Origin: Larkinella humicola
Lineage (GTDB): Bacteria; Bacteroidota; Bacteroidia; Cytophagales; Spirosomataceae
DNA length: 64,000 nt
Reading direction: 5' to 3'
Assembly: GCF_008727875.1 (NCBI RefSeq)
Contig: NZ_VTWS01000004.1
Coordinates: 186,001-250,000, forward strand
Positions 1 to 64,000 of this stretch are shown piece by piece; within the stretch, counting starts at the first letter, position 1, and the number at the start of each line of letters is the position of its first letter. The notes beneath the pieces are model-generated. The model searched no databases and was not told where the DNA came from. It worked only from the letters and a program-made list of their open reading frames with translations. Both the position numbers and the translations under genes were made by a program.

Positions 1-19
1 TGGCAAGCGTAACGGTCAT
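1..19 (-). CDS. Possible start of a gene running off the left edge
   Basis: An ATG at 19-17 on the minus strand opens a frame reading MTVTLA before the window ends. It overlaps the stop of the tiny frame at 16-93 as ATGA, the spacing typical of translationally coupled genes, and lies downstream of the polyprenyl synthase on the same strand. Six codons are too few to name a product. Confidence 0.3.
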
Positions 20-93
20 AACGTGTTGTGGAGTAAGAAGTTGGCGAGTACGGGGTAATCAGGCAGAAATTCAGACGAAGCCTGGTCTTTCAT
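16..93 (-). CDS. 25-codon frame between the polyprenyl synthase and the next gene
   Basis: An ATG two bases after the polyprenyl synthase stop opens a 25-codon frame (MKDQASSEFL...) that ends in an ATGA overlap with the next frame. Tight spacing on both sides could mean a coupling peptide or a small gene. It could equally be chance, because no domain is recognisable. Confidence 0.2.
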   Translation of the reverse strand: MKDQASSEFLPDYPVLANFLLHNTL

Positions 94-95
94 TA

Positions 96-1079
96 TTAGC
101 TTTCCCGTCCGATAAGCTGTTCTGTAAAATCCAGCAACAGGGCTTTCCGGGCCGGATCGACCGAAAGTTGTTCGAAATTAGCAAAGCCCCGCGTAAAAAA
201 GTCATTGATTCGGGCTTCCGTCAGTTGCCGGATGCCGAGCTGATCATAGATGGCGGTGACGGCCTGAACCTTTTCCTGCTTGTCAAATTCCGTTGCACTG
301 AGCCAGCCGATGAGTTCATTTTTCAACGCGCCACCCGACTGTTGCAGGGCTTCGATGAGTAAAAACGTTTTTTTGTTGGCAATAATATCCCCTCCAACCT
401 GCTTTCCGAACTTCGCCGGATCTCCGTAGACATCCAGTAGATCGTCTTTCAACTGGAATCCCAGCCCGATGTTGATACCGCCTTCGCGCAGCCGCTGGCT
501 TTCCACGTCGTCGGCGCCAGCAATGATGCTGCCCAATTCGAGCGCAAAACCGAGCAAAACCGACGTTTTGAGCTTGATCATCTCGATGTACTCGTCTTCC
601 GAAACATCCCAGCGGGTCTCAAAATTCATGTCGAACTGTTGGCCTTCGCAAACTTCGGCGGCTGTGCGGTTGAAGCGGGCCAGCACTTTTTTCAAGTACG
701 GCGTTTCGACATCCAGCAGCAATTCGTAGGCATTGACCAGCATCACGTCGCCCGACAGAATGGCGATGTTGTGATTCCATTTCTCGTGCACCGTCGGCTG
801 ACCCCGGCGCAGGGGAGCCTGGTCCATGATGTCGTCGTGCATGAGCGTAAAATTGTGAAAAACCTCAACGGCCACGGCGGGTTTGAGGGCTTTTCGCCAG
901 TTGTCCCCGAACAGGTAGGCGGCCATGAGCGTCAGCAGCGGTCGCATCCGCTTGCCGCCCAGGTTCATGATGTAACTGATCGGGTCGTATAATTCGGCGG
1001 GTTGCTGGCCGTATTTCGTTTGTTGAATCTCCTGATGAAGCGCTTCTAAAAAAACAAGCGGGTTGGTGGTTTGGGTCAT
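96..1079 (-). CDS. Polyprenyl diphosphate synthase (trans-isoprenyl type)
   Basis: A 327-residue cytosolic enzyme that would condense isopentenyl diphosphate onto an allylic diphosphate to make linear prenyl diphosphates for quinones, carotenoids or carrier lipids. Seen: the GGKRMRP substrate motif at 41-47, the first aspartate-rich motif DDIMD at 82-86 followed by RRGQPT, and the second, DDLLD, at 212-216. Length fits the family. Chain length (C15 to C40) cannot be read reliably, so no symbol is given. It is last of three leftward genes after miaA, with 63 bases between them. Confidence 0.9.
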   Translation of the reverse strand: MTQTTNPLVFLEALHQEIQQTKYGQQPAELYDPISYIMNLGGKRMRPLLTLMAAYLFGDNWRKALKPAVAVEVFHNFTLMHDDIMDQAPLRRGQPTVHEKWNHNIAILSGDVMLVNAYELLLDVETPYLKKVLARFNRTAAEVCEGQQFDMNFETRWDVSEDEYIEMIKLKTSVLLGFALELGSIIAGADDVESQRLREGGINIGLGFQLKDDLLDVYGDPAKFGKQVGGDIIANKKTFLLIEALQQSGGALKNELIGWLSATEFDKQEKVQAVTAIYDQLGIRQLTEARINDFFTRGFANFEQLSVDPARKALLLDFTEQLIGRES

Positions 1080-1142
1080 GGCTCAAAAATACGGAAAACT
1101 GCCGGAATGGGAGTTACTAGTTAGGAGTTATGAGTGAAGAGT

Positions 1143-2066
1143 TTAGGAAATAGCCTGTGCTTCAGATAGGATACGATCAACTAAGTACGCCGTTGGCTGT
1201 AAACCGCCGAGCCAGTGAATGCACAAACCGTCGCGTTCCAGTTTGCGGAAAAACGTCATCTGGCGCTTGGCAAACTGGTGGATGGCGGTTTCCAGCCGGG
1301 CGGTCATGGTCGCATAATCCAGTTCGCCGTGCAGAAACTGCGTGATGAATTTATACTCCAATCCGTAAAAAATCAGTTTTTCGGCCGGAATCCCGCTTTC
1401 CAGTAAGCGTTGAACTTCGTCGATCAGACCATTTTGCAACCGCTGGAGCAAGCGGTCGGTGATTCGCTGCCGCCGAACATCGACGGGTAAATCGATTCCA
1501 AAAACCACCGCGTCGGGTTGCGAAACCGGGGCCAACAGATCCGTCAACGGATTTTCGGTTAAATACGTCGCAATTTCAATCGCCCGAATCAGCCGCTTGC
1601 GGGTGGACGTATCGGCCAGATTGCTATACTCGGAAGGAACGTTCCGAAATCGTTCGAGTAAATCGTCGTCGCTTTTCGTTTCCAGTTCCGTGCGCAAGGT
1701 CTGATTGACGGGAATAGCCGTATACCGATGCCCTTTCAAAACCGCTTCCAGGTATAAACCGGTACCGCCACAGAGGATCGGAACGTGGCCCCGCGCCAGG
1801 ATTTCGGGCAGAACGCGGTTGAAATCCTGTTGATACTGAAACAAATTGTAATCACTACCCGCGTCGACGATGTTGATAAGATGATACGGAATCGATTGAT
1901 TATCAATTCGGTATTCGTCCAGATCCTTGCCGGTGCCAATGTCCATGTCCCGGTAGACCTGCCGGGAATCCACGCTGATGATTTCACCCTTCAGCCGCCG
2001 GGCAAGCTGCACGGCCAACCGGGTTTTTCCGCTCGCGGTCGGACCGAGGATGACGATGGTTTTCAA
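1143..2066 (-). CDS. miaA: tRNA dimethylallyltransferase MiaA
   Basis: A 307-residue enzyme that adds a dimethylallyl group to N6 of adenosine 37 in tRNAs reading UNN codons. The P-loop GPTASGKT is at 8-15, followed by the family motif SVDSRQVYRDMDIGTGK and the internal GGTGLY. The C-terminal FAKRQMTFFRK stretch is typical. Length matches the family. A 40-base-arm palindrome separates it from the upstream gene on the same strand, so it may have its own promoter or depend on read-through. Confidence 0.95.
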   Translation of the reverse strand: MKTIVILGPTASGKTRLAVQLARRLKGEIISVDSRQVYRDMDIGTGKDLDEYRIDNQSIPYHLINIVDAGSDYNLFQYQQDFNRVLPEILARGHVPILCGGTGLYLEAVLKGHRYTAIPVNQTLRTELETKSDDDLLERFRNVPSEYSNLADTSTRKRLIRAIEIATYLTENPLTDLLAPVSQPDAVVFGIDLPVDVRRQRITDRLLQRLQNGLIDEVQRLLESGIPAEKLIFYGLEYKFITQFLHGELDYATMTARLETAIHQFAKRQMTFFRKLERDGLCIHWLGGLQPTAYLVDRILSEAQAIS

Positions 2067-2077
2067 GTAGCGGATTC

Positions 2078-2171
2078 GTTTACGGTTTTGGGTTTACGGT
2101 ATTCGGTGGGCTGATGCAAGCGGCTATGGATGCGTCAGCCCACCGAATACCGTAAACCCAAAACCGTAAAC
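2078..2171. repeat. Long palindrome IR1 with GGGCTGATGCA core
   Basis: Arms 2079-2118 and 2131-2170 are 40 bases each with one mismatch (plus one more pair at 2078/2171) around a 12-base loop. The inner end reads GGGCTGATGCA and TGCGTCAGCCC. The outer arm is made of TTTACGGT and GGTTTACGGTATTCGG-like units. It starts two bases after the stop of the gene at 2174-3073. It can form a strong hairpin but lacks a clear T-run. Confidence 0.9.
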
Positions 2172-2173
2172 CG

Positions 2174-3073
2174 TTAAAGAATTTTTACAAACTTAACACT
2201 CCCCGCATTATAAACCGGAATGTACCCGCTATCCGCCCTCTCGATTTCCGTTAAACCGCCGGGCAACTGACTGGGATAATGCCGGATCCACTCGCCCGGA
2301 CGAACCCAGAAGTGGTTGGGTTCAGTTAACTCCAATCGGCTGAAACCCAGTTTTTCGTAACTCCGGCCGTTCGACCAGTCGCGGTCGGCGTAGGTCATGA
2401 TGTCGTCGGGCCGAACGTCGGTCACAAAGGCTTTCAGAAGTTTGTCCAGTCCGCCAACAACCGTGCAATTCAGGTGATTGGCAAACCGCACGAGTTCGAC
2501 CGAGCGATGCGTTATGCCGTTGCGGGTGATCGACCTTGGATGGCTAAAAGTGGCAACGGCCACCAGCAGTTCCGTCGCGTTGGCGGGTTGTAGGGGAAAA
2601 TCTGGCGACAGAACCCGAAAATACCGCGCGGGCAGAAACAAACCGTATTTGTATTTGGCGTTCGTCGCGACCTGCAAATGATTTTCCTGCAAAAACCGCC
2701 CGGCAGTGGGCTTGTCGATGCGTCGAACCTGCGTCAGCCGGGCCGGAATCCGTTCGGAAAGGCCCACCATCGCCCGAAGGCGTGAAAGGACAACGGCCGG
2801 GCGTTGCCGCCAGACATCTTCCCAAAGATGAATCAACTGCTGGTTGTCGATGGAAAACCGGGTGGAAAGCTGCTGGAAAAAATACCGTACCTCCGTTTGC
2901 TGCCGGAGTCGGGAATAGGTCTCCGAGTCGATGCAGTGCAGAAGAAGAGAGGTGTCTGCAACGCGGAACAGGGAAAACGGCGTATGGGCTGTTGTTTCGA
3001 ACGGCGTTAGCGTCAGTTGGGCCGAAAGAAGCTCCTGAAAAGCAGCAGGAAATTTAATTGAGGTGTTTTCCAA
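2174..3073 (-). CDS. Mom-like GNAT-fold protein
   Basis: A 299-residue protein whose C-terminal half (about 115-257) resembles phage Mom-like acyltransferase-fold proteins. Seen: FLQENHLQ at 127-134, YGLFLP, VAVATFSHPR at 171-180, SVELVRFANHLNCTVVGG at 191-208, then MTYADRDWSNGRSYEKLGF and TEPNHFWV. The N-terminal 110 residues are unassigned. The only plausible start is TTG at 3073, since an in-frame stop lies just upstream and no early ATG exists. Known relatives occur in phages and beside homing-type nucleases. Here it sits alone beside miaA. Substrate unknown; nucleic acid or nucleotide modification is inference. Confidence 0.6.
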   Translation of the reverse strand: MENTSIKFPAAFQELLSAQLTLTPFETTAHTPFSLFRVADTSLLLHCIDSETYSRLRQQTEVRYFFQQLSTRFSIDNQQLIHLWEDVWRQRPAVVLSRLRAMVGLSERIPARLTQVRRIDKPTAGRFLQENHLQVATNAKYKYGLFLPARYFRVLSPDFPLQPANATELLVAVATFSHPRSITRNGITHRSVELVRFANHLNCTVVGGLDKLLKAFVTDVRPDDIMTYADRDWSNGRSYEKLGFSRLELTEPNHFWVRPGEWIRHYPSQLPGGLTEIERADSGYIPVYNAGSVKFVKIL

Positions 3074-3208
3074 CGGATTGACGCAAAAAGTTGTCTATAC
3101 GGCTACTATAAAGCAGGAAGTAACCGAAAGAACCGGAAATTACAGTATAATTGCTAAGTTAATCTAGTTTAATTACAACCTAAGCTCCCTGACCGACTCC
3201 CCTTGCTA

Positions 3209-3946
3209 ATGAATCATCGTGTTATCTGGGTTATTTTGATCGCCCTTCTTCTGCCCTGCACGGTTTTCGGACAGCGTGCTTCGGTAGACAGTTCATTCCG
3301 GGAACAGGCCATTCGGTACGCACACGCCCGTTATGTTCGTTCAACCGCCGACCAGGCGCGGTTGTACAATGGCGCCGAATACGTCGGCCACCTTCCGACC
3401 ATCAAAGGCTATCCCTACCTCGACTCGCTCTGGCGCACCGGCTCCGTCACCTACGATGGCATCACTTACCAGAATATTCGCCTGCTCTACGATCTGGTGG
3501 ATGACGTCGTGGTGGTGCCCCACATCGACAGCGTATACCGGATGCAGTTACAAAACATCAAAGTAAGCCAGTTTTCGATTGCCGACCACCACTTCATTCG
3601 GATTGTGCGGGATACGGCCCACAACATCGGCCTGCGAACGGGCTTTTACGACCAATTGTACGATGGGCGGTCGAAAGTGCTGGCAAAACGGGTCAAAACC
3701 ATCCGAACCGAGCTGGTACAGAACGCCGTCAAGGAGGAGTACTTATCGGAAAATAGTTTCTACATCGGCAAAAACGGCCTCTTCTATCCCGTCAAAACCA
3801 AACGATCGGTCTTGAATCTATTTGCCGATCAAAAGAAAATACTGCGCAAATACCTCCGCGAAAACCGCATCAAATTTGCGAAAAACCGCGAAGCCGCCAT
3901 TGTAAAACTCACGCAGCAGTACGACGCAGCAACCCGATCGTTATGA
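3209..3946 (+). CDS. Secreted protein of unknown function, first gene of a TonB operon
   Basis: A 245-residue protein starting with a clear Sec signal peptide (MNHRVIWVILIALLLPCTVFG, cut near Gln). The mature part is rich in charged residues and ends in a lysine/arginine-rich helix. ATG at 3209 is preferred over the in-frame TTG at 3203. Its stop overlaps the start of the TonB receptor (ATGA at 3943), so the two are probably co-translated. I do not recognise a named domain. An accessory periplasmic part of the receptor system is likely by context only. Confidence 0.75.
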   Translation: MNHRVIWVILIALLLPCTVFGQRASVDSSFREQAIRYAHARYVRSTADQARLYNGAEYVGHLPTIKGYPYLDSLWRTGSVTYDGITYQNIRLLYDLVDDVVVVPHIDSVYRMQLQNIKVSQFSIADHHFIRIVRDTAHNIGLRTGFYDQLYDGRSKVLAKRVKTIRTELVQNAVKEEYLSENSFYIGKNGLFYPVKTKRSVLNLFADQKKILRKYLRENRIKFAKNREAAIVKLTQQYDAATRSL

Positions 3947-6714
3947 CGAAATTCTACCGCACCTTATTCCTGTTGTGCTGTTTTGCGGGCTCGCTCACCG
4001 CCGGTTTCGGGCAGCAGGCGGCTGAAAAAACCATTCGCGGGCCGTTCACCAACCTATCCTTCGAGCAGTTTGTCCGGGAAGTGGAAACCCAGACCGATTA
4101 CCGGTTTTTCTACAACCTCCGCGATGTCGACAGCATCCGGGTCAACTACGAAAAAAGCGGCCAGAAACTGCCGGCGGTTTTGCAGGAGGTGCTGCAAGGC
4201 ATGAGCCTGTATTACGCCATCGACGCCAGAAGACAGGTTTTCATCACGCCGGAACGCGCCATTCGGACGGAGTTGCCCATCGGTTTTTTTGACCGGGGCA
4301 ACAGCACAGGCGAGGGCGACACGAATGTGGTCGATTACCTGGCTGAAAAAGAAAAACGCCGGATTACGCTCGAAACCCGCTTGTTCAACATCGGCCGGGC
4401 CACCAACCCCGTTCGACCCGGCAACGCCAACCTCGCGGGCCACATCCGGAATGCCGCTTCGGGCGAACCGGTGATTGGCGTGGCGGTGTATATCGAAAAA
4501 CCGCGCATCGGCGTCGTCACCGATCAGTTTGGCTATTACTCGATTACGCTGCCGCGCGGTCGGCACGAACTCCGGGTGCGCAGCATCGGGATGAAGGATA
4601 CGAAACGGCAAATTATGCTCTATTCGGACGGGAAGCTGGAAATTGAGATGGAGGACGACGTGATTGCGTTGAAAGAAGTGGTGATCGAAGCGGAGAAGGA
4701 CGTGAACGTGTCGGGGCTGCAAATGGGCCTCGAACGGCTGGACATCCGAACGCTCCGGCAGGTGCCGACGGCTTTTGGTGAAGCCGATCTGCTGAAAGTG
4801 GTGCTGACCTTACCGGGCGTCAAGTCGGTGGGAGAGAGCAGCGTGGGGCTGAACGTGCGGGGTGGCTCGACCGACCAGAACCTGATTTTATACAATGACG
4901 CGACGATTTATAACCCGTCGCACCTGTTCGGTTTTTTCTCGGCCTTCAATCCGGATATGATCAAAAGCGTCGAACTCTACAAAAGCGGTATTCCGTCGCG
5001 GTATGGCGGGCGGCTGTCATCGGTGCTGGAGGTGACCACGCGCGACGGCAACAAGAAAAAGCTGTCGGGTTCCGGCGGAATTGGCGTTTTGACGGGGCGG
5101 CTGACGCTGGAAGGGCCGATTGTCAAGGAAAAATCGTCGTTTCTGATCGGAGCGCGGTCGACGTATTCCGACTGGTTGCTCAGCAGCCTGAAAAATCCGG
5201 CATTCAAAAACAGCCGGGCGAACTTCTACGATCTGAACGCTCACATTACCCACGAATTCAACGAGAAAAATACGATTTACCTCACCGGCTACTACAGCCA
5301 GGATGAGTTTCGGCTCAACAGCGATACGGTTTACAACTACAACAACATGAACGCGACGCTGAAGTGGAAACACATCTTCAACACCAAGCTCTACAGCGTT
5401 TTTACGGGAACCACCAGCCGGTATAAATATTCCGTTTCCAGCGACCAGAATCCGGTCAATGCCTACAAGCTTACGTTTCAGATCGATCAGACAACGTTCA
5501 AAACCGATTTTAACTATTATCCGACGGCCAAACACACCATCGATTTTGGCGTCAGTTCGAATCTGTACAAACTGCGTCCGGGTCAATTTCAGCCGTTGGG
5601 GGGCGAGTCGCTGGTTCGGCCGGATGTGGTGCCGACGGAGCAGGCGCTGGAAAGCGCGTTTTATGTGGGCGACCGGTTTGATATTTCGCCCCGGTTTTCG
5701 ATCAACTTCGGCTTGCGGTATTCGCTGTTCAATTACCTCGGCCCAAAAGATGTTTACGTGTATCCCAACGGTTCGCCCAAAACCGAAGCCAATATCCTGG
5801 ACACGCTTTCGTACGGAGCCGGAAAAAACATCAAAACCTATCATGGTCCGGAATACCGGATTTCGGCGCGGTATGCGTTCACGCCCGATGCGTCGATCAA
5901 GGTCAGTTTCAACCGGATGCGGCAATACCTCCACATGCTGTCGAACACCACGGCAATGGCACCCACCGACATCTGGAAGCTGAGCGATCCGAATATTTTG
6001 CCGCAGGTGGGCGATCAGTTTTCGGTCGGTCTCTACAAGAACTTCAAAAATAACACCATCGAAACCTCGGTCGAAGGCTATTACAAAACGATGGACAACG
6101 TGCTGGATTTCCGCAGCGGTGCCACGCTGATCATGAATCATCACCCCGAAACGGAGGTGGTTCGGGCGGAAGGAATGGCGTATGGGGTTGAATTTCTGGT
6201 TAAAAAAATCACCGGGCGGTTCAACGGCTGGCTGAGTTACACGTATTCCCGCACGTTTTTGCGTGTGGATCAGAGCGTGCCGCAGGAGAACATCAATCAG
6301 GGCGAGTACTACCCCAGCAATTTCGATAAACCGCACGACGTGACCTGGGTGGGCAATTACCGCATCAACCGCCGGTTTAGCGTTTCACTCAATTTTACGT
6401 ACAGTACGGGTCGGCCCATTACGCTGCCGCTGGCGAAGTATGAGCTGGCGGGTTCGCCCCGGGTCTATTATTCGGAGCGGAACCAGTACCGGATTCCGGA
6501 TTATTACCGCGCCGACTTATCGCTCAACATCGAGGGCAACCACAAGGTTAAAAAGCTGGCGCACAGCTCCTGGACGGTGGCCGTTTACAACCTGACAGGC
6601 CGACGAAACGCCTATTCGGTGTATTTCACCTCCTTGGGCGGAGTAGTACGAGGCTACAAACTTTCCATTTTTGGGCAGGCGATTCCGACGCTCACGTACA
6701 ATTTCAAATTCTGA
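3943..6714 (+). CDS. TonB-dependent outer-membrane receptor with STN domain
   Basis: A 923-residue outer-membrane receptor for energised import of a ligand. Domains in order: signal peptide ending near FGQQ, STN (secretin/TonB short N-terminal) domain about 30-105, carboxypeptidase-like regulatory domain about 165-250 (LAGHIRNAASGEPVIGVAVY), plug about 265-375 (LNVRGGSTDQNLILYNDATI), then the beta-barrel to a terminal LTYNFKF. STN receptors often signal through FecR/FecI pairs, but neither is adjacent. It is followed at once by two DUF4249 lipoproteins and an MG2-like protein, a recurrent surface cluster in Cytophagales. Ligand unknown. Confidence 0.9.
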   Translation: MTKFYRTLFLLCCFAGSLTAGFGQQAAEKTIRGPFTNLSFEQFVREVETQTDYRFFYNLRDVDSIRVNYEKSGQKLPAVLQEVLQGMSLYYAIDARRQVFITPERAIRTELPIGFFDRGNSTGEGDTNVVDYLAEKEKRRITLETRLFNIGRATNPVRPGNANLAGHIRNAASGEPVIGVAVYIEKPRIGVVTDQFGYYSITLPRGRHELRVRSIGMKDTKRQIMLYSDGKLEIEMEDDVIALKEVVIEAEKDVNVSGLQMGLERLDIRTLRQVPTAFGEADLLKVVLTLPGVKSVGESSVGLNVRGGSTDQNLILYNDATIYNPSHLFGFFSAFNPDMIKSVELYKSGIPSRYGGRLSSVLEVTTRDGNKKKLSGSGGIGVLTGRLTLEGPIVKEKSSFLIGARSTYSDWLLSSLKNPAFKNSRANFYDLNAHITHEFNEKNTIYLTGYYSQDEFRLNSDTVYNYNNMNATLKWKHIFNTKLYSVFTGTTSRYKYSVSSDQNPVNAYKLTFQIDQTTFKTDFNYYPTAKHTIDFGVSSNLYKLRPGQFQPLGGESLVRPDVVPTEQALESAFYVGDRFDISPRFSINFGLRYSLFNYLGPKDVYVYPNGSPKTEANILDTLSYGAGKNIKTYHGPEYRISARYAFTPDASIKVSFNRMRQYLHMLSNTTAMAPTDIWKLSDPNILPQVGDQFSVGLYKNFKNNTIETSVEGYYKTMDNVLDFRSGATLIMNHHPETEVVRAEGMAYGVEFLVKKITGRFNGWLSYTYSRTFLRVDQSVPQENINQGEYYPSNFDKPHDVTWVGNYRINRRFSVSLNFTYSTGRPITLPLAKYELAGSPRVYYSERNQYRIPDYYRADLSLNIEGNHKVKKLAHSSWTVAVYNLTGRRNAYSVYFTSLGGVVRGYKLSIFGQAIPTLTYNFKF

Positions 6715-6716
6715 GC

Positions 6717-7856
6717 ATGAGAAAATACGTGACGATAGGGATTACACTACTGATCGGGAGTTGCGTCGATCCGTACCGGCCGCCGGAAGTTTCGGCTCCC
6801 AACACCTACCTGGTGGTCGACGGTTTTCTGAACGCTACGGGGGCGAGCACCATCCGCCTGTCGCGGACGCAGAATCTGTCGGAGAGCAAAAAACCGGCAA
6901 TCGAGACCAAAGCGACGGTGAAAGTGGAAGGCGAAAAAAGCGGGAGCCAGACCTTTGTCGACCAGGGTGATGGGACGTATACGCTGGCTGCCGGTGGCGT
7001 ACAGGTTGGTCAGAAATACTGCCTGAGCATCAAAACAGCCGCCGGGCGCAGCTATGCGTCAGATTACGTAACCGTGAAGCAGACGCCGAAAATTGACAAC
7101 GTGAGCTGGCAGGCGCAGAATCAGGGCGTGCAGTTTTATGTGACGACCCACGATCCGACGAACAACACAAAATATTACCGCTGGGAGTACGAAGAAACCT
7201 GGGAGTTTTACTCAGCTTATTATTCGAGCGTCGACTACCTGAACAAGCAGTTTGTGAGTCGGGCAGAAAATATCAACCATTGCTGGCGGACCGAAAAATC
7301 GACCGGCATTTTTGTGGCTTCGTCGGTCAAACTGACGGAGGACGTGATCAATCAATTTCCGCTCGTGTTCGTTTCCAATTCGTCTTCCAATCGCCTGAAG
7401 ACCCGCTACAGTCTGCTGGTCAGGCAGTCGGCCTTGACGGCGGAAGCGTTCGAATACTGGCAGAATCTGCGGAAAAATACCGAGAGTCTGGGGTCGATTT
7501 TCGATCCGCAACCGTTTCAGGTCGTCGGTAATCTCTACAGCGTGACCGATCCCGACGAACCCGTGGTGGGGTATCTGAGCGGTTATTCGGTGGAGGAACA
7601 ACGCCTTTTTGTTAGCCCGACGCAACTGCCGTCCACCTGGCGAATTCCAAGTGGCTACGAATCCTGTGTGCCGGATACGGTTTTGCTCGCGCCCCCTCCG
7701 CCCGACTTATCGGCCGCAGAGATGGCGGGGGCGGGCTGGGTTCCGATCGAGGGCTACCTCTCCCCGCAGGGTATTTTAATTGCGTACCTGATGGGGTCGC
7801 CCACCTGCATCGATTGCCGAACCGCAGGGGTGAATGTGAAACCCGGTTTCTGGTAA
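6717..7856 (+). CDS. DUF4249 lipoprotein, copy 1
   Basis: A 379-residue lipoprotein. A short hydrophobic leader ends in the lipobox IGSC with Cys16, followed by VDPYRPPEVS. The N-terminal part (about 25-120) looks like a beta-sandwich and the rest matches the DUF4249 pattern. The ATG comes two bases after the TonB receptor stop. It is a close paralogue of the next gene: both carry KQTPKIDNVSW, VQFYVTTHDPTNNTKYYRWE and GYLSGYSVEE. DUF4249 proteins are usually encoded beside TonB receptors and may be their surface partner, as SusD is for SusC. That role is inferred. Confidence 0.85.
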   Translation: MRKYVTIGITLLIGSCVDPYRPPEVSAPNTYLVVDGFLNATGASTIRLSRTQNLSESKKPAIETKATVKVEGEKSGSQTFVDQGDGTYTLAAGGVQVGQKYCLSIKTAAGRSYASDYVTVKQTPKIDNVSWQAQNQGVQFYVTTHDPTNNTKYYRWEYEETWEFYSAYYSSVDYLNKQFVSRAENINHCWRTEKSTGIFVASSVKLTEDVINQFPLVFVSNSSSNRLKTRYSLLVRQSALTAEAFEYWQNLRKNTESLGSIFDPQPFQVVGNLYSVTDPDEPVVGYLSGYSVEEQRLFVSPTQLPSTWRIPSGYESCVPDTVLLAPPPPDLSAAEMAGAGWVPIEGYLSPQGILIAYLMGSPTCIDCRTAGVNVKPGFW

Positions 7857-7904
7857 AAGACGTAGATGGATGTATAGTGTTATCGATTGATATTCAATTA
7901 GCTC

Positions 7905-9059
7905 ATGAATCGAATCAACTTTAGTTGGCGTAGTCTTCTCTTGATCGCAACCATCCTCATCGATGGTTGCGTCGATCCGTACCGGCCACCAGCGGTTTCG
8001 GCTCCCAACACCTATCTGGTGGTCGACGGTTTTCTGAATGGATCGGGTGTCAGCAGCATTCGGCTGACGCGTACGCAGAACCTCTCGGACGGTAGAAAAC
8101 CCACGGTGGAGACCAAAGCGACGGTAAAAGTGGAGGGCGAAAAAGGGGGGAGCCAAACCTTCGTCGACAAAGGCGACGGGACGTATACGCTGGCCGCTGG
8201 CGGGTTGCAGTTTAATCAAAAATACCGCCTGAGCATCAAAACAGCCGCCGGGCGCAGTTATCAGTCCGACTACGTAACCATCAAGCAAACCCCCAAAATC
8301 GATAACGTAAGTTGGAAGGCGCAGGATCAGGGCGTGCAGTTTTATGTAACGACCCACGATCCGACGAACAACACGAAATATTACCGTTGGGAGTACGAAG
8401 AAACCTGGGAGTTTTATTCCGCATTTTACTCCCGGGTCGAATACCAGAAGAAGCAATTCGTTTCCCGGATGGACGACGTCAACCATTGCTGGAGTAACGG
8501 AAAATCGACCGGTATTTTCATCGGTTCGTCGGAGAAACTGACGCAGGACGTGATCAATCAATTTCCGCTGGTATTCGTTTCCAATACGTCTTCCAATCGC
8601 CTGAAGGTTCGGTACAGCCTGCTGGTCAAGCAGTATGCCCAAACCGCAGAATCGTTTGAATACTGGCAAAACCTGCGGAAAAACACCGAAAGTCTGGGGT
8701 CGATTTTCGATCCGCAGCCGTTTCAGGTCATCGGTAATCTCCACGGCGTAACCGACCCGAACGAACCCGTGGTGGGTTATCTGAGCGGCTATTCGGTGGA
8801 AGAAAAGCGTATTTTCGTCAATGCCTCCGAACTGCCGCCCTGGCGAATTCCGAGCATGTACGAAGCCTGTCTGCCGGATACCGCTCCCCTCTTCCGAACG
8901 CCGGAAAAACCGTCGGCGGCCGATCAGGCGGAGTCGGGGGCCATTCCCATCGATGAAATTCTGTCTCCCATGGGGCAAATAATCGCTTACCGGATGAGCT
9001 CGGCCTATTGCGTCGATTGCCGGACATCGGGTACCAACGTCAAACCGACTTTCTGGTGA
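7905..9059 (+). CDS. DUF4249 lipoprotein, copy 2
   Basis: A 384-residue paralogue of the preceding gene, 48 bases downstream in the same orientation. Long identical blocks show a fairly recent tandem duplication. The leader ends LILIDGC-like with Cys22. The residue two before Cys is Asp, unusual for a lipobox, so lipidation is less certain than in copy 1. Divergence is concentrated in the leader and the last 70 residues. Its TGA overlaps the next start (TGATG at 9057-9061), which suggests coupling. Confidence 0.83.
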   Translation: MNRINFSWRSLLLIATILIDGCVDPYRPPAVSAPNTYLVVDGFLNGSGVSSIRLTRTQNLSDGRKPTVETKATVKVEGEKGGSQTFVDKGDGTYTLAAGGLQFNQKYRLSIKTAAGRSYQSDYVTIKQTPKIDNVSWKAQDQGVQFYVTTHDPTNNTKYYRWEYEETWEFYSAFYSRVEYQKKQFVSRMDDVNHCWSNGKSTGIFIGSSEKLTQDVINQFPLVFVSNTSSNRLKVRYSLLVKQYAQTAESFEYWQNLRKNTESLGSIFDPQPFQVIGNLHGVTDPNEPVVGYLSGYSVEEKRIFVNASELPPWRIPSMYEACLPDTAPLFRTPEKPSAADQAESGAIPIDEILSPMGQIIAYRMSSAYCVDCRTSGTNVKPTFW

Positions 9060-11470
9060 TGATCTCAAAAACCATGAATTCACTTGAAAAAACCGTTCAG
9101 GCCGTTTTCCTCCTCCTCACGCTCGTCGGCATCGTGCCGGTTTGGGGACAATCGGAGAATCCGATCCAGACGAAACTCGATGCCTACCGAAACCAGACGT
9201 TGCAGGAAAAACTGTTTGTCCACCTCGACCGCTCGTTTTACGTAGCCGGGGAGTTGATGTGGTTCAAGATCAATTACGTCGATGGGACGTTTCACCAGCC
9301 CTTGTCGTTGAGTAAAGTGGCTTATCTGGAGGTGTTCGACAAAGAAAACCGCCCGGTTTTGCAAACCAAAGTGGCCCTGGCCGATGGTTCGGGCACTGGT
9401 TCCCTGTTTCTGCCCACCACGCTGGGTTCGGGGAATTACCTCGTCCGGGCGTATACCAACTGGATGAAAAACACCGACCCCGACTATTTCTTCGAAAAAC
9501 CGGTCACGGTTGTCAACACCTTCCGGAAACTGGAATTGCCGGTTTTGAAAGATTCGCTGGCCTATGATGTTCAGTTTTTTCCGGAAGGTGGTAATCTGGT
9601 TCGGAACCTGCCCGGCAAGGTGGCCTTCAAAATGGTTGGAACAACCGGAAAAGGCGTTGATTTACAGGGTGTTGTTCTGGATCAAAGCAACGACACCGTC
9701 GTCCGCTTTAAACCGCTGAAGTTCGGCATGGGGCGTTTTGCGTTGACCCCCGCTGAAGGAAAGCAATACCGGGCGGTGCTGACCGATGCCGCCGGGAAGA
9801 CGTTCACGCGTCCGCTGCCCGCCGTTCAGGAGCAGGGCTACACGATGCAGGTCGAAGAGGAGGGCAAAGACCAGCTTCGGGTGACGGTGAAAACCACGGC
9901 TCCGGCGGCTTCGCTGGTGTATTTGCTGACACACACGCGACTGGCGGCCATTCGTGCCGATGAGCAAGGCCTGCGCGACCATACGGCCTCGTTTCTGATC
10001 GATAAAAAGACGCTGGGTGAAGGCATTTCACACCTGACGGTTTTCGAAGCCAGCCGGAAACCGGTGTGCGAACGGCTGTATTTCAAACGCCCGGAACGGC
10101 GGCTGACGATCGACGCCAAACTGACGAGCGGAGCGCTATCGACCCGTGAAAAAGCGGTTTTTGACGTTACGACGCAGGATGAAACCGGCAAACCCGCGCT
10201 CACGGATCTTTCCGTGGCGGTCTACCGGCTCGATTCGCTCCAACCGGCAGAATCCGGGGATATTCTGAGTTATTTGCTCCTGACATCCGATCTGCGGGGC
10301 GGGGTCGAATCGCCGGACTATTATTTTCAGGCTACAGGAGCCGAGGTAAATGACGTGACGGATAATCTAATGTTGACCCAGGGCTGGCGCCGGTTTCGGT
10401 GGGAGACGGTTTTGCAAACCGACCGCCCAGCCGAAGCGCATTTGCCGGAGGTGAACGGGCATTTTATCCGCGGAAAAGTGATTCATCCGGGAACGGGCCA
10501 GCCGGGATACAACATCAGTTCGTATCTGTCGGTGCCGGGCAAACACATTCTGTTATACGGTTCCCGGTCGGACAAAACGGGACGCATTCACTTTGAAATG
10601 AAGGAGTTTTTTGGCCCCAAAGACCTCGTTGTGCAGCTCAATCCGAAAGACAGCCTGTTCCGGATTGAACTGCTGAGTCCTTTTTACGACCGGTTTTCGG
10701 CTTCCCGGCTGCCGGTTTTCGATTTTCCGACGGCTTTGAAAGAGCCGCTGCTGGCCCGCAGCATTCCGATGCAGGTGCAGAACGCCTATTACCGCGAAAA
10801 TCTGAGCCGCTACCGCTTGCCCCAAGTCGATAGCGTGGCGTTTTATGGCGTTCCGGATGAACGATACCGGCTTGACGATTTCACCCGGTTTCCGGTGATG
10901 GAAGAGGTTTTTCGCGAATATGTGCCGGGGGTGATGGCGCGAAAACGCCGGGATGGTTACGTGATCAGCCTGCTCGATACGCCCCACAAGCAGTTCTTTG
11001 ACGGAAGTCCCCTGGCCTTGCTGGATGGCGTTCCGATTTTCGACATGGACAAAGTGATGGAAATCGATCCGCGGAAAGTGCAGCGGCTGGACGTCATGAC
11101 CCGGCGCTACATCGTTGGGCCGCTGGTTTTCGACGGCATCATCAGTTTTACGACCTACAAAGGCGATCTGGCGGGCTATCGGCCGGATGCCAAAGCCTTG
11201 CTGGCCGACTACGAAGGCTTGCAGATTCCGCGCGATTTCTACACGCCCCGCTACGATACGCCCCAGCGGTCGGGAAGCCGGATGCCGGATTTGCGCAACC
11301 TGCTACACTGGGCTCCCACGCTGAAAACCGATGGACAGGGCAAAGGAAAACTGGAGTTTTATACGTCGGATGAAGAAGGAACGTACCGGTTTATGATCAA
11401 CGGGATTACGGCCGATGGCCGGGCCGGAAGCCGGCAGGGCACATTTGAGGTCACGAAAGTGATCAAGTGA
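9059..11470 (+). CDS. Large secreted MG2-like (macroglobulin-domain) protein
   Basis: An 803-residue exported protein. The signal peptide runs to VWGQ near residue 31. The next region (KLFVHLDRSFYVAGELMWFK) matches the MG2 macroglobulin-type beta-sandwich that starts a family of Bacteroidota surface proteins found beside TonB receptors. Further beta-rich repeats follow, then a plug-like stretch near 640-700 (LLDGVPIFDMDKVMEIDPRK) and a C-terminal KGKLEFYTSDEEGTYRFMI segment. I choose ATG 9059, which overlaps the preceding stop; ATG 9074 is an alternative. Role with the receptor and DUF4249 pair is by association. Confidence 0.8.
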   Translation: MISKTMNSLEKTVQAVFLLLTLVGIVPVWGQSENPIQTKLDAYRNQTLQEKLFVHLDRSFYVAGELMWFKINYVDGTFHQPLSLSKVAYLEVFDKENRPVLQTKVALADGSGTGSLFLPTTLGSGNYLVRAYTNWMKNTDPDYFFEKPVTVVNTFRKLELPVLKDSLAYDVQFFPEGGNLVRNLPGKVAFKMVGTTGKGVDLQGVVLDQSNDTVVRFKPLKFGMGRFALTPAEGKQYRAVLTDAAGKTFTRPLPAVQEQGYTMQVEEEGKDQLRVTVKTTAPAASLVYLLTHTRLAAIRADEQGLRDHTASFLIDKKTLGEGISHLTVFEASRKPVCERLYFKRPERRLTIDAKLTSGALSTREKAVFDVTTQDETGKPALTDLSVAVYRLDSLQPAESGDILSYLLLTSDLRGGVESPDYYFQATGAEVNDVTDNLMLTQGWRRFRWETVLQTDRPAEAHLPEVNGHFIRGKVIHPGTGQPGYNISSYLSVPGKHILLYGSRSDKTGRIHFEMKEFFGPKDLVVQLNPKDSLFRIELLSPFYDRFSASRLPVFDFPTALKEPLLARSIPMQVQNAYYRENLSRYRLPQVDSVAFYGVPDERYRLDDFTRFPVMEEVFREYVPGVMARKRRDGYVISLLDTPHKQFFDGSPLALLDGVPIFDMDKVMEIDPRKVQRLDVMTRRYIVGPLVFDGIISFTTYKGDLAGYRPDAKALLADYEGLQIPRDFYTPRYDTPQRSGSRMPDLRNLLHWAPTLKTDGQGKGKLEFYTSDEEGTYRFMINGITADGRAGSRQGTFEVTKVIK

Positions 11471-12286
11471 TCAGACCATGTCGTGGAGTTTTTCGCGCTC
11501 CGACCAGTCAATCTTTTCGGAGCCGGTATTTTCCAGCAGGTGATTGATGAACGTCGCAATCCGGGTGGGAACGTAGCCGGATGCCGTGGTGTCAATCAGC
11601 GAAATCTTGCGTTTGACAAACCGGCCCACGGTGGATTTCTCCGCCAGTTCGAACAGAAAATTGGTTTTGGTGATGCTGTTGTTGAAAAAATACGGATTGC
11701 TGCCGGTGATGTAGTTGATCAAAACCAGTCGCGACGACGACTGTTTGACGACGGCGTGCAGCCGGATTTGCTTCTTTTCGTCCAGGTAAACGCCCAGATC
11801 GATTTTCTCTTTGGGAATGACAGTTTGCAGGTATTCGTTGGCCGACCGCCGGAATTGCTCCTTGGTTTCCCGCTCCTCGCGTTCCACAAACTCGATTTCG
11901 GACGTGCTGACCATGGCCGCAATAAAATTGGCCATATCGAAAACCAGCGATGGAACCGCAATGGGCGTGATGGTTTTTTTGTAGAAATAGGTCTTCTGGC
12001 TGGGACCTTTGATCTCCTTGATACTGAACGCGTTGAAATAGTGGTGCGCAATTTTTCGGAAGGTGTCGTCTTCCAGATTGAACGAGTTTTCGTAGAACCC
12101 GTTGTCGAGCCAGCCGCCATCGGAAACGATGTATTCCTCGTCTTTGAACGACAGGAAAACGGAAATGAATTTCTGCGTCGTCGTGGTATACGGCGTAATA
12201 ATTTCCAGTGATTTTCCCCGCTCTTTGAACGTCCAGAGCTGGCCGAAGGCGGTTTTGATGTCGTTGTAAATCTCCTCGAATACCAT
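11471..12286 (-). CDS. DUF1828-like protein, second gene of a two-gene cassette
   Basis: A 271-residue soluble protein. Residues about 20-95 match the DUF1828 pattern (a beta-rich stretch ending EEYIVSDGGWLDNGF). The remainder has charged helices (FVEREERETKEQFRRSANEYL) and a beta-rich C-terminus. ATG 12286 is chosen because it overlaps the upstream stop as TAATG; the longer frame from 12406 would run through the neighbour in another phase. DUF1828 proteins are seen in phages and mobile or defence-like contexts, but their function is unknown. The pair is probably one operon. Confidence 0.6.
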   Translation of the reverse strand: MVFEEIYNDIKTAFGQLWTFKERGKSLEIITPYTTTTQKFISVFLSFKDEEYIVSDGGWLDNGFYENSFNLEDDTFRKIAHHYFNAFSIKEIKGPSQKTYFYKKTITPIAVPSLVFDMANFIAAMVSTSEIEFVEREERETKEQFRRSANEYLQTVIPKEKIDLGVYLDEKKQIRLHAVVKQSSSRLVLINYITGSNPYFFNNSITKTNFLFELAEKSTVGRFVKRKISLIDTTASGYVPTRIATFINHLLENTGSEKIDWSEREKLHDMV

Positions 12287-12834
12287 TACAGAAATAAAAC
12301 CGTTGAGTTGGGGTCTTTTTGGGTCACGTGCAGCGGCAGCGCGTTGGGCAACACCCGGATCATGGGAAATTCGTCGTCGCGCAGATTCAGCTTCGCTTCC
12401 TGACAAAAATACACCAAACTACGGGTAATATCCGTATCCTCCGTCGTTTCCGGCACGGGATAGGTCACATTGGCTCCCTGCTGGTTATACTGGCTGAAGT
12501 GGGGCGTGGTGACGCGTTGCTGGGCGAGCGGAATCGACTCGTCGGCGTTCCGGTGGGTGCAACCGTCGCTGTGAAACTCAAAAAACGGTTCTTCGCTCAG
12601 TTCAAGGCACCGCAGTTCGAACCGGAAAAAATCGTGATCGTTGCATTTGACCCGAACCGTCAGCGTGATTTCCGCGTCGAGATCGCTGTGCGACACGGCG
12701 GTTTTTCCCTCCAGAAAGGTTGAATTGCCGGGCATTTTGACGACATCGACCGTATCCCGCAGCACATACTTATGCTCCCGCAGCAATTTCCGATAGAACC
12801 CGTATTTGCTTCGAATCGCCGGTACGATGGACAT
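12286..12834 (-). CDS. Unknown protein, DUF6978-like, first gene of the cassette
   Basis: A 182-residue soluble protein with no signal or membrane segment. A beta-rich first half ends in the segment THRNADESIP, then TTPHFSQYNQ, NVTYP and a helical end RSLVYFCQEAKLNLRDD. That order of HxNxD, PHxxxY and aromatic-Pro motifs resembles DUF6978, a family I recall next to DUF1828 genes. This is a pattern judgement, not a search. Stop and next start overlap by one base. No catalytic residues can be assigned. Confidence 0.5.
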   Translation of the reverse strand: MSIVPAIRSKYGFYRKLLREHKYVLRDTVDVVKMPGNSTFLEGKTAVSHSDLDAEITLTVRVKCNDHDFFRFELRCLELSEEPFFEFHSDGCTHRNADESIPLAQQRVTTPHFSQYNQQGANVTYPVPETTEDTDITRSLVYFCQEAKLNLRDDEFPMIRVLPNALPLHVTQKDPNSTVLFL

Positions 12835-12974
12835 TCTGGATAACGATTACGACTAAAAACTAAAAAAATGAGGATCGGTAAGTACGCAAAAGAAATTGAG
12901 AAAGCGGAAGGTTTGAAGAAAATTTAATGCGTTGCCGGGTTATAAACGGATCGTGGTTATGGGTAAACGCTTTG

Positions 12975-13640
12975 TCAGAAGCCTAGTCCAATGTTCAGGC
13001 TGATATGGCTGTTATTGAACGACTGATTCTCGCCAATGCCGGTAACATCGCCACGTCGGTTGGAAACTTCATAATCAAAGTCGATGTTCAGAGCCGATTT
13101 CCCTTTGAACACTGGAACAGAATAGCCAAGCCCCGCCAGTAGCGTGGTGCCGATAGCAAACTGATGCTCGTAGGTAAGCGTATTGTTAAATTTGGTTTTT
13201 TCGGTCATTTGACCGATACCAAAACTACTTTTCAGACAAAAGCCTTTGTTAAAAACCCTGGAGAACGGGTAATATTTGCCGCCGATGCCAACGTGGTAAT
13301 AATTGAACAGGTAGGTTTCGTTCGTGCCGCCATTGTTGGGTGTAGCGAAAAATCCTTTGACACCTGTACCAATTCCCAGGCCTTTCCAGCGAACGGGGGC
13401 TACATAAAACCAGGTAGTTAGCGTGTTTCCCTGATTGCGGCCATAGCCCCGATCATCATTGATGGTTTCTTTTTCGGCCAGTGTACCCGAAAAAAAGGTG
13501 TTTCCATACCCGATGCTGATGTTTCCGTAGATAGGTAGTTTGGATAATTTCGATTCGGTCCCCTGCGCTTTCAGAGTAGATGTGTTAGCGAGGATGGCCA
13601 GAGTGGTAGACAGAAGCAGAAGGCCGGTTTTGATACGCAT
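12975..13640 (-). CDS. Small outer-membrane beta-barrel protein
   Basis: A 221-residue protein with signal peptide MRIKTGLLLLSTTLAILANT ending near LKAQ. The rest alternates hydrophobic and polar residues with many Gly, Tyr and Phe (NISIGYGNTFF, VGIGGKYYPF) and ends SHISLNIGLGF, an aromatic terminal strand typical of barrels inserted by BamA. ATG 13640 is preferred over an in-frame start at 13682. The Crp/Fnr regulator gene lies just upstream on the same strand, with a palindromic box between them. Confidence 0.75.
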   Translation of the reverse strand: MRIKTGLLLLSTTLAILANTSTLKAQGTESKLSKLPIYGNISIGYGNTFFSGTLAEKETINDDRGYGRNQGNTLTTWFYVAPVRWKGLGIGTGVKGFFATPNNGGTNETYLFNYYHVGIGGKYYPFSRVFNKGFCLKSSFGIGQMTEKTKFNNTLTYEHQFAIGTTLLAGLGYSVPVFKGKSALNIDFDYEVSNRRGDVTGIGENQSFNNSHISLNIGLGF

Positions 13641-13733
13641 AGCTGATTTGGTTGATCTTTGTTTGGATGCTACAAAGGTCAACCATCGCGAGGCCCCGTG
13701 CCTTGACGTGGGTTAGAAACGCTGTTCATTTAC

Positions 13734-13747
13734 TTAACCTGAGTTAA
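13734..13747. promoter_or_regulatory. TTAAC-N4-GTTAA palindrome upstream of the barrel gene
   Basis: The perfect palindrome TTAACCTGAGTTAA (CTTAAC/GTTAAG if extended by one base) has the 5-4-5 layout of FNR-type sites. It lies between the stop of a Crp/Fnr-family gene and the start of the barrel gene, about 95 bases before that start. It may be an operator for the neighbouring regulator; a weak stem is the alternative. Confidence 0.35.
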
Positions 13748-13759
13748 GAAAAAAGGCTT

Positions 13760-14338
13760 TTACCGGTTTTCGGCAATCCGTTTCCGAATTCGGGAAAGGC
13801 TTTCGGGCTTGATGCCGAGGTAAGACGCGATGTGGTGCAACGGAACCCGCTCCATTACTTTAGGGCGCTCCTTCAGTAATTTTAAATACCGTTCTTCGGG
13901 CGTTTCGAATAGAAGAGAGGCCGTTCGGTGTTGGGAGCCAATGACAACGTTCTCAGCCAAGACACGGCCAAAGCGCTCAAACTTGGGTACGTCAGCATAC
14001 AACTGCTGAAGGTCACTACGGTGCATGACCAGCAGTTCTGTGTCTTCCAACGCATTGAAATACTGAACTGCTGGCTGGCCCGTCAAAAAACTTTGGTATT
14101 CGCCTACCCAGGCCCCTTCAAAGAAAAATTGCCCATTGAATTCTTCCCCGTCTTTGAGATAATAATAACGCAGGCAGCCGAGGTTGATAAAGGCGAGGTG
14201 TGTACAAATCTCGCCCGCCCGAAGAAAATGCTCATTCTTAGTTAACCTACGGGGCTTTAACAGCATTACAAAGTGAATAAACTCTTCCTGCGTAAGTGGC
14301 AGTAAACGGTCTAAGCTGGCTTTCAGGCGATCGAACAT
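13760..14338 (-). CDS. Crp/Fnr-family transcriptional regulator
   Basis: A 192-residue DNA-binding regulator. The N-terminal cyclic-nucleotide-binding-like barrel (about 20-110) contains FLRAGEICTHLAFINLGCLRYYY. The C-terminal helix-turn-helix is VPLHHIASYLGIKPESLSRIRK at about 163-185. There is no cysteine cluster for an iron-sulfur centre, so this belongs to the Bacteroidota Crp-like group that senses unknown ligands. Leftward, followed by the barrel gene, which is a candidate target. Confidence 0.9.
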   Translation of the reverse strand: MFDRLKASLDRLLPLTQEEFIHFVMLLKPRRLTKNEHFLRAGEICTHLAFINLGCLRYYYLKDGEEFNGQFFFEGAWVGEYQSFLTGQPAVQYFNALEDTELLVMHRSDLQQLYADVPKFERFGRVLAENVVIGSQHRTASLLFETPEERYLKLLKERPKVMERVPLHHIASYLGIKPESLSRIRKRIAENR

Positions 14339-14422
14339 AGAATACCGTTATAAGATACCACTAAGGTAACCATTTAGGGGCTATGTTTTCAGTGTCAGAA
14401 CCCGTCCAAAAGCGGTCATGTG

Positions 14423-15058
14423 CTATTTCTTCGGTTCGTCGTAGCTCAATCCGTACTGTTTCAGCACGTCGTCCGGGACGCCGTCCCATTTGTTGGGCGT
14501 ATTGCCGACGTAGCCGAGGTCTTCGATGCCCATTTTGCTGGTGTAAAAACCGCCCAGCACGAAATTGCGCATCATGGTAAAAAACGCGACGCCCTGCGTC
14601 AGGTCAGCCGGTACTTTTTTGGCCGGATACGCAATCTGCTCGACCATGTCGATTTGCTGCGCTTTGGTGCATTTCGCAAACGGATTGCCGTAGCGGCTGA
14701 CGCATTTGGCGTTCAACCAGCGCAGTCCACCGCGCATCGGCGTCTGGTTGCGGGGCTGATCGCGCATCATGAACTCGATGAAAGCCGGTACGCCGGCCTG
14801 CGACGCGCTGCCCGATTTGGCATCGGCCGGAATGATGATGTCGCTCAGGATGGTAACGGTTTGCAACTCCGCCGGCGTAAAGAATTTCTCAGCCGCGAGG
14901 AGTTTCAGATCGCGTTCGGCCTCGAATTTCTGCCGCCCCGGCAGCAGTTTGACGGCGGGTTTGGGTTCGGGCGGCTCGGGAACAGCCGCTTCGACTGGTC
15001 CGACCGCCATACCAAATGACGCGACCGATAGGGCTTTAAGTGTATCTCTGCGTTTCAT
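14423..15058 (-). CDS. Gluconate 2-dehydrogenase subunit 3-like protein
   Basis: A 211-residue periplasmic protein with a leader starting MKRRDTLKALSVASFGMAVG, a twin-arginine-like start. It carries family-typical segments TVTILSDIIIPADAKSGSAS, FIEFMMRD and FYTSKMGIEDLGY. In known systems this small subunit accompanies a GMC flavoprotein dehydrogenase and helps export or assembly. The GMC gene lies upstream on the same strand, separated by a four-helix-bundle gene whose stop overlaps this start (ATGA). Confidence 0.88.
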   Translation of the reverse strand: MKRRDTLKALSVASFGMAVGPVEAAVPEPPEPKPAVKLLPGRQKFEAERDLKLLAAEKFFTPAELQTVTILSDIIIPADAKSGSASQAGVPAFIEFMMRDQPRNQTPMRGGLRWLNAKCVSRYGNPFAKCTKAQQIDMVEQIAYPAKKVPADLTQGVAFFTMMRNFVLGGFYTSKMGIEDLGYVGNTPNKWDGVPDDVLKQYGLSYDEPKK

Positions 15059-15528
15059 GTTTTTAAAGGTATACGGTTTTCAATTTTCGGTAGCAAATCG
15101 ACATCCTCCTCAATTTCATAGGTTACTTCATCCTCAGAAACTTTGTATTTCAGACCGCGTACTGGCGATTTTTTCAGGGATTGAATTAAGCCAAAAAGCA
15201 TTTTTCCAACACGATCTGCCATTGAATAGAGCAATTCGAATTGCTCCTGACTAATATGCTGACGATCCAGAGCCCGGTATAATTGTGATTTAACCTCTGT
15301 ACCCGATCCGGTTGAATAACCAAGGAACAGAATAAATTCCGCCCGATTCGCCCGGCCGAAGCCTTCGGCAATGTTGTCCATAATCGAACCGCTTGCCCGG
15401 TTTATCTGATTTTTTAGCTCAAAATCTTTTGAAAAGCTCCCTTCCTGCGTTAGCCAGAAGATGTCTTCAGCTAGTTTTCGGGATAGTTTCCAAACTTCCA
15501 AATCCTCAAATCGGTTAATCTTGGCCAT
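15055..15528 (-). CDS. Four-helix-bundle protein (23S rRNA IVS-type family)
   Basis: A 157-residue protein whose first 120 residues match the four-helix-bundle family found in 23S rRNA intervening sequences: FEDLEVWKLSRKLAEDIFWL, FELKNQINRASGSIMDNIAEG, ANRAEFILFLGYSTGSGTEV. It lies between two genes of one oxidoreductase operon, where such a protein has no evident role. Its last codons (PKIENRIPLKT) are encoded by an intergenic-repeat-like sequence, and a matching inverted copy lies just upstream of the gene. It looks like an inserted passenger. Confidence 0.85.
   Translation of the reverse strand: MAKINRFEDLEVWKLSRKLAEDIFWLTQEGSFSKDFELKNQINRASGSIMDNIAEGFGRANRAEFILFLGYSTGSGTEVKSQLYRALDRQHISQEQFELLYSMADRVGKMLFGLIQSLKKSPVRGLKYKVSEDEVTYEIEEDVDLLPKIENRIPLKT
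15068..15091 (+). repeat. Left copy of an inverted repeat flanking the four-helix-bundle gene
   Basis: GGTATACGGTTTT, six bases, TTTTCGGT-like. The rightward copy at 15549-15566 is the reverse complement of the same motif without the extra bases. This copy forms the last codons of the four-helix-bundle gene. Confidence 0.55.
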
Positions 15529-15548
15529 TTGTCGAATTAGTACAGCAT

Positions 15549-15566
15549 ACCGAAAAACCGTATACC
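15549..15566 (-). repeat. Right copy of the flanking inverted repeat
   Basis: ACCGAAAAACCGTATACC reads, on the minus strand, as GGTATACGGTTTTTCGGT, matching the left copy apart from a short insertion there. Further ACCGTAAAC units follow to 15588, like the arms of the palindrome at 2.1 kb. Confidence 0.55.
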
Positions 15567-15589
15567 GTAAACTGAAAACCGTAAACCGA

Positions 15590-17335
15590 TTAAATATTCT
15601 TCTTTTTCACCTGATCGATCAAATACTCACTCGTGCGCATGGATGCGGCCAGGATGGTCCAGGTGACGTTTTTATCGCCCTGCGTAACGAACGGCGCGGC
15701 ATCGACCACAAACAGGTTTTTGACGTCGTGGGCCTGCTGGTATTTGTTCAGTGCCGACTTGGCGGGGTCGTTGCCCATCCGCACCGTCCCGACTTCGTGG
15801 ATGATGCGGCCGGGAGCCGCCAACCCGTAGTTCTGCTCCTTGCCCGGTTTGTTGCCCATCGGCATCCCGCCCATCGCTTCGATGATCTGCTCGAACGTGT
15901 CCTGCATGTGCTTGGCCTGCTTGACCTCGTTATCCGACCATTTGTAGTGAAACCGCAGCGTCGGAATCCCGTATTTATCGACCGTGTTCGGATCAATTTC
16001 GCAGTAATTGCTCTCCAGCGGAATCGGTTCGCCCCGGCCCGACATGCTCACGTAGGCACCATAAAACCGGCGAACGTCGTCTTTCAATCCGGCACCGTAG
16101 CCGCCTGCGGCTTTCATCTTGCCATCGCGGCCGGGAATTTTGCCGTTCAGGGCTTCGATGCCACCGCCAAAACCGTAGCCCGGCATGCCCATGCCACCGC
16201 CGTATTCGATGTGATAGCCGCGCGGAAAATCGAGCTTTTTGTTATCGAGCCACCAGGGCGTAAAGACGTGCATCCCGCCCACGCCGTCTTCGTTGTAGCG
16301 TTTGCGGTCCATCAGCGCGGGCACAAACCCGGAGCGCGACGCCCCCGTCGAATCGTTCAGGTATTTACCAACCACACCGCTCGAATTGGCCAGCCCGTTC
16401 GGGAACCGCGCCGATTTGGAATTGAGCAGCAGCCGCGCCGATTCGCAGGTACTGGCCCCGAGGATAACCGTTTTGGCGTATACCGATACTTCCTGCATAC
16501 TGATCGTATCGACGTAAGAAACACCCGTCGCCAGACCGGTTTTCGAGTCCGTCAGCACTTCCCGAACCATGGCGTTGTTTTGCAGCGTCAGATTTCCGGT
16601 TTTCATGGCGGGAATGCACAGCACCGACGACGACGAGAAATCGGCGTAGGCCGAGCAGCCCCGGTTACACTGCCGGCAATAAAAACACTGCCCGCGCTCC
16701 TTGTTAATGGGCTGGGTCAGAATGGATAAACGCGACGGAATTACCGGAATACCGATGCCGGTAGCGGCTTTTTTGAGCATCAGCTCGTGCAGACGCGGTT
16801 TGGGTGGTGGCAGAAAATGGCCATCCGGTTCGTTGTGCATGTTTTCGACCGACCCGAAAACGCCGATGAGCTTATCCACCCGGTCGTAGAACGGTTTCAT
16901 GTCGTCGTAGGTGATGGGCCAGTCGTCGCCGATTCCGGTGAGGGAACCACGCCGGAAATCGTCGGGACCGAAGCGCATCGAAATCCGGCCCCAGTGGTTG
17001 GTGCGACCGCCCAGCATCCGGGAGCGGAACCAGTGAAAATCGGCACCGGGTTTTGAGGAATACGGTTCACCTTCGATTTCCCAGCCACCCCAGGCCGCAT
17101 CGAAATCACCGCCCGCCCGCGTGGTGCTGGCCCCGCGCCGGGGCGATTCATACGGCCATTTAAGCTGGGTCATGTATTTCGGATCGGCCGGATCGAAATA
17201 CCCGCCGGCTTCGAGGAGCAGCACTTTGGCCCCGGCTTTGGTCAGCATGTAGGCTGCCATGCCGCCCCCGGCACCCGATCCGACGACGATGGCGTCGTAA
17301 ACCGTCGGGGCTTTTTTGAGTTGAAAAAGATCCAT
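15590..17335 (-). CDS. GMC-family FAD-dependent oxidoreductase
   Basis: A 581-residue flavoprotein that would oxidise a sugar or alcohol group. The Rossmann motif VVGSGAGGGMAAYMLTKAGA sits near residue 18, followed by LLLEAGG. The C-terminal GMC signature contains IIHEVGTVRMGNDPAKSALN and FVTQGDKNVTWTILA, with the catalytic His/Asn positions. A cysteine-rich stretch CFYCRQCNRGC near 220 is typical of the gluconate-dehydrogenase-like subgroup. No cytochrome c subunit follows in the operon, only the small subunit after an interposed gene. Confidence 0.92.
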   Translation of the reverse strand: MDLFQLKKAPTVYDAIVVGSGAGGGMAAYMLTKAGAKVLLLEAGGYFDPADPKYMTQLKWPYESPRRGASTTRAGGDFDAAWGGWEIEGEPYSSKPGADFHWFRSRMLGGRTNHWGRISMRFGPDDFRRGSLTGIGDDWPITYDDMKPFYDRVDKLIGVFGSVENMHNEPDGHFLPPPKPRLHELMLKKAATGIGIPVIPSRLSILTQPINKERGQCFYCRQCNRGCSAYADFSSSSVLCIPAMKTGNLTLQNNAMVREVLTDSKTGLATGVSYVDTISMQEVSVYAKTVILGASTCESARLLLNSKSARFPNGLANSSGVVGKYLNDSTGASRSGFVPALMDRKRYNEDGVGGMHVFTPWWLDNKKLDFPRGYHIEYGGGMGMPGYGFGGGIEALNGKIPGRDGKMKAAGGYGAGLKDDVRRFYGAYVSMSGRGEPIPLESNYCEIDPNTVDKYGIPTLRFHYKWSDNEVKQAKHMQDTFEQIIEAMGGMPMGNKPGKEQNYGLAAPGRIIHEVGTVRMGNDPAKSALNKYQQAHDVKNLFVVDAAPFVTQGDKNVTWTILAASMRTSEYLIDQVKKKNI

Positions 17336-17371
17336 TGAACGAGGCTATAGGATAAGGAGTTATCCCAAAAA

Positions 17372-17410
17372 GCAGTAAAACCGCATCACCTACTGATGCG
17401 GTTTTACTGC
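17372..17410 (-). terminator. Intrinsic terminator after the gene at 17445
   Basis: Perfect 17-base arms (17372-17388, 17394-17410; GCAGTAAAACCGCATCA) around a 5-base loop. On the minus strand the hairpin is followed by a T-run, so it should end transcription of 17445-17918 before the GMC operon. Confidence 0.85.
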
Positions 17411-17444
17411 GGCTGTTTTTCGTAGGTAAACCGGGTTGGGAAAC

Positions 17445-17918
17445 CTATCGTTGATCGGTATGGCCCCGGTTGGCAGCGGGCTCCGTGGGGTTGATGGTTC
17501 GGGAGGGAAGCGGGCTAACCGGCTTCGTATCCAGCATCTTCTGGTCCCAGAGCGCAATGGAATCGTGGGAAACGTTTAGTTTGGACAACTCATTGACCAA
17601 CTCGTTATAAGCCCGTTGGTTGAGGCTTTTCAGGCTTTGCAGATCCGCCGGTTTCAACACCGCCAGGGTTTCGATGAGCGTCAGTCGCCCCACTTCCGCC
17701 AGATTGCAGACTTTCCGGCGCCGGACGATGGAGTAAAACGTCATTCGGGTTTGCACCCGCAGCGGGATTTGTTCAAGGGTGATGGCGGGAATTTCGCTGA
17801 GGATCTGTTTTCGCCGTCGGATTTCACTTTCCAGAAACGACTGCAACCGGATCAGCTCAAGCCCGGAGATGGTCGCGATTTTCTGGCGCAACTGGTCGAG
17901 GTTGTAGTCCTCCTGCAT
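17445..17918 (-). CDS. Small protein with an RNA-polymerase-alpha-CTD-like region
   Basis: A 157-residue soluble protein. Residues about 60-125 (IPLRVQTRMTFYSIVRRRKV, then LAEVGRLTLIETLAVLKPAD) resemble the helix-hairpin-helix fold of the RNA polymerase alpha C-terminal domain. The N-terminus is helical and charged (RRRKQILSEIP) and the tail is low complexity. ATG 17918 is preferred; an in-frame ATG at 17960 would add an atypical 14 residues. DNA or polymerase binding is inference. It is downstream of dacB and ends at a strong terminator. Confidence 0.5.
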   Translation of the reverse strand: MQEDYNLDQLRQKIATISGLELIRLQSFLESEIRRRKQILSEIPAITLEQIPLRVQTRMTFYSIVRRRKVCNLAEVGRLTLIETLAVLKPADLQSLKSLNQRAYNELVNELSKLNVSHDSIALWDQKMLDTKPVSPLPSRTINPTEPAANRGHTDQR

Positions 17919-18029
17919 GGTGTGTATGGTCTGATTCGGTGGGGCATTGTGCAGGACCAAAATTAGCAGGTGAAACCGTGGCTTTCAACGGAAACCGCCC
18001 GTTTTTTTAGAGAAATTTACGGTATTCAC

Positions 18030-19310
18030 TCAATAGTTCTGGTGGATTTCCGTCAGAAAAGCCGCCGTTCGGTTCCGCATATCGGCCACCGATCCGGCGA
18101 AATTGTTATGCATCATACTGAACAGCAACACCTTCCCTTTCTTCGTAATCAAATAACCGCTCAGGTTATAAACGCCCGTCATCGATCCGGATTTGGCAAA
18201 CACGAACGGGCGATCCGTTTTGTAGACCCGCTGAATGGTTCCCGTTGAGCCGCCAATCGCCAGCAACTGAAACAGCCGCTCCTGTGGCACGGTTTTATAA
18301 ATTTTCTGCAACAAACTGATAATCGAACGCGGGGTGAACAGATTGTACCGCGACAGGCCCGAACCGTCGACCCAGTTGGGTTTGTCCGGCAAATCCGCCA
18401 GATGCTTTTTCAGAACGGTTTGAATGCCCAGCGTGCTATTCAGCGTGTCTTGTACCGACGAACACAACAGCATCAGGTGCTCGGCCAGGGTGTTGTCACT
18501 GATCTGCAACATCCGTTTGTAAAGCGAATCCGCGGGTTGGCTATACAATGTTTTGGCCGAGTGGTCGAAAGGGATGGAAGCCGTGGCAACCTCGCGGTGC
18601 AGGGTGTCGGCCAACAATTGCGCGGCCAGTTGCGGAGACCAGCGAAAGGGAACGTCTTGATGGAACGGCCGCACGGCTGCCGGACGGTCGAAACGATTGC
18701 GATGCTCGTCGCGCTGAACGTTTCTCGAAAATTTCCGCTCCGAAACCGCCGACACGCTATCCCGGAAAAACCGGGGTTCGACGTCCAGCCGCGCGATACG
18801 ATCCGGCGAACCGAAGCGAACAAAATTACCGTATAAGGGAAGCGGGGCCAATTCTGCCGAATAGTCATCGTTGAAATCATCCCAGGCCCAGCCGGGTCCG
18901 AAGCGTTGGCCGCTGTAATTCGTTGTTGAAAAAACCAGCCGTTCGGCACGGTTTCGCAAAAACCGCAACACCGTGGTGTCGGGCAGATTCTGGTTCAGCA
19001 GGGAAGGGTCGCCGGTTCCCCAGAAAATCAGGGAGTCGGAGCGCGTGACGTAGCGCAAAGCCGGAATGGAATCGCCGAGGGTGACTAAACCGGCGTAAAA
19101 ACTGAACAGCTTGGTGTTGGATGCCGGGGTAAAATACAGATGGGCCTGGTGTTGCACGACCATTTTCTGCTTTTCCCAGTCATACAAGGCAAAACCGGTA
19201 GCATGATCGGTGAGTTGGGGATTCTGGCGAAGTTGGCGCTGAATCGGGCGGTAGGTCGAGCAGCCGGTCAGCACCAGCCAAAGGCAGAGGAGGTATACGG
19301 TGAATCGCAT
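18030..19310 (-). CDS. dacB: D-alanyl-D-alanine carboxypeptidase/endopeptidase, PBP4 (S13) family
   Basis: A 426-residue lipoprotein (LTGC, Cys17) acting on peptidoglycan cross-links in the periplasm. The three penicillin-binding motifs are present: SxxK as SNTK at 64-67, SxN as ISDN near 275, and KSG in FAKSGSMTGVYNLSG near 385. Length is slightly short for the S13 family, which often has a larger insert after the first motif. Leftward, with an unassigned gene 111 bases downstream. Confidence 0.88.
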   Translation of the reverse strand: MRFTVYLLCLWLVLTGCSTYRPIQRQLRQNPQLTDHATGFALYDWEKQKMVVQHQAHLYFTPASNTKLFSFYAGLVTLGDSIPALRYVTRSDSLIFWGTGDPSLLNQNLPDTTVLRFLRNRAERLVFSTTNYSGQRFGPGWAWDDFNDDYSAELAPLPLYGNFVRFGSPDRIARLDVEPRFFRDSVSAVSERKFSRNVQRDEHRNRFDRPAAVRPFHQDVPFRWSPQLAAQLLADTLHREVATASIPFDHSAKTLYSQPADSLYKRMLQISDNTLAEHLMLLCSSVQDTLNSTLGIQTVLKKHLADLPDKPNWVDGSGLSRYNLFTPRSIISLLQKIYKTVPQERLFQLLAIGGSTGTIQRVYKTDRPFVFAKSGSMTGVYNLSGYLITKKGKVLLFSMMHNNFAGSVADMRNRTAAFLTEIHQNY

Positions 19311-19357
19311 ACCCCAAAATACGGTTTTTTGCGTTTACCAGAGCGAATCGACCCAGG

Positions 19358-19458
19358 ACTTTCGCATTTGCCCCTAAATCCCCTGAAGGGGACTTGGACA
19401 CAGCTTAATCTGGATGCTATAAGTCCCCTTCAGGGGATTTAGGGGCAAATGCGAAAGT
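19358..19458. repeat. Perfect 38-base palindrome with CCCCTGAAGGGG unit
   Basis: Arms 19358-19395 and 19421-19458 are perfect reverse complements around a 25-base loop. Each arm contains AAATCCCCTGAAGGGGAC, itself a short palindrome. It lies upstream of dacB and past the msrB terminator. It has no terminator-like T-run. Confidence 0.95.
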
Positions 19459-19524
19459 GTAAAGAATTATCAGACGGAAGTCCTAAGACCGGAAAGATGG
19501 ATTACTTAAATCCTCTAGAATGAA

Positions 19525-19559
19525 AAAACCGCCCGAATCGTTGTGATCCGGGCGGTTTT
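19525..19559 (-). terminator. msrB terminator
   Basis: Arms AAAACCGCCCG (19525-19535) and CGGGCGGTTTT (19549-19559), starting about 8 bases after the msrB stop. On the minus strand the stem ends in a T-run. Confidence 0.8.
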
Positions 19560-19567
19560 CCTAAAAA

Positions 19568-19963
19568 TCACGCTGGTTTCAACTTCAGCGATACGGAATT
19601 CAGACAGTATCGTAGGCCTGCTGGCGGAGGTCCATCGTTAAAAACATGGCCGAGGTGGGCGTCGCAAACCGCACACAGCACTTCGACCCGCGACATCCCG
19701 TAGGTATAATCGTTTTCGAGGTGAATCAATTCCGGATCCATGGGTTCGGTAAAACTGGGCCAGCCGGTGCCGGAATCAAATTTTTGTTTGGATTCAAACA
19801 GGTCGGTGCCGCAGCAAACGCATTGGTAAACACCGGGGTCATGGCTTTCGCAGTATTCGCCCGTAAAGGCCCGTTCGGTCCCCTTCTGGCGTGCAACCCG
19901 GTATTGTTCAGGCGTCAGTTGCTGGCGCCATTCTTCATCGGTTTTAATGACTTTCGTGATCAT
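19568..19963 (-). CDS. msrB: Peptide-methionine (R)-S-oxide reductase MsrB
   Basis: A 131-residue enzyme that repairs methionine-R-sulfoxide in proteins. The four zinc cysteines are Cys48/Cys51 (YQCVCCGTDLF) and Cys97/Cys100 (CAVCDAHLGH). The catalytic cysteine is Cys120 in RYCLNSVSLKL, and GTGWPSF is the substrate loop. ATG 19963 gives the usual length; an in-frame ATG at 19987 would add eight residues. No export signal, so cytosolic. Single gene with its own terminator, divergent from recQ. Confidence 0.95.
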   Translation of the reverse strand: MITKVIKTDEEWRQQLTPEQYRVARQKGTERAFTGEYCESHDPGVYQCVCCGTDLFESKQKFDSGTGWPSFTEPMDPELIHLENDYTYGMSRVEVLCAVCDAHLGHVFNDGPPPAGLRYCLNSVSLKLKPA

Positions 19964-20077
19964 GATTTTTATTTGGTTGTACGCCACCTTTTCAGCCGAT
20001 AACTTTTGTAGTCGTTCAGCGAAAGTTCAGTTACGAACATAAACTAATTTTAGATTGATTTATCTTTACAGTCGGTT

Positions 20078-21997
20078 ATGACCATCCACCAAATTCTTAA
20101 ACAATTCTGGGGCTACGAGTCGTTCCGGCCTTTGCAGGAGGACATCATTCGCTCCGTGCTCGACCGGCGTGACACGCTCGTGCTGCTGCCCACCGGCGGG
20201 GGAAAATCCGTTTGTTTCCAGGTTCCGGCCCTGGCGCTGGGCGGTGTTTGCCTCGTCGTAACCCCGCTAATTGCCTTAATGAAAGACCAGGTCGAGCAAT
20301 TGCGGAAACGCGGTATTTCGGCGGTAGCGATCTATTCGGGCATGCACTGGCGGGAAATCGATCGGGCGCTCGACAACTGCATCTACGGCAACGTCCGGTT
20401 TCTGTACGTTTCGCCCGAACGACTCCAGACCGAAATTCTGATTGAACGGGTCAAGCAGATGAAAATTAGTTTGCTGGCCGTTGACGAAGCGCACTGTATT
20501 TCGGCCTGGGGCTACGATTTTCGGCCTCCTTATCTCCAGATTGCAGCTTTTCGCGACCTGCTGCCGGGCGTTCCGGTGGTGGCCCTGACGGCTTCGGCCA
20601 CGCCGGAGGTGCAATCGGATATCGTTGAAAGGCTCGAAATGCGACAGCCGCAGGTGTTTCGCCAAACGTTCGCCCGCAAGAATTTGTCGTATTCTGCGTT
20701 TTACGAAGAGAATAAAGAAACCCGCTTGCTGAAAGTGTTGCAGGGGGTTCCAGGTTCGGCCATTGTTTACGTGCGCAGTCGGCGGCAAACGCAGGACGTG
20801 GCCGAGTGGCTGCACCACCAGGGCATCCGTGCCGATTATTACCACGCGGGGTTGACGGCGAAGCAACGGTCTGATAAACAGGATGCCTGGGTTCATAACC
20901 GTATACGGGTGATCGTGGCTACAAATGCCTTTGGCATGGGAATCGACAAGCCCGACGTCCGAGCGGTTGTTCACCTGGATGTGCCGGATAGCCTGGAAGC
21001 CTATTACCAGGAAGCCGGGCGGGCGGGTCGCGATGAGAAAAAGGCGTATGCGGTTTTACTGTACAGCCACAAGGACTTAAGTGACATCGAACAGCGGGTT
21101 ATTCAGCAATACCAACCGGTTGAGATGCTCCGGCGGGTGTATCAGGCACTGGCGAACTATGCCAACCTGGCCATCGGCGGGGGGGAATTCTCCGACATTG
21201 ATTTTGATTTGACAGCGTTCTGTCAGGCGTTTCAATTGCCGGTAACGGATACGCATTATGCGCTAAAACAGTTGCAGTTGGAAGGTTTTATTGAGTTGAG
21301 TGAAGCCTATTTCAGTCCATCGAAAGTGATGATTGCGGTGGATAACCGGGCGTTGTATGAGTTTCAGGTCATGAATCCGCATTACGATTCGTTTCTGAAG
21401 CTGTTGCTGCGGATTTACGGGGGCGAGCTGTTCACCAATTTCGTCAGCATTTCGGAAAGTTCGCTGGCCAAAACCACGCGAATGCCGGAACCCGAGGTTC
21501 TTTCGTATCTGGAACAACTGTCGCAACGGTCGATTGTGGTGTATGAAAAACAAAAAGACAAACCGCAACTGACGTTCCTGACCTCGCGTTTCGATGCCCG
21601 GAATTTGCCGGTCAACGTCATGCAACTGGAACAGCGAAAGCAGCGGGACCTGGCCAAAGTGCGGGCGATGGTCGATTACGTTCAAAACCCGGTGCAGTGC
21701 CGAACGCGTTTGTTGCAGGCTTATTTTGGCGAAACACCCGGCGATGCCTGCGGAGTTTGCGACCACTGTTTAAGTCAAAACCAGCACCCGCCGGATTCCG
21801 ATGAACTCCAGCAGCGGATTTTGCAGCACCTCGATGCTGCGGGCGGACAGGGGCTTGCACCCCGGTTGCTGGCCGATCGGTTGAATCTGACCACCGACCG
21901 GCTTTCCGCCGTTCTCCGCCAGATGCTGGCCGACGAGCAGTTGCGGATCGATGCCGTCGGTAATTTGCACAGAATGAACACAATGAATCAACGATAA
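20078..21997 (+). CDS. recQ: ATP-dependent DNA helicase RecQ
   Basis: A 639-residue 3'-5' DNA helicase for recombination and fork repair. Walker A LPTGGGKS at 37-44, DEAH box in AVDEAHCISAWGYDFRPPYL, helicase motif VI YYQEAGRAGRD. The RQC zinc cysteines are in VQCRTRLLQAYFGETPGDAC and GVCDHC, followed by a winged-helix region. The final 60 residues form a short helical domain rather than an obvious HRDC, so this is a short bacterial RecQ form. The next gene starts five bases later. Confidence 0.93.
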   Translation: MTIHQILKQFWGYESFRPLQEDIIRSVLDRRDTLVLLPTGGGKSVCFQVPALALGGVCLVVTPLIALMKDQVEQLRKRGISAVAIYSGMHWREIDRALDNCIYGNVRFLYVSPERLQTEILIERVKQMKISLLAVDEAHCISAWGYDFRPPYLQIAAFRDLLPGVPVVALTASATPEVQSDIVERLEMRQPQVFRQTFARKNLSYSAFYEENKETRLLKVLQGVPGSAIVYVRSRRQTQDVAEWLHHQGIRADYYHAGLTAKQRSDKQDAWVHNRIRVIVATNAFGMGIDKPDVRAVVHLDVPDSLEAYYQEAGRAGRDEKKAYAVLLYSHKDLSDIEQRVIQQYQPVEMLRRVYQALANYANLAIGGGEFSDIDFDLTAFCQAFQLPVTDTHYALKQLQLEGFIELSEAYFSPSKVMIAVDNRALYEFQVMNPHYDSFLKLLLRIYGGELFTNFVSISESSLAKTTRMPEPEVLSYLEQLSQRSIVVYEKQKDKPQLTFLTSRFDARNLPVNVMQLEQRKQRDLAKVRAMVDYVQNPVQCRTRLLQAYFGETPGDACGVCDHCLSQNQHPPDSDELQQRILQHLDAAGGQGLAPRLLADRLNLTTDRLSAVLRQMLADEQLRIDAVGNLHRMNTMNQR

Positions 21998-22001
21998 GTA
22001 C

Positions 22002-23405
22002 ATGAAAAACTCTGTTTTACGCTTGCTCCTGACCGTTCTGGTGGGTTCTACTTCCTTGATGGTCCGGGCACAATACCAGCCGGGTTTAGTAAGCAGCAAC
22101 TACGGTGGTATTCACCGAATGCTTCAGAATCCGTCCTCCATTGCCGGTTCGCGGTACAAATTTCAGATCATTGCCTTCACCGGCACATCTTCCGTTAATT
22201 CGCTATACACGAAATATGTAGCGAAGGGCCTGTTTCAAACGATTCAGTTACCCTATAGCCAGGGACTTAGCCTGCCGCTTCGAACGATTGGTTCCATTAC
22301 GAATGCGCCCCGAACCACGTCGTATTCCGAAATTCTGGGGCCGTCCATTTTGCTCAATGTCGACGGCAACCAGACGATTGCGCTCCACACACGGATGAAA
22401 AGTTACCTGTATGGCTCCACTTTGCCCGAAAATTTAACCGAAGCCTATCGCAACCGGCTTTTTTACAAAAACTTACAACCGTCGGCGGGAAGCATGGATT
22501 TCAACCTGGCGCACAACAGCTACGGCGAAATTGGCCTGACCTACGGTTTGCAGGTTTTCGACGGGCATTGGCACCGGTTGAATGTGGGGGCTACGGTTCG
22601 GCGGATTGTGGGGGCTCAGCTCAGTTACCTGAACGCCCAGGGCAATTACGCGATTCTCCAGAACAACGGCGATGTGGAGAAAACGCTGGACATTACCAAT
22701 CTACAATACGAATTAGGCCAAACGACGCCCCGCAAGGATTTTGGCCTTTCGTCCGTTTTTTCCAGCGCCTATGGCAGCGGTTGGGGATATGATCTCGGCG
22801 CTACGTATGAGATTGGCCGCCGAACCACCGGAAGAGGCTATGATTCGTATGCGTCGACAAAAGATCCGCGTCCGGCCTACTGGCTGCGGTTATCGGCGGC
22901 TTTGATGAATGGGGGAAGTATCAACTACCCGGCGGGCCAGTCGGTAACCGGAAGTGGTCGGTTGACGTTTCAGCAGGAAGAACTGGAGAAATTCGGCAAC
23001 GCGCCGACGGATTATCTGACTACCAAAGCCGGTAGTAGTCCGCAGCAATACAATCCTGGCAAGGTTGCCCTACCGCGTATGGTTCATTTTGAAGCGGATA
23101 TGCGCCTGATGCCGTCCTTTTACGTCAACGGTTTGTTGATGAAGAACCTGTCGGCGGCTTCATCGACTCAGATGCCAAACATGTTGATTATCACGCCCCG
23201 GTTTGAAGATGAGGACGTTGAGTTTGGCCTGCCGATTTCCATTATCGGTGCCGACAGCCGGGTTGCGGTTGGGATGTCGACCCGCTTAGGCCCCATCACG
23301 CTCGGCTTCAGCGATATGGGACGGCTTTTTAGCAGCAAAGGCGATAACCGGAGTTCCATCGCCTGGATCGGCTTCTCCGTCTGGAAGTGGCGGCAAAAGA
23401 ATTAA
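22002..23405 (+). CDS. DUF5723 outer-membrane protein
   Basis: A 467-residue protein with signal peptide ending MVRAQ, then YQPGLVSSNYGGIHRMLQNP, the pattern of DUF5723 surface barrels of Bacteroidota. The body is beta-rich and ends with an IAWIGFSVWKWRQKN strand. It follows recQ by four bases, probably as a read-through partner rather than a functional one. Its last codons and stop (AAGAATTAAGAG) lie in the left arm of the palindrome at 23.4 kb. Confidence 0.78.
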   Translation: MKNSVLRLLLTVLVGSTSLMVRAQYQPGLVSSNYGGIHRMLQNPSSIAGSRYKFQIIAFTGTSSVNSLYTKYVAKGLFQTIQLPYSQGLSLPLRTIGSITNAPRTTSYSEILGPSILLNVDGNQTIALHTRMKSYLYGSTLPENLTEAYRNRLFYKNLQPSAGSMDFNLAHNSYGEIGLTYGLQVFDGHWHRLNVGATVRRIVGAQLSYLNAQGNYAILQNNGDVEKTLDITNLQYELGQTTPRKDFGLSSVFSSAYGSGWGYDLGATYEIGRRTTGRGYDSYASTKDPRPAYWLRLSAALMNGGSINYPAGQSVTGSGRLTFQQEELEKFGNAPTDYLTTKAGSSPQQYNPGKVALPRMVHFEADMRLMPSFYVNGLLMKNLSAASSTQMPNMLIITPRFEDEDVEFGLPISIIGADSRVAVGMSTRLGPITLGFSDMGRLFSSKGDNRSSIAWIGFSVWKWRQKN

Positions 23406-23495
23406 GAGTGAAGAGTTAAAAATTAAAAGTAGGCTGACGCAAGATTGAAAAAAGTGCGTCAGCCTACTTTTAATTTTTAACTCTTCACTCTTAAT
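23401..23495. repeat. Long palindrome IR2 with GGCTGACGCA core, between convergent genes
   Basis: Arms 23401-23441 and 23455-23495 are perfect 41-base reverse complements with a 13-base loop. The inner end is GGCTGACGCA/TGCGTCAGCC. The outer part consists of AAGAGTGAAGAGTTAAAAA-type units. It contains the stop codons of both convergent neighbours (DUF5723 gene and tpiA). It may act as a two-way terminator. Confidence 0.95.
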
Positions 23496-24258
23496 TCTTC
23501 ACTCCCTTCACGACAAGGGTGAATTCGCGGGATTTCAGGGAAGCACCGCCAATCAGACCGCCGTCGACGTCCGGCTGGGCGAAGAGTTCGGCGGCATTTT
23601 TCTCGTTGGCGCTACCCCCGTACAGAATCGAGGTGTCGTCGGCTACTTCCTGGCCGTATTGGCTGGCGATGTGTTGCCGCAGCATGGCGTGCATTTCCTG
23701 CGCCTGGTCCGAGGTGGCCGTTAGGCCCGTGCCGATAGCCCAGATGGGTTCGTAGGCAATGACGAGGTTGGCAAACTGCTCCGGGGAAAGGTGGAACAGG
23801 CTTTCGGTCAGTTGGGCGCGTACGAAATCCAGGTGGACTTCGGTCTGACGTTGTTCCAGCGACTCACCACAGCAGAAGATGGGGGTCAGGCCGTTGGCCA
23901 GCGCACTGTTTACTTTTTCAGCCAGTTGCGCGTTCGTTTCACCGAAATACTGCCGCCGTTCGCTGTGGCCCAGAATCACGTACCGAACACCAATTGACTT
24001 CAGCATGGGAGCCGAAATTTCACCCGTATACGCTCCGGAAGCCTTTTCGTGGCAATTCTGCGCACCCAGTGCCACCCGTGTCTGTCCTTCCAGATAGGGT
24101 TTGAGGGTGGTGAGGTAAAGAGCCGGGGGACATAGCACGACGTCTACCTCTCCCGTTACCTCATCTTTGATCATATTGACCACTTCTGACACCAACGCGA
24201 CAGCCTCGTCGAGCGTCTTGTTCATTTTCCAGTTTCCGGCAACAATTTTTTTACGCAT
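23491..24258 (-). CDS. tpiA: Triosephosphate isomerase
   Basis: A 255-residue glycolytic enzyme that interconverts dihydroxyacetone phosphate and glyceraldehyde 3-phosphate. N11 and K13 are in VAGNWKMNK, the catalytic His in YVILGHSERRQYFGE, and the catalytic Glu in VIAYEPIWAIGTG. The phosphate-binding loop is ILYGGSANEKNAAEL. The last residues VKN and the stop come from the repeat arm, so the native C-terminus may have been slightly remodelled. Confidence 0.97.
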   Translation of the reverse strand: MRKKIVAGNWKMNKTLDEAVALVSEVVNMIKDEVTGEVDVVLCPPALYLTTLKPYLEGQTRVALGAQNCHEKASGAYTGEISAPMLKSIGVRYVILGHSERRQYFGETNAQLAEKVNSALANGLTPIFCCGESLEQRQTEVHLDFVRAQLTESLFHLSPEQFANLVIAYEPIWAIGTGLTATSDQAQEMHAMLRQHIASQYGQEVADDTSILYGGSANEKNAAELFAQPDVDGGLIGGASLKSREFTLVVKGVKN

Positions 24259-24435
24259 TGGTTATTGGATGGTTTAAGCCCTGATTACGAATCGAATACA
24301 GAAAACAGGGGGCCTCTAAACTTAATTTTACGGTTTCTTGTTCAGCCACTCGCAGGACGAAATTAGCGGTTTTTCAACAGCATTTGCCATTCAAATAAAA
24401 AGTATAAAAATTGTTGCGCAACGATTTTAAAAAAA

Positions 24436-24467
24436 TTGTGTTATTAGACAAAATAGTTGTAACTTTC
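24436..24467 (+). promoter_or_regulatory. Possible promoter of the aspartyl-protease gene
   Basis: TTG at 24436-24438, 21 bases, then TAACTTTC at 24460-24467 (7 of 8 matches to TAnnTTTG) in an AT-rich gap, about 20 bases before the ATG at 24490. Confidence 0.4.
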
Positions 24468-24489
24468 TTACGTATTCACAAAAAAAGCC

Positions 24490-25743
24490 ATGAAGCTGTT
24501 TGTCGTTTTCTTCGGATTATTGCTTTGCTGGCAGGGGGGTTTAGCAAATAATGACGAGCTGAGTGAGCGATATGGGTATTTCATTGCTAATAACCGGAAG
24601 CAAACCCGGATTCCGTTCCAACTGCATTCCAATCTGATCATCGTTCCGATTCAGATTAACAATTCTGACACACTCCACTTTATTCTCGATACCGGCGTTA
24701 GTTCGGTGATCATAACGGACCCCGCAGCCATCCGGCGGCAGCCCCTGCGTTTCACGCGGAAAGTGAAGTTAACCGGTGCCGGCGAGGGCGGTCAACTGAT
24801 GGCGTCGGTAGCGATCGACAATTTGCTGATGATGGGACACATGCGGGCAACGCATCAGAATATCGTTGTGCTGGATGATGACATTCTGCGGCTGTCGGAA
24901 TACGTCGGCGTTCCGATTCATGGTATTTTTGGCTACGAAGTGTTCAATAATTTTGTGGTAACCATTGATTTTCAGCGCCGTGAACTGGTCTTGAATACGC
25001 CCAAAAACTACCGCTATCGCCGGTCGCACGGGTCACGTTATCCCATTGCGATTCAGGATACGAAACCGTATACGGATGTGATGGCATTGCTCGAAGGTGG
25101 CAAAACCCTGCCAATCCGCGTGGTGATCGATACGGGTGCGGGCCACGCGCTGCTCATCAATCGCAGCAATGGCGACGACATTCGGCTGCCCGACAAAGTG
25201 ATCCGGGCGCAATTGGGCCGTGGGTTAAGTGGCGTCATCAACGGAAATCTGGGGCGAATCGAGAAAATCCGGCTGGGTAATTTCGAGATGGACAATGTCG
25301 TGGCGTCTTTTCCCGACAGCACGTCATTTGGCCTGAAAATCGCCGAACATGCCGCCGAACGGAACGGCAATCTGGGGTGTGAAATCCTGCGACGGTTCCG
25401 GGTCACGTTCAATTACCAGGACAAATACATGGTTCTGAAACCCATCAAGCGCATTCTGAAACAATCGTTCGAACACGACATGAGCGGACTCGAATTGAAA
25501 GCGCGCGGGGATAATTTCCGGAATTATTACATCGAGAAAGTGATCGACGATTCGCCAGCCAGCCGATCCGGGTTGCGGGATGGGGATGAGGTTCTGTTTA
25601 TCAACAACATGCCAGCGGGCGACTTGAACGTGAGCGAGATCTACAAGATGCTGCAAAAAGGCGAAGGCAAAGAAGTCAGCATCCTTGTTCGGCGCAATGG
25701 CAATATCGTTTTTGCGCAATTTGCGCTGAAGCGAATGATTTGA
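24490..25743 (+). CDS. Retropepsin-like aspartyl protease with C-terminal PDZ domain
   Basis: A 417-residue exported protein (signal peptide to about residue 20, WQGGLA). There are two aspartyl-protease half motifs: LDTGVSS near 79 and IDTGAGH near 213. A PDZ domain follows at about 330-410 (VIDDSPASRSGLRDGDEVLF). This layout is common in Bacteroidota envelope proteins of unknown substrate. The two DTG motifs in one chain suggest it can work as a monomer. Monocistronic, facing a hairpin shared with rpmB. Confidence 0.85.
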   Translation: MKLFVVFFGLLLCWQGGLANNDELSERYGYFIANNRKQTRIPFQLHSNLIIVPIQINNSDTLHFILDTGVSSVIITDPAAIRRQPLRFTRKVKLTGAGEGGQLMASVAIDNLLMMGHMRATHQNIVVLDDDILRLSEYVGVPIHGIFGYEVFNNFVVTIDFQRRELVLNTPKNYRYRRSHGSRYPIAIQDTKPYTDVMALLEGGKTLPIRVVIDTGAGHALLINRSNGDDIRLPDKVIRAQLGRGLSGVINGNLGRIEKIRLGNFEMDNVVASFPDSTSFGLKIAEHAAERNGNLGCEILRRFRVTFNYQDKYMVLKPIKRILKQSFEHDMSGLELKARGDNFRNYYIEKVIDDSPASRSGLRDGDEVLFINNMPAGDLNVSEIYKMLQKGEGKEVSILVRRNGNIVFAQFALKRMI

Positions 25744-25758
25744 ACGCTGTAAATCAAT

Positions 25759-25828
25759 AAAACGCAAAATACAGGCGAATGAATGTGAAAGAATGCCTTT
25801 CCATTTATTCGCCTGTATTTTGCGTTTT
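25759..25828. terminator. Bidirectional hairpin between the aspartyl protease and rpmB
   Basis: Perfect 22-base arms (AAAACGCAAAATACAGGCGA... at 25759-25780 and its complement at 25807-25828) around a 26-base loop, between convergent genes. Confidence 0.75.
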
Positions 25829-25894
25829 ACCTAAAGAAGTGACCGGATTTCGCAGGATCAATTACCCGGAAAACCGTCAACTGCCGTGAATTAT

Positions 25895-26134
25895 TTAAAC
25901 AGACAGCGTTCCCTTGCTGTGTGCATCTTTCAACACGGCTTCAAGACCTTTCTTGTTGATGGTACGCATGGCTGAAGTAGCTACCTTCAACGTGATCCAT
26001 GCTCCCTGAGACTCAAGGAAGAAGCGTTTCTTCTGCAAGTTGGGATAAAACTTCCGTTTTGTTCTATTGTTAGCGTGTGATACGTTGTTACCAACCCGCG
26101 TCCGCTTTCCTGTAATTTGACAAACTCGTGCCAT
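25895..26134 (-). CDS. rpmB: 50S ribosomal protein L28
   Basis: A 79-residue ribosomal protein beginning [20 protein letters not shown], the standard L28 start, then the conserved [13 protein letters not shown] and [23 protein letters not shown] 26134 is chosen; an in-frame ATG ten codons upstream is not conserved. It has only one Cys, so it is the zinc-free form. It lies downstream of the DUF5522 microprotein gene and palindrome IR3. Confidence 0.95.
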
Positions 26135-26199
26135 GACAATACCTTTTTCTGAATGAGCCTGCAAAATTGGGGAATATTTTATTCAAATACAACCGTAAC

Positions 26200-26298
26200 G
26201 AGTTAAAAGTTAAGAATTAAGAGTGAAGAGTTGGCTGACGCATTCACTTACAGCTTGCGTCAGCCAACTCTTCACTCTTAATTCTTAACTTTTAACTC
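26200..26298. repeat. Long palindrome IR3 with GGCTGACGCA core
   Basis: Arms 26200-26242 and 26256-26298 are perfect 43-base reverse complements with a 13-base loop. The core is identical to that of IR2 (GGCTGACGCA/TGCGTCAGCC) but the outer arms differ in order and length (GAGTTAAAAGTTAAGAATTA...). The right arm encodes the last six codons and the stop of the DUF5522 gene. Confidence 0.95.
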
Positions 26299-26454
26299 CC
26301 CCCGCCAGGGACAGTGTTTGCAGCCATTTTTGCAGCAGTAGCCGCGTTTCAGGTGATAAACCGTTGTGAAAACGACGTACCCCTGTTCGTTGTAGTAGTA
26401 ATCTTCATCATCCAGCCCTTCAATTTGGGGCTTTTTGGGGTTAGTAGACGGCAT
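26278..26454 (-). CDS. DUF5522 cysteine-rich microprotein
   Basis: A 58-residue protein. The sequence EDYYYNEQGYVVFTTVYHLK is followed by GYCCKNGCKHCPW, with Cys40, Cys41, Cys45, His47 and Cys48 as a likely metal-binding knuckle. This is the DUF5522 pattern seen in many Bacteroidota and other bacteria. The start is ATG at 26454. The C-terminal ELKVKN and stop are supplied by the palindrome arm. Function unknown; zinc or iron binding is inferred from the cysteine spacing. Confidence 0.85.
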   Translation of the reverse strand: MPSTNPKKPQIEGLDDEDYYYNEQGYVVFTTVYHLKRGYCCKNGCKHCPWRGELKVKN

Positions 26455-26457
26455 TGT

Positions 26458-26488
26458 TTGTCTGACTGAGTAAGGAATTGTACTTTTG
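26458..26488 (+). promoter_or_regulatory. Bacteroidota-type promoter of rocD
   Basis: TTG at 26458-26460, exactly 20 bases, then TACTTTTG at 26481-26488, a full match to TAnnTTTG. It would start transcription about 75 bases before the rocD ATG. Confidence 0.65.
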
Positions 26489-26568
26489 AAGCCATCGACT
26501 ACCCATCGGCTTGGCTCTAAAATTACGCATCCGCCAACAATTTACCCACTCACCTCCTGCATAGCACT

Positions 26569-27822
26569 ATGGAAACTCTACCAACGATATCGGCGACCCA
26601 ACAGGCCATTGACCTGGAATGGAAATACGGCGCGCACAATTATAAACCGGTTCCGGTTGTGCTGAATCGCGGAGAAGGCATTTTTCTCTGGGATGTGGAA
26701 GGGCGAAAATACTTCGATTTTCTGTCGGCCTACAGTGCGGTTAGTCAGGGGCATTGCCACCCCCGCATCATCAACGCCCTGGTTGAACAGGCCCAGCGGC
26801 TGACGCTGACCTCCCGGGCTTTTCATACCGATCAACTGGGCGTATGCGAAAAATACCTATGTGACTATTTTGGCTATGATAAAGTCTTAATGATGAACTC
26901 GGGCGCGGAGGGTGGCGAAACCGCCCTGAAGCTGACGCGGAAGTGGGCCTACAAAGTGAAGGGCATTCCGCAGAACCAGGCGAAAACGGTGTATGCAACC
27001 GGCAACTTCTGGGGCCGGACGCTGGCGGCCATTTCGTCGTCGACCGATCCCGAAAGTACCAATGATTACGGACCGCTGTTGCCGGGGTATCTATTGATTC
27101 CGTACAACGATCTGAATGCCCTGGAAGCCATTTTCCGGAAAGAACCCCACATCGCCGGGTTTATGGTGGAGCCGATTCAGGGCGAAGCCGGTGTGGTGGT
27201 GCCGGACGCAGGCTATTTGAAAGGCGTTCGGGAATTGTGTACAAAATACAATGTGCTGTTCATTGCCGACGAGGTGCAAACCGGCATCGGACGAACCGGC
27301 AAACGGCTGGCCTGCGATCACGAAGACGTAAAACCGGATTTGCTGGTGCTGGGAAAAGCCCTGTCCGGCGGAACCATGCCGGTTTCGGCGGTTTTGGCCA
27401 GCGACGAGGTGATGTTGACCATCAAACCGGGGGAACACGGTTCTACTTACGGCGGAAACCCCTTGGCCTGCGCCGTGACATTAGAAGCGTTGCGTGTGGT
27501 AGAAGACGAGAAGCTGGCTGAAAATGCTGCAACTCTGGGTGAGGTTTTTCGGAGCCGCATGAATGCGCTGGTTGATAAAACGGGCATGGTGAAACTGGTG
27601 CGCGGAAAAGGGTTGCTGAACGCGATCGTTATTGGCGAACATCCGGCTTACGGCGAAAAAACGTCTTGGGAAATTTGCCTGCGGTTGAAAGACAAGGGCT
27701 TACTGTGCAAACCGACCCACGGCGACAAAATCCGGTTTGCTCCGCCTTTGGTCATTACCGACGAACAGATGCACGAAGCGTGCGATCTGATTGAACAGAC
27801 GATTCTGGAGTTAGAACCATAA
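26569..27822 (+). CDS. rocD: Ornithine aminotransferase
   Basis: A 417-residue PLP enzyme that moves the delta-amino group of ornithine to 2-oxoglutarate, linking arginine and proline metabolism. Family-typical segments are [52 protein letters not shown] and [17 protein letters not shown] with the PLP lysine, then [14 protein letters not shown]. Length and the N-terminal YGAHNY favour ornithine over acetylornithine or GABA aminotransferase. Single gene with a consensus promoter. Confidence 0.93.
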
Positions 27823-27884
27823 AATCAGGTGGGTTGCTCAACGTTGACGCCATACATAATTTCACCACGTTAAAAGTCAGCGCC

Positions 27885-29402
27885 ATGAGCCAACTCTATG
27901 CCCGTTTGTTATTCATTTGTGCCGTATTTTGTTTCACAACCGGAGCGGTTGCCCAACTTCCCGACTGCGATGCCCAGCGGTATTCTACGGACATTTTTCC
28001 GACCGTAACCGTCTCCACCAGCGTTACCTATGGACAGAATGTCACCGTTGGCGGGGTTACAAAAACGCTGCTGGCGGATGTGTATCAACCTGCCGGCGAT
28101 GTGTCGACCCGGCGTCCACTGATTATTCTGGCCTTTGGCGGCTCCTTTCTGGGTGGCCAACGCACGGATATGGACAGTTATGCCCGCAAATTTGCCCGGA
28201 AAGGCTACGTGGTTGCCACCATTGATTACCGTTTATACGATGGAAATCTGTTTGCGTATATAAATCAGTCGGTATTTATGGATGAAGTGGTGAAAGCCGT
28301 GTCGGATATGAAAGCGGCCGTGCGGTTTTTCCGGAAGGATGCTTCTACCGTCAATACCTACGGCATCGAACCCAATTACATCATCATTGGCGGTTATTCA
28401 GCCGGAGCCATAACGGCCCTGCATGCCGGCTACGTGGATGCCGCCGAAATACCGGCCTATCTGGCCCCGGTTTTTGCCGCCAATGGCGGCATCAACGGCA
28501 ATACGGATCACCCCGTTAGCTCGGCGGCCGGTTATTCGTCCGACGTACAGGGCGTCTGGAGTTTGTCGGGTGCGATCGATGCACAAAACTACATCGATGC
28601 CTGTGATCCTCCCTTGTTTATGACCCACGGCGACCAGGATGCGGTGGTTCCCTACGGCGCCGGTTTTCTGACCTCACCGCCCCAGGTTCCCGTGGTGGTC
28701 AATATTACACCGGTATTTGGAAGTTCTGTTCTGGCCACCCAGGCTACGGCCGCCGGTGTACCCAATCAATTGTATACCGTTGCTGGTGGAGACCACAATG
28801 CCATTTATGCCAACGCGGCTGTTCTTGCCCAAATCGACCAGGAGGGAAGTCTCTTTTTAAAACAAAATGTTGTGTGTTCAAGCAATGCCTGCGTGAATGT
28901 TTCACCCGCTGGCAGCCAAACCGTTTGTGAAGGCAGTACGGTGGCGTTGAGTGCGTCGGTTACCTGCGGAACCAGTCCGTCCTACACCTGGAGCGGGCCA
29001 AATGCCTTTACCAGCACCAGTGCCAACCCGACGATTCCGAATGCGACAACGGCTGCCAGCGGCAGTTATACGGTCATTGTCAGCGATGCTGGGAAGTGTT
29101 CCGGTACCGCCGTCGTTGAAGTACTCGTTACCCCCAAACCGCAACTCACACTTCTGCCCGGTTCTGTGTCGCTGACGGGCTGCAATTGCAATACCTCAAC
29201 CGTCGTGGCCAAAACGACTCCCGCCGGAGCAACCATTACCTGGACCCGAACGCCGGGCGGAAATCCCTTGCCCGACGCGGGCAGCGGCATCGATCAGGTC
29301 ACCATCACCCAATCCCTGTCTTCGGGCAATTTTACCTACCAGTTTACCGCCACGCTAAACGGTTGTCAGACCACCGGTTCGATTCCGGTTTTAGTCCCCT
29401 GA
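27885..29402 (+). CDS. Secreted alpha/beta-hydrolase (esterase-like) with Ig/PKD-like domains
   Basis: A 505-residue exported enzyme. The signal peptide ends near AVAQ. The hydrolase domain covers about 25-330, with an oxyanion-type FGGSFLGGQ, the nucleophile motif GGYSAGA and a late GGDHNAIY histidine. After residue 340 come two Ig/PKD-like beta domains (VSPAGSQTVCEGSTVALSAS). No type IX sorting domain is visible at the end. ATG 27885 is preferred over an in-frame start at 27834. Substrate, perhaps an acylated glycan, cannot be told. Confidence 0.78.
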   Translation: MSQLYARLLFICAVFCFTTGAVAQLPDCDAQRYSTDIFPTVTVSTSVTYGQNVTVGGVTKTLLADVYQPAGDVSTRRPLIILAFGGSFLGGQRTDMDSYARKFARKGYVVATIDYRLYDGNLFAYINQSVFMDEVVKAVSDMKAAVRFFRKDASTVNTYGIEPNYIIIGGYSAGAITALHAGYVDAAEIPAYLAPVFAANGGINGNTDHPVSSAAGYSSDVQGVWSLSGAIDAQNYIDACDPPLFMTHGDQDAVVPYGAGFLTSPPQVPVVVNITPVFGSSVLATQATAAGVPNQLYTVAGGDHNAIYANAAVLAQIDQEGSLFLKQNVVCSSNACVNVSPAGSQTVCEGSTVALSASVTCGTSPSYTWSGPNAFTSTSANPTIPNATTAASGSYTVIVSDAGKCSGTAVVEVLVTPKPQLTLLPGSVSLTGCNCNTSTVVAKTTPAGATITWTRTPGGNPLPDAGSGIDQVTITQSLSSGNFTYQFTATLNGCQTTGSIPVLVP

Positions 29403-29525
29403 TCATGACGTTTATCCGGGCCGCTTCGATTGGGTGATCCTTTTTCTTCATATGAAATTTTCGAAAAACGGTCGGCAAACGGTTTTAGTACAGTCCGTTG
29501 AAAAAAAATAATACCTTGTGCAACG

Positions 29526-30158
29526 TTGACTCATCACGCTGTGTCATTGAGAAGAAAATTAGCCGCATCCGATTCCTCAGGCCGCTTGGAAACAAAGTTG
29601 TATATAGACCGACATGTCGAACTCGTAGAAAGGTGTAAACAAGGTGAAAGACGTGCTCAATACGAATTGTATAAGCATTATTCGAAAGCCATGTTCAACG
29701 TCTGTATGCGCATCCTGAACCACGTGGGGGAGGCCGAGGATGTGTTGCAGGAAGCCTTTTTAGATGCTTTCAACAATCTCCATTCGTTCCGCAATCAATC
29801 GACGTTTGGAGCGTGGTTGAAGCAAATCGTCGTCAATCGGGCTATTAACCACCTTCGGAGCCGGAAAAGCCGCTCCGGTCTCCAATGGGTCGATCTCGAC
29901 TCGCAGCGTCTGGGAGAAGATGATGGCCTGGATGTGGCCGACACCGAACCGTTTGACGAGGACGGTATTCAACTGGAAGTCGATCGGGTGCGCCAAACCA
30001 TGCAGGGGCTGCCGGAAGGCTATCGGGTGGTTTTATCGCTGTATTTGTTCGAAGGCTATGATCATGAGGAAATCGGAGCCGTACTGGGCATCAGCGAAAC
30101 CACCTCCCGGACGCAGTACATGCGGGCAAAAAAGCGGCTTTTGGAGTTATTAAAATAA
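29526..30158 (+). CDS. ECF-type RNA polymerase sigma factor
   Basis: Sigma-70 family factor of up to 210 residues. Region 2 is YELYKHYSKAMFNVCMRILN followed by EAEDVLQEAFLDAF. Region 4 contains LPEGYRVVLSLYLFEGYDHE and LGISETTSRTQYMRAKKRLL. No ATG exists before the core: candidate starts are TTG 29526, GTG 29541, TTG 29547, or TTG 29598, which would begin at YIDRHVELVERC, the point where I expect homologues to start. Followed by a membrane anti-sigma-like gene and a surface gene, a common regulatory trio. Confidence 0.88.
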   Translation: MTHHAVSLRRKLAASDSSGRLETKLYIDRHVELVERCKQGERRAQYELYKHYSKAMFNVCMRILNHVGEAEDVLQEAFLDAFNNLHSFRNQSTFGAWLKQIVVNRAINHLRSRKSRSGLQWVDLDSQRLGEDDGLDVADTEPFDEDGIQLEVDRVRQTMQGLPEGYRVVLSLYLFEGYDHEEIGAVLGISETTSRTQYMRAKKRLLELLK

Positions 30159-30172
30159 ATTTTGAATGACAC

Positions 30173-30236
30173 AATGAGTGAATGATAGAATAAAACCTCC
30201 GTGGAGAATATTCACTCATTCTATCATTCACTCATT
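30173..30236. repeat. Inverted repeat between the sigma-factor and anti-sigma-like genes
   Basis: Arms AATGAGTGAATGATAGAAT-like at 30173-30191 and 30218-30236 around a 26-base loop, with further CATTCACT units up to the next start. It could attenuate read-through from the sigma gene. Confidence 0.65.
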
Positions 30237-30249
30237 CACTCATTGAGTT

Positions 30250-30834
30250 ATGATGAAAGACAAATTAGAACGATTTGTCCGGGATAACCGGGAAGATTTC
30301 GATGTATTTGAGCCCAGAGCAGATTTATGGAAAGATCTGGAGAAAGGACTCGGGCACAAAGAACGTCCGTTGTGGCAACGTCCGTTGGGGTTGGGATGGT
30401 CAGGCTTGAACGCATCCCGCCGGATGGTCTGGCAGGTTGCGGCCACCGTTTTGCTGATTCTCGGGCTGGGCGGTTTTTGGTATGTTAACCAGAAGTATGG
30501 CGTGACGGAGCAGCCGGATATGATGGCTTTCAATCCAACCTATGCCCGGACAGTCCAGCAGTATACCCGTCTGATTGAAGACAAACGGGGCGAATTGAAA
30601 ACGGTCCTGGAAAGTAACCCGGCTCTCTACCAACAGTTTGCGTCTGATCTGGACCGGCTGGAGAAAACCTACCAGAACTTAAAGCAGGAGCTTCCGAAAA
30701 CACCCAATCAGGAAATGATGATTCAGGCGATGGTACAAAACCTGAAAACCCAAATCGACTTGCTAAACCAGCAGTTGATGATTATTCAGCGTATTAAGCA
30801 ACAAAACAATGAAACGAATAAACTTCCTGTGTAA
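30250..30834 (+). CDS. Membrane anti-sigma-factor-like protein
   Basis: A 194-residue protein. The cytosolic N-terminus starts KDKLERFVRDNREDFDVFEP and contains the DLWKDLEKGL helix. A single membrane span follows at about 57-78 (WQVAATVLLILGLGGFWYV), then a periplasmic coiled-coil-like helix (LKTQIDLLNQQLMIIQRIKQ). Position directly after an ECF sigma gene suggests it holds that sigma factor at the membrane. No CHCC zinc motif is seen. Its end overlaps the next gene by 26 bases. Confidence 0.65.
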   Translation: MMKDKLERFVRDNREDFDVFEPRADLWKDLEKGLGHKERPLWQRPLGLGWSGLNASRRMVWQVAATVLLILGLGGFWYVNQKYGVTEQPDMMAFNPTYARTVQQYTRLIEDKRGELKTVLESNPALYQQFASDLDRLEKTYQNLKQELPKTPNQEMMIQAMVQNLKTQIDLLNQQLMIIQRIKQQNNETNKLPV

Positions 30835-31864
30835 TTTTCTGCTGGTCAGCACCCTGTCTGTCGGTCTGGTTATGGCCGAAAACACGGAACTGAGCGAGCG
30901 GAAAAAGACGATCGTAAAAGTATACGACGTAACGTCCAAAGATCACTTAATGGTTGAAAATCAGTTCGGTAACGTTAATATCAACTTGTGGAACCGGGAT
31001 GAAATCCGGGTAGACATTACCATCAAAGCGAGTTCCAGCTCCGAAGACCGTGTTCAGAAATACCTTGATGCAGTCGACATCAGCGAAAAACGCAACGGCG
31101 ACCAGATTATCCTGAAAACGACCATCGATAAAAGCGGTTTCGGCGGAAACTGGATCATGAACCGCAACAAAGACGGCGAGAAGAATTTTGTTCAGATCGA
31201 TTACCAGGTTTCCATGCCGAAAACCAACGCGTTGACGGTGAAAAACTCCTTCGGTAACACGACCATTCCGACGTTCAGCGCTCCCTTGACCATCAATCAG
31301 CAGTACGGTAATTTCTCGACTACGGAACTGAATGGCAATCAGGTCGATGTCGACGTACGCTTCGGGAAAGCCGATATTCAGGAAATGGGTAACGGAAAAC
31401 TGAACATTCAATATTCAAAACTGCAATTGGAGAAGGCCAACAACATCAACCTGAACAACCAGTTTGGCGGACTTTGGATTGGTGAAGTAAGCCGACTCGA
31501 TGGCAAAATTGGCTATTCGGGGGCCAAAATCGGAACGATCAAACAGTCATGCAACATCAAACTGGATTTCTCGGGCGGGTTCAAGATTGACCAACTGAAC
31601 AAATCGGTCGATAACATCGACATCCAGGCCAATTATTCGTCGGTTGTGTTGCCGATGGCGCAGAGCAGCGATTACAATTTTGACGTGACGGTGAGCTACG
31701 GCGGATTCAAGTATCCTTCCGATGGCCGGATCATGATCAACGCCCAGCCCAACGACGACGATCGGGGGGTGAAACTGAAGAAACAATACAGCGGCAAAGT
31801 CGGAAAAGGAACCGCCACCAAAGTCCGCGTGGTGTCAACCTTCGGCGACGTGAAATTTCAATAG
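30809..31864 (+). CDS. Secreted DUF4097-like adhesin-type beta-helix protein
   Basis: A 351-residue exported protein with a signal peptide ending VMAE. The mature part has repeating short beta-strands (NQFGNVNINLWNRDEIRVDI, KNSFGNTTIPTFSAPLTINQ, NQQYGNFSTTELNG) like DUF4097/DUF2807 putative adhesins. It overlaps the anti-sigma-like gene by 26 bases, so the three genes probably form one unit, and the sigma factor may control its synthesis. Function unknown. Confidence 0.75.
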   Translation: MKRINFLCNFLLVSTLSVGLVMAENTELSERKKTIVKVYDVTSKDHLMVENQFGNVNINLWNRDEIRVDITIKASSSSEDRVQKYLDAVDISEKRNGDQIILKTTIDKSGFGGNWIMNRNKDGEKNFVQIDYQVSMPKTNALTVKNSFGNTTIPTFSAPLTINQQYGNFSTTELNGNQVDVDVRFGKADIQEMGNGKLNIQYSKLQLEKANNINLNNQFGGLWIGEVSRLDGKIGYSGAKIGTIKQSCNIKLDFSGGFKIDQLNKSVDNIDIQANYSSVVLPMAQSSDYNFDVTVSYGGFKYPSDGRIMINAQPNDDDRGVKLKKQYSGKVGKGTATKVRVVSTFGDVKFQ

Positions 31865-32364
31865 GGCGTGAGCAACTCGATCACTTCCGGGCACTGCGGA
31901 TAGTCGTTTAACAGATCAGCCCGTTTGGCCAGCTCAAAATCCGCAAAATCAAATCCCGGGGCCACCGTGCAACCCACCAGCGAGTAGGCCGTTTCCGGTG
32001 CCGGTTTCGAGCCAAACCAGCACCCGGCTGGCACAACGGCCTGAAAGACTTCACCCCGTTCCGGATTATTCCCCAACCGAATGATTTCCAGTTCGCCCGA
32101 CGGATGAATGACGTACACCAGCAGCGGGCCACCGGCGTAGAAATGCCACATTTCGTCGGCCTGAATGCGGTGCAAAGCTGATAGGTTGTGGTTTTCCAGC
32201 AAAAAGAAAATGCCGGTGCTGAAACTCCGTTCTCCGGAAAACCGGGCAGGCAGGGCCTCATGCGGTATTTTTTCGGCGGAGCGGTACGTCTCAGCAAAAT
32301 AACCGCCTTCGGGATGGGCTTGCATCCGGTAGGCATCGATCCAGTATTGTGCGGGAAAATTCAT
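31858..32364 (-). CDS. DUF985 cupin-fold protein
   Basis: A 168-residue protein beginning FPAQYWIDAYRMQAHPEGGY, the DUF985 (cupin_5) signature, then TGIFFLLENHNLSALHRIQA, EMWHFYAGGPLLVY and a late VAPGFDFADFELAKR. The fold is a cupin barrel with a possible metal site. The reaction is not established for the family. It converges on the preceding adhesin gene with a seven-base overlap of 3' ends. Confidence 0.88.
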   Translation of the reverse strand: MNFPAQYWIDAYRMQAHPEGGYFAETYRSAEKIPHEALPARFSGERSFSTGIFFLLENHNLSALHRIQADEMWHFYAGGPLLVYVIHPSGELEIIRLGNNPERGEVFQAVVPAGCWFGSKPAPETAYSLVGCTVAPGFDFADFELAKRADLLNDYPQCPEVIELLTPY

Positions 32365-32397
32365 GAAATTGCTTTGTTGGATAGTACTTCCAGACGA

Positions 32398-33879
32398 TTA
32401 TTCCACCACGCCGGTGCCTAGTTTATTGGCATTGTTGCTGACATCCAGCCAGAATCCGTTGACAAAGACGTACCGCAACTGATTGCCCCGGCGCAGGACG
32501 AAGGTCGGAATCCGGCCGGTCTGGATGGGCCGGGCCGCCGAGGTAGTGGGTTGGAGCAGGTGAACCGGCGCGAGATGTGTCGTGGCGCGCGATGGTGCGG
32601 CCAGCCGGAACGTGGTGACGCCCTTCTGCACGAGTGAATCCAGTTGGTATTTTTTCAAATCCGCCAGCGAACGCAACGTGTCCGGGTGAATCTGCCCCGG
32701 AGAAACCGTCAAACCGGTCGCGTCAATCTCCTCAATTCCGAAAAAGGTGGACAAATCGCCAAAATCGTCGATGGAACTGCGGTAGCCGAACGTGGCTGCA
32801 TTGCCGACGTTCACTTCGTACCGGTTGATGCCGATATCGACCGTAACCGGTTTTCCACCCCGCATGATCTGCGCTTTCCGAATCAGCACATCGAACAAAT
32901 ACCGCTCGTTTTCGGGAATGGTGTTGTATTCCGAGCGGGATTCGGTTTTGTACGAATCCGTCGCAATGGCCTGTAGAGCCGTTAGAATGGACACGTAATT
33001 CAGTTTGCGGATGAATTGCTTCTCGGGATCGTTTGGATAACCGCCCGATTCGATCAGAATCAGCGTCGTGCCCCATTTCTGGATGTTATCGCCGAAGGCC
33101 CGCGGCTCAAATTCGTCGGAATACCGCCCGACACCCCCCGGAATAAATTGCTGCAAGACCCGGTTCATGCCCACGATCAACTGCATCGACCGTTCGCGAA
33201 CGGGATTGATGTTCCGGGCTTCGTCGTAGGCCGTCGCCAGAAACGAAATGGTGGCTTGTTTGGGCGTATGGCCGACGCTGTAGCGGGTGCTCTGGTCGTG
33301 GAGGTTAAAACCCACTTCCGGTTTCAGCGATTGTTGTAAGCCTTTCAAAATCACCGATTCCGGCGATTGCAGCCGCAACGCATCCCGGTTTAGATCAATG
33401 TCCAGGGCGTTCCGGCGTTGATACCGTTCGGCACCGTCGGGGTTCAGCATCGGCACAAAATAGAGCGTCGTTTCGGCCAGCAGCTTGGTTTTGAACTCCT
33501 CAAATTCTCCATCGGCCCGAAGCAGGTTGAAGATGTCGAAAATCGCCATCGTTGCCGAGGGTTCGTCGCCGTGCATCTGCGACCACAGCAGCACTTTCCG
33601 CGGGCCATTGCCGACTTTAATCATCTGAATCGGCCGTTTCTCGACGGATTCGCCCACTTTCGTGATGTCAAACCGGCTGTCGGTTTTCAGCTTGTCGATG
33701 AGTGGTAGAATGTCGGCCTGCTTGAACCGGCGGTGGGTGAGGGCCGTATCGCGGTACGTGTCGTACGTATCGAATAAGTGCCGGGAGAAGGTCAAATCCT
33801 GACTGGATGCGGTGGTCATTATGACTAAATTAAACGCAAAGATCGAAAAGGCGGTAGTAGATTTCAACATCTTTGTCAT
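32398..33879 (-). CDS. M14-family zinc metallocarboxypeptidase, exported
   Basis: A 493-residue enzyme with a signal peptide ending TTASSQ. Zinc motif HGDEPSA near residue 105, third zinc ligand in GFNLHDQSTRYS, substrate arginine region LNRDALRLQSP, and the general base Glu in TTLILIESGGYP. The last 150 residues are an extra beta-rich domain of unknown role. Start ATG 33879 gives the signal peptide; the open frame continues upstream to 34434 but overlaps the permease gene and is not coding. Confidence 0.88.
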   Translation of the reverse strand: MTKMLKSTTAFSIFAFNLVIMTTASSQDLTFSRHLFDTYDTYRDTALTHRRFKQADILPLIDKLKTDSRFDITKVGESVEKRPIQMIKVGNGPRKVLLWSQMHGDEPSATMAIFDIFNLLRADGEFEEFKTKLLAETTLYFVPMLNPDGAERYQRRNALDIDLNRDALRLQSPESVILKGLQQSLKPEVGFNLHDQSTRYSVGHTPKQATISFLATAYDEARNINPVRERSMQLIVGMNRVLQQFIPGGVGRYSDEFEPRAFGDNIQKWGTTLILIESGGYPNDPEKQFIRKLNYVSILTALQAIATDSYKTESRSEYNTIPENERYLFDVLIRKAQIMRGGKPVTVDIGINRYEVNVGNAATFGYRSSIDDFGDLSTFFGIEEIDATGLTVSPGQIHPDTLRSLADLKKYQLDSLVQKGVTTFRLAAPSRATTHLAPVHLLQPTTSAARPIQTGRIPTFVLRRGNQLRYVFVNGFWLDVSNNANKLGTGVVE

Positions 33880-33993
33880 TCGTTTATGCTGTGAATCCCG
33901 TAAAAAAACCGGTCGAAATGGATTCCTGATCGTTTCTGCCAAATCTGGTGCTAAAAATAGCCGGTTTTTGGCGAAAAAGCCTATTATTGTAGC

Positions 33994-35325
33994 ATGACAC
34001 CCCCCGAAACAAACCGTCCTTCCCAACTTCTCCGCCTGTTGGGCGTAGGCTTCGGCGTTGCCGTCACCATTGGTGGCACCATCGGCACCGGTATTCTCCG
34101 CCGACCCGGTACCATTGCGCAGGAGTTGGGGCAACCGTCGCTTGCGTTGCTGGTGTGGGCGCTGGTGGGTGTTTACGCGCTGATTGGCTCGCTGCAGGTG
34201 ATTGAACTGGGCACCATGATTCCGAAAGCGGGGGCGTGGTATGTGTTCGCGCGCCGGGCGTTTGGTGATTACGTCGGATTTGTGATCGGGATCAGTAGCT
34301 GGCTCGGGAGCATTGCGGCCATGGCCTTTGGCGCGGCTGTGATGGGGGAGTACATTGCGCTGCTGGTGCCGCCCCTGACGGCGTATATCAAGGTCATCGC
34401 GATTGGGATATTGCTGGCTTTCACGGCCTTTCACCTGATCGGAGTCCGGCTCGCCAGCCGGGCGCAGGAGGTCATGAGTTTCATCAAGGCGCTGGGTTTA
34501 CTGGCCTTTGTTGTCATTTGCTTTGCGTATACACCTGACAAACCGCTGCAATTTTCCGGCGACAACACCATTCCTATCGAAGGGTCGCTGCTGGTCGGTA
34601 TTTTGGCGGCTTTGCAGTCGGTTTTTTATACATACGATGGCTGGCACACGGCGGCTTATTTCACGGAAGAAGACATCAATCCCAACAAAAACCTGCCGCG
34701 TTCGATGATGATCGGCGTTTTGTTGATCATCGGAATTTATCTGCTGGTCAATCTGGCGTTGTTTCATGTGCTGCCCATCGAGCAACTGGCCAAATCGAAA
34801 CTCCCGGCTGCCGACGCGGTTCAGGTGCTTTTTGGCCCCGCCAGCGCGAAAGTGGTGACATTGTTACTGATGATTTCGATTATGGGGATTATCAACGCAC
34901 AGATCATGTTCAACCCGCGGGTGTTGTTTGCCATCAGCCGTGATGGGTTGTTTGCCAAAGCCTTTACCCGCGTCAATACCGGCGGAACACCCGCTCCGGC
35001 CATGTTTCTGACCGTCGCCATGTCGATTCTGATGATTGTGACCGGCACCTACAGCAAACTGTCGGATGTAGCCTCGTTTTTTTTCGTGCTCTGTTACGCA
35101 GCGGCTTTTGCTTCGCTGATCCGGTTGCGAAAAACCGCCCCGGAACTCCCGCGCCCGGTTCGGGCCTGGGGCTACCCGCTGACGACCTGGCTGATGCTGA
35201 TTGCGTCGCTGGCGTTTCTGGTGGGCGTTATTTACAGCGATCTCTACAGTAGTGCCTACGCCGTTGGGTTCATCATCCTGAGTTATCCGTTGTTTTTACT
35301 GGTGAAGCGACTGAACCGGCTGTAA
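33994..35325 (+). CDS. APC-family amino-acid permease
   Basis: A 443-residue inner-membrane transporter with about twelve hydrophobic spans. The substrate-binding glycine motif GGTIGTGILRRPG lies in span 1, and the span 5-6 region contains AALQSVFYTYDGWHTAAYFT. It fits the LAT/APC exchanger-like branch. Substrate cannot be read. Single gene; a short hairpin follows at 35.34 kb. Confidence 0.88.
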   Translation: MTPPETNRPSQLLRLLGVGFGVAVTIGGTIGTGILRRPGTIAQELGQPSLALLVWALVGVYALIGSLQVIELGTMIPKAGAWYVFARRAFGDYVGFVIGISSWLGSIAAMAFGAAVMGEYIALLVPPLTAYIKVIAIGILLAFTAFHLIGVRLASRAQEVMSFIKALGLLAFVVICFAYTPDKPLQFSGDNTIPIEGSLLVGILAALQSVFYTYDGWHTAAYFTEEDINPNKNLPRSMMIGVLLIIGIYLLVNLALFHVLPIEQLAKSKLPAADAVQVLFGPASAKVVTLLLMISIMGIINAQIMFNPRVLFAISRDGLFAKAFTRVNTGGTPAPAMFLTVAMSILMIVTGTYSKLSDVASFFFVLCYAAAFASLIRLRKTAPELPRPVRAWGYPLTTWLMLIASLAFLVGVIYSDLYSSAYAVGFIILSYPLFLLVKRLNRL

Positions 35326-35339
35326 GGTATTATAAAATT

Positions 35340-35363
35340 AGCCCACGGTTTTAACCGTGGGCT
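35340..35363. terminator. Short perfect hairpin after the permease gene
   Basis: AGCCCACGGTT, two bases, AACCGTGGGCT, 14 bases after the permease stop. A T-run is missing on both sides, so it may be a repeat unit rather than a strict intrinsic terminator. Confidence 0.55.
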
Positions 35364-35414
35364 GGTAAGCAACGAACTTCCGATAGACCACTGAGTTGCG
35401 TCTCCCGAACCGCT

Positions 35415-35867
35415 ATGATTCAAACCCTAAAATCCCTCTTCAACAGAGACCTTCTCCGGCTGAAACGGGAAATCGAACTGTATCAGGATGAAGCGAACTT
35501 ATGGATTGCCGACCGGGCCATTACCAACCCGGCTGGCAATCTGTGTTTGCATCTCGTAGGCAATCTGAACACCTATATCGGGGCGGTTTTGGGCCATACC
35601 GGCTACATCCGGCATCGTGAACTCGAGTTTTCGCTCCGTGACATTCCCCGAAGTGAACTGCTTCAGAGCGTAGATGATACGCTCCAAGTCGTTCTCCATG
35701 CCCTCGATCAGGTGCAGGAAGAGCAGCTTCAGGAGGAGTATCCCCTGCTGGTGTTTGACGAAAAAACCAGCACCGAATACTTCCTGGTTCATCTGACCAC
35801 TCATTTAACCTACCACCTGGGGCAGATCAATTACCACCGTCGGCTGCTGGATGTGAAAGCGGACTGA
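35415..35867 (+). CDS. DinB/DUF1572-family protein
   Basis: A 150-residue four-helix protein. Candidate metal ligands are His in CLHLVGNLNTYIG near 50 and the pair in HLTTHLTYHLGQINYHRRLL near 130-145. Members of this superfamily include metal-dependent thiol transferases, but the reaction of this protein cannot be assigned. It converges with the flavin reductase gene one base downstream. Confidence 0.82.
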   Translation: MIQTLKSLFNRDLLRLKREIELYQDEANLWIADRAITNPAGNLCLHLVGNLNTYIGAVLGHTGYIRHRELEFSLRDIPRSELLQSVDDTLQVVLHALDQVQEEQLQEEYPLLVFDEKTSTEYFLVHLTTHLTYHLGQINYHRRLLDVKAD

Positions 35868-36437
35868 TCACTCGTTTTTGCGAATGACCATCATGCCTTT
35901 CGTCCAGCGTACCAGCTCAGTAAGCATGGTCTGGGCTGCTCGCTGGCTTGATTCATTGGGCTCAAATTCTTCCTGCTCGTTGATGAACTGATCGAAAAAC
36001 GGAATGTTGACGGCTTCGAACAGGGGAACTACCTTTAGCGCGATCAAGTCTGATTTGAGGTGACTGGCGGCTCGGGTTCCGGCCGAAATGCCACCGTAAC
36101 TGACAATACCGGCGGCTTTGTAGGCCCATTCCTGCACCAGGTATTGCAGGGCATTTTTCAAGGGTGCCGGATAACTGTGGTCGTATTCGGCCGTCACGAA
36201 AATAAAGGCATCAGCTTCGTCGATGTTGGCACTCCATTTTTTCGTGTGTTCGTGAACATACTGCTTCAAACGCGGATGAGCGGGTTCATCCATAAAAGGG
36301 AGCTTAATGTCGGCCAGATCCAGCACTTCGACGGTAAAACCGTCGTGCTGCCGGGCTACTTCCGCGATCCAGGCCGTAACCAGCGGGCCTTTGCGGCTGG
36401 GCCGCACGGTCGAATTGATAATTTTCAGATTGTACAT
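35868..36437 (-). CDS. NADPH-dependent FMN reductase-family protein
   Basis: A 189-residue flavodoxin-fold protein. The phosphate-binding loop is NSTVRPSRKGP at about 6-16. The family motif is TAEYDHSYPAPLKNALQYLV, then GIVSYGGISAGTRAASHL. It probably uses FMN and NAD(P)H to reduce quinones, azo compounds or similar acceptors. ATG 36437 is chosen because the 14 residues encoded upstream are not family-like. Confidence 0.88.
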   Translation of the reverse strand: MYNLKIINSTVRPSRKGPLVTAWIAEVARQHDGFTVEVLDLADIKLPFMDEPAHPRLKQYVHEHTKKWSANIDEADAFIFVTAEYDHSYPAPLKNALQYLVQEWAYKAAGIVSYGGISAGTRAASHLKSDLIALKVVPLFEAVNIPFFDQFINEQEEFEPNESSQRAAQTMLTELVRWTKGMMVIRKNE

Positions 36438-36496
36438 GGTGATTGGTTCAATTGGATTCGCACAGCGTGACTGCTCCACGCGGCTGCTCCGCGCGA

Positions 36497-36934
36497 CTAC
36501 AACTCCCCAATATCCTCATTCCACACCTCCGGTTTCTGAGCGATAAACTGGTTCATCATGTCAACGCATTCCGCCAGATCGAGGTCGATGACTTCCACGC
36601 CGTGTTCTTCCATGAACTCCCGTGCACCGGGAAACGTTCGCGATTCTGCCACAATCACTTTCGGAATCTTGAACTGCACGATGGTTCCGGCACACATATA
36701 ACACGGCATAAGCGTCGAATAAATCACCGTATTGCGGAAGGAACCCACCCGTCCGGCGTTGTTGAGGCAATCCATTTCACCATGCAGAATGGGGTTGTTT
36801 TCCTGCACCCGCTTGTTGTGACCCGAAGCCACCAGCTTGCCGTCTTTCACCAGGGCCGAGCCGATGGGAATGCCGCCTTCCGAAAGGCTCTTGCGGGCCT
36901 GACGGATGGCTTCCTGCATGAATTCGTCGTTCAT
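36497..36934 (-). CDS. Cytosine-deaminase-like enzyme, fungal (Fcy1) type
   Basis: A 145-residue zinc deaminase. Catalytic HGE at 51-53 and PCYMC with Cys78 and Cys81. Unlike TadA, the whole chain follows the yeast cytosine deaminase Fcy1: EGGIPIGSALVKDGK, a glycine-rich GHN, and a C-terminal QFIAQKPEVWNEDIGE that closes the Fcy1 active site. It probably deaminates cytosine or a related base. No uracil or cytosine transporter is adjacent. Confidence 0.85.
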   Translation of the reverse strand: MNDEFMQEAIRQARKSLSEGGIPIGSALVKDGKLVASGHNKRVQENNPILHGEMDCLNNAGRVGSFRNTVIYSTLMPCYMCAGTIVQFKIPKVIVAESRTFPGAREFMEEHGVEVIDLDLAECVDMMNQFIAQKPEVWNEDIGEL

Positions 36935-36999
36935 AAAATTCTCAGGGATTTTCCCTGGGTTAGTGATGAAACGCCTGCAGCCTTTGGGGCTTTACAGAT

Positions 37000-39375
37000 T
37001 TAACGCCGTCGGCGGTCTTTACCCGGTTTCTCGGCTTTCGGACGGCTACCCGACGACGAACCGGAACGTCGTTGCGAACGACCTTCGCCTTCCGTGTTTT
37101 CCCGGCGGGTCAGGCGGCTTTTGAGGGGCGTTTTCAAGGATCCTTTGTCATCGACCAGGAACAGATCCAGACTCCGGCGGGCCAGATTGGCTTCTTTCAC
37201 CCGAACCGTTACGGCATCGCCAAACGCGAAGATTTTTTTGTTCCGTTTGCCAATCAGCCGGTAATTGTCCTTGTCGAAATCGTAGAAATCATCGCCCAGA
37301 TCGGTCATGCGCACCAGCCCTTCCGCGCTGGTTTCGGTGATTTCGACAAACAGACCAAAATCCGTTACGCCCGTAATGATCCCTTTGAACTCCTGGTCGC
37401 GGTCCATGCGGTTCATGAACTCGACCTGCTTGTATTTGATAGAAGCCCGTTCGGCTTCGACGGCCACGCGTTCGCGGTCGGACGAATGCTTGCAGCGCGC
37501 TTCATATTCTTCCTTATCGACCGATTTACCGCCGTCGAGGTAGTGCTGCAACAGCCGGTGGGCCATCATGTCAGGGTAGCGACGGATGGGCGACGTAAAG
37601 TGCGAATACCGCCGAAACGAGAGACCAAAATGGCCAATGTCTTCCGTGCTGTACCGGGCTTTCGCCATCGTCCGAATGGCGAGCTGCTGCAACGCATTCT
37701 GCTCGGGTTGTCCTTCCAGGCTCTCCATCATCGTGTTGAACGACTTGGACAGCTCTTTTTCGCTATCGATCTGGAGTTTATACCCAAACCGCCCGGCAAA
37801 CGTGGCAAACGTCTTCAGCTTCTCGAAATCAGGCGAATCGTGGACCCGGTAAATCATCACATTTGGGTGCTCTCCGCGCGACAAACCGTGGATAAATTCG
37901 GCGACCCGCTTGTTCGCCAGCAGCATGAACTCTTCGATCAGCTTATGGGCGTCTTTCCGTACTTTCGGATAAACCGACAGCGGAACCCCATTTTCGTCCA
38001 GCTTAAACTTGACCTCAACGGTTTCGAAGTTGATGGCACCGTGCCGAAACCGGTCGTCGCGAAACTTGAAGGCGAGGTCGTTCAACAGCCGCAGTTCTTC
38101 CAGGTAATCCCCGTGACCGCGATCGACAATGTCCTGCGCTTCTTCGTAGGCAAACCGGCGGTCGGAGTGAATCACCGTCCGCCCAAACCATTCTTTTTTG
38201 ATTTTGGCGTCGGGCGTCAGTTCAAATACCGCCGAAAACGTCAGTTTATCTTCATTCGGCCGCAACGAACACAGGTTATTCGACAGTTTTTCGGGCAACA
38301 TCGGCACTACGCGATCTACCAGATACACCGACGTTCCGCGTTTGAAGGCTTCATCTTCTAAAGCCGTACCCGGCTGAATGTAGTGGGTGACGTCTGCAAT
38401 GTGAACCCCGATTTCGTAATTGCCATTGTCCAGCATCTGAATCGACAGCGCGTCGTCAAAATCCTTAGCGTCGTCAGGGTCAATCGTAAACGTCGTAATG
38501 CCGCGCATGTCGCGCCGTTTGGTGATTTCTTTCTTCGGAATTTTCTCCGAAATCCCATTCGATTCTTTTTCTACCGCATCCGGAAAGTCCACGGGCAGGC
38601 CAAATTCGGCCAGAATCGCGTGCATTTCGGTATTGTTTTGCCCGGCGGGTCCCAACACGGAGATGACTTCGCCCTCGGGCCGGTGGCGGCTGTCGGGAAA
38701 ACGCGTGAGCCGAACAATGACTTTGTCGCCATCTTTCGCGTCGCTCAGTTTATCTTTCGGAATATAAACTTCTTCGTAAATTTTCTTGCTGTCGGGAATC
38801 ACCTGCCCGTAGTTCGGCCAGGTCGAAATCCGGCCAACCAACTCGGAACGACCGCGTTCCACAATGCTGACCACTTTCCCTTCGATCCGGCGGCTCCGGG
38901 TTTGCGAACCGCGCGAAAAACCGCCGGAATTGGACGATCCGCTCAGTCGCACCACTTTCACTTTGTCGCCGTCGATGGCTCCATTCAGGTCGTCGGTACT
39001 GACGTAAATATCATTGTCGCGGTCGCCACTGCCGGTGCTGACGAAGGCAAACCGGGGGTTCACGTGGTCGACGGTACCTTCGGTTGTTCGGTCGGTTTCG
39101 TTAAACTGATACGTTCCGTCGGGGTGGCGGGTCAACTGGCCTTCGTCGGCGAGTTCGCCCAGCAAGCCGTGGGCGATAAATTTCGTTTTCCGGTCAACGA
39201 TGTCGAAGTTGTCGAGGACATCGTTTTGGGAAAAAGAATCTTTGCTATTTATTTCAAAAAAAGCCGCAATGTCGTTCTTCATTTCGTCCAGAAATGAGTC
39301 GGCCGACGGAACCGGGCGGTTCTGCGGGCTTCTGCGGCTTTGTTGTTCTCGTGGTTTACTTCGGTTATTTCTCAT
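37000..39375 (-). CDS. rnr: Ribonuclease R (RNB-family 3'-5' exoribonuclease)
   Basis: A 791-residue enzyme that degrades structured RNA. Order: N-terminal helical region, cold-shock-like domains, RNB catalytic domain with DPDDAKDFDDALS holding the magnesium aspartates, LVDRVVPMLPEKLSNNLCSL, and a C-terminal S1 domain (FKGIITGVTDFGLFVEITET). It ends in a basic, Ser/Arg-rich tail of about 50 residues likely to bind RNA. Preceded by an imperfect inverted repeat. Confidence 0.95.
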   Translation of the reverse strand: MRNNRSKPREQQSRRSPQNRPVPSADSFLDEMKNDIAAFFEINSKDSFSQNDVLDNFDIVDRKTKFIAHGLLGELADEGQLTRHPDGTYQFNETDRTTEGTVDHVNPRFAFVSTGSGDRDNDIYVSTDDLNGAIDGDKVKVVRLSGSSNSGGFSRGSQTRSRRIEGKVVSIVERGRSELVGRISTWPNYGQVIPDSKKIYEEVYIPKDKLSDAKDGDKVIVRLTRFPDSRHRPEGEVISVLGPAGQNNTEMHAILAEFGLPVDFPDAVEKESNGISEKIPKKEITKRRDMRGITTFTIDPDDAKDFDDALSIQMLDNGNYEIGVHIADVTHYIQPGTALEDEAFKRGTSVYLVDRVVPMLPEKLSNNLCSLRPNEDKLTFSAVFELTPDAKIKKEWFGRTVIHSDRRFAYEEAQDIVDRGHGDYLEELRLLNDLAFKFRDDRFRHGAINFETVEVKFKLDENGVPLSVYPKVRKDAHKLIEEFMLLANKRVAEFIHGLSRGEHPNVMIYRVHDSPDFEKLKTFATFAGRFGYKLQIDSEKELSKSFNTMMESLEGQPEQNALQQLAIRTMAKARYSTEDIGHFGLSFRRYSHFTSPIRRYPDMMAHRLLQHYLDGGKSVDKEEYEARCKHSSDRERVAVEAERASIKYKQVEFMNRMDRDQEFKGIITGVTDFGLFVEITETSAEGLVRMTDLGDDFYDFDKDNYRLIGKRNKKIFAFGDAVTVRVKEANLARRSLDLFLVDDKGSLKTPLKSRLTRRENTEGEGRSQRRSGSSSGSRPKAEKPGKDRRRR

Positions 39376-39414
39376 GTTTTTCGTTTAAAAGACGTTGGCG
39401 GTAAAGGAGTTGTT

Positions 39415-39493
39415 ACACAGAGTTGATCAGAGAAAATCAGGGGTTATCAAAGTTTCTCTGCTTAACTCTGATTTTCTCTGCTTAACTCTGTGT
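39415..39493. repeat. Inverted plus direct repeat between the exonuclease and rnr genes
   Basis: Arms ACACAGAGTT...AGAAAATCAG at 39415-39440 and complement at 39468-39493 (24 of 26 pairs). Inside, TTTCTCTGCTTAACTCTG occurs twice in direct orientation (39453-39470, 39473-39490) at a 20-base period. Confidence 0.8.
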
Positions 39494-39501
39494 TATAGCC
39501 C

Positions 39502-40233
39502 TTACTCCAAGCGCGTGATGTGTTGGTCTTTCACCAACGGGGCGCCCAGTAAGCGCAGATACACCTGCACCAGCGTCACAATGGACGAACGGGCGTATTC
39601 GCGCACTTTGGCCATTCCCTGCTTCTGGTAATAGACTAAACTGGTTTGGTCGCCGGTCAGTTCGAGCGGTTTAATGGGCAGGTTCAGAACGGCTGCCAGC
39701 AGATCGAGCGGGACGAAGTGGCGACTATCGCCAAACCGCCACATTTCCAGCACATCCTGGTGCGGAATGTCCCACGGTTTTCGCCCCGACAGCCGGAGCG
39801 TGGCCGGTAGTTGATGCTGATGAACCAGCATCCGGCGGCACAGGTACGGATAATCAAATTCCTTGCCATTATGGGCGCAGAGAACCAATTCGCTGGGCGG
39901 GTATTTTTCGATGATGTTGATAAACTCGCCGAGCAGGGCCTCTTCGTCATCGTTGGCCAGCGTTTTCACTTTCAGGAATACGTTCTCTTCCTCGTCCCAG
40001 TATAAACCGCCGATGCCGATGCAGACGATTTTGCCGTATTCGGCGTAATACGAAGCCCGGTTGTCGTACCATTTCGCGACCGACCAGTGTTCTTCGTTCT
40101 GGAAATAGCTGATTTTCTGGCTCCACTGCTGCCGGATTCGCTCGTCCAGTTCATCGTAGGAAGGCGCTCCGGCAACGGTTTTAATGTCGATAAACAACAG
40201 GTTTTTAAGGCGTTTTTTCCAGGATACGGGCAT
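39502..40233 (-). CDS. PolB-like 3'-5' exonuclease with altered motif I
   Basis: A 243-residue DnaQ-like exonuclease of the predicted PolB-type group. Motif II is LVLCAHNGKEFDYPYLCRRM and the motif III region contains GMAKVREYARSSI. Motif I should read DxE, but here it is FIDIKTV: the second acidic residue is Lys18 (codon AAA at 40182-40180). That could reduce or abolish metal binding. All other motifs look intact and there is no frameshift. It lies between rnr and the gene upstream of lipB. Confidence 0.8.
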   Translation of the reverse strand: MPVSWKKRLKNLLFIDIKTVAGAPSYDELDERIRQQWSQKISYFQNEEHWSVAKWYDNRASYYAEYGKIVCIGIGGLYWDEEENVFLKVKTLANDDEEALLGEFINIIEKYPPSELVLCAHNGKEFDYPYLCRRMLVHQHQLPATLRLSGRKPWDIPHQDVLEMWRFGDSRHFVPLDLLAAVLNLPIKPLELTGDQTSLVYYQKQGMAKVREYARSSIVTLVQVYLRLLGAPLVKDQHITRLE

Positions 40234-40268
40234 GGCAATGGAATAGCAAAAAAGCGGAATGACCAGGT

Positions 40269-40682
40269 TCAGGCGTGCAGGATTCCTTCCAGCCCCAATT
40301 CACTGATCAAGATCAGGTTCTGTTCGGTAATGCTGTCCGGCACGAAGATAAACTTTTTGTCAAAAATCTGGTCGCCAATGTAATAGCTAACCCAATATTG
40401 GTTGTTCAGGTGAAACACATCCGGCATGATGGTTTCGACGGCAACGTACTCATTCGGCTGAAGTTCAGCAAAATAATGCCGCAATGTCGACGTCGTTTGC
40501 TGCTCTTTTTGGGTTTCATCCAGAAAACCGTATCCTTTCGACGTCACAAAAACGTTCCGGATCATCGCGTCATTCTGATTGATCAAATACACCTGCCAGT
40601 CATACTGATCCAGTTCCGTCGGTTTCCGGGCAATGACGACTTGTACTCCTTCAACGGGTAAAAACGAAATATCTCTCTTCAT
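40269..40682 (-). CDS. Conserved-looking protein of unknown function
   Basis: A 137-residue soluble protein, beta-rich (VQVVIARKPTELDQYDWQVY, NQYWVSYYIGDQIFDKKFIF), with no signal or membrane segment. It starts one base after the lipB stop on the same strand and is followed 35 bases later by the exonuclease gene, so all three may be co-transcribed. I do not recognise the family. Confidence 0.7.
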   Translation of the reverse strand: MKRDISFLPVEGVQVVIARKPTELDQYDWQVYLINQNDAMIRNVFVTSKGYGFLDETQKEQQTTSTLRHYFAELQPNEYVAVETIMPDVFHLNNQYWVSYYIGDQIFDKKFIFVPDSITEQNLILISELGLEGILHA

Positions 40683-40683
40683 T

Positions 40684-41418
40684 CTAACGAATTAACTCCA
40701 TTTCAAATAAATCCGCCAGATGTTGGCTGACGTGTTCCATCACGTCCGAAACCGGAACCTCCCGGCCCAGTTCAGCCTGCATCGACGTAACGGCCTTGTC
40801 GGCAATGCCGCAGGGCACAATATGATTAAAATAACGCAAATCCGTGTTGACATTCAACGCAAATCCGTGCATCGTTACCCAACGGCTCGCTTTGACGCCC
40901 ATGGCGCAGATTTTCCGGGCGGTTCCATTCCGGCGGTTTTCGTCGGATTCATACCCCAGCCAAACCCCCGTCAACCCGTCGATTCGGCCCGCATTCAGGC
41001 CGTAATCCGCCAGCGTTCGGATGATGGCTTCTTCCAGCAAGCGCATGTAGCGGTGAATGTCCGTAAAGAAATTATCCAGATCCAGAATCGGGTAGCCCAC
41101 CAACTGGCCCGGCCCGTGGTAGGTGATGTCACCTCCCCGGTTTATTTTATGATAGGTGGCCCCGATGCTTTCCAGAAACGCAGCGTTCGCGAGCAGATGA
41201 TCTTCCTTTCCGCTTTTCCCCAGCGTATACACATGGGGGTGCTGGCAGAATAATAGGTAATTGGACGTCAGACGGTGCTGGTCGGCGGGCTGGCTGCGGT
41301 TGGCGATTTTTGCCGCCACAATTTCTGCCAATAACCGCTCCTGGTAATCCCAGCCAATCTGGTAATCGAGGAGGCCCAGATCCTGAATCTGTACCTGTTT
41401 ATTGCAATGACTATTCAT
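40684..41418 (-). CDS. lipB: Octanoyltransferase LipB
   Basis: A 244-residue enzyme that moves octanoyl from acyl carrier protein to lipoyl domains. RGGDITYHGPGQLVGYPI is the substrate motif, the catalytic lysine is in KICAMGVKASRWVTMHGFAL, and the catalytic cysteine in FNHIVPCGIADKAVTS. ATG 41418 gives the usual length; upstream in-frame starts would overlap the yraN gene region. Divergent from yraN. Confidence 0.95.
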   Translation of the reverse strand: MNSHCNKQVQIQDLGLLDYQIGWDYQERLLAEIVAAKIANRSQPADQHRLTSNYLLFCQHPHVYTLGKSGKEDHLLANAAFLESIGATYHKINRGGDITYHGPGQLVGYPILDLDNFFTDIHRYMRLLEEAIIRTLADYGLNAGRIDGLTGVWLGYESDENRRNGTARKICAMGVKASRWVTMHGFALNVNTDLRYFNHIVPCGIADKAVTSMQAELGREVPVSDVMEHVSQHLADLFEMELIR

Positions 41419-41512
41419 TTTTTGCGTAATCAATACAGAAAAAACACCAAAGCGGGTCGGTTTCGTTCGTATCCATTCAATCGGTTTTCCGTCTAAGTAG
41501 TAAAAACGATCG

Positions 41513-41866
41513 ATGGCACAGCACAATGACACAGGCAAACAGGGCGAAGAGGAAGCCGTTCGCTACCTCCAACAGAACGGTTACGAGATTCTGGAACGCA
41601 ATTACCGCCACCAACACGCCGAGATCGACCTGATCGCCCAGAAAGGCAAGATGGTCATTTTTGTGGAAGTAAAAACGCGGACCAGCACCCGTTTCGGCTA
41701 CCCGGAAGAGTTTGTGAACTCCGCCAAAGCGCGGCTGGTCATGAAAGCAGCCGAGCATTATATTTTCGCGAAAGACTGGCAACACGACGTCCGTTTCGAC
41801 ATTGTTGCCGTGACGATGACGCCGGAAGAGGTGAATGTGAAACACATTGAAGATGCCTTTTACTAA
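41513..41866 (+). CDS. yraN: YraN/UPF0102 family nuclease-fold protein
   Basis: A 117-residue protein with the restriction-endonuclease-like core: GKQGEEEAVRYLQQNGYEIL, YRHQHAEIDLIAQKGKMVIF, VEVKTRTS. The E...D...ExK residues are intact. The family is widespread and may act on branched DNA, but the role is not settled. The S41 peptidase gene starts 67 bases downstream. Confidence 0.92.
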   Translation: MAQHNDTGKQGEEEAVRYLQQNGYEILERNYRHQHAEIDLIAQKGKMVIFVEVKTRTSTRFGYPEEFVNSAKARLVMKAAEHYIFAKDWQHDVRFDIVAVTMTPEEVNVKHIEDAFY

Positions 41867-41933
41867 TTTTGTTTCCCATAAAAAAAAAGGTAGTTTCGGG
41901 AACCGAATTTACTGATTTAGTCAGAAAACGAGT

Positions 41934-43460
41934 ATGCGGTTCCTTGCGTTGCTGCTGGCACTCACCATCAGCACAGCTTATGGGTTTCCGGGTCATCCGA
42001 AAAAAGCGACGTATCGCCCCCGGATGTATACGGTCGAGCAGTTGCGGAGCGACTTTGCGGTACTGCGGAAGATGCTGGAAGAGCGCCATCCGAGCATGTA
42101 CCGGTATGCCCCGCGCGAGGAGATGAACCAAAAGTTCGACGCCGTGGCCCGGCAACTCTACCGCCCGATGTCTGAAGTGGAGTTTCGCGAGTTGCTACGC
42201 CCGCTGATTGTCCAGATTCGGTGTGGCCACACGGATGTACAGGAATCGCTCTCTTCCAGCCGGAAAGGGCAAAAACCACAGCCCGAATGGTTACCCTTCG
42301 ATATCATTCTGCAAAATGACCGGATGTTCATTGGCCGAAACCGGAGCACGGATTCTTCGCTGGTTTGCGGTACGGAAGTGCTCAAAATGGGGGGGCATCC
42401 GGTCAAAGAAATTATTCAGGCCGCCCGGGACCGCTGGCCATCAGACGGTTATAACCAGACTTTCAAGAATTATTTTCTGGAATTATACCATTTGGAAGAA
42501 ACCTATTGGCGACATTTTGACGGCCATTCGCCCTGGACGCTGACCGTACGGGACACCACGAGTTCTGAACGCATCACCACCGTTCGTCGCCGTCCGGTCA
42601 GTACGGGGGATATTCCGACGACGCCAGCCCCGGCGACCGTCAAGCGAAGCCGGAAAAACCGGTCTAAAACGGAAGCTTCTTTTTTCGATGAGGATGCCAA
42701 ATTGCAACTCATGCGCTCGCTGCATTTTCTGAACGGTGATTCGACGGCGGCTATGCTGATCATCAACGGTTTTGGCTACGATCACTACGGATCCTATCAC
42801 CGGGAGGTGTTTGAAACGCTGGAAAAACTGAAAGTGCAGGATCTGGTCATTGATTTGCGCCAGAATACCGGCGGAAACGCCGAAATCGGCTCGGATCTGA
42901 TGTCGTACCTGATGAAGTCGGATTTCCGGCAGGTCGACCGGGCCGAATGCCGCGTCCGTCGGCCTAATTCCTGTTCGTATTTCGACCGGAAAGAAAAGCG
43001 GCTGTTGCGGCAGAATTTCCGTTACATGAAATCGGACGGTGGCCGCTACCAGTTTGGTAAATCCAATGTTGGCTGGAACAAACCGGCTTCCGATCATCGG
43101 TTTAGCGGAAAAGTATATATTCTCACCAGTGGCCGAACCTTCTCGGCAGCTTCCATTTTTACCGCCAGCCTGAAAGCCCAGCGGCCCGTTACCATCATCG
43201 GGCAGGAAACCGGTGGGGGCGAAGCGGGTTGCAATGGCGGCATTATTCAAACCCTGACCTTGCCCGAAACCCGGCTCCGGGTGCGGTTTCCGGTTTTCTG
43301 GATTGCCACCGCCAGCCGAAATCCCGACCAGGGGCGCGGTGTGATGCCCGACTACCCCATTGACTACACCGTTACGGACCGGATCAAGCAGCGCGACCGG
43401 GATTTGGAAAAAGCACTGGAACTAATTCAGGATGGAAAACGGAAAATGACGGCGCGGTAA
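41934..43460 (+). CDS. S41-family C-terminal-processing-type peptidase, exported
   Basis: A 508-residue serine protease-like protein with signal peptide MRFLALLLALTISTAYG. The S41 core contains VIDLRQNTGGNAEIGSDLM, the nucleophile region YILTSGRTFSAASIFTASLK and IGQETGGGEAGCNGG. A basic, proline-rich loop near 225-245 (TPAPATVKRSRKNRSK) is an unusual insertion. No PDZ domain is evident. It ends at a strong hairpin shared with atpC. Confidence 0.87.
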   Translation: MRFLALLLALTISTAYGFPGHPKKATYRPRMYTVEQLRSDFAVLRKMLEERHPSMYRYAPREEMNQKFDAVARQLYRPMSEVEFRELLRPLIVQIRCGHTDVQESLSSSRKGQKPQPEWLPFDIILQNDRMFIGRNRSTDSSLVCGTEVLKMGGHPVKEIIQAARDRWPSDGYNQTFKNYFLELYHLEETYWRHFDGHSPWTLTVRDTTSSERITTVRRRPVSTGDIPTTPAPATVKRSRKNRSKTEASFFDEDAKLQLMRSLHFLNGDSTAAMLIINGFGYDHYGSYHREVFETLEKLKVQDLVIDLRQNTGGNAEIGSDLMSYLMKSDFRQVDRAECRVRRPNSCSYFDRKEKRLLRQNFRYMKSDGGRYQFGKSNVGWNKPASDHRFSGKVYILTSGRTFSAASIFTASLKAQRPVTIIGQETGGGEAGCNGGIIQTLTLPETRLRVRFPVFWIATASRNPDQGRGVMPDYPIDYTVTDRIKQRDRDLEKALELIQDGKRKMTAR

Positions 43461-43508
43461 GACAGGTCCCAACAACCTTTTCAGGGTTGACTCAGGATAA
43501 TAACCCCG

Positions 43509-43572
43509 GATTATACTACACGAAAAGCGGACCGATCTTTCCAGACCGGTCCGCTTTTCGTGTAGTATAATC
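43509..43572. terminator. Bidirectional terminator hairpin between the S41 peptidase and atpC
   Basis: Perfect 26-base arms (43509-43534 and 43547-43572; CACGAAAAGCGGACCG inside) and a 12-base loop, between convergent genes. A T-containing tail follows on each side. Confidence 0.85.
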
Positions 43573-43581
43573 GATAACCGA

Positions 43582-43830
43582 TTAAGCCGCAATAACCGCT
43601 TCCGCCAGCACCAATACTTTGTTGTGCAGTACTTCCACCACGCCACCATCGACGGTAAACGTCTGGGTGCCGGAGCTGGTAGCCACCGTAACCGGTCCCC
43701 GCGCCAGCGTGCTGACAATGGGGGCGTGGTCGTTCAGAACCTGAAACTGACCCTCGGTACCCGGAAAAGTAACGGCGGTAGCCTCACCGGTAAAGACCTT
43801 CTTATCGGGTGTAATGATTTCGAGATGCAT
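43582..43830 (-). CDS. atpC: ATP synthase F1 epsilon subunit
   Basis: An 82-residue subunit starting MHLEIITPDKKVFTGEATAV with FPGTEGQFQVLNDHAPIVST, the epsilon beta-sandwich. It lacks the C-terminal helical domain, as usual for short Bacteroidota forms. It follows atpD on the same strand by 83 bases, with an imperfect inverted repeat between. Confidence 0.95.
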   Translation of the reverse strand: MHLEIITPDKKVFTGEATAVTFPGTEGQFQVLNDHAPIVSTLARGPVTVATSSGTQTFTVDGGVVEVLHNKVLVLAEAVIAA

Positions 43831-43837
43831 TTTTTTA

Positions 43838-43910
43838 TCGTTTAAGATTTAAGGTTTAAGGTTTAACGCCTAAGTTCTACCTTAAACGTTAGACTTTAAA
43901 CCTTAAACGA
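43838..43910. repeat. Imperfect inverted repeat between atpD and atpC
   Basis: TCGTTTAAGATTTAAGG-type units at 43838-43868 and their complement at 43887-43910, with partial matches in between. It fills the atpD-atpC gap and could tune the ratio of the two products. Confidence 0.6.
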
Positions 43911-43913
43911 CCT

Positions 43914-45782
<1,869 letters not shown>

Positions 45783-48700
45783 ATGGATAGTTTAACCGGC
45801 AAAGTTTTTGAAACTTGCCGGTTCGTTTTTGATCCTATGCTTTTTTTCTGGAAAAACTGGAATACCGCCCATCGAATCGCCTACTGGGCGGGTTTATTGC
45901 TATTCGTTACGGCCATCACGGGCATGATCTGGGCCTGGATGAAAGGTTTGCAAAACGTCGTTCGCTGGGATGTGCTGAGCGAGCTGACGGAATTGCCGAC
46001 GTCCATCGGCACCTTTACCGACGGTTTGTTTGATTACTCCGTTGCGGGTAAAGCCTATGTCGTTACGGAACAGTTCGTTGCGTCAGCCATGCAGGTGAAT
46101 GTGGTGGCCGCCAAGCTGGTTACGCTGGGCATTTGCCTGGGGCTGGCATTCATTCTGTCGGCGGTCACGCGGCTGCAACGCTGGCCGTATCTGATCGCCA
46201 TGGGCGTGTTGATTGTGCTCGTCGCTACGTTCCGGCTGGAAGTGCTGCAACTACCCGGTTTTTTAGGAACGGCTTTCGGTGGGCGGTTGCCGTTTGTGCT
46301 CGTCGTGCTGGCGCTCGGTCTGGTCAGCTATTATTTCCATGCGTTCAAATCGTACGTTTCGCTGCCCGTTCGGCTTGCGGTTTTCGCAGGCATGATCGTG
46401 CTGGGCTGGCTGGTGGTCGACCGGCTGGCCGGGCAGCCCTTACCAGCATCGGCTTTTGTGGGCTATGCGCTGCCGGGTTTGCTGGTAATCTCGCTGGGAT
46501 TCATTTTCTGGATTTCAACGGAAAGCATTGCCGCTCTGGTCTACCTCACTTCGGTGACCCGCACCAACCGCAGCGACGGTTCGGGACGCCCGCTGGGCAT
46601 GAACAATTTCCTGCTGATCAGTTTGTTGTATCTCGTCAACCTGCTGTTGATCTGGCTGAGTAACACCAAAGTGATTGCCTGGAATCCGGTGGTGATCAGC
46701 CCCTTCGTTTTGTTTATAGTTTCGCTGGTGCTGGGCATCTGGGGGTTTCGGCAGCAATTGCGCCAGAATGAAGCCTTTCTGTCGTTTCGTGATGGCGGGG
46801 CGTTTTTGTACCTCGGTCTGGCCCTCATCACGGTTATGACCATCACCTACGCCTTTGCCTCGGCCAACGATCCGCTGGTGGAGGCTCTGGAAGACATGAT
46901 TGTGTATACCCACCTGGCTGGCGGATTGTTATTTGTCGTTTACGTGTTTTTTAATTTTCTGCCGATCTACCGCCAGGGCCTGCCGGTTTACAAGGTGTTG
47001 TACAAACCGACTCAGCTTTCGTTGCAGCAAACCCGCTTGATTGCCGCTGTGCTGACGGTTCTGATTGGGGCCTACCAAAGTTTCTTCACCTTCAAGCAGG
47101 CCACCGCCGGGTATTTCAATACCGTGGGTGATTTTCATGCCGCTACGGGCGAACTGCGCGTGGCGGAGCAATATTATACCCTCGCGTTAGCCAGTGAATT
47201 CCAAAACCATAAATCCAATTACGCCCTGGCATCGCTGGCCCTGACGCAGGGCGACAAGGTCACGGCGGCTTATTATTTCAATCAGGCGTTGTTGAAACAG
47301 CCCTCACCCCAGGCCTATGTGGGGCTGACGTCGGTGTTGCTGGGTGATAATCTGTTGTTTGAAGCAATCAAAATGCTGCAACGGGGCATTCGTGCTTTCC
47401 CCAAAAACGGCGAATTGCAAAATAACCTCGGCTACCTCTACGCCCGGACCAGCGTGGCCGATTCGGCCTACTATTATCTGGCGGCTTCGACCGGCAACAC
47501 CGCTCGCGAAGAGGTTCCGCAAACCAATCTGCTGGCGTTCTGGGCGCGTAATCCACGGCTGGTTTCGCTCGATTCGCTGGCGTATGCTGCCGAACCAAGC
47601 ACGTATGAATCGTATGAAGCCAACCGGGCCGCGTTGTCTTTTTTCCGGAATACCGCCGACAGCGTGGGCGTTCCGCGTCCGGCCTGGCTCAATGAACCGC
47701 ACACGGAAGAAGGACTGAATGTGTCACGGTTTGCCCGGTTGTATAATTATGCCGTTCAAAACCGGACTGCCGACACGACTTTGCTCACGGTTCTGAGACG
47801 AATGGGCGAGAATCCGGCGAATCAGGATTTTACGGACGATTTGCTCTTTGCCCGATCGGCAACCCAGTATTATACCGGTAACAAACGCGTCGCTTTTGAA
47901 ATTACCGAGCAACTGGCCCGCGACAACCAGCAGAACGGGGCGTTTTACCATTTCATCTCGGGACTTTGGATGATGGAACAGGGCCTGAATCGCAAGGCCG
48001 CCGATATGCTGGCGCAAAATGCCGATACACTTTCGATGTATTATCAGGCCTTGGCGCTGACCAAATCCGGTGATCCGCTCATGGCCCGGCCGCTCTGGGA
48101 AATTGCCGCACAGAACGACCCCGGTGTGCGGAGTCTGGCGGAGGTTTTATACGGCCGAAAGCAACCCTCGTCCGATCTCGAAAAAGCCTTTGTGCTGCTG
48201 TATGACCCCCTAATCGATCAGGCCGGGCCGCAACGGACGTTGTACCAATCCATGCGGGATGATAACCTGAAAACGATTGTTGCATCGACACTGGCCAGCC
48301 GGTATCTGGTTTTAAAACAGGTACCGGTTGCCCAAAGCTGGTACGAACAAATCCCGCAGGAAGCGAAACTGAATGCCTATGCCGGCTCCGCGATGACCGT
48401 CGCTTACCTGCAGCTGCGGAATGCGAAAGGGCAATATGACCAAACGATTGCGGACGCCCGGCAATCGGTTATAGCGGCTTTTCAGGCGGAAAAAGAACGG
48501 GTAGTCGCGCAGGCCTATGAGGCTAAAAAACAACCGGCTGAGGCTCGCCGGTTGTATGAAAGCGCGCTTCGGCAAGCACCGTTCCAGGCCGAACTGGTGG
48601 CAGCCGCAGCCGGTTTTGAGCGGGAAAACGGCCAGTCCGAAAAAGCCTATAATCAGGTTCTCGAAGCCTTGCCCCTGAATGAACGGAATCCGGCCCTGCT

Positions 48701-48866
48701 GAAACTGTATGCCCTGCTTTGCCTCGATCTGGGCCTGGCCGATTACGCCGAAGAGAGTCTGGCGCGGTTGCGGGCGGCCACGTCTCCTGCCGATTATCAG
48801 GCATTTCTGGTAAGCTATCAGGCTAAACGAGCGTTGATTGAAAAACAGCGGGAGGCATTTCAATAA
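45783..48866 (+). CDS. Large membrane protein with C-terminal TPR repeats
   Basis: A 1027-residue inner-membrane protein. About ten hydrophobic spans occupy residues 30-440 (HRIAYWAGLLLFVTAITGMI, WPYLIAMGVLIVLVATF). The rest is a chain of tetratricopeptide-like helices (GDFHAATGELRVAEQYYTLA, NGELQNNLGYLYARTSVADS). TPR scaffolds of this kind occur in envelope assembly or gliding proteins, but I cannot assign a role. Monocistronic start with a small gene 42 bases behind. Confidence 0.8.
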   Translation: MDSLTGKVFETCRFVFDPMLFFWKNWNTAHRIAYWAGLLLFVTAITGMIWAWMKGLQNVVRWDVLSELTELPTSIGTFTDGLFDYSVAGKAYVVTEQFVASAMQVNVVAAKLVTLGICLGLAFILSAVTRLQRWPYLIAMGVLIVLVATFRLEVLQLPGFLGTAFGGRLPFVLVVLALGLVSYYFHAFKSYVSLPVRLAVFAGMIVLGWLVVDRLAGQPLPASAFVGYALPGLLVISLGFIFWISTESIAALVYLTSVTRTNRSDGSGRPLGMNNFLLISLLYLVNLLLIWLSNTKVIAWNPVVISPFVLFIVSLVLGIWGFRQQLRQNEAFLSFRDGGAFLYLGLALITVMTITYAFASANDPLVEALEDMIVYTHLAGGLLFVVYVFFNFLPIYRQGLPVYKVLYKPTQLSLQQTRLIAAVLTVLIGAYQSFFTFKQATAGYFNTVGDFHAATGELRVAEQYYTLALASEFQNHKSNYALASLALTQGDKVTAAYYFNQALLKQPSPQAYVGLTSVLLGDNLLFEAIKMLQRGIRAFPKNGELQNNLGYLYARTSVADSAYYYLAASTGNTAREEVPQTNLLAFWARNPRLVSLDSLAYAAEPSTYESYEANRAALSFFRNTADSVGVPRPAWLNEPHTEEGLNVSRFARLYNYAVQNRTADTTLLTVLRRMGENPANQDFTDDLLFARSATQYYTGNKRVAFEITEQLARDNQQNGAFYHFISGLWMMEQGLNRKAADMLAQNADTLSMYYQALALTKSGDPLMARPLWEIAAQNDPGVRSLAEVLYGRKQPSSDLEKAFVLLYDPLIDQAGPQRTLYQSMRDDNLKTIVASTLASRYLVLKQVPVAQSWYEQIPQEAKLNAYAGSAMTVAYLQLRNAKGQYDQTIADARQSVIAAFQAEKERVVAQAYEAKKQPAEARRLYESALRQAPFQAELVAAAAGFERENGQSEKAYNQVLEALPLNERNPALLKLYALLCLDLGLADYAEESLARLRAATSPADYQAFLVSYQAKRALIEKQREAFQ

Positions 48867-48907
48867 ATTGAGTAAGTTTAAGAGGTGGTTTCTACTCCCC
48901 ATCTTTT

Positions 48908-49408
48908 ATGGAAAAGCAACTTCACTGGGTTAAAGCAGCGTTCAGCCGGAGCGTGGTGATTATGAATGGCGAGGAAGTCGTCGGGGGCATGCACCGCGAC
49001 CTGTTGGTTCGGGATGTCGATGCACATCTGAACGGGGTTCAACTTTTTTTTGACGTTGCAGGTTTTCTGGTTCACTCGGTCAACATTCATGACAAAAACG
49101 CCGGTAATAAAATCATTGGCCGGATTGATTTTGAAGGTTTCAATGGCGCGGTCGTGCATCTCGAAAACGGTGAAAAATACACCTGGCAACGTGAAAACTT
49201 CATGATGCACGAATGGAGTATCGTGGCTGATACGCCGGAATCAAAAACCGGTAAAGAAATTGTTCATTACGACCGCACCCGGCTTTTCCTGGCCGATGAA
49301 GGGACCATTGAGCTGGTGACCGACTTGCCGAATGCCGAAATGCTGATCCTGACGGGCTTGTTTGTCCGAAATTATTTTTTGCGTAAACGCAAAATTGCCG
49401 CCACCTAG
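48908..49408 (+). CDS. Small beta-rich protein of unknown function
   Basis: A 166-residue soluble protein made of short beta-strands (MNGEEVVGGMHRDLLVRD, NKIIGRIDFEGFNGAVVHL, YTWQRENFMMHEWSIVAD) ending in a hydrophobic helix LTGLFVRNYFLRKRK. The pattern recalls LURP-one/tubby-like barrels, but this is weak. Between the TPR gene and an ABC ATPase, possibly co-transcribed with both. Confidence 0.65.
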   Translation: MEKQLHWVKAAFSRSVVIMNGEEVVGGMHRDLLVRDVDAHLNGVQLFFDVAGFLVHSVNIHDKNAGNKIIGRIDFEGFNGAVVHLENGEKYTWQRENFMMHEWSIVADTPESKTGKEIVHYDRTRLFLADEGTIELVTDLPNAEMLILTGLFVRNYFLRKRKIAAT

Positions 49409-49457
49409 TCACCGTTGTCATGCGGTTTTCGTATGGCGCTGACGTTTCTAACTGATC

Positions 49458-50195
49458 ATGAGCAAGAATATTATTGAAACCAACGAGATCTCAAAACGGT
49501 ATGTGATGGGCAGTGAAGTCATCGAAGCGTTGAAATCGGTGACCATTACGATCAAAAAAGGCGAATACGTGGCGTTTATGGGACCGTCGGGCTCGGGCAA
49601 ATCGACGCTCATGAACATCGTTGGTTGCCTGGATACGCCCACGTCCGGCACGTATATTCTGAATGGCCTGGACGTTAGCAATATGAGCGAAAATGCGCTG
49701 GCGGAAGTTCGGAACAAGGAAATTGGTTTTGTGTTCCAGACCTTCAACCTGCTGCCCCGCCAGACGTCGCTGGAAAACGTCGCCTTGCCGCTGATTTATG
49801 CGGGGTTTAACAAAGCCGACCGCACAGAAAAAGCCATGCAGGCCCTGAAAAACGTCGGGCTGGAACATCGGGCGGGCCACCGTCCCAACGAACTTTCCGG
49901 TGGTCAGCGGCAACGCGTGGCCGTGGCACGGGCACTGGTGAACGATCCCAGTATTCTGCTGGCGGATGAGCCGACGGGTAACCTCGACAGCAAGACGTCG
50001 TACGAAATCATGGATCTCTTCGATCAGATTCACAGCAAGGGCAACACGGTTATTATGGTGACGCACGAAGAAGACATTGCCGAATACGCCCACCGCATTG
50101 TCCGGCTCCGGGATGGGCTGATTGAAACCGACCTCATGAACGCCAATATCCGCAAAGCCAGAGCGTTCATTCAGACGGCCGAAGAAGAACATTGA
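49458..50195 (+). CDS. ABC transporter ATP-binding protein, MacB/LolD type
   Basis: A 245-residue ATPase. Walker [10 protein letters not shown] near 37, Q-loop [10 protein letters not shown], signature [15 protein letters not shown], Walker [14 protein letters not shown]. This branch powers MacB- or LolCDE-like machines that move lipoproteins, peptides or drugs out of the inner membrane. No permease with FtsX-like spans lies next to it, so its partner must be elsewhere. Confidence 0.93.
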
Positions 50196-50314
50196 CCGGA
50201 CGGTTTGGCGCTGATTCGGCGGCTCCCGGAAACCTAAAAAATGTTAAAATCCACGCGGCTTATCCTAAAAACGGTTAGTTTGCGTTCGGTTGATAGCACA
50301 GGTTTCCAGCGGGT

Positions 50315-51079
50315 ATGAAAAAAGCACTACTTTTCTTTTTGTTTTCGGTACTAACGGCAGCGGTCGGCAGCGCTCAGGACATCCGAAGCGGTTCGGTAGT
50401 TGATAAAAGCAGCCAGAAACCGATCGTGTCGGCCACCGTTCAAAACACGTCGCTCCGCCGGGCCACCCTCAGCAACGAAGCCGGTCATTTTCGGATTACG
50501 GCTTTCCCCAACGACACCCTGCTGATTTCCTGCATTGGTTATAAAACCGTCCAGCTCCCCGTTCCGCCCACGGAGCAGGAACTGGTGATTGAGATGGTTC
50601 AGGATGTGAAAATGCTGAACGAAGTCGTCATCAAAGGCTGGACCGAAAGCCGCTTCAAGCAGGAATTTATGAAGCTGAACATTGCCGAAAAACCGCTCAT
50701 CGAAATCAAGACACCGCCGGAACTCGTCGGCATTTCCATGGGAAACATTGGGCGTATGGGCTACGACTACGCGACTCTGGCCCCCAAAATGACGCTGAAA
50801 GGGCCGGTTTCTGCGCTGTACGGCAAGTTCAGCAAAGAAGCCAAAAACGAGCGGAAATTACAGCAATTCACCCAAGCCGAGCAAAACAGGAAACGCTACC
50901 AGGCGCGGCTGGACCCCATCTGGATTTCGCGCATCACGGAGCTAAAAGAGGAGCGGCTGACGGCTTTCATGCAATTCTGTAAACTTCCTGAAAAATTCGT
51001 TCTGGAATCAACCGAATATGACCTGATCGTCGCGATTCGCGGTTGCCTGAAGGATTTTCTCGTGCAGGAGAAAGGCTGA
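50315..51079 (+). CDS. Exported protein with a carboxypeptidase-regulatory-like domain
   Basis: A 254-residue protein with a signal peptide ending GSAQ. Residues 24-100 are a carboxypeptidase-D regulatory-like beta-sandwich (GSVVDKSSQKPIVSATVQNT, NDTLLISCIGYKTVQLPV) as in TonB receptors but without a barrel. The C-terminal half is helical and charged. Role unknown, perhaps a surface scaffold. Confidence 0.75.
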   Translation: MKKALLFFLFSVLTAAVGSAQDIRSGSVVDKSSQKPIVSATVQNTSLRRATLSNEAGHFRITAFPNDTLLISCIGYKTVQLPVPPTEQELVIEMVQDVKMLNEVVIKGWTESRFKQEFMKLNIAEKPLIEIKTPPELVGISMGNIGRMGYDYATLAPKMTLKGPVSALYGKFSKEAKNERKLQQFTQAEQNRKRYQARLDPIWISRITELKEERLTAFMQFCKLPEKFVLESTEYDLIVAIRGCLKDFLVQEKG

Positions 51080-51169
51080 CATCAACAAATTGCTTTTTTG
51101 CACGTTATTGATTGAGGAGATATTGATCTCTGCTCTCCGGTCTTTGCTCTTCTTAAAACCCAGCCAATC

Positions 51170-51526
51170 ATGAACTTGCTCAAAATCGCTTCGTTCGCGC
51201 TACTCTTTTTCTTCGGAACCGCCTTTGCGCCCCTCCACCACGGCTGGGGTGATTATGACCAGACCAAAGTGCTGGATTATACCGGCACCATCGAGGAATC
51301 GAAGTACGAAAATCCGCATGCCACGGCCAAAGTGAAAGACAAGGACAAAACGTGGCTGGTATACCTGGCCCCCACAAGCCGGATGAACGAGCGGGGAGTA
51401 AGCGCGGCCATGCTGAAAAAAGGCAGTTCGATGCGGGTGGTGGGTTATCCACATAAAACCGTCAAAAATGAAATGCGGGCGGAACGCATCTTCATCGACG
51501 GGAAGAAGTACGAATTGCGTAAATGA
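51170..51526 (+). CDS. DUF6152 secreted protein
   Basis: A 118-residue exported protein. The signal peptide ends FGTAFA. The mature part starts PLHHGWGDYDQTKVLDYTGT and continues KYENPHATAKVKD and SSMRVVGYPHKTVKNEMRA, the DUF6152 small beta-barrel pattern with its histidine pair and NPHA. It overlaps the next membrane gene by four bases (ATGA), so the two probably work together. Confidence 0.82.
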   Translation: MNLLKIASFALLFFFGTAFAPLHHGWGDYDQTKVLDYTGTIEESKYENPHATAKVKDKDKTWLVYLAPTSRMNERGVSAAMLKKGSSMRVVGYPHKTVKNEMRAERIFIDGKKYELRK

Positions 51527-52011
51527 GGCTGAGCATTCCCGCCGAGTGGCTGCAAGGCATTGAAAACAGTACGCTGGCCGTTGCTGTTCGTCAGTCGCTG
51601 TGGCTGTATCCGGTCCTGGAAATTGTGCATATCGTCGGGATCGTTCTGGTGGTGGGCGGAGCGTTTCTGTTTGATTTCCGGCTGTTGGGCTTTTCGAAAA
51701 AAATACCGGTTGCCGATCTAGCCACACACGTACTGCCCTGGTCGCGGAGGGGGATGATTCTGGTGATTCCCTCCGGTTTGCTGCTGTTCAGCACCAACGC
51801 TGAAGCGCTGGGAAAAGACCCGACCTTCTGGTTGAAAATGGCGCTTTTGGCCGTTGCTGGCATCAACGTGGCGGTTTTTCACCGAATAACCTTTCGCTCA
51901 ACGACTGCCTGGAAAACCGGTCGAATTCCGGTTGGCGCAAAAGCCGCGGCCGTTTGTTCCATTCTACTCTGGCTGGGGACCATTGCCTGTGGCCGCTTGC
52001 TGGCCTATTGA
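51523..52011 (+). CDS. DUF6644-like four-span membrane protein
   Basis: A 162-residue inner-membrane protein with about four hydrophobic spans (SLWLYPVLEIVHIVGIVLVV, MILVIPSGLLLFSTNAEAL, FWLKMALLAVAGINVAVFH, AAVCSILLWLGTIACGRLLA). His in EIVHIVG and in AVFHR could bind heme or metal, as proposed for related families, which is uncertain. Coupled to the DUF6152 gene, which in other genomes is also paired with such membrane proteins. Confidence 0.78.
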   Translation: MRLSIPAEWLQGIENSTLAVAVRQSLWLYPVLEIVHIVGIVLVVGGAFLFDFRLLGFSKKIPVADLATHVLPWSRRGMILVIPSGLLLFSTNAEALGKDPTFWLKMALLAVAGINVAVFHRITFRSTTAWKTGRIPVGAKAAAVCSILLWLGTIACGRLLAY

Positions 52012-52029
52012 ACGAAAAAGAAAGGCTGA

Positions 52030-52073
52030 AAATGCAAATAGCCAATGACTCTGGTCGTTGGCTATTCGCATTT
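52030..52073 (-). terminator. Terminator after the 22-codon frame, shared with the DUF6644 gene
   Basis: Arms 52030-52045 and 52058-52073 (16 bases). The single mismatch is a G-U pair only in minus-strand RNA. On the minus strand it starts 14 bases after the stop of the small frame and ends in TTTTC. It can also serve the convergent gene ending at 52011. Confidence 0.7.
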
Positions 52074-52087
52074 GTGTGGTGTGTGAC

Positions 52088-52156
52088 TTACCGGATCGGA
52101 CAAAGATGCCAGTCCTGATCGGGGTCACAACGTTGCTGCGTTGTTTGCGTTTTCAT
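52088..52156 (-). CDS. 22-residue cysteine-containing microprotein downstream of a riboswitch
   Basis: ATG 52156 to TAA 52088 encodes a 22-residue peptide beginning MKTQTTQQRC and containing CDPDQDWHLCP, with Cys10, Trp16, His17 and Cys19. It is the only reading frame in a transcript bounded by a consensus promoter, a SAM-I-like aptamer and a terminator. An AT-rich leader precedes the start, as usual in Bacteroidota, without a strong Shine-Dalgarno. It could be a functional microprotein, a sensor or leader peptide, or the remnant of a lost methionine gene. Coding status is inferred from context only. Confidence 0.45.
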   Translation of the reverse strand: MKTQTTQQRCDPDQDWHLCPIR

Positions 52157-52167
52157 GATGGTTGTTA

Positions 52168-52273
52168 ATTTATAGTTCCTAATTTATTTAGGCAGGTTAG
52201 CACTGATTCCTCGGATCGTTCGGAAAGTTGCTAAGGGTTCATCGAGCCTGTCTCTCCCCCTTTCTGTATAAAT
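52168..52273 (-). ncRNA. SAM-I (S-box) riboswitch aptamer, by structure
   Basis: Minus-strand RNA shows every S-box element in order: P1 ATTTATA with closing TATAAAT; P2 AAGGG with CCCTT enclosing GAGAGACAGGCTCGATGAA; the conserved TTAGCAAC; P3 ACT-TTCC with GGAA-TC-AGT; the conserved GTGCTAA; a pseudoknot CAGG with CCTG; and P4 CCTAA/TTAGG at 52192-52178. These aptamers bind S-adenosylmethionine and usually repress methionine or SAM genes. Here only a 22-codon frame follows. The call rests on visual pairing and conserved loops, not a covariance search. Confidence 0.75.
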
Positions 52274-52331
52274 CTCGAACCGGCGCACCGGCAATTACTG
52301 GTTACCAGAAGTAGTAATTGAGATAACGATA

Positions 52332-52362
52332 CAAAAGTAGAACACGATTTTTTATATTCCAA
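52332..52362 (-). promoter_or_regulatory. Consensus promoter for the riboswitch transcript
   Basis: Minus strand: TTG (52362-52360), exactly 20 bases, TACTTTTG (52339-52332), a full TAnnTTTG match. Transcription would start near 52325, about 50 bases before the aptamer. Confidence 0.7.
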
Positions 52363-52464
52363 ACTAAATCTATATTTTTTATAGGGTAATAGTGAAATAA
52401 ATAAATTTTCACTGTGAATCGTCTCGTAGAGGCAGAATGTCTCTAGATCAATAGCCTCATTAAA

Positions 52465-52513
52465 AGCCGCCTGCTGTAGGTAGTCAACCATCCCCTACCT
52501 ACGGCAGGCGGCT
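52465..52513 (-). terminator. Terminator of the glycan-utilisation operon
   Basis: Arms of 19 bases (52465-52483 and 52495-52513; one G-T mismatch), 75 bases after the galactokinase-like stop on the minus strand, followed by TTTTAAT. It separates the operon from the riboswitch promoter. Confidence 0.75.
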
Positions 52514-52587
52514 GAAAGCATCCGTAGCGGTGTGCCTACAAACATCAGATGCCTAACGGCACCGGAACAATGCTCAATGTGTCAGGC

Positions 52588-53688
52588 TTAATCTTCAACC
52601 GACAGAGGTTGCGGCAGAACCGAAACGCCCTGATCGACCCGGATGATGTACGCCTTGCCGCCCGCCCGCTCGATGGCTTCGGCCACGGCTTCGGGTTTTT
52701 CGGGTGCGTAGGCAAACATGCAGCCCCCACCCCCGGAACCGTTGATTTTTCCGCCGTACGCACCGGCTTTGAGGGCTTCGTCGATCATGTGGTCGATTTT
52801 AGGCGTCGAAACGCGCTTGGCATCCCGCAAACTGGCCTGGTGAGTGGTGAGCAAAGTGCCCAGCCGCTGGTGATCGACGGTTCCGCTTTTGAACATCGTC
52901 AGGGCTTCCCGCAAGACGTCTCGGTCGGAAAGGTTGCCCTTCAGCAACGCCATTTCGTCGGGCGTCAGGATCGACCGGTATTCGTCGGCGGCTTCCAGCG
53001 GGTAGGTCGTGAGCAAAAAGGCCGGGTCATACTGTTTTATTTTTTCCATCGCCCGCAGCATCCCGAATTTGACGTGTTTCAGAACGCCGATGGTGTCTTT
53101 CGGCTGGCGCGAATCGCCCAGCACCAACGCGCCGAGTTGGGGCTGAAACGATTCGAGGTGAATGTTCGGAACGGATTCCAGGTAAATTACGCCCCCAACC
53201 GCCGTGGCGTAGTGGTCCATCATGCCGCCGGGTTCGCCAAATTCCAGCACTTCGGCGGCATAAGCGAGTTCCGCCAGTTTTTCGGGGGCCAGCGTTTTCG
53301 GGTTGTCGGCGAATTGAGCGAGAATGGCCAACCAGGTGATCAGCAGGGCCGAGGAACTGGATGTACCCGCATTGATGGGAATCTCTCCCCGGATTTCGCC
53401 CTGAACCCCCGTCGAAAACCGGAAACCTTCCCGCAACAGAATGTTGACCGCGCTGCGGAAGTAATCCCGGTCTTGCCGGTACGTCAGCGGCAGTGTTGCC
53501 AACGAAAACCGCTCTTCGGCGTCGATGTCGGGCAGAAACAGCCGAATCTCCGGCTTCGTGGTGGGTTCGGCGGTAATCCGGATGCGTTGGGAAATGGCAG
53601 CGGCAATAACGGGCAAGCCCAGATAATCCTGGTGTTCTCCGAATAGACAGATGCGACCCGGCGTGGATATAGACAGCGGAAAGGACAT
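52588..53688 (-). CDS. GHMP sugar kinase, galactokinase-like
   Basis: A 366-residue kinase. N-terminal galactokinase-type signature PGRICLFGEHQDYLGLPVI at about 10-28, GHMP ATP loop INAGTSSSSALL near 108, catalytic Asp in GGMMDHYATAVGG, and C-terminal GAYGGKINGSGGGGCMF. It would phosphorylate the C1 hydroxyl of a galactose-like sugar. Last gene of the SusCD operon, so its natural substrate may be the sugar released there, possibly N-acetylgalactosamine. ATG 53688 is chosen; the in-frame TTG two codons earlier is less likely. Confidence 0.85.
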   Translation of the reverse strand: MSFPLSISTPGRICLFGEHQDYLGLPVIAAAISQRIRITAEPTTKPEIRLFLPDIDAEERFSLATLPLTYRQDRDYFRSAVNILLREGFRFSTGVQGEIRGEIPINAGTSSSSALLITWLAILAQFADNPKTLAPEKLAELAYAAEVLEFGEPGGMMDHYATAVGGVIYLESVPNIHLESFQPQLGALVLGDSRQPKDTIGVLKHVKFGMLRAMEKIKQYDPAFLLTTYPLEAADEYRSILTPDEMALLKGNLSDRDVLREALTMFKSGTVDHQRLGTLLTTHQASLRDAKRVSTPKIDHMIDEALKAGAYGGKINGSGGGGCMFAYAPEKPEAVAEAIERAGGKAYIIRVDQGVSVLPQPLSVED

Positions 53689-53705
53689 AATCAAACAATC
53701 ACAAA

Positions 53706-55004
53706 TTAGGGTAATCGGGAAAAATCAATCGACGGTGCTTTTTTGAGCGGTTTTCGGGTAAAATCGGTATTGAGTGGGACATTGTCGTCAAAAAAACCGC
53801 AGTTTTTCAGGAAAAATTGCTTCTCACCGGCTTGTAAACCGCCCGCGTAATCCTGCCGAAAACCGGCCCGGGCGGTGGCGTCGCCGGTAAATTTGGCGCT
53901 TGCCAATTCCTGCCAGACGCCTTCTTTGCTCCGAACCCACTGGTTTCCAAAAGCCACCTGCCGCGACGTATTACCCGTATTCGGCATGAAATTCTCCAGA
54001 AACGAGTGGGGCGATTTGAGGTACGTCGTCGTTTTCGGGCGTTTAAAACTGGCGATCAACTGCCAGTCTTTGTCTTTAGCATCGGAGAAATAGGCGATGT
54101 AGGTGGTGTACCCGTTTTCCGTTGGTCGGCCCCGGAGCAAAAACCGGTAGGTTCGGCCCGCTTTCCAGGGATAGCGAAGGTAACTCTGGCCACCGGACCC
54201 TTCGTTGCCGAAATCGTTGGTCGTTACGCCCTCACCTTTTTTCTCCAGCAAGATTTTCTGATCGTCGGGAATGTCTTTCGGATTGTCGGTTTTGAACGGA
54301 CTCCAGACCGAGAATAAAATCCGCCGTTCGGTCGGCGAATTGACCTGCATCCCGAAATAGCCCTCCGCAAAACCGTTCGCCATGAAGTAGGAACCCAGCA
54401 CGTCGTTGCCTTCCGGAACCGTGATTTCGTTGTAAAACCACTCCGAATCCGAATTGTCCGGGGTGGCATATTTCAGGTGAACCGACGGCCCGCGCCGGCC
54501 CCAATGAAAATAATTGCCCTGGTTGTTGCGGACAAAAACCGTCCTGTCATCGACTAAATCGCCACTGATACCGAGTTCACGAAGCTGCCCGAACACCGGG
54601 CCGGATTTGGTCAGGCCCTGTAAGTCAATCCGGACATAGCCCGGTTTTTGAACGGCCCATTCGCCGACGTAATAGTCCTTGTCAGTACTGCCGCTGGCCG
54701 AAAACTCGACGGCTTTATTCAATACACTCACCCGGATCTTGCTTTCGCCTTCCGGAACGCTCATCGTGGCCGATAGTTTCAGCGTTCCGGCGCGGTCGAA
54801 CCGGATGTAGGTGGAAACGACACTTTCCGGATGGGTCCAGCCGGTCAGGCCGTCGTTGGTGATTTTTTCGGGAGAATGAGACGGTTTCGTTACCCAGGCG
54901 TTGCCGCCGATGGGAACCGACCGGCGATTCGCATCGTGCGAATCGCCGGTCAGCGTGAAAAACCAGGTACTCACTAAAAAAAGGATTGGATTTAGGATAG
55001 TCAT
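53706..55004 (-). CDS. DUF5077-DUF3472 secreted protein
   Basis: A 432-residue exported protein. Short N-terminal hydrophobic leader, then a DUF5077-type beta-sandwich at about 25-130 (STYIRFDRAGTLKLSATMSV), then DUF3472 at about 160-425 (RRGPSVHLKYATPDNSDSEW, FYNEITVPEGNDVLGSYFMA, GYFGMQVNSPTERRILFSVW). Such proteins occur in glycan-utilisation loci and probably bind carbohydrate. No catalytic residues can be assigned. Ten bases after susD, 17 before the kinase. Confidence 0.85.
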   Translation of the reverse strand: MTILNPILFLVSTWFFTLTGDSHDANRRSVPIGGNAWVTKPSHSPEKITNDGLTGWTHPESVVSTYIRFDRAGTLKLSATMSVPEGESKIRVSVLNKAVEFSASGSTDKDYYVGEWAVQKPGYVRIDLQGLTKSGPVFGQLRELGISGDLVDDRTVFVRNNQGNYFHWGRRGPSVHLKYATPDNSDSEWFYNEITVPEGNDVLGSYFMANGFAEGYFGMQVNSPTERRILFSVWSPFKTDNPKDIPDDQKILLEKKGEGVTTNDFGNEGSGGQSYLRYPWKAGRTYRFLLRGRPTENGYTTYIAYFSDAKDKDWQLIASFKRPKTTTYLKSPHSFLENFMPNTGNTSRQVAFGNQWVRSKEGVWQELASAKFTGDATARAGFRQDYAGGLQAGEKQFFLKNCGFFDDNVPLNTDFTRKPLKKAPSIDFSRLP

Positions 55005-55014
55005 TCGAAGGTCA

Positions 55015-56466
55015 CTACAAGGGGTTCTGTTTCAGGTTGGAATTTAGCACAATTTCCGCTTCAGGAATCAGGTGAACCACTTGTTTGTCGGTCGCCGGAA
55101 CGGTTTGCTGGCCGGTTGTGGTGTTGTGATAACCGGGATAATTCCGAACCAGGCTCCGGCCGTTGCGGTAGAGGTCATACGCCCGGTGGCCCTCAAACGC
55201 CAGTTCCAGCCGACGTTCCTGCAACACCACGTCCAGAACCGTTGGCAATCCTTTCAGATCGGTTGCTGAATACAGTTCGGTGCCGGTCAGCCCCGCCCGT
55301 TGCCGAATCAGGTTGACATCCGCGATGGCTTTGTCCGTGGCCCCGGTTTTGGCGTAGGCTTCGGCCCGGTTCAGGTATACTTCCGAAAGCCGCAGCAGAA
55401 TCGGTGAGCTGAGCGTCGCAATACCGCCCTGGTTGGAAAACTTCGTGACGTATACTTTGTCGATGCCGTTCCGCTTTTCCTGCGCTCCCTGCGCCGTCAG
55501 TTTCCGAACCAGAAACGTCCGTCGTTTGTCGTTCGCGTTTTTGTTCACCAGATCCTGATAGTCCTGCGACGCGTAAACCTCGCCCCAGCCGACGCCACCC
55601 GGTGAGGTGTAGAGCATCGAACCCAGTGAACTCCAGGCGCGGTCGTCTTTCAGCGTGTGTTTAATGGCCAGAATAACTTCCTTGTTCTGCTCATTTTCCA
55701 CCGTGTAAAAATCGGGAACCTGCGTCGGGGTGGCCAGCGTAAACCGGTTTTCCGCCATCACCAGATCGGAGTATTTAATAGCGTTGGCATTGTCATTCAT
55801 GTACAGATACACCCGCGAAAGCAGCGCGTTGGCGGCCGCAGCCGTGGCATAACTGCTGGTGCGCGTCACCGTCATCAGCTTGGCGGCTTTCTGCAACTCG
55901 CTGACCACAAACGCATAGACCTCTTTCACCGTCGCCCGGGCGGCATTGTCGTCGGCTTTTGTGTCGGTTTTGATGATTACGCCCAGATTCGTTTCCGGAC
56001 TTTGGGCATACGGCCGTCCGAAAAGCCGGACCAGCTCGAAATGGACCATGGCGCGCAGAAAGATGTTCTCGCCCAGAATCTGATCCATTTCCTTCGATGT
56101 TCCTTCCTGAACGGCCGCAATCACTTTGTTGGCGCCGACAATAACCTGATAGGCTTTGCGGTAAATCTGGAGCGCGTTGGCCTGATCGGAGGTGTGCCGG
56201 TAGGTATACGTCAGAAAAAGCGCATCGGTAGTGGTTCCGCTGAGGGTCAGGTTGTCGCCCGGATATTCGTTCATAATGAACAGGTTACGGGTGTAGTCGG
56301 ACTCTTTCAGGAAGGTGTAATTTCCGTCGGTAGCCGCCCGAAGCCCCTGCACCCCTTGCAGAATGGCCGACTCGGATAAACCGTTGTACGGGGTTGTATC
56401 AATTTCACAGGAGGTGGTTACCACCACACAGCCCAGCAACAAAAAGCGCGAAAGAGAGAAGTTCAT
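55015..56466 (-). CDS. SusD/RagB-family glycan-binding lipoprotein
   Basis: A 483-residue surface lipoprotein that captures ligand for its SusC channel. The leader ends VVTTSC (lipid Cys about 20) then EIDTTPYNGLSESAILQGVQ. TPR-like helices follow (YAFVVSELQKAAKLMTVTRT), then the typical C-terminal block LQERRLELAFEGHRAYDLYRNG. Starts 12 bases after the susC stop; same operon. Confidence 0.95.
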   Translation of the reverse strand: MNFSLSRFLLLGCVVVTTSCEIDTTPYNGLSESAILQGVQGLRAATDGNYTFLKESDYTRNLFIMNEYPGDNLTLSGTTTDALFLTYTYRHTSDQANALQIYRKAYQVIVGANKVIAAVQEGTSKEMDQILGENIFLRAMVHFELVRLFGRPYAQSPETNLGVIIKTDTKADDNAARATVKEVYAFVVSELQKAAKLMTVTRTSSYATAAAANALLSRVYLYMNDNANAIKYSDLVMAENRFTLATPTQVPDFYTVENEQNKEVILAIKHTLKDDRAWSSLGSMLYTSPGGVGWGEVYASQDYQDLVNKNANDKRRTFLVRKLTAQGAQEKRNGIDKVYVTKFSNQGGIATLSSPILLRLSEVYLNRAEAYAKTGATDKAIADVNLIRQRAGLTGTELYSATDLKGLPTVLDVVLQERRLELAFEGHRAYDLYRNGRSLVRNYPGYHNTTTGQQTVPATDKQVVHLIPEAEIVLNSNLKQNPL

Positions 56467-56478
56467 GGGTGTTGATGA

Positions 56479-59406
56479 TTAAAAGTTAAACTGGAGACCA
56501 AAAACCAATTTCCGGCTGAACGGGTATTTCGTACCCACTTCGCCCGTCTCGGTTACGTCCGGGTCGATACCGGAAAACTTCGTGATCGTGAACACGTTAT
56601 CCGCCGAAACCGACAGCCGAACCCCATCCAGTTTGGCTCTGTTGACCAGCGCCGTTGGCAGGTCATACGTCAGGCTGATGTTCCGCAGACGAAGGTAGTT
56701 GCCGTTTTCCAGAAACCGGGATGAGGGGCGTTGCGCGTTGTTGTTCCCGCCGATGACGTACTTCGGATGCGTGGCAATGTCGCCGGGCTGCTCCCAGCGG
56801 CTCCAACCCTCCTGCAACGCCATGAGGTTATAGCGATCGTAGGCACCGTCGTTGTCGAACAGGTTCCGGTCGCCGTTGTAGAGAATAGAACCGGTGCTGT
56901 AGGTGAAGAAGGCGTTCAATTCCAGCCCTTTCCAGCTCAACACCTGCCGAAAACCGCCGAACAGTTTGGGGTTGGCGTTGTTGCCGATAAACTGGATGGT
57001 CGCATCGTTGTAGTTGTTCGTCGTGGTGCTGGTGCCGTCGGTGCCCACTTTTTCCCAGAGCGGTCCACCGGTTTGCGGATCGACGCCCATCCACCGGCGC
57101 AGATACCAACTGTTGAGCGGCCGATCGAGGGCGTAAGGGCGTTGGCCGTTGGCCACCAGAACGCGGTCGCCGTAAAGCGCGGTTACGGTGTTTCGGTTCA
57201 TCCCCGCATTGATGTCCATGCGCCATTTTAGGGCGGTTTTCTGCAAAATGTCGGCCGATAAAACCACTTCAAGACCTTTGTTTCGAACCGCGCCTACGTT
57301 TTCCGTAATGAACGTGTAACCGCTGGTGGCCTGGAGCGGGCGGTTAAATAATAAGTTATTGGTCAGGCGGTTGTAGAGATCAACGGTGAGCGAAAGGCGG
57401 TTCCACAAACTGGCGTCGATTCCGAAGTTGGTATTGTTCGATACTTCCCACGACAGGTTCGGGTTTTCGATGCGGGTTGGGTAGGCGGATGGAATACCGG
57501 CGTATTGGCCTGTCAGGTTATACAGGCCCTGCGACGCATAATCGTTGATGCCATCGGCGTTGCCGGTGGTTCCGTAGCTCAACCGGAATTTGAGGTTGGT
57601 CAGCAGCGGATTGCTGCGCAGAAAGGCTTCGTTGGAGGCATTCCAGGTCAGGCCGACGGCGTAGAAGTTGCCGTATTTCTTATCCCGACCGAATTTGGAC
57701 GAACCGTCCCGGCGGAACGAGGTTGTAACGAGGTATTTATCCTGGTAGCCGTAGTTGGCCTGAAACAGATACGAGGAGAACGCGTTGTCGGTTTTGGTTC
57801 CGCCGATGGTTTCGGGTTGCGAGGTTGCATCCAGAATGCTCAGGCCGGAGAAAATGCCTTTTCCGGTGGCCGCCAGCGATTCATAGTAGTAGGTCTGGTA
57901 TTCGTAACCCGCCAAACCGTCCAGCGTATGCCCGCCGTTGAAACTATGCCGGAAGCGCAACAGGTTCGACGTCAGTAAGGTATAATCGCGGGTGTTGGTT
58001 CTGGCCAGCCGTCCCTGCACATCCAGGGCGCTGGGGCCACGCATGTCCTGACTGCTTTCACTGCCGTAATAACTGGTTTGGGCGCGGTTGGTGGTCGTCA
58101 GCGTCAGCCAGGGCAATACGTCGTACTCGGCTTTGAACAACAAGTCGCCCGACAGCGTATTTTCCTTGAACGTGTTGAACTGGCGGTTATAAATGAAGTT
58201 GGCATTATCGCGGCCATACCATTTTTTGGCACCGGTTACGGGGTTGTAGGGTTGTCCGTTGTAGTACGGATCGTCGTAGGGCAGGTACGTATAAGCCGCA
58301 TAAAGACCGCCGTTGCTGTTGTCGTAGCCGCGCGTCGACAACCCGGCCCCGTTGACATTCACCCGGAATTTATCGCTGATGTTGTGGCTGAAGTTCAGCC
58401 GTGCGCCAAACCGGTCGAGGCCGGTTCCCTGCAAAATGCCCTGCTCCTTGTAGTAGTTCCCGCTCAGGAAGAACTTGGTTTTGTCGCTACCGCCCGAGGC
58501 ACTCAGTTCCGCGAGCGTGTTGCTGGCCGTCCGGAAAGCCTGATCGAACCAGTTGGTATTGGCGTTGGCTTCCGGCGTGGGCAGATAATCGTTCAGAACG
58601 CCCGTTGGCCGGTCGCGCTGAAATACTTTTTTCTGCAAGTCATACAGTTGCGGACCGTCCAGCAACCGGAAATTGCCCAGGCTCAGCGTGCCGACGCCCT
58701 GATTCAGCCGGGCAGTCAGGCGGGTTTTGCCGGACACACCCCGGCGGGTGGTGATGACAATGACCCCATTGGACGCCCGCGCTCCGTACAGAGCCGTTGC
58801 CGAGGCATCTTTCAACACGGTGATCGATTCGATGTCGCTGGGGTTGGGAAGCCCGCCAATGACACCATCGACCACATAAAGCGGATTAGAACTGGCCGTG
58901 AGCGTGCCGACACCCCGAACGAGTACTTTGGGCGTACTGCGCGGGTCGCCGGAACTGTTGCCGACGAAGACGCCGGCCGCTTTGCCTTGCAGCATCTGGC
59001 CGACGCTGTTGGCCGTCACGTCTTTCAATTCTTTGGCCGTCACCACCTGCGCCGAACCCGTCAGGTTGCGCTGGTTAGTAGTGGTATAGCCCATCACGAC
59101 CACCTCATCGAGCATGGTGTCGGCTTTTTTGAGGGCAATCTCGACCGTCGTGCGGTTTCCGACCGTTACGGTGGTTCCCTGGTAGCCAATGGAACTGATT
59201 TCCAGCACGTCCGTTGGCGTCGTTCGAACTGTGAAGGTGCCTTTGTCGTCGGTGGTGGTGCCCTGCGTGGTGCCGCGGACGATGATGGTGGCGCCCGGCA
59301 GTGGTTGCCCGGCATCGTCGCGGATGGTGCCCCGCAGGCTTGACTGCGCATAACCGCAAACGGTTACCGAGAGCCATAGGAGTAAACTTACGGAAAGCTG
59401 TTTCAT
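56479..59406 (-). CDS. SusC/RagA-family TonB-linked outer-membrane transporter
   Basis: A 975-residue glycan transporter. Signal peptide to YAQ, carboxypeptidase-like domain at 24-100 (GTIRDDAGQPLPGATIIVRG), TonB box TMLDEVVVMGYTT, plug at about 115-225 (MLQGKAAGVFVGNSSGDPRS, RGVGTLTASSNPLYVVDGVI), then a long barrel ending FPFSRKLVFGLQFNF-like. It forms the energised lid-channel pair with the SusD protein downstream. The Gfo/Idh gene lies 135 bases upstream on the same strand. Confidence 0.96.
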   Translation of the reverse strand: MKQLSVSLLLWLSVTVCGYAQSSLRGTIRDDAGQPLPGATIIVRGTTQGTTTDDKGTFTVRTTPTDVLEISSIGYQGTTVTVGNRTTVEIALKKADTMLDEVVVMGYTTTNQRNLTGSAQVVTAKELKDVTANSVGQMLQGKAAGVFVGNSSGDPRSTPKVLVRGVGTLTASSNPLYVVDGVIGGLPNPSDIESITVLKDASATALYGARASNGVIVITTRRGVSGKTRLTARLNQGVGTLSLGNFRLLDGPQLYDLQKKVFQRDRPTGVLNDYLPTPEANANTNWFDQAFRTASNTLAELSASGGSDKTKFFLSGNYYKEQGILQGTGLDRFGARLNFSHNISDKFRVNVNGAGLSTRGYDNSNGGLYAAYTYLPYDDPYYNGQPYNPVTGAKKWYGRDNANFIYNRQFNTFKENTLSGDLLFKAEYDVLPWLTLTTTNRAQTSYYGSESSQDMRGPSALDVQGRLARTNTRDYTLLTSNLLRFRHSFNGGHTLDGLAGYEYQTYYYESLAATGKGIFSGLSILDATSQPETIGGTKTDNAFSSYLFQANYGYQDKYLVTTSFRRDGSSKFGRDKKYGNFYAVGLTWNASNEAFLRSNPLLTNLKFRLSYGTTGNADGINDYASQGLYNLTGQYAGIPSAYPTRIENPNLSWEVSNNTNFGIDASLWNRLSLTVDLYNRLTNNLLFNRPLQATSGYTFITENVGAVRNKGLEVVLSADILQKTALKWRMDINAGMNRNTVTALYGDRVLVANGQRPYALDRPLNSWYLRRWMGVDPQTGGPLWEKVGTDGTSTTTNNYNDATIQFIGNNANPKLFGGFRQVLSWKGLELNAFFTYSTGSILYNGDRNLFDNDGAYDRYNLMALQEGWSRWEQPGDIATHPKYVIGGNNNAQRPSSRFLENGNYLRLRNISLTYDLPTALVNRAKLDGVRLSVSADNVFTITKFSGIDPDVTETGEVGTKYPFSRKLVFGLQFNF

Positions 59407-59489
59407 GGGTTGGAAGATTGATAAAGTGGAGCGTAAAAAATCAGAAGGTCAAGGGCTTAGGGCATTCGGTAAAGACAAGCGAAGGGTAG

Positions 59490-59519
59490 CCTGGTCAAAA
59501 CCGGACGGTTTTGACCAGG
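59490..59519. terminator. Tight hairpin between the GH109-like gene and susC
   Basis: CCTGGTCAAAACC, GGAC loop, GGTTTTGACCAGG: perfect 13-base arms 22 bases after the GH109-like stop. No T-run, so it may be a partial terminator or RNA processing site within the operon. Confidence 0.6.
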
Positions 59520-59541
59520 TGGAATAGTTGAGCAAATCAGA

Positions 59542-60912
59542 TCAGTAAATTTCGTTCAGGCCGAAAATGGGGCGGTTCGTCTTCCATTTTCCCCGGGTGA
59601 AATCCGGGATTTCGATGGGTTTGCTGCCCTGCGCAATGGATTGTTCGGATAACGGACTGATGGCACTCCAGACGGCGGCATCGTAGACGTCGATCGGTGG
59701 AGCGGTTTGGGCTTTGATGGATTCGATGAAGGCCCGCATCACGAAAAAGTCGATCCCGCCGTGGCCGCCACTCTGGGCCGTTTGGCCGTGTTGTTTCCAG
59801 AGCGGGTGGTCGTATTTATCCTGGTAGGCCGCGAACGGTTCCCACTGGTGCGGTTTCGGGCTGGTTCCTTCCAGGTAAATCGTTTTGCCGTCGTCCATCC
59901 AGATGCCCTGCGTTCCCTGCGCCCGGAAACCGAGTGAATAGGGGCGGGGGGAGTTCGTGTCGTGCATGATGACGATGTTCTCGCCATTCTCGCAATTGAC
60001 CACGGTGGTAACCACATCGCCCAGCTTGAAATTGACCTTGGCGTTGGGATGATCGGGCCCACCTTTATCGACCACATATTTGTGCAGGCTCCGGGCTTTG
60101 GTGGCGGTTGAGGTCAGGGACAAAAACCGGTTGCCCCGGTTGATGTTCAGCCAGTGAGCGACTGGCCCCAGACCGTGCGTGGGGTACAAATCACCATTAC
60201 GATCGACGGAGTGCTGGGTCCGCCAGCGGGCTTCGGAATACCCTTTGGCCCCAAATTCCACCCCTTCTTTACCCATGCCGCCATTGAACTTGACATTCCG
60301 CAGGTCGTGCTGGTACCCGCAGTGGGCATACAGCATTTCGCCGAACATACCCTGACGAATCATATTCAAAACCGCCAGCACATCGCGCCGGTAGCAGACG
60401 TTTTCCAGAATCATGCAATGCGACCCGGTTTTTTCGAACGTATTGACCAGATCCCAGGATTCTTTCAGGGTGACGGTCGCCGATACTTCCACTCCGGCAT
60501 ATTTCCCGGCTTTCATGGTGGCAACGGCCATCGGCACGTGCCATTCCCAGGGGGTGGCAATCACGACGCCGTCGATGTCGTCGCGCTTGAGCATGTTCAC
60601 AAAATCCTCACCACCTTTCGTGAAAGCAACCGGCACTTTTTTGCCGCTTTTTTCGATCATGGCGTTGGTGCGGCTGATGGCTTCCGGGTCGGGATCGCAG
60701 ATGGCCGTGATCACCACATCGTCGCGGAAAAGGGCCTGGCGGACGTGGCTGCGACCCCGCGAACCGACCCCGATAAAAGCGAGACGGACCTGTGACAAAG
60801 CCGACGGTTTCGAAGCGGCTGCGGCCGGTTCGAACAGCGAAGGAATAAAGGGCGCAGCAGCGGTGCTGAGGGCGGCCGTACGCAGAAAATTTCGGCGGGA
60901 AGAAACAGGCAT
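59542..60912 (-). CDS. Gfo/Idh/MocA-family protein resembling GH109 alpha-N-acetylgalactosaminidases
   Basis: A 456-residue exported enzyme with a twin-arginine leader (SSRRNFLRTAALSTAA). NAD-binding Rossmann start RLAFIGVGSRGRSH, then ENVCYRRDVLAVLNMIRQGM, YQHDLRNVKF, GDLYPTHGLGPVAHWLNINR and a C-terminal DVYDAAVWSAISPLSEQSIA, in the order I recall for Elizabethkingia GH109 N-acetylgalactosaminidase. Such enzymes use NAD to cleave alpha-linked GalNAc by an oxidise-eliminate mechanism. Activity is inferred from resemblance. First gene of the susCD operon, divergent from lacI-type regulator. Confidence 0.8.
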   Translation of the reverse strand: MPVSSRRNFLRTAALSTAAAPFIPSLFEPAAAASKPSALSQVRLAFIGVGSRGRSHVRQALFRDDVVITAICDPDPEAISRTNAMIEKSGKKVPVAFTKGGEDFVNMLKRDDIDGVVIATPWEWHVPMAVATMKAGKYAGVEVSATVTLKESWDLVNTFEKTGSHCMILENVCYRRDVLAVLNMIRQGMFGEMLYAHCGYQHDLRNVKFNGGMGKEGVEFGAKGYSEARWRTQHSVDRNGDLYPTHGLGPVAHWLNINRGNRFLSLTSTATKARSLHKYVVDKGGPDHPNAKVNFKLGDVVTTVVNCENGENIVIMHDTNSPRPYSLGFRAQGTQGIWMDDGKTIYLEGTSPKPHQWEPFAAYQDKYDHPLWKQHGQTAQSGGHGGIDFFVMRAFIESIKAQTAPPIDVYDAAVWSAISPLSEQSIAQGSKPIEIPDFTRGKWKTNRPIFGLNEIY

Positions 60913-61050
60913 AGGGGGAGTTAGCTGAGTGGACGAATGCGTTAGGTTGAGGGTTCAGGTTCAATTCCATGCTGAAATTGGCGAAAAGCCGACAACCGAT
61001 CAATCAAAACCGGAGCTTCAGGGCTCTGATTCTGACGGTTTTGGCCTGCG

Positions 61051-61082
61051 CAAACGTTTGTTCAGACCTGCGCAAACGTTTG
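61051..61082. promoter_or_regulatory. Tandem LacI-type operators
   Basis: The palindrome CAAACGTTTG occurs at 61051-61060 and 61073-61082, each within the longer direct repeat CCTGCGCAAACGTTTGT. Centres are 22 bases apart, two helical turns, so two dimers would lie on the same DNA face. The pair lies between the divergent GH109-like and LacI-family genes. Confidence 0.8.
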
Positions 61083-61151
61083 TGCAAAACCGAAGGAAAT
61101 TTTGCGTTTTTTAGGAATAAGAGTAAATTGTAAGGCTGAACAGGACGCGCG

Positions 61152-62174
61152 ATGAAGGATGTTATTACGATTAAGGAGATTGCCCGGCAATTGCATGTGT
61201 CGCCATCCACCGTGTCCAGGGCTTTGCAGAACCACCCCCGCATCAGCGCACACACCCGCGATGCCGTTCATGCGCTGGCCGATCAGTTGAAATACCTGCC
61301 CAGTACGACGGCCCGCAATCTCCAGCGGGGCCGGACGGGCGTGATCGGGATGGTGTTGCCGGAAATTCGGGAGAATTTTTTCTCGGAAGTGATCAATGGC
61401 GTGGAAGAACTGGCGTTTGAACACCAGGTGACGGTGGCCCTCTACCAATCGCACGACCGGTTCGACCGCGAGAAGCAGATTCTGACCGTGCTGGCTTCCA
61501 ATCGGGTGGATGGCGTGTTGCTGTCGGTTGCCAAAGAAACCCAGCAGACCCACCACATTCAGGAATTACTGGATCGCCAGATTCCGCTGGTGTTGTTCGA
61601 CCGCATTCCGCCCCACATTGCGGCTCACCGGGTCGAGTGTAATATGGAGAAAGGGGCCTATGAAGCCACCAAATGGCTGGCCCGGCGCGGTCATCGACGC
61701 ATTGCGCTGCTGAACGGCCCCCACGCCCTGATCGCCAGCGAGGAGCGGTATCGGGGGTATATCACGGCCTTGGTGGAAGAAGGATTGCCTGTCGAAAACG
61801 CCCTGATCAAGCGCAGTGATCTCACAACGCCGGAAACCGTCCTGAAAATGAATCAGCTTTTGTCATCGCCCACCCGGCCGGATGCGGTCTTGACGTTCAA
61901 CGATTATGTCGCGCTGGATGCCATGCAGGTGTGCCGCAGTTACGGTCTGGTCGTCAATCAGGATATTTCGTTTGTCAGTTTTGCCAATCTGCCGCTCAAT
62001 ACCTACCTCGAACACCCACCCCTGGCATCGGTCGAACAGCATCCGTACCAGATCGGGTTTATGGCAGCTGAAATTCTTCTCAACGTGATCAACGGGAAGA
62101 TTGCTCCAACGGATTTGCAAAATGTAATCCTGGAGCCCGAGCTAGTGGTTCGGGAGCAGAGTGCGGTTTTCTGA
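61152..62174 (+). CDS. LacI-family transcriptional regulator
   Basis: A 340-residue regulator. Helix-turn-helix and hinge at 1-60: VITIKEIARQLHVSPSTVSR, ALQNHPRISAHTRDAVHALA, LPSTTARNLQRGRTGVIGMV. The remainder is a periplasmic-binding-like sugar domain (VLLSVAKETQQ, FDRIPPH, VLTFNDYVALDAMQVCRSYG). It probably binds the tandem operators just upstream and controls itself and the divergent glycan operon; the effector is likely a sugar from that pathway. Confidence 0.95.
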   Translation: MKDVITIKEIARQLHVSPSTVSRALQNHPRISAHTRDAVHALADQLKYLPSTTARNLQRGRTGVIGMVLPEIRENFFSEVINGVEELAFEHQVTVALYQSHDRFDREKQILTVLASNRVDGVLLSVAKETQQTHHIQELLDRQIPLVLFDRIPPHIAAHRVECNMEKGAYEATKWLARRGHRRIALLNGPHALIASEERYRGYITALVEEGLPVENALIKRSDLTTPETVLKMNQLLSSPTRPDAVLTFNDYVALDAMQVCRSYGLVVNQDISFVSFANLPLNTYLEHPPLASVEQHPYQIGFMAAEILLNVINGKIAPTDLQNVILEPELVVREQSAVF

Positions 62175-62239
62175 ACGTAGCTTTTCTGACTAGGCTAATG
62201 TCAATAGTCGGCGACGTTTTTACATATAGGCATTTTACG

Positions 62240-62398
62240 TACCCCGGAGGGGTGTTCTGTTAATAGGAAAACGGTATCATCGATGGTTTTAAGCCCCGGC
62301 AGGGGCGACCTAAATCCTGGCGTTGTCAGGGCGCTCCTGCCGGAGCTTGAATGACTATTTATAGCGTTTTTCTATTGACAGAGCACCCCTCCGGGGTA
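62240..62398 (+). repeat. Nested three-level hairpin with CCCCGGAGGGG ends
   Basis: Outer arms 62240-62273 and 62365-62398 (34 bases, 31 identical; the three differences are all G-U pairs in plus-strand RNA). Middle arms 62291-62307 and 62332-62348 (15 of 17; AAGCCCCGGCAGGGGCG). Inner stem CCTG/CAGG at 62316-62330. A third CCCCTCCGGGG copy lies at 62428-62438. It fills the gap between the convergent LacI-family and kinase genes. Confidence 0.85.
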
Positions 62399-62458
62399 AT
62401 TAAAAAAACAGGACTATTGACATTGAACCCCTCCGGGGTAATTATAGACAGATCATTA

Positions 62459-63937
62459 TCAGTCTGCGAGCACGTTCCGCCATTTCTCGTAGGCATCGCG
62501 GTAGGCTTCCTGCGCCCGCATATCCGGTTCGATGGTGCGCGTTACTTTCAAACCGGTGAAGGCTTCCTGGCGGTTTTTGTAAATACCGAGTCCCAATCCG
62601 GCACCCCGGGCCGCACCCTGTGCACCATCGGTATTGAAAAGCTGAATTTCGGCACCGGTCAGGTTCGCCAGCGTGTCGCGGAACAGCGGACTGAGGAACA
62701 TGTTGGCTTCCCCGGCGCGAATGGTTTTCAGACCAACGCCCACTTGCTCCATGACCTGAATGCCGTAGTAAAACGAGAAGACAATGCCTTCCTGAGCAGC
62801 CCGAATCCAGTGGGGGAGGCTGTGGCGCGTCAGTTGCAAACCGTGGAATGAAGCGCCTAAATCGCGGTTTTCCAGCACGCGCTCGGCGCCGTTGCCAAAG
62901 GGCAAACACAGCAAACCGTCGGAACCGACGGGCGCGTGGGCCGCCAGATCGTTCATTTCGGCGTAACCAACCGAACCGCGAAGCAGGTGATTCCGCAGCC
63001 AGCTATTCAGAATGCCGGTGCCGTTGATGCAGAGCAGAACACCGTAGCGCGGGGCTTCCGGCGTGTGGCTGACGTGCAGAAAGGTGTTGACGCGGGATTG
63101 TGGATCGTATTTGGCCTGATCACTGACGCCGTAGACGACGCCCGACGTACCCGCCGTGGCGGCAATTTCGTTGGGTTCCAGTACGTTGAGCGAAAACGCG
63201 TTGTTGGGCTGGTCGCCCGCGCGGTAGGTCACGGGCGTTCCGGTGGCCAGGCCCAACTCGCTGGCGGCCTTCGACGTCAGTTCGCCCTGGACGGAAAATG
63301 TCGGTTTGATGTCGGCAACGAGCGAGGGGTCGAATCCGAAATAATCCAGCAGAAAATCCGCCGGTTTTTCGTTCTGAAAATCCCACAGAATGCCTTCCGA
63401 CAGCCCGGAGGGCGTCGTGACGATTTCGCCGGTCATGCGGGCGGCCAGGTAGTCGCCCGGCAGCATGAATTTATGAATTTTGCTGTAAATCGCGGGCTCG
63501 TTTTCCTTCACCCACGCCAGTTTGGCGGCCGTAAAGTTGCCCGGCGAGTTAAGCAGGTGTTGCAGACTTTTGGTCCGACCAACGGTTTCGAAGGCTTTTT
63601 CACCGTAGGAAACCGCCCGGCTGTCGCACCAGATGATGGACGGACGCAGCACGTTTAACTCCTTGTCGACAATCACCAGGCCGTGCATCTGGTACGAAAT
63701 GCCGATGGCTTTCACGTCTTCCGGTTTCACGCCGGTTTTCGACAACACGGTTTTGGACGCCAGACAGGCATTTTTCCACCACGCATCGGGGTTTTGCTCG
63801 GCATAGCCCGGCAGGGGCGCGTCGATGGGCATTTCCGATTCGGGGAAAAAAGCGGAGGCCACCACCGCACCGGTTTCAACTTCGAGCAAACAGGCTTTTA
63901 CGGACGAACTGCCGACATCAAATCCAAGGAGATACAT
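62459..63937 (-). CDS. xylB: FGGY-family sugar kinase, xylulokinase-like
   Basis: A 492-residue kinase. N-terminal phosphate motif LGFDVGSSSVKACLLE, AIGISYQMHGLVIVDKE as in xylulokinases, catalytic Asp in YRAGDQPNNAFSLN, C-terminal adenosine motif TDGAQGAARGAGLGLGIY. D-xylulose is the likely substrate but FGGY specificity is not certain from sequence. ATG 63937 starts at the conserved motif; an in-frame start eight codons upstream is less likely. Converges with the LacI-family gene; partners such as xylose isomerase may lie beyond the right edge. Confidence 0.85.
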   Translation of the reverse strand: MYLLGFDVGSSSVKACLLEVETGAVVASAFFPESEMPIDAPLPGYAEQNPDAWWKNACLASKTVLSKTGVKPEDVKAIGISYQMHGLVIVDKELNVLRPSIIWCDSRAVSYGEKAFETVGRTKSLQHLLNSPGNFTAAKLAWVKENEPAIYSKIHKFMLPGDYLAARMTGEIVTTPSGLSEGILWDFQNEKPADFLLDYFGFDPSLVADIKPTFSVQGELTSKAASELGLATGTPVTYRAGDQPNNAFSLNVLEPNEIAATAGTSGVVYGVSDQAKYDPQSRVNTFLHVSHTPEAPRYGVLLCINGTGILNSWLRNHLLRGSVGYAEMNDLAAHAPVGSDGLLCLPFGNGAERVLENRDLGASFHGLQLTRHSLPHWIRAAQEGIVFSFYYGIQVMEQVGVGLKTIRAGEANMFLSPLFRDTLANLTGAEIQLFNTDGAQGAARGAGLGLGIYKNRQEAFTGLKVTRTIEPDMRAQEAYRDAYEKWRNVLAD

Positions 63938-64000
63938 GGGGTACGCAAGGTTCAGATACAAACGAGGTGCAAAGTACGCAGAGCGGAGAAGTTAGGCAAG

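Follow-up and report, generated by a model that had tools for sequence, protein, structure and literature searches.

SAM-I riboswitches are usually regarded as switches that turn genes for methionine enzymes and transporters on or off. What does such a sensor control when only a 22-codon frame follows it? The question is raised by a minus-strand locus of Larkinella humicola, for which the first-pass annotation had listed three options: a SAM-responsive microprotein, a SAM-responsive small RNA, or an orphan that had lost its met gene. We analyzed this locus within the window, that is, the whole 64,000-nt stretch of contig NZ_VTWS01000004.1 (positions 186,001 to 250,000), and in related genomes (numbered G000, the window genome, and so on). 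It comprises the following features, with positions counted from the first nucleotide of the window.

52332..52362, minus strand: promoter TTG-N20-TACTTTTG, exact pattern, read in the sequence
52292..52320, minus strand: hairpin CAATTACT...AGTAATTG in the leader, 5′ of the aptamer, folding in this way in 7 of 10 units
52167..52274, minus strand: SAM-I (S-box) aptamer with P1–P4 and pseudoknot, match to RF00162
52157..52175, minus strand: 3′ strand of P1 (CTATAAATT) followed by the 10-nt spacer AACAACCATC; presumed site of translation initiation, closed with SAM
52088..52156, minus strand: 22-codon frame plus TAA stop, translation MKTQTTQQRCDPDQDWHLCPIR
52103..52132, minus strand: selected core RCDPDQDWHL, codons 9–18, from the codon test on 10 units
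52030..52073, minus strand: probable intrinsic terminator, stem-loop with T-rich tail
52588–53694, minus strand (same as the unit): GHMP kinase gene, upstream neighbour
51523–52011, plus strand: DUF6644 gene, convergent, downstream neighbour

Nine other genomes contain the same parts in the same order, so the unit is more than a chance assembly. RF00162 matched the aptamer (52274–52167, minus strand) over model positions 1–108 of 108 with 75 bits (E 9e-16; gathering score 44.4), bearing out the S-box RNA with P1–P4 and pseudoknot that had been read from the letters, and no other Rfam match in the 64 kb window reached its gathering score. Across the ten units, 99.1% of the 330 cells of the 33 pairs were paired, as scored on a structure derived from the same ten-unit alignment with the pseudoknot added by hand. 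Two pairs changed on both sides (6 of 500 shuffles reached two), one of them in the pseudoknot, which in G007 shows a compensatory double change from A-U to C-G; most pairs were invariant and covariation is thin. At the level of sequence, the element is thus confirmed as a SAM-I (S-box) aptamer whose pairing is kept in relatives. The usual, though not strictly defining, SAM-I partner, a methionine or SAM gene in cis, was found at none of the ten loci; at each, no less than 1.5 kb of DNA past the unit was covered.

The aptamer is flanked by candidate transcription signals. The exact TTG-N20-TACTTTTG sequence proposed as a promoter on the minus strand is present at 52362–52332, and we take it to be of the Bacteroidota −33/−7 type. 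The same pattern lies 70 to 88 nt 5′ of the aptamer in nine of the ten units, while the tenth (G007) has CATTTTTG at this position, one base off the pattern by eye. The 5′ leader hairpin, a possible competitor of an extended P1, beat shuffled sequences in four of ten units (p < 0.05; p = 0.11 in the window genome), and this region adopts other folds in G002, G004 and G006. Behind the frame, the anticipated terminator was found as a stem-loop (52073–52030) of −24.5 kcal/mol by RNAfold with a T-rich tail, the inner part of its stem being imperfect. We grade it only as probable because a simple consensus scanner, which targets sigma-70 promoters and stems with loops of 3–8, listed neither this terminator nor any promoter at the locus. 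All ten units nevertheless have, within about 63 nt 3′ of the stop codon, a hairpin with a minimum of 7 pairs whose next 10 bases include 4 or more T. The predicted discrete transcript is about 300 nt long.

The frame itself (52156–52088, minus strand) starts with an AUG 10 nt after P1, a spacing that is identical in 10/10 units. Codons 9–18 read RCDPDQDWHL in all ten despite 10 of their 30 nucleotide columns being variable; nine of these columns are third positions and the remaining one is a first position with a silent Leu change. None of 20,000 random placements of the same number and kind of changes equalled this absence of amino-acid change, a rough probability, since columns were taken to be independent and the tree was left out of account. 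Pro20 is likewise invariant, with four different codons used, and codons 2–8 vary at all three positions (4, 3 and 7) with no comparable constraint. Because the amino acids of the core stay fixed while the codons change across the ten units, it is almost certain, as judged from sequence comparison, that the frame is translated, with its amino-acid sequence under selection. The peptide thus combines a free polar N-terminus with a fixed core, RCDPDQDWHLxP, and its C-terminus differs in G007 and G234. The 22-codon frame of the first-pass annotation stood, and the pair of cysteines ascribed to it did not hold as a conserved feature: the second is replaced in four units, by Ala (G001, G004), Val (G007) or Ser (G234). 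With one conserved Cys, no Cys run, and no met or cysteine gene seen behind, the unit does not match a cysteine attenuator. The peptide had no match in Pfam at E 0.001, and its two matches among solved structures, both designed proteins, were at chance level (E 0.19 and 0.32).

We searched relatives for the unit at several taxonomic depths. It is present in 9/9 Larkinella genomes examined and in G234, which belongs to another genus; these ten are also the only genomes with the exact CDPDQDWH codon pattern among 222 of the family, so that looking in other Spirosomataceae for the aptamer followed by a CDPDQDWHLC-like peptide, as proposed at the outset, did return the unit, with the last Cys of that motif not conserved. 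A search for relatives in which a met gene always follows the aptamer and the small frame is not kept gave none. A peptide profile recovered the same 10 of 222 family genomes (E < 1e-13), by construction, as it was built from seven of these peptides (two shortened). Outside the unit, its best match was 6e-4 both in 390 genomes of the order (two Larkinella included) and in 395 genomes of the phylum (G851). Weak matches in three family genomes (G086, G090 and G117; E about 1e-3) were not counted and are treated as chance, two of them, G086 and G090, after reading by eye. These two were among six weak-match loci from genomes of the order that were read and judged chance, and an RNA-family scan of 20 of the 28 listed weak-match loci gave no match. 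In a species-genome collection, exact CDPDQDW codons occurred in 26 stretches, 7 from Larkinella and 19 from others; the latter had no SAM-I match at gathering score in the DNA examined. No exact match was present in viral contigs.

The copy in G234 lies directly behind a SAM-I aptamer of 71.5 bits. G235, from the same genus, lacks the unit and has only metH and metY SAM-I elements. The G234 copy could stem either from shared ancestry with loss or from transfer, given that MetH fragments of G234 and G235 are 86% and 87% identical to the window genome, compared with 90 and 94% for two Larkinella. Two of the four SAM-I matches of G234 (L137 and L139, at G234:C1:17642 and 4919303) have the same score, aptamer and flanks and sit near both ends of a single contig; as they probably represent an untrimmed circular overlap, the true number is likely three.

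Does the unit serve a neighbouring gene? Past the terminator, the first-pass annotation had seen no same-strand gene for thousands of bases, in agreement with our finding that the next credible one (45437–43914) begins about 6.6 kb beyond the unit. Same-strand frames do exist between the hairpin and 45437 (for example 51200–51727, 49491–50192 and 48312–48902), but they were judged non-genes because they lie over longer or Pfam-supported plus-strand frames. The DUF6644 gene, which is joined downstream by a DUF6152 gene on the other strand, is convergent and adjacent at eight of the ten loci; no DUF6644 match was present in the DNA examined at the loci of G007 and G234. On the upstream side, the GHMP kinase gene is found at four of ten loci, and the others have, by eye, a sulfatase (G001 and G004), a PHP-type gene (G003), a sugar kinase (G005), a divergent aminotransferase (G007) or a formylglycine-type gene (G234), which makes six different upstream neighbours among ten units. 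The PLP aminotransferase gene of G007 (L041) resembles methionine aminotransferases by eye. A directly following gene to regulate is absent in nine of the ten units, and in G234 a same-strand peptidase gene lies downstream, beyond the hairpin. As the upstream neighbours differ and no met gene follows in the DNA examined, the unit looks like an autonomous, free-standing gene. Among the options listed at the outset, the codon pattern, the fixed P1 spacing in 10/10 units and the lack of a visible met gene behind any of the ten favour the SAM-responsive microprotein.

To place the unit among other SAM-I elements, we scanned 39 genomes, including the window genome, with RF00162 and obtained 68 matches in 36 of them. 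The nine Larkinella genomes have three matches each, the third being the window's unit in all nine; in the window genome, the other two precede metH and metY (metH, metY and metX are named here from reading of the translations). Between the metY aptamer of this genome and its O-acetylhomoserine sulfhydrylase gene lies a short frame, MTNIRCCMPPAGY. When the 68 matches were classed by simple motifs (at least one 'other' element, G008:C12, is metY by eye), an AUG 7–14 nt after P1 was present in 22/25 metY, 9/9 orphan, 6/11 'other', 1/6 metX and 0/17 metH elements. Because their AUG mostly falls in this interval, we infer that the metY and orphan elements are of the translational type. The layout of the unit resembles that of the metY leaders, and this likeness suggests that it descends from a metY-type leader.

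These comparison elements showed further arrangements of their own. Most metY elements of the order have, 7–14 nt on, a short frame with many Cys codons (L003, L016, L033, L037, L047, L059, L061, L054 and L031). In total, these metY short frames have 63 Cys in 600 residues, adjacent Cys in 16 of 20 (8 of the 16 from Larkinella), and in some cases a terminal Cys run, of seven in G027. From its sequence, this arrangement looks like a two-input leader for SAM and cysteine. A tandem-Cys attenuator before cysS is described for Rhodobacterales in an excerpt of PMC8632094. In all nine Larkinella metH elements (L001 etc.), the P1 3′ strand is repeated 25–29 nt downstream (TCGATAAGC in seven, shorter in G003 and G007; the search asked for a match of 7 nt or more within 70 nt), and this second copy is a likely competitor for the P1 5′ strand. 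Of eight metH elements from outside Larkinella, only that of G035 has such a repeat of 7 nt or longer, with a different sequence. At L067 (G009:C5:195015–195551), two divergent SAM-I elements stand back to back, about 345 bases apart, and face, by eye, a cysteine-desulfurase-like gene and a secreted-protein gene; a gene similar to the latter follows a single SAM-I element in G013 (L066). Finally, in two elements of G035 the first long ATG frame is distant: by eye, L046 has a TonB-receptor-like gene roughly 500 nt downstream, behind a Cys-rich short frame, and L025 an ATP-grasp-like gene roughly 475 nt downstream.

The best explanation for the unit, and one that we hold to be probable, is a SAM-off, free-standing micro-gene that makes a peptide acting in trans when SAM is low. 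Such a gene would consist of its own promoter, a SAM-I 5′ leader, one 22-codon frame and its own terminator. With plentiful SAM, the aptamer would close P1 and thereby keep ribosomes from starting at the AUG, which lies 10 nt past the 3′ strand of P1; as SAM falls, P1 would open and the peptide would be made. The peptide could then act as a low-SAM effector, its likeliest target being an enzyme, a carrier or a regulator in sulphur amino-acid metabolism, to which it would bind. Where SAM-I sequesters the ribosome site, this site lies in the 3′ side of P1, according to an excerpt of PMC2258182.

Folding models are compatible with such an OFF switch, in which P1 closed by SAM would leave no peptide made. 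Forcing P1 lowered the accessibility of the start region in 10/10 folds, as the geometry predicts. Without ligand, the P1 3′ strand was mostly unpaired in all ten folds (0.55–0.97), and the P1-forced fold was never the more stable one in any of the ten; these results would fit a ligand-dependent P1 but do not establish one. We also asked whether P1 extends towards the AUG to form a sequestering helix in every unit, and rejected this: the extension beat shuffled flanks (p < 0.04) in only three of ten units (G007, G008 and G234), and a local hairpin competes with it in G000, G002 and G006. The combined p of 0.005 for this extension counts related units as independent and is not reliable. Among metY and other comparison elements, the extension similarly beat shuffles in some and not in others. 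The hairpin after the frame persisted with or without forced P1 in the three folds examined (G000, G007 and G234).

A role in trans is the simplest reading because the units share no common gene behind them and a role in cis would have no visible target. It is unlikely, in our assessment, that the frame encodes a sensor acting in cis, an arrest peptide or cysteine-codon leader steering its own transcript, as would be left of a leader that lost its gene. The short frames at similar spacing behind the order's metY elements, with their frequent adjacent Cys, make descent from such a leader plausible, and the core ending W-H-L-x-P is reminiscent of stalling peptides. The nine units with no gene directly behind and the position of the G234 peptidase gene beyond the hairpin nevertheless speak against cis action, and Cys-codon sensing, for which a Cys run is missing here, would not need DPDQDWHL to be conserved. 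The discrete predicted transcript, with its conserved aptamer, 5′ hairpin and terminator-like hairpin, would also suit a SAM-responsive small RNA, be it the sole role of the unit or an additional one, in which the frame would be incidental or subsidiary; RNA pairing, however, does not predict that the core varies only silently, and we consider this reading quite improbable.

The convergent DUF6644 gene gives the locus the layout of antisense-acting riboswitches as set out in an excerpt of PMC9943018, in which case read-through in one SAM state would oppose this gene (51523–52011, plus strand). Yet two of the ten loci showed no match to DUF6644 in the DNA examined, and in the three folds inspected the hairpin after the frame was unchanged by P1 forcing, with no sign there of a terminator/antiterminator switch; we consider an antisense role very unlikely. 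That the unit is a remnant after loss of a met gene is scarcely credible: no met gene lies behind it and related genera have SAM-I before metX or metY (names by eye), but maintenance in all nine Larkinella and another genus, together with strong selection on the peptide, contradicts this third of the original options. Returning to the trans-acting peptide, we are evenly balanced on the fuller proposal that the riboswitch has as its sole output a trans-acting microprotein that signals low SAM through the core RCDPDQDWHLxP peptide, encoded by an autonomous gene that moved between neighbourhoods and probably arose from a detached metY leader peptide.

In this unit, a SAM-I sensor is wired to a peptide that is below ordinary annotation length and yet clearly selected. 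If the peptide acts in trans, a microprotein would relay methionine status, and 'orphan' riboswitches would offer a route to hidden small proteins. We found no report of this unit, nor of SAM-I with a free-standing small ORF, in searches of open-licence papers. A riboswitch with a small ORF is a known kind of arrangement; new here are the SAM-I class, the free-standing position and a peptide as the only visible product. Like other SAM-I (S-box, RF00162) elements, the unit has a full aptamer above gathering score with a start site just behind P1, and it differs from them in having no methionine or SAM gene behind and a 22-residue peptide as its only visible product. SreA and SreB of Listeria are SAM riboswitch small RNAs that act as RNA. 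They share with our unit a SAM riboswitch whose product reaches beyond its own cis gene, whereas the coding signature indicates a peptide here.

Further parallels come from excerpts of the papers cited. One is the M-box of M. tuberculosis, which controls the conserved small ORF rv1805A, of unclear role (PMC12810186): both are riboswitches with a translational platform over a conserved short ORF, but the M-box aptamer senses Mg2+ and its ORF lies upstream of pe20 in an operon, in contrast to the free-standing gene with a terminator described here. The antisense SAM-I of ubiG-mccBA in C. acetobutylicum (PMC2258182, PMC9943018) also reads towards a convergent gene, through a terminator/antiterminator and read-through, whereas in our unit the frame is conserved and the hairpin gives no hint of switching. 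In Sinorhizobium, metA SAM-II (AUG1, terminator, AUG2; PMC9373788) similarly joins a SAM riboswitch to a nearby start codon, a leader terminator and a small RNA product, although the aptamer is of another class and metA follows. Sinorhizobium meliloti peTrpL (PMC7298713), lastly, is a comparably short leader-type peptide for which a trans function is known; it is encoded by a transcription attenuator, while the frame studied here stands behind a riboswitch.
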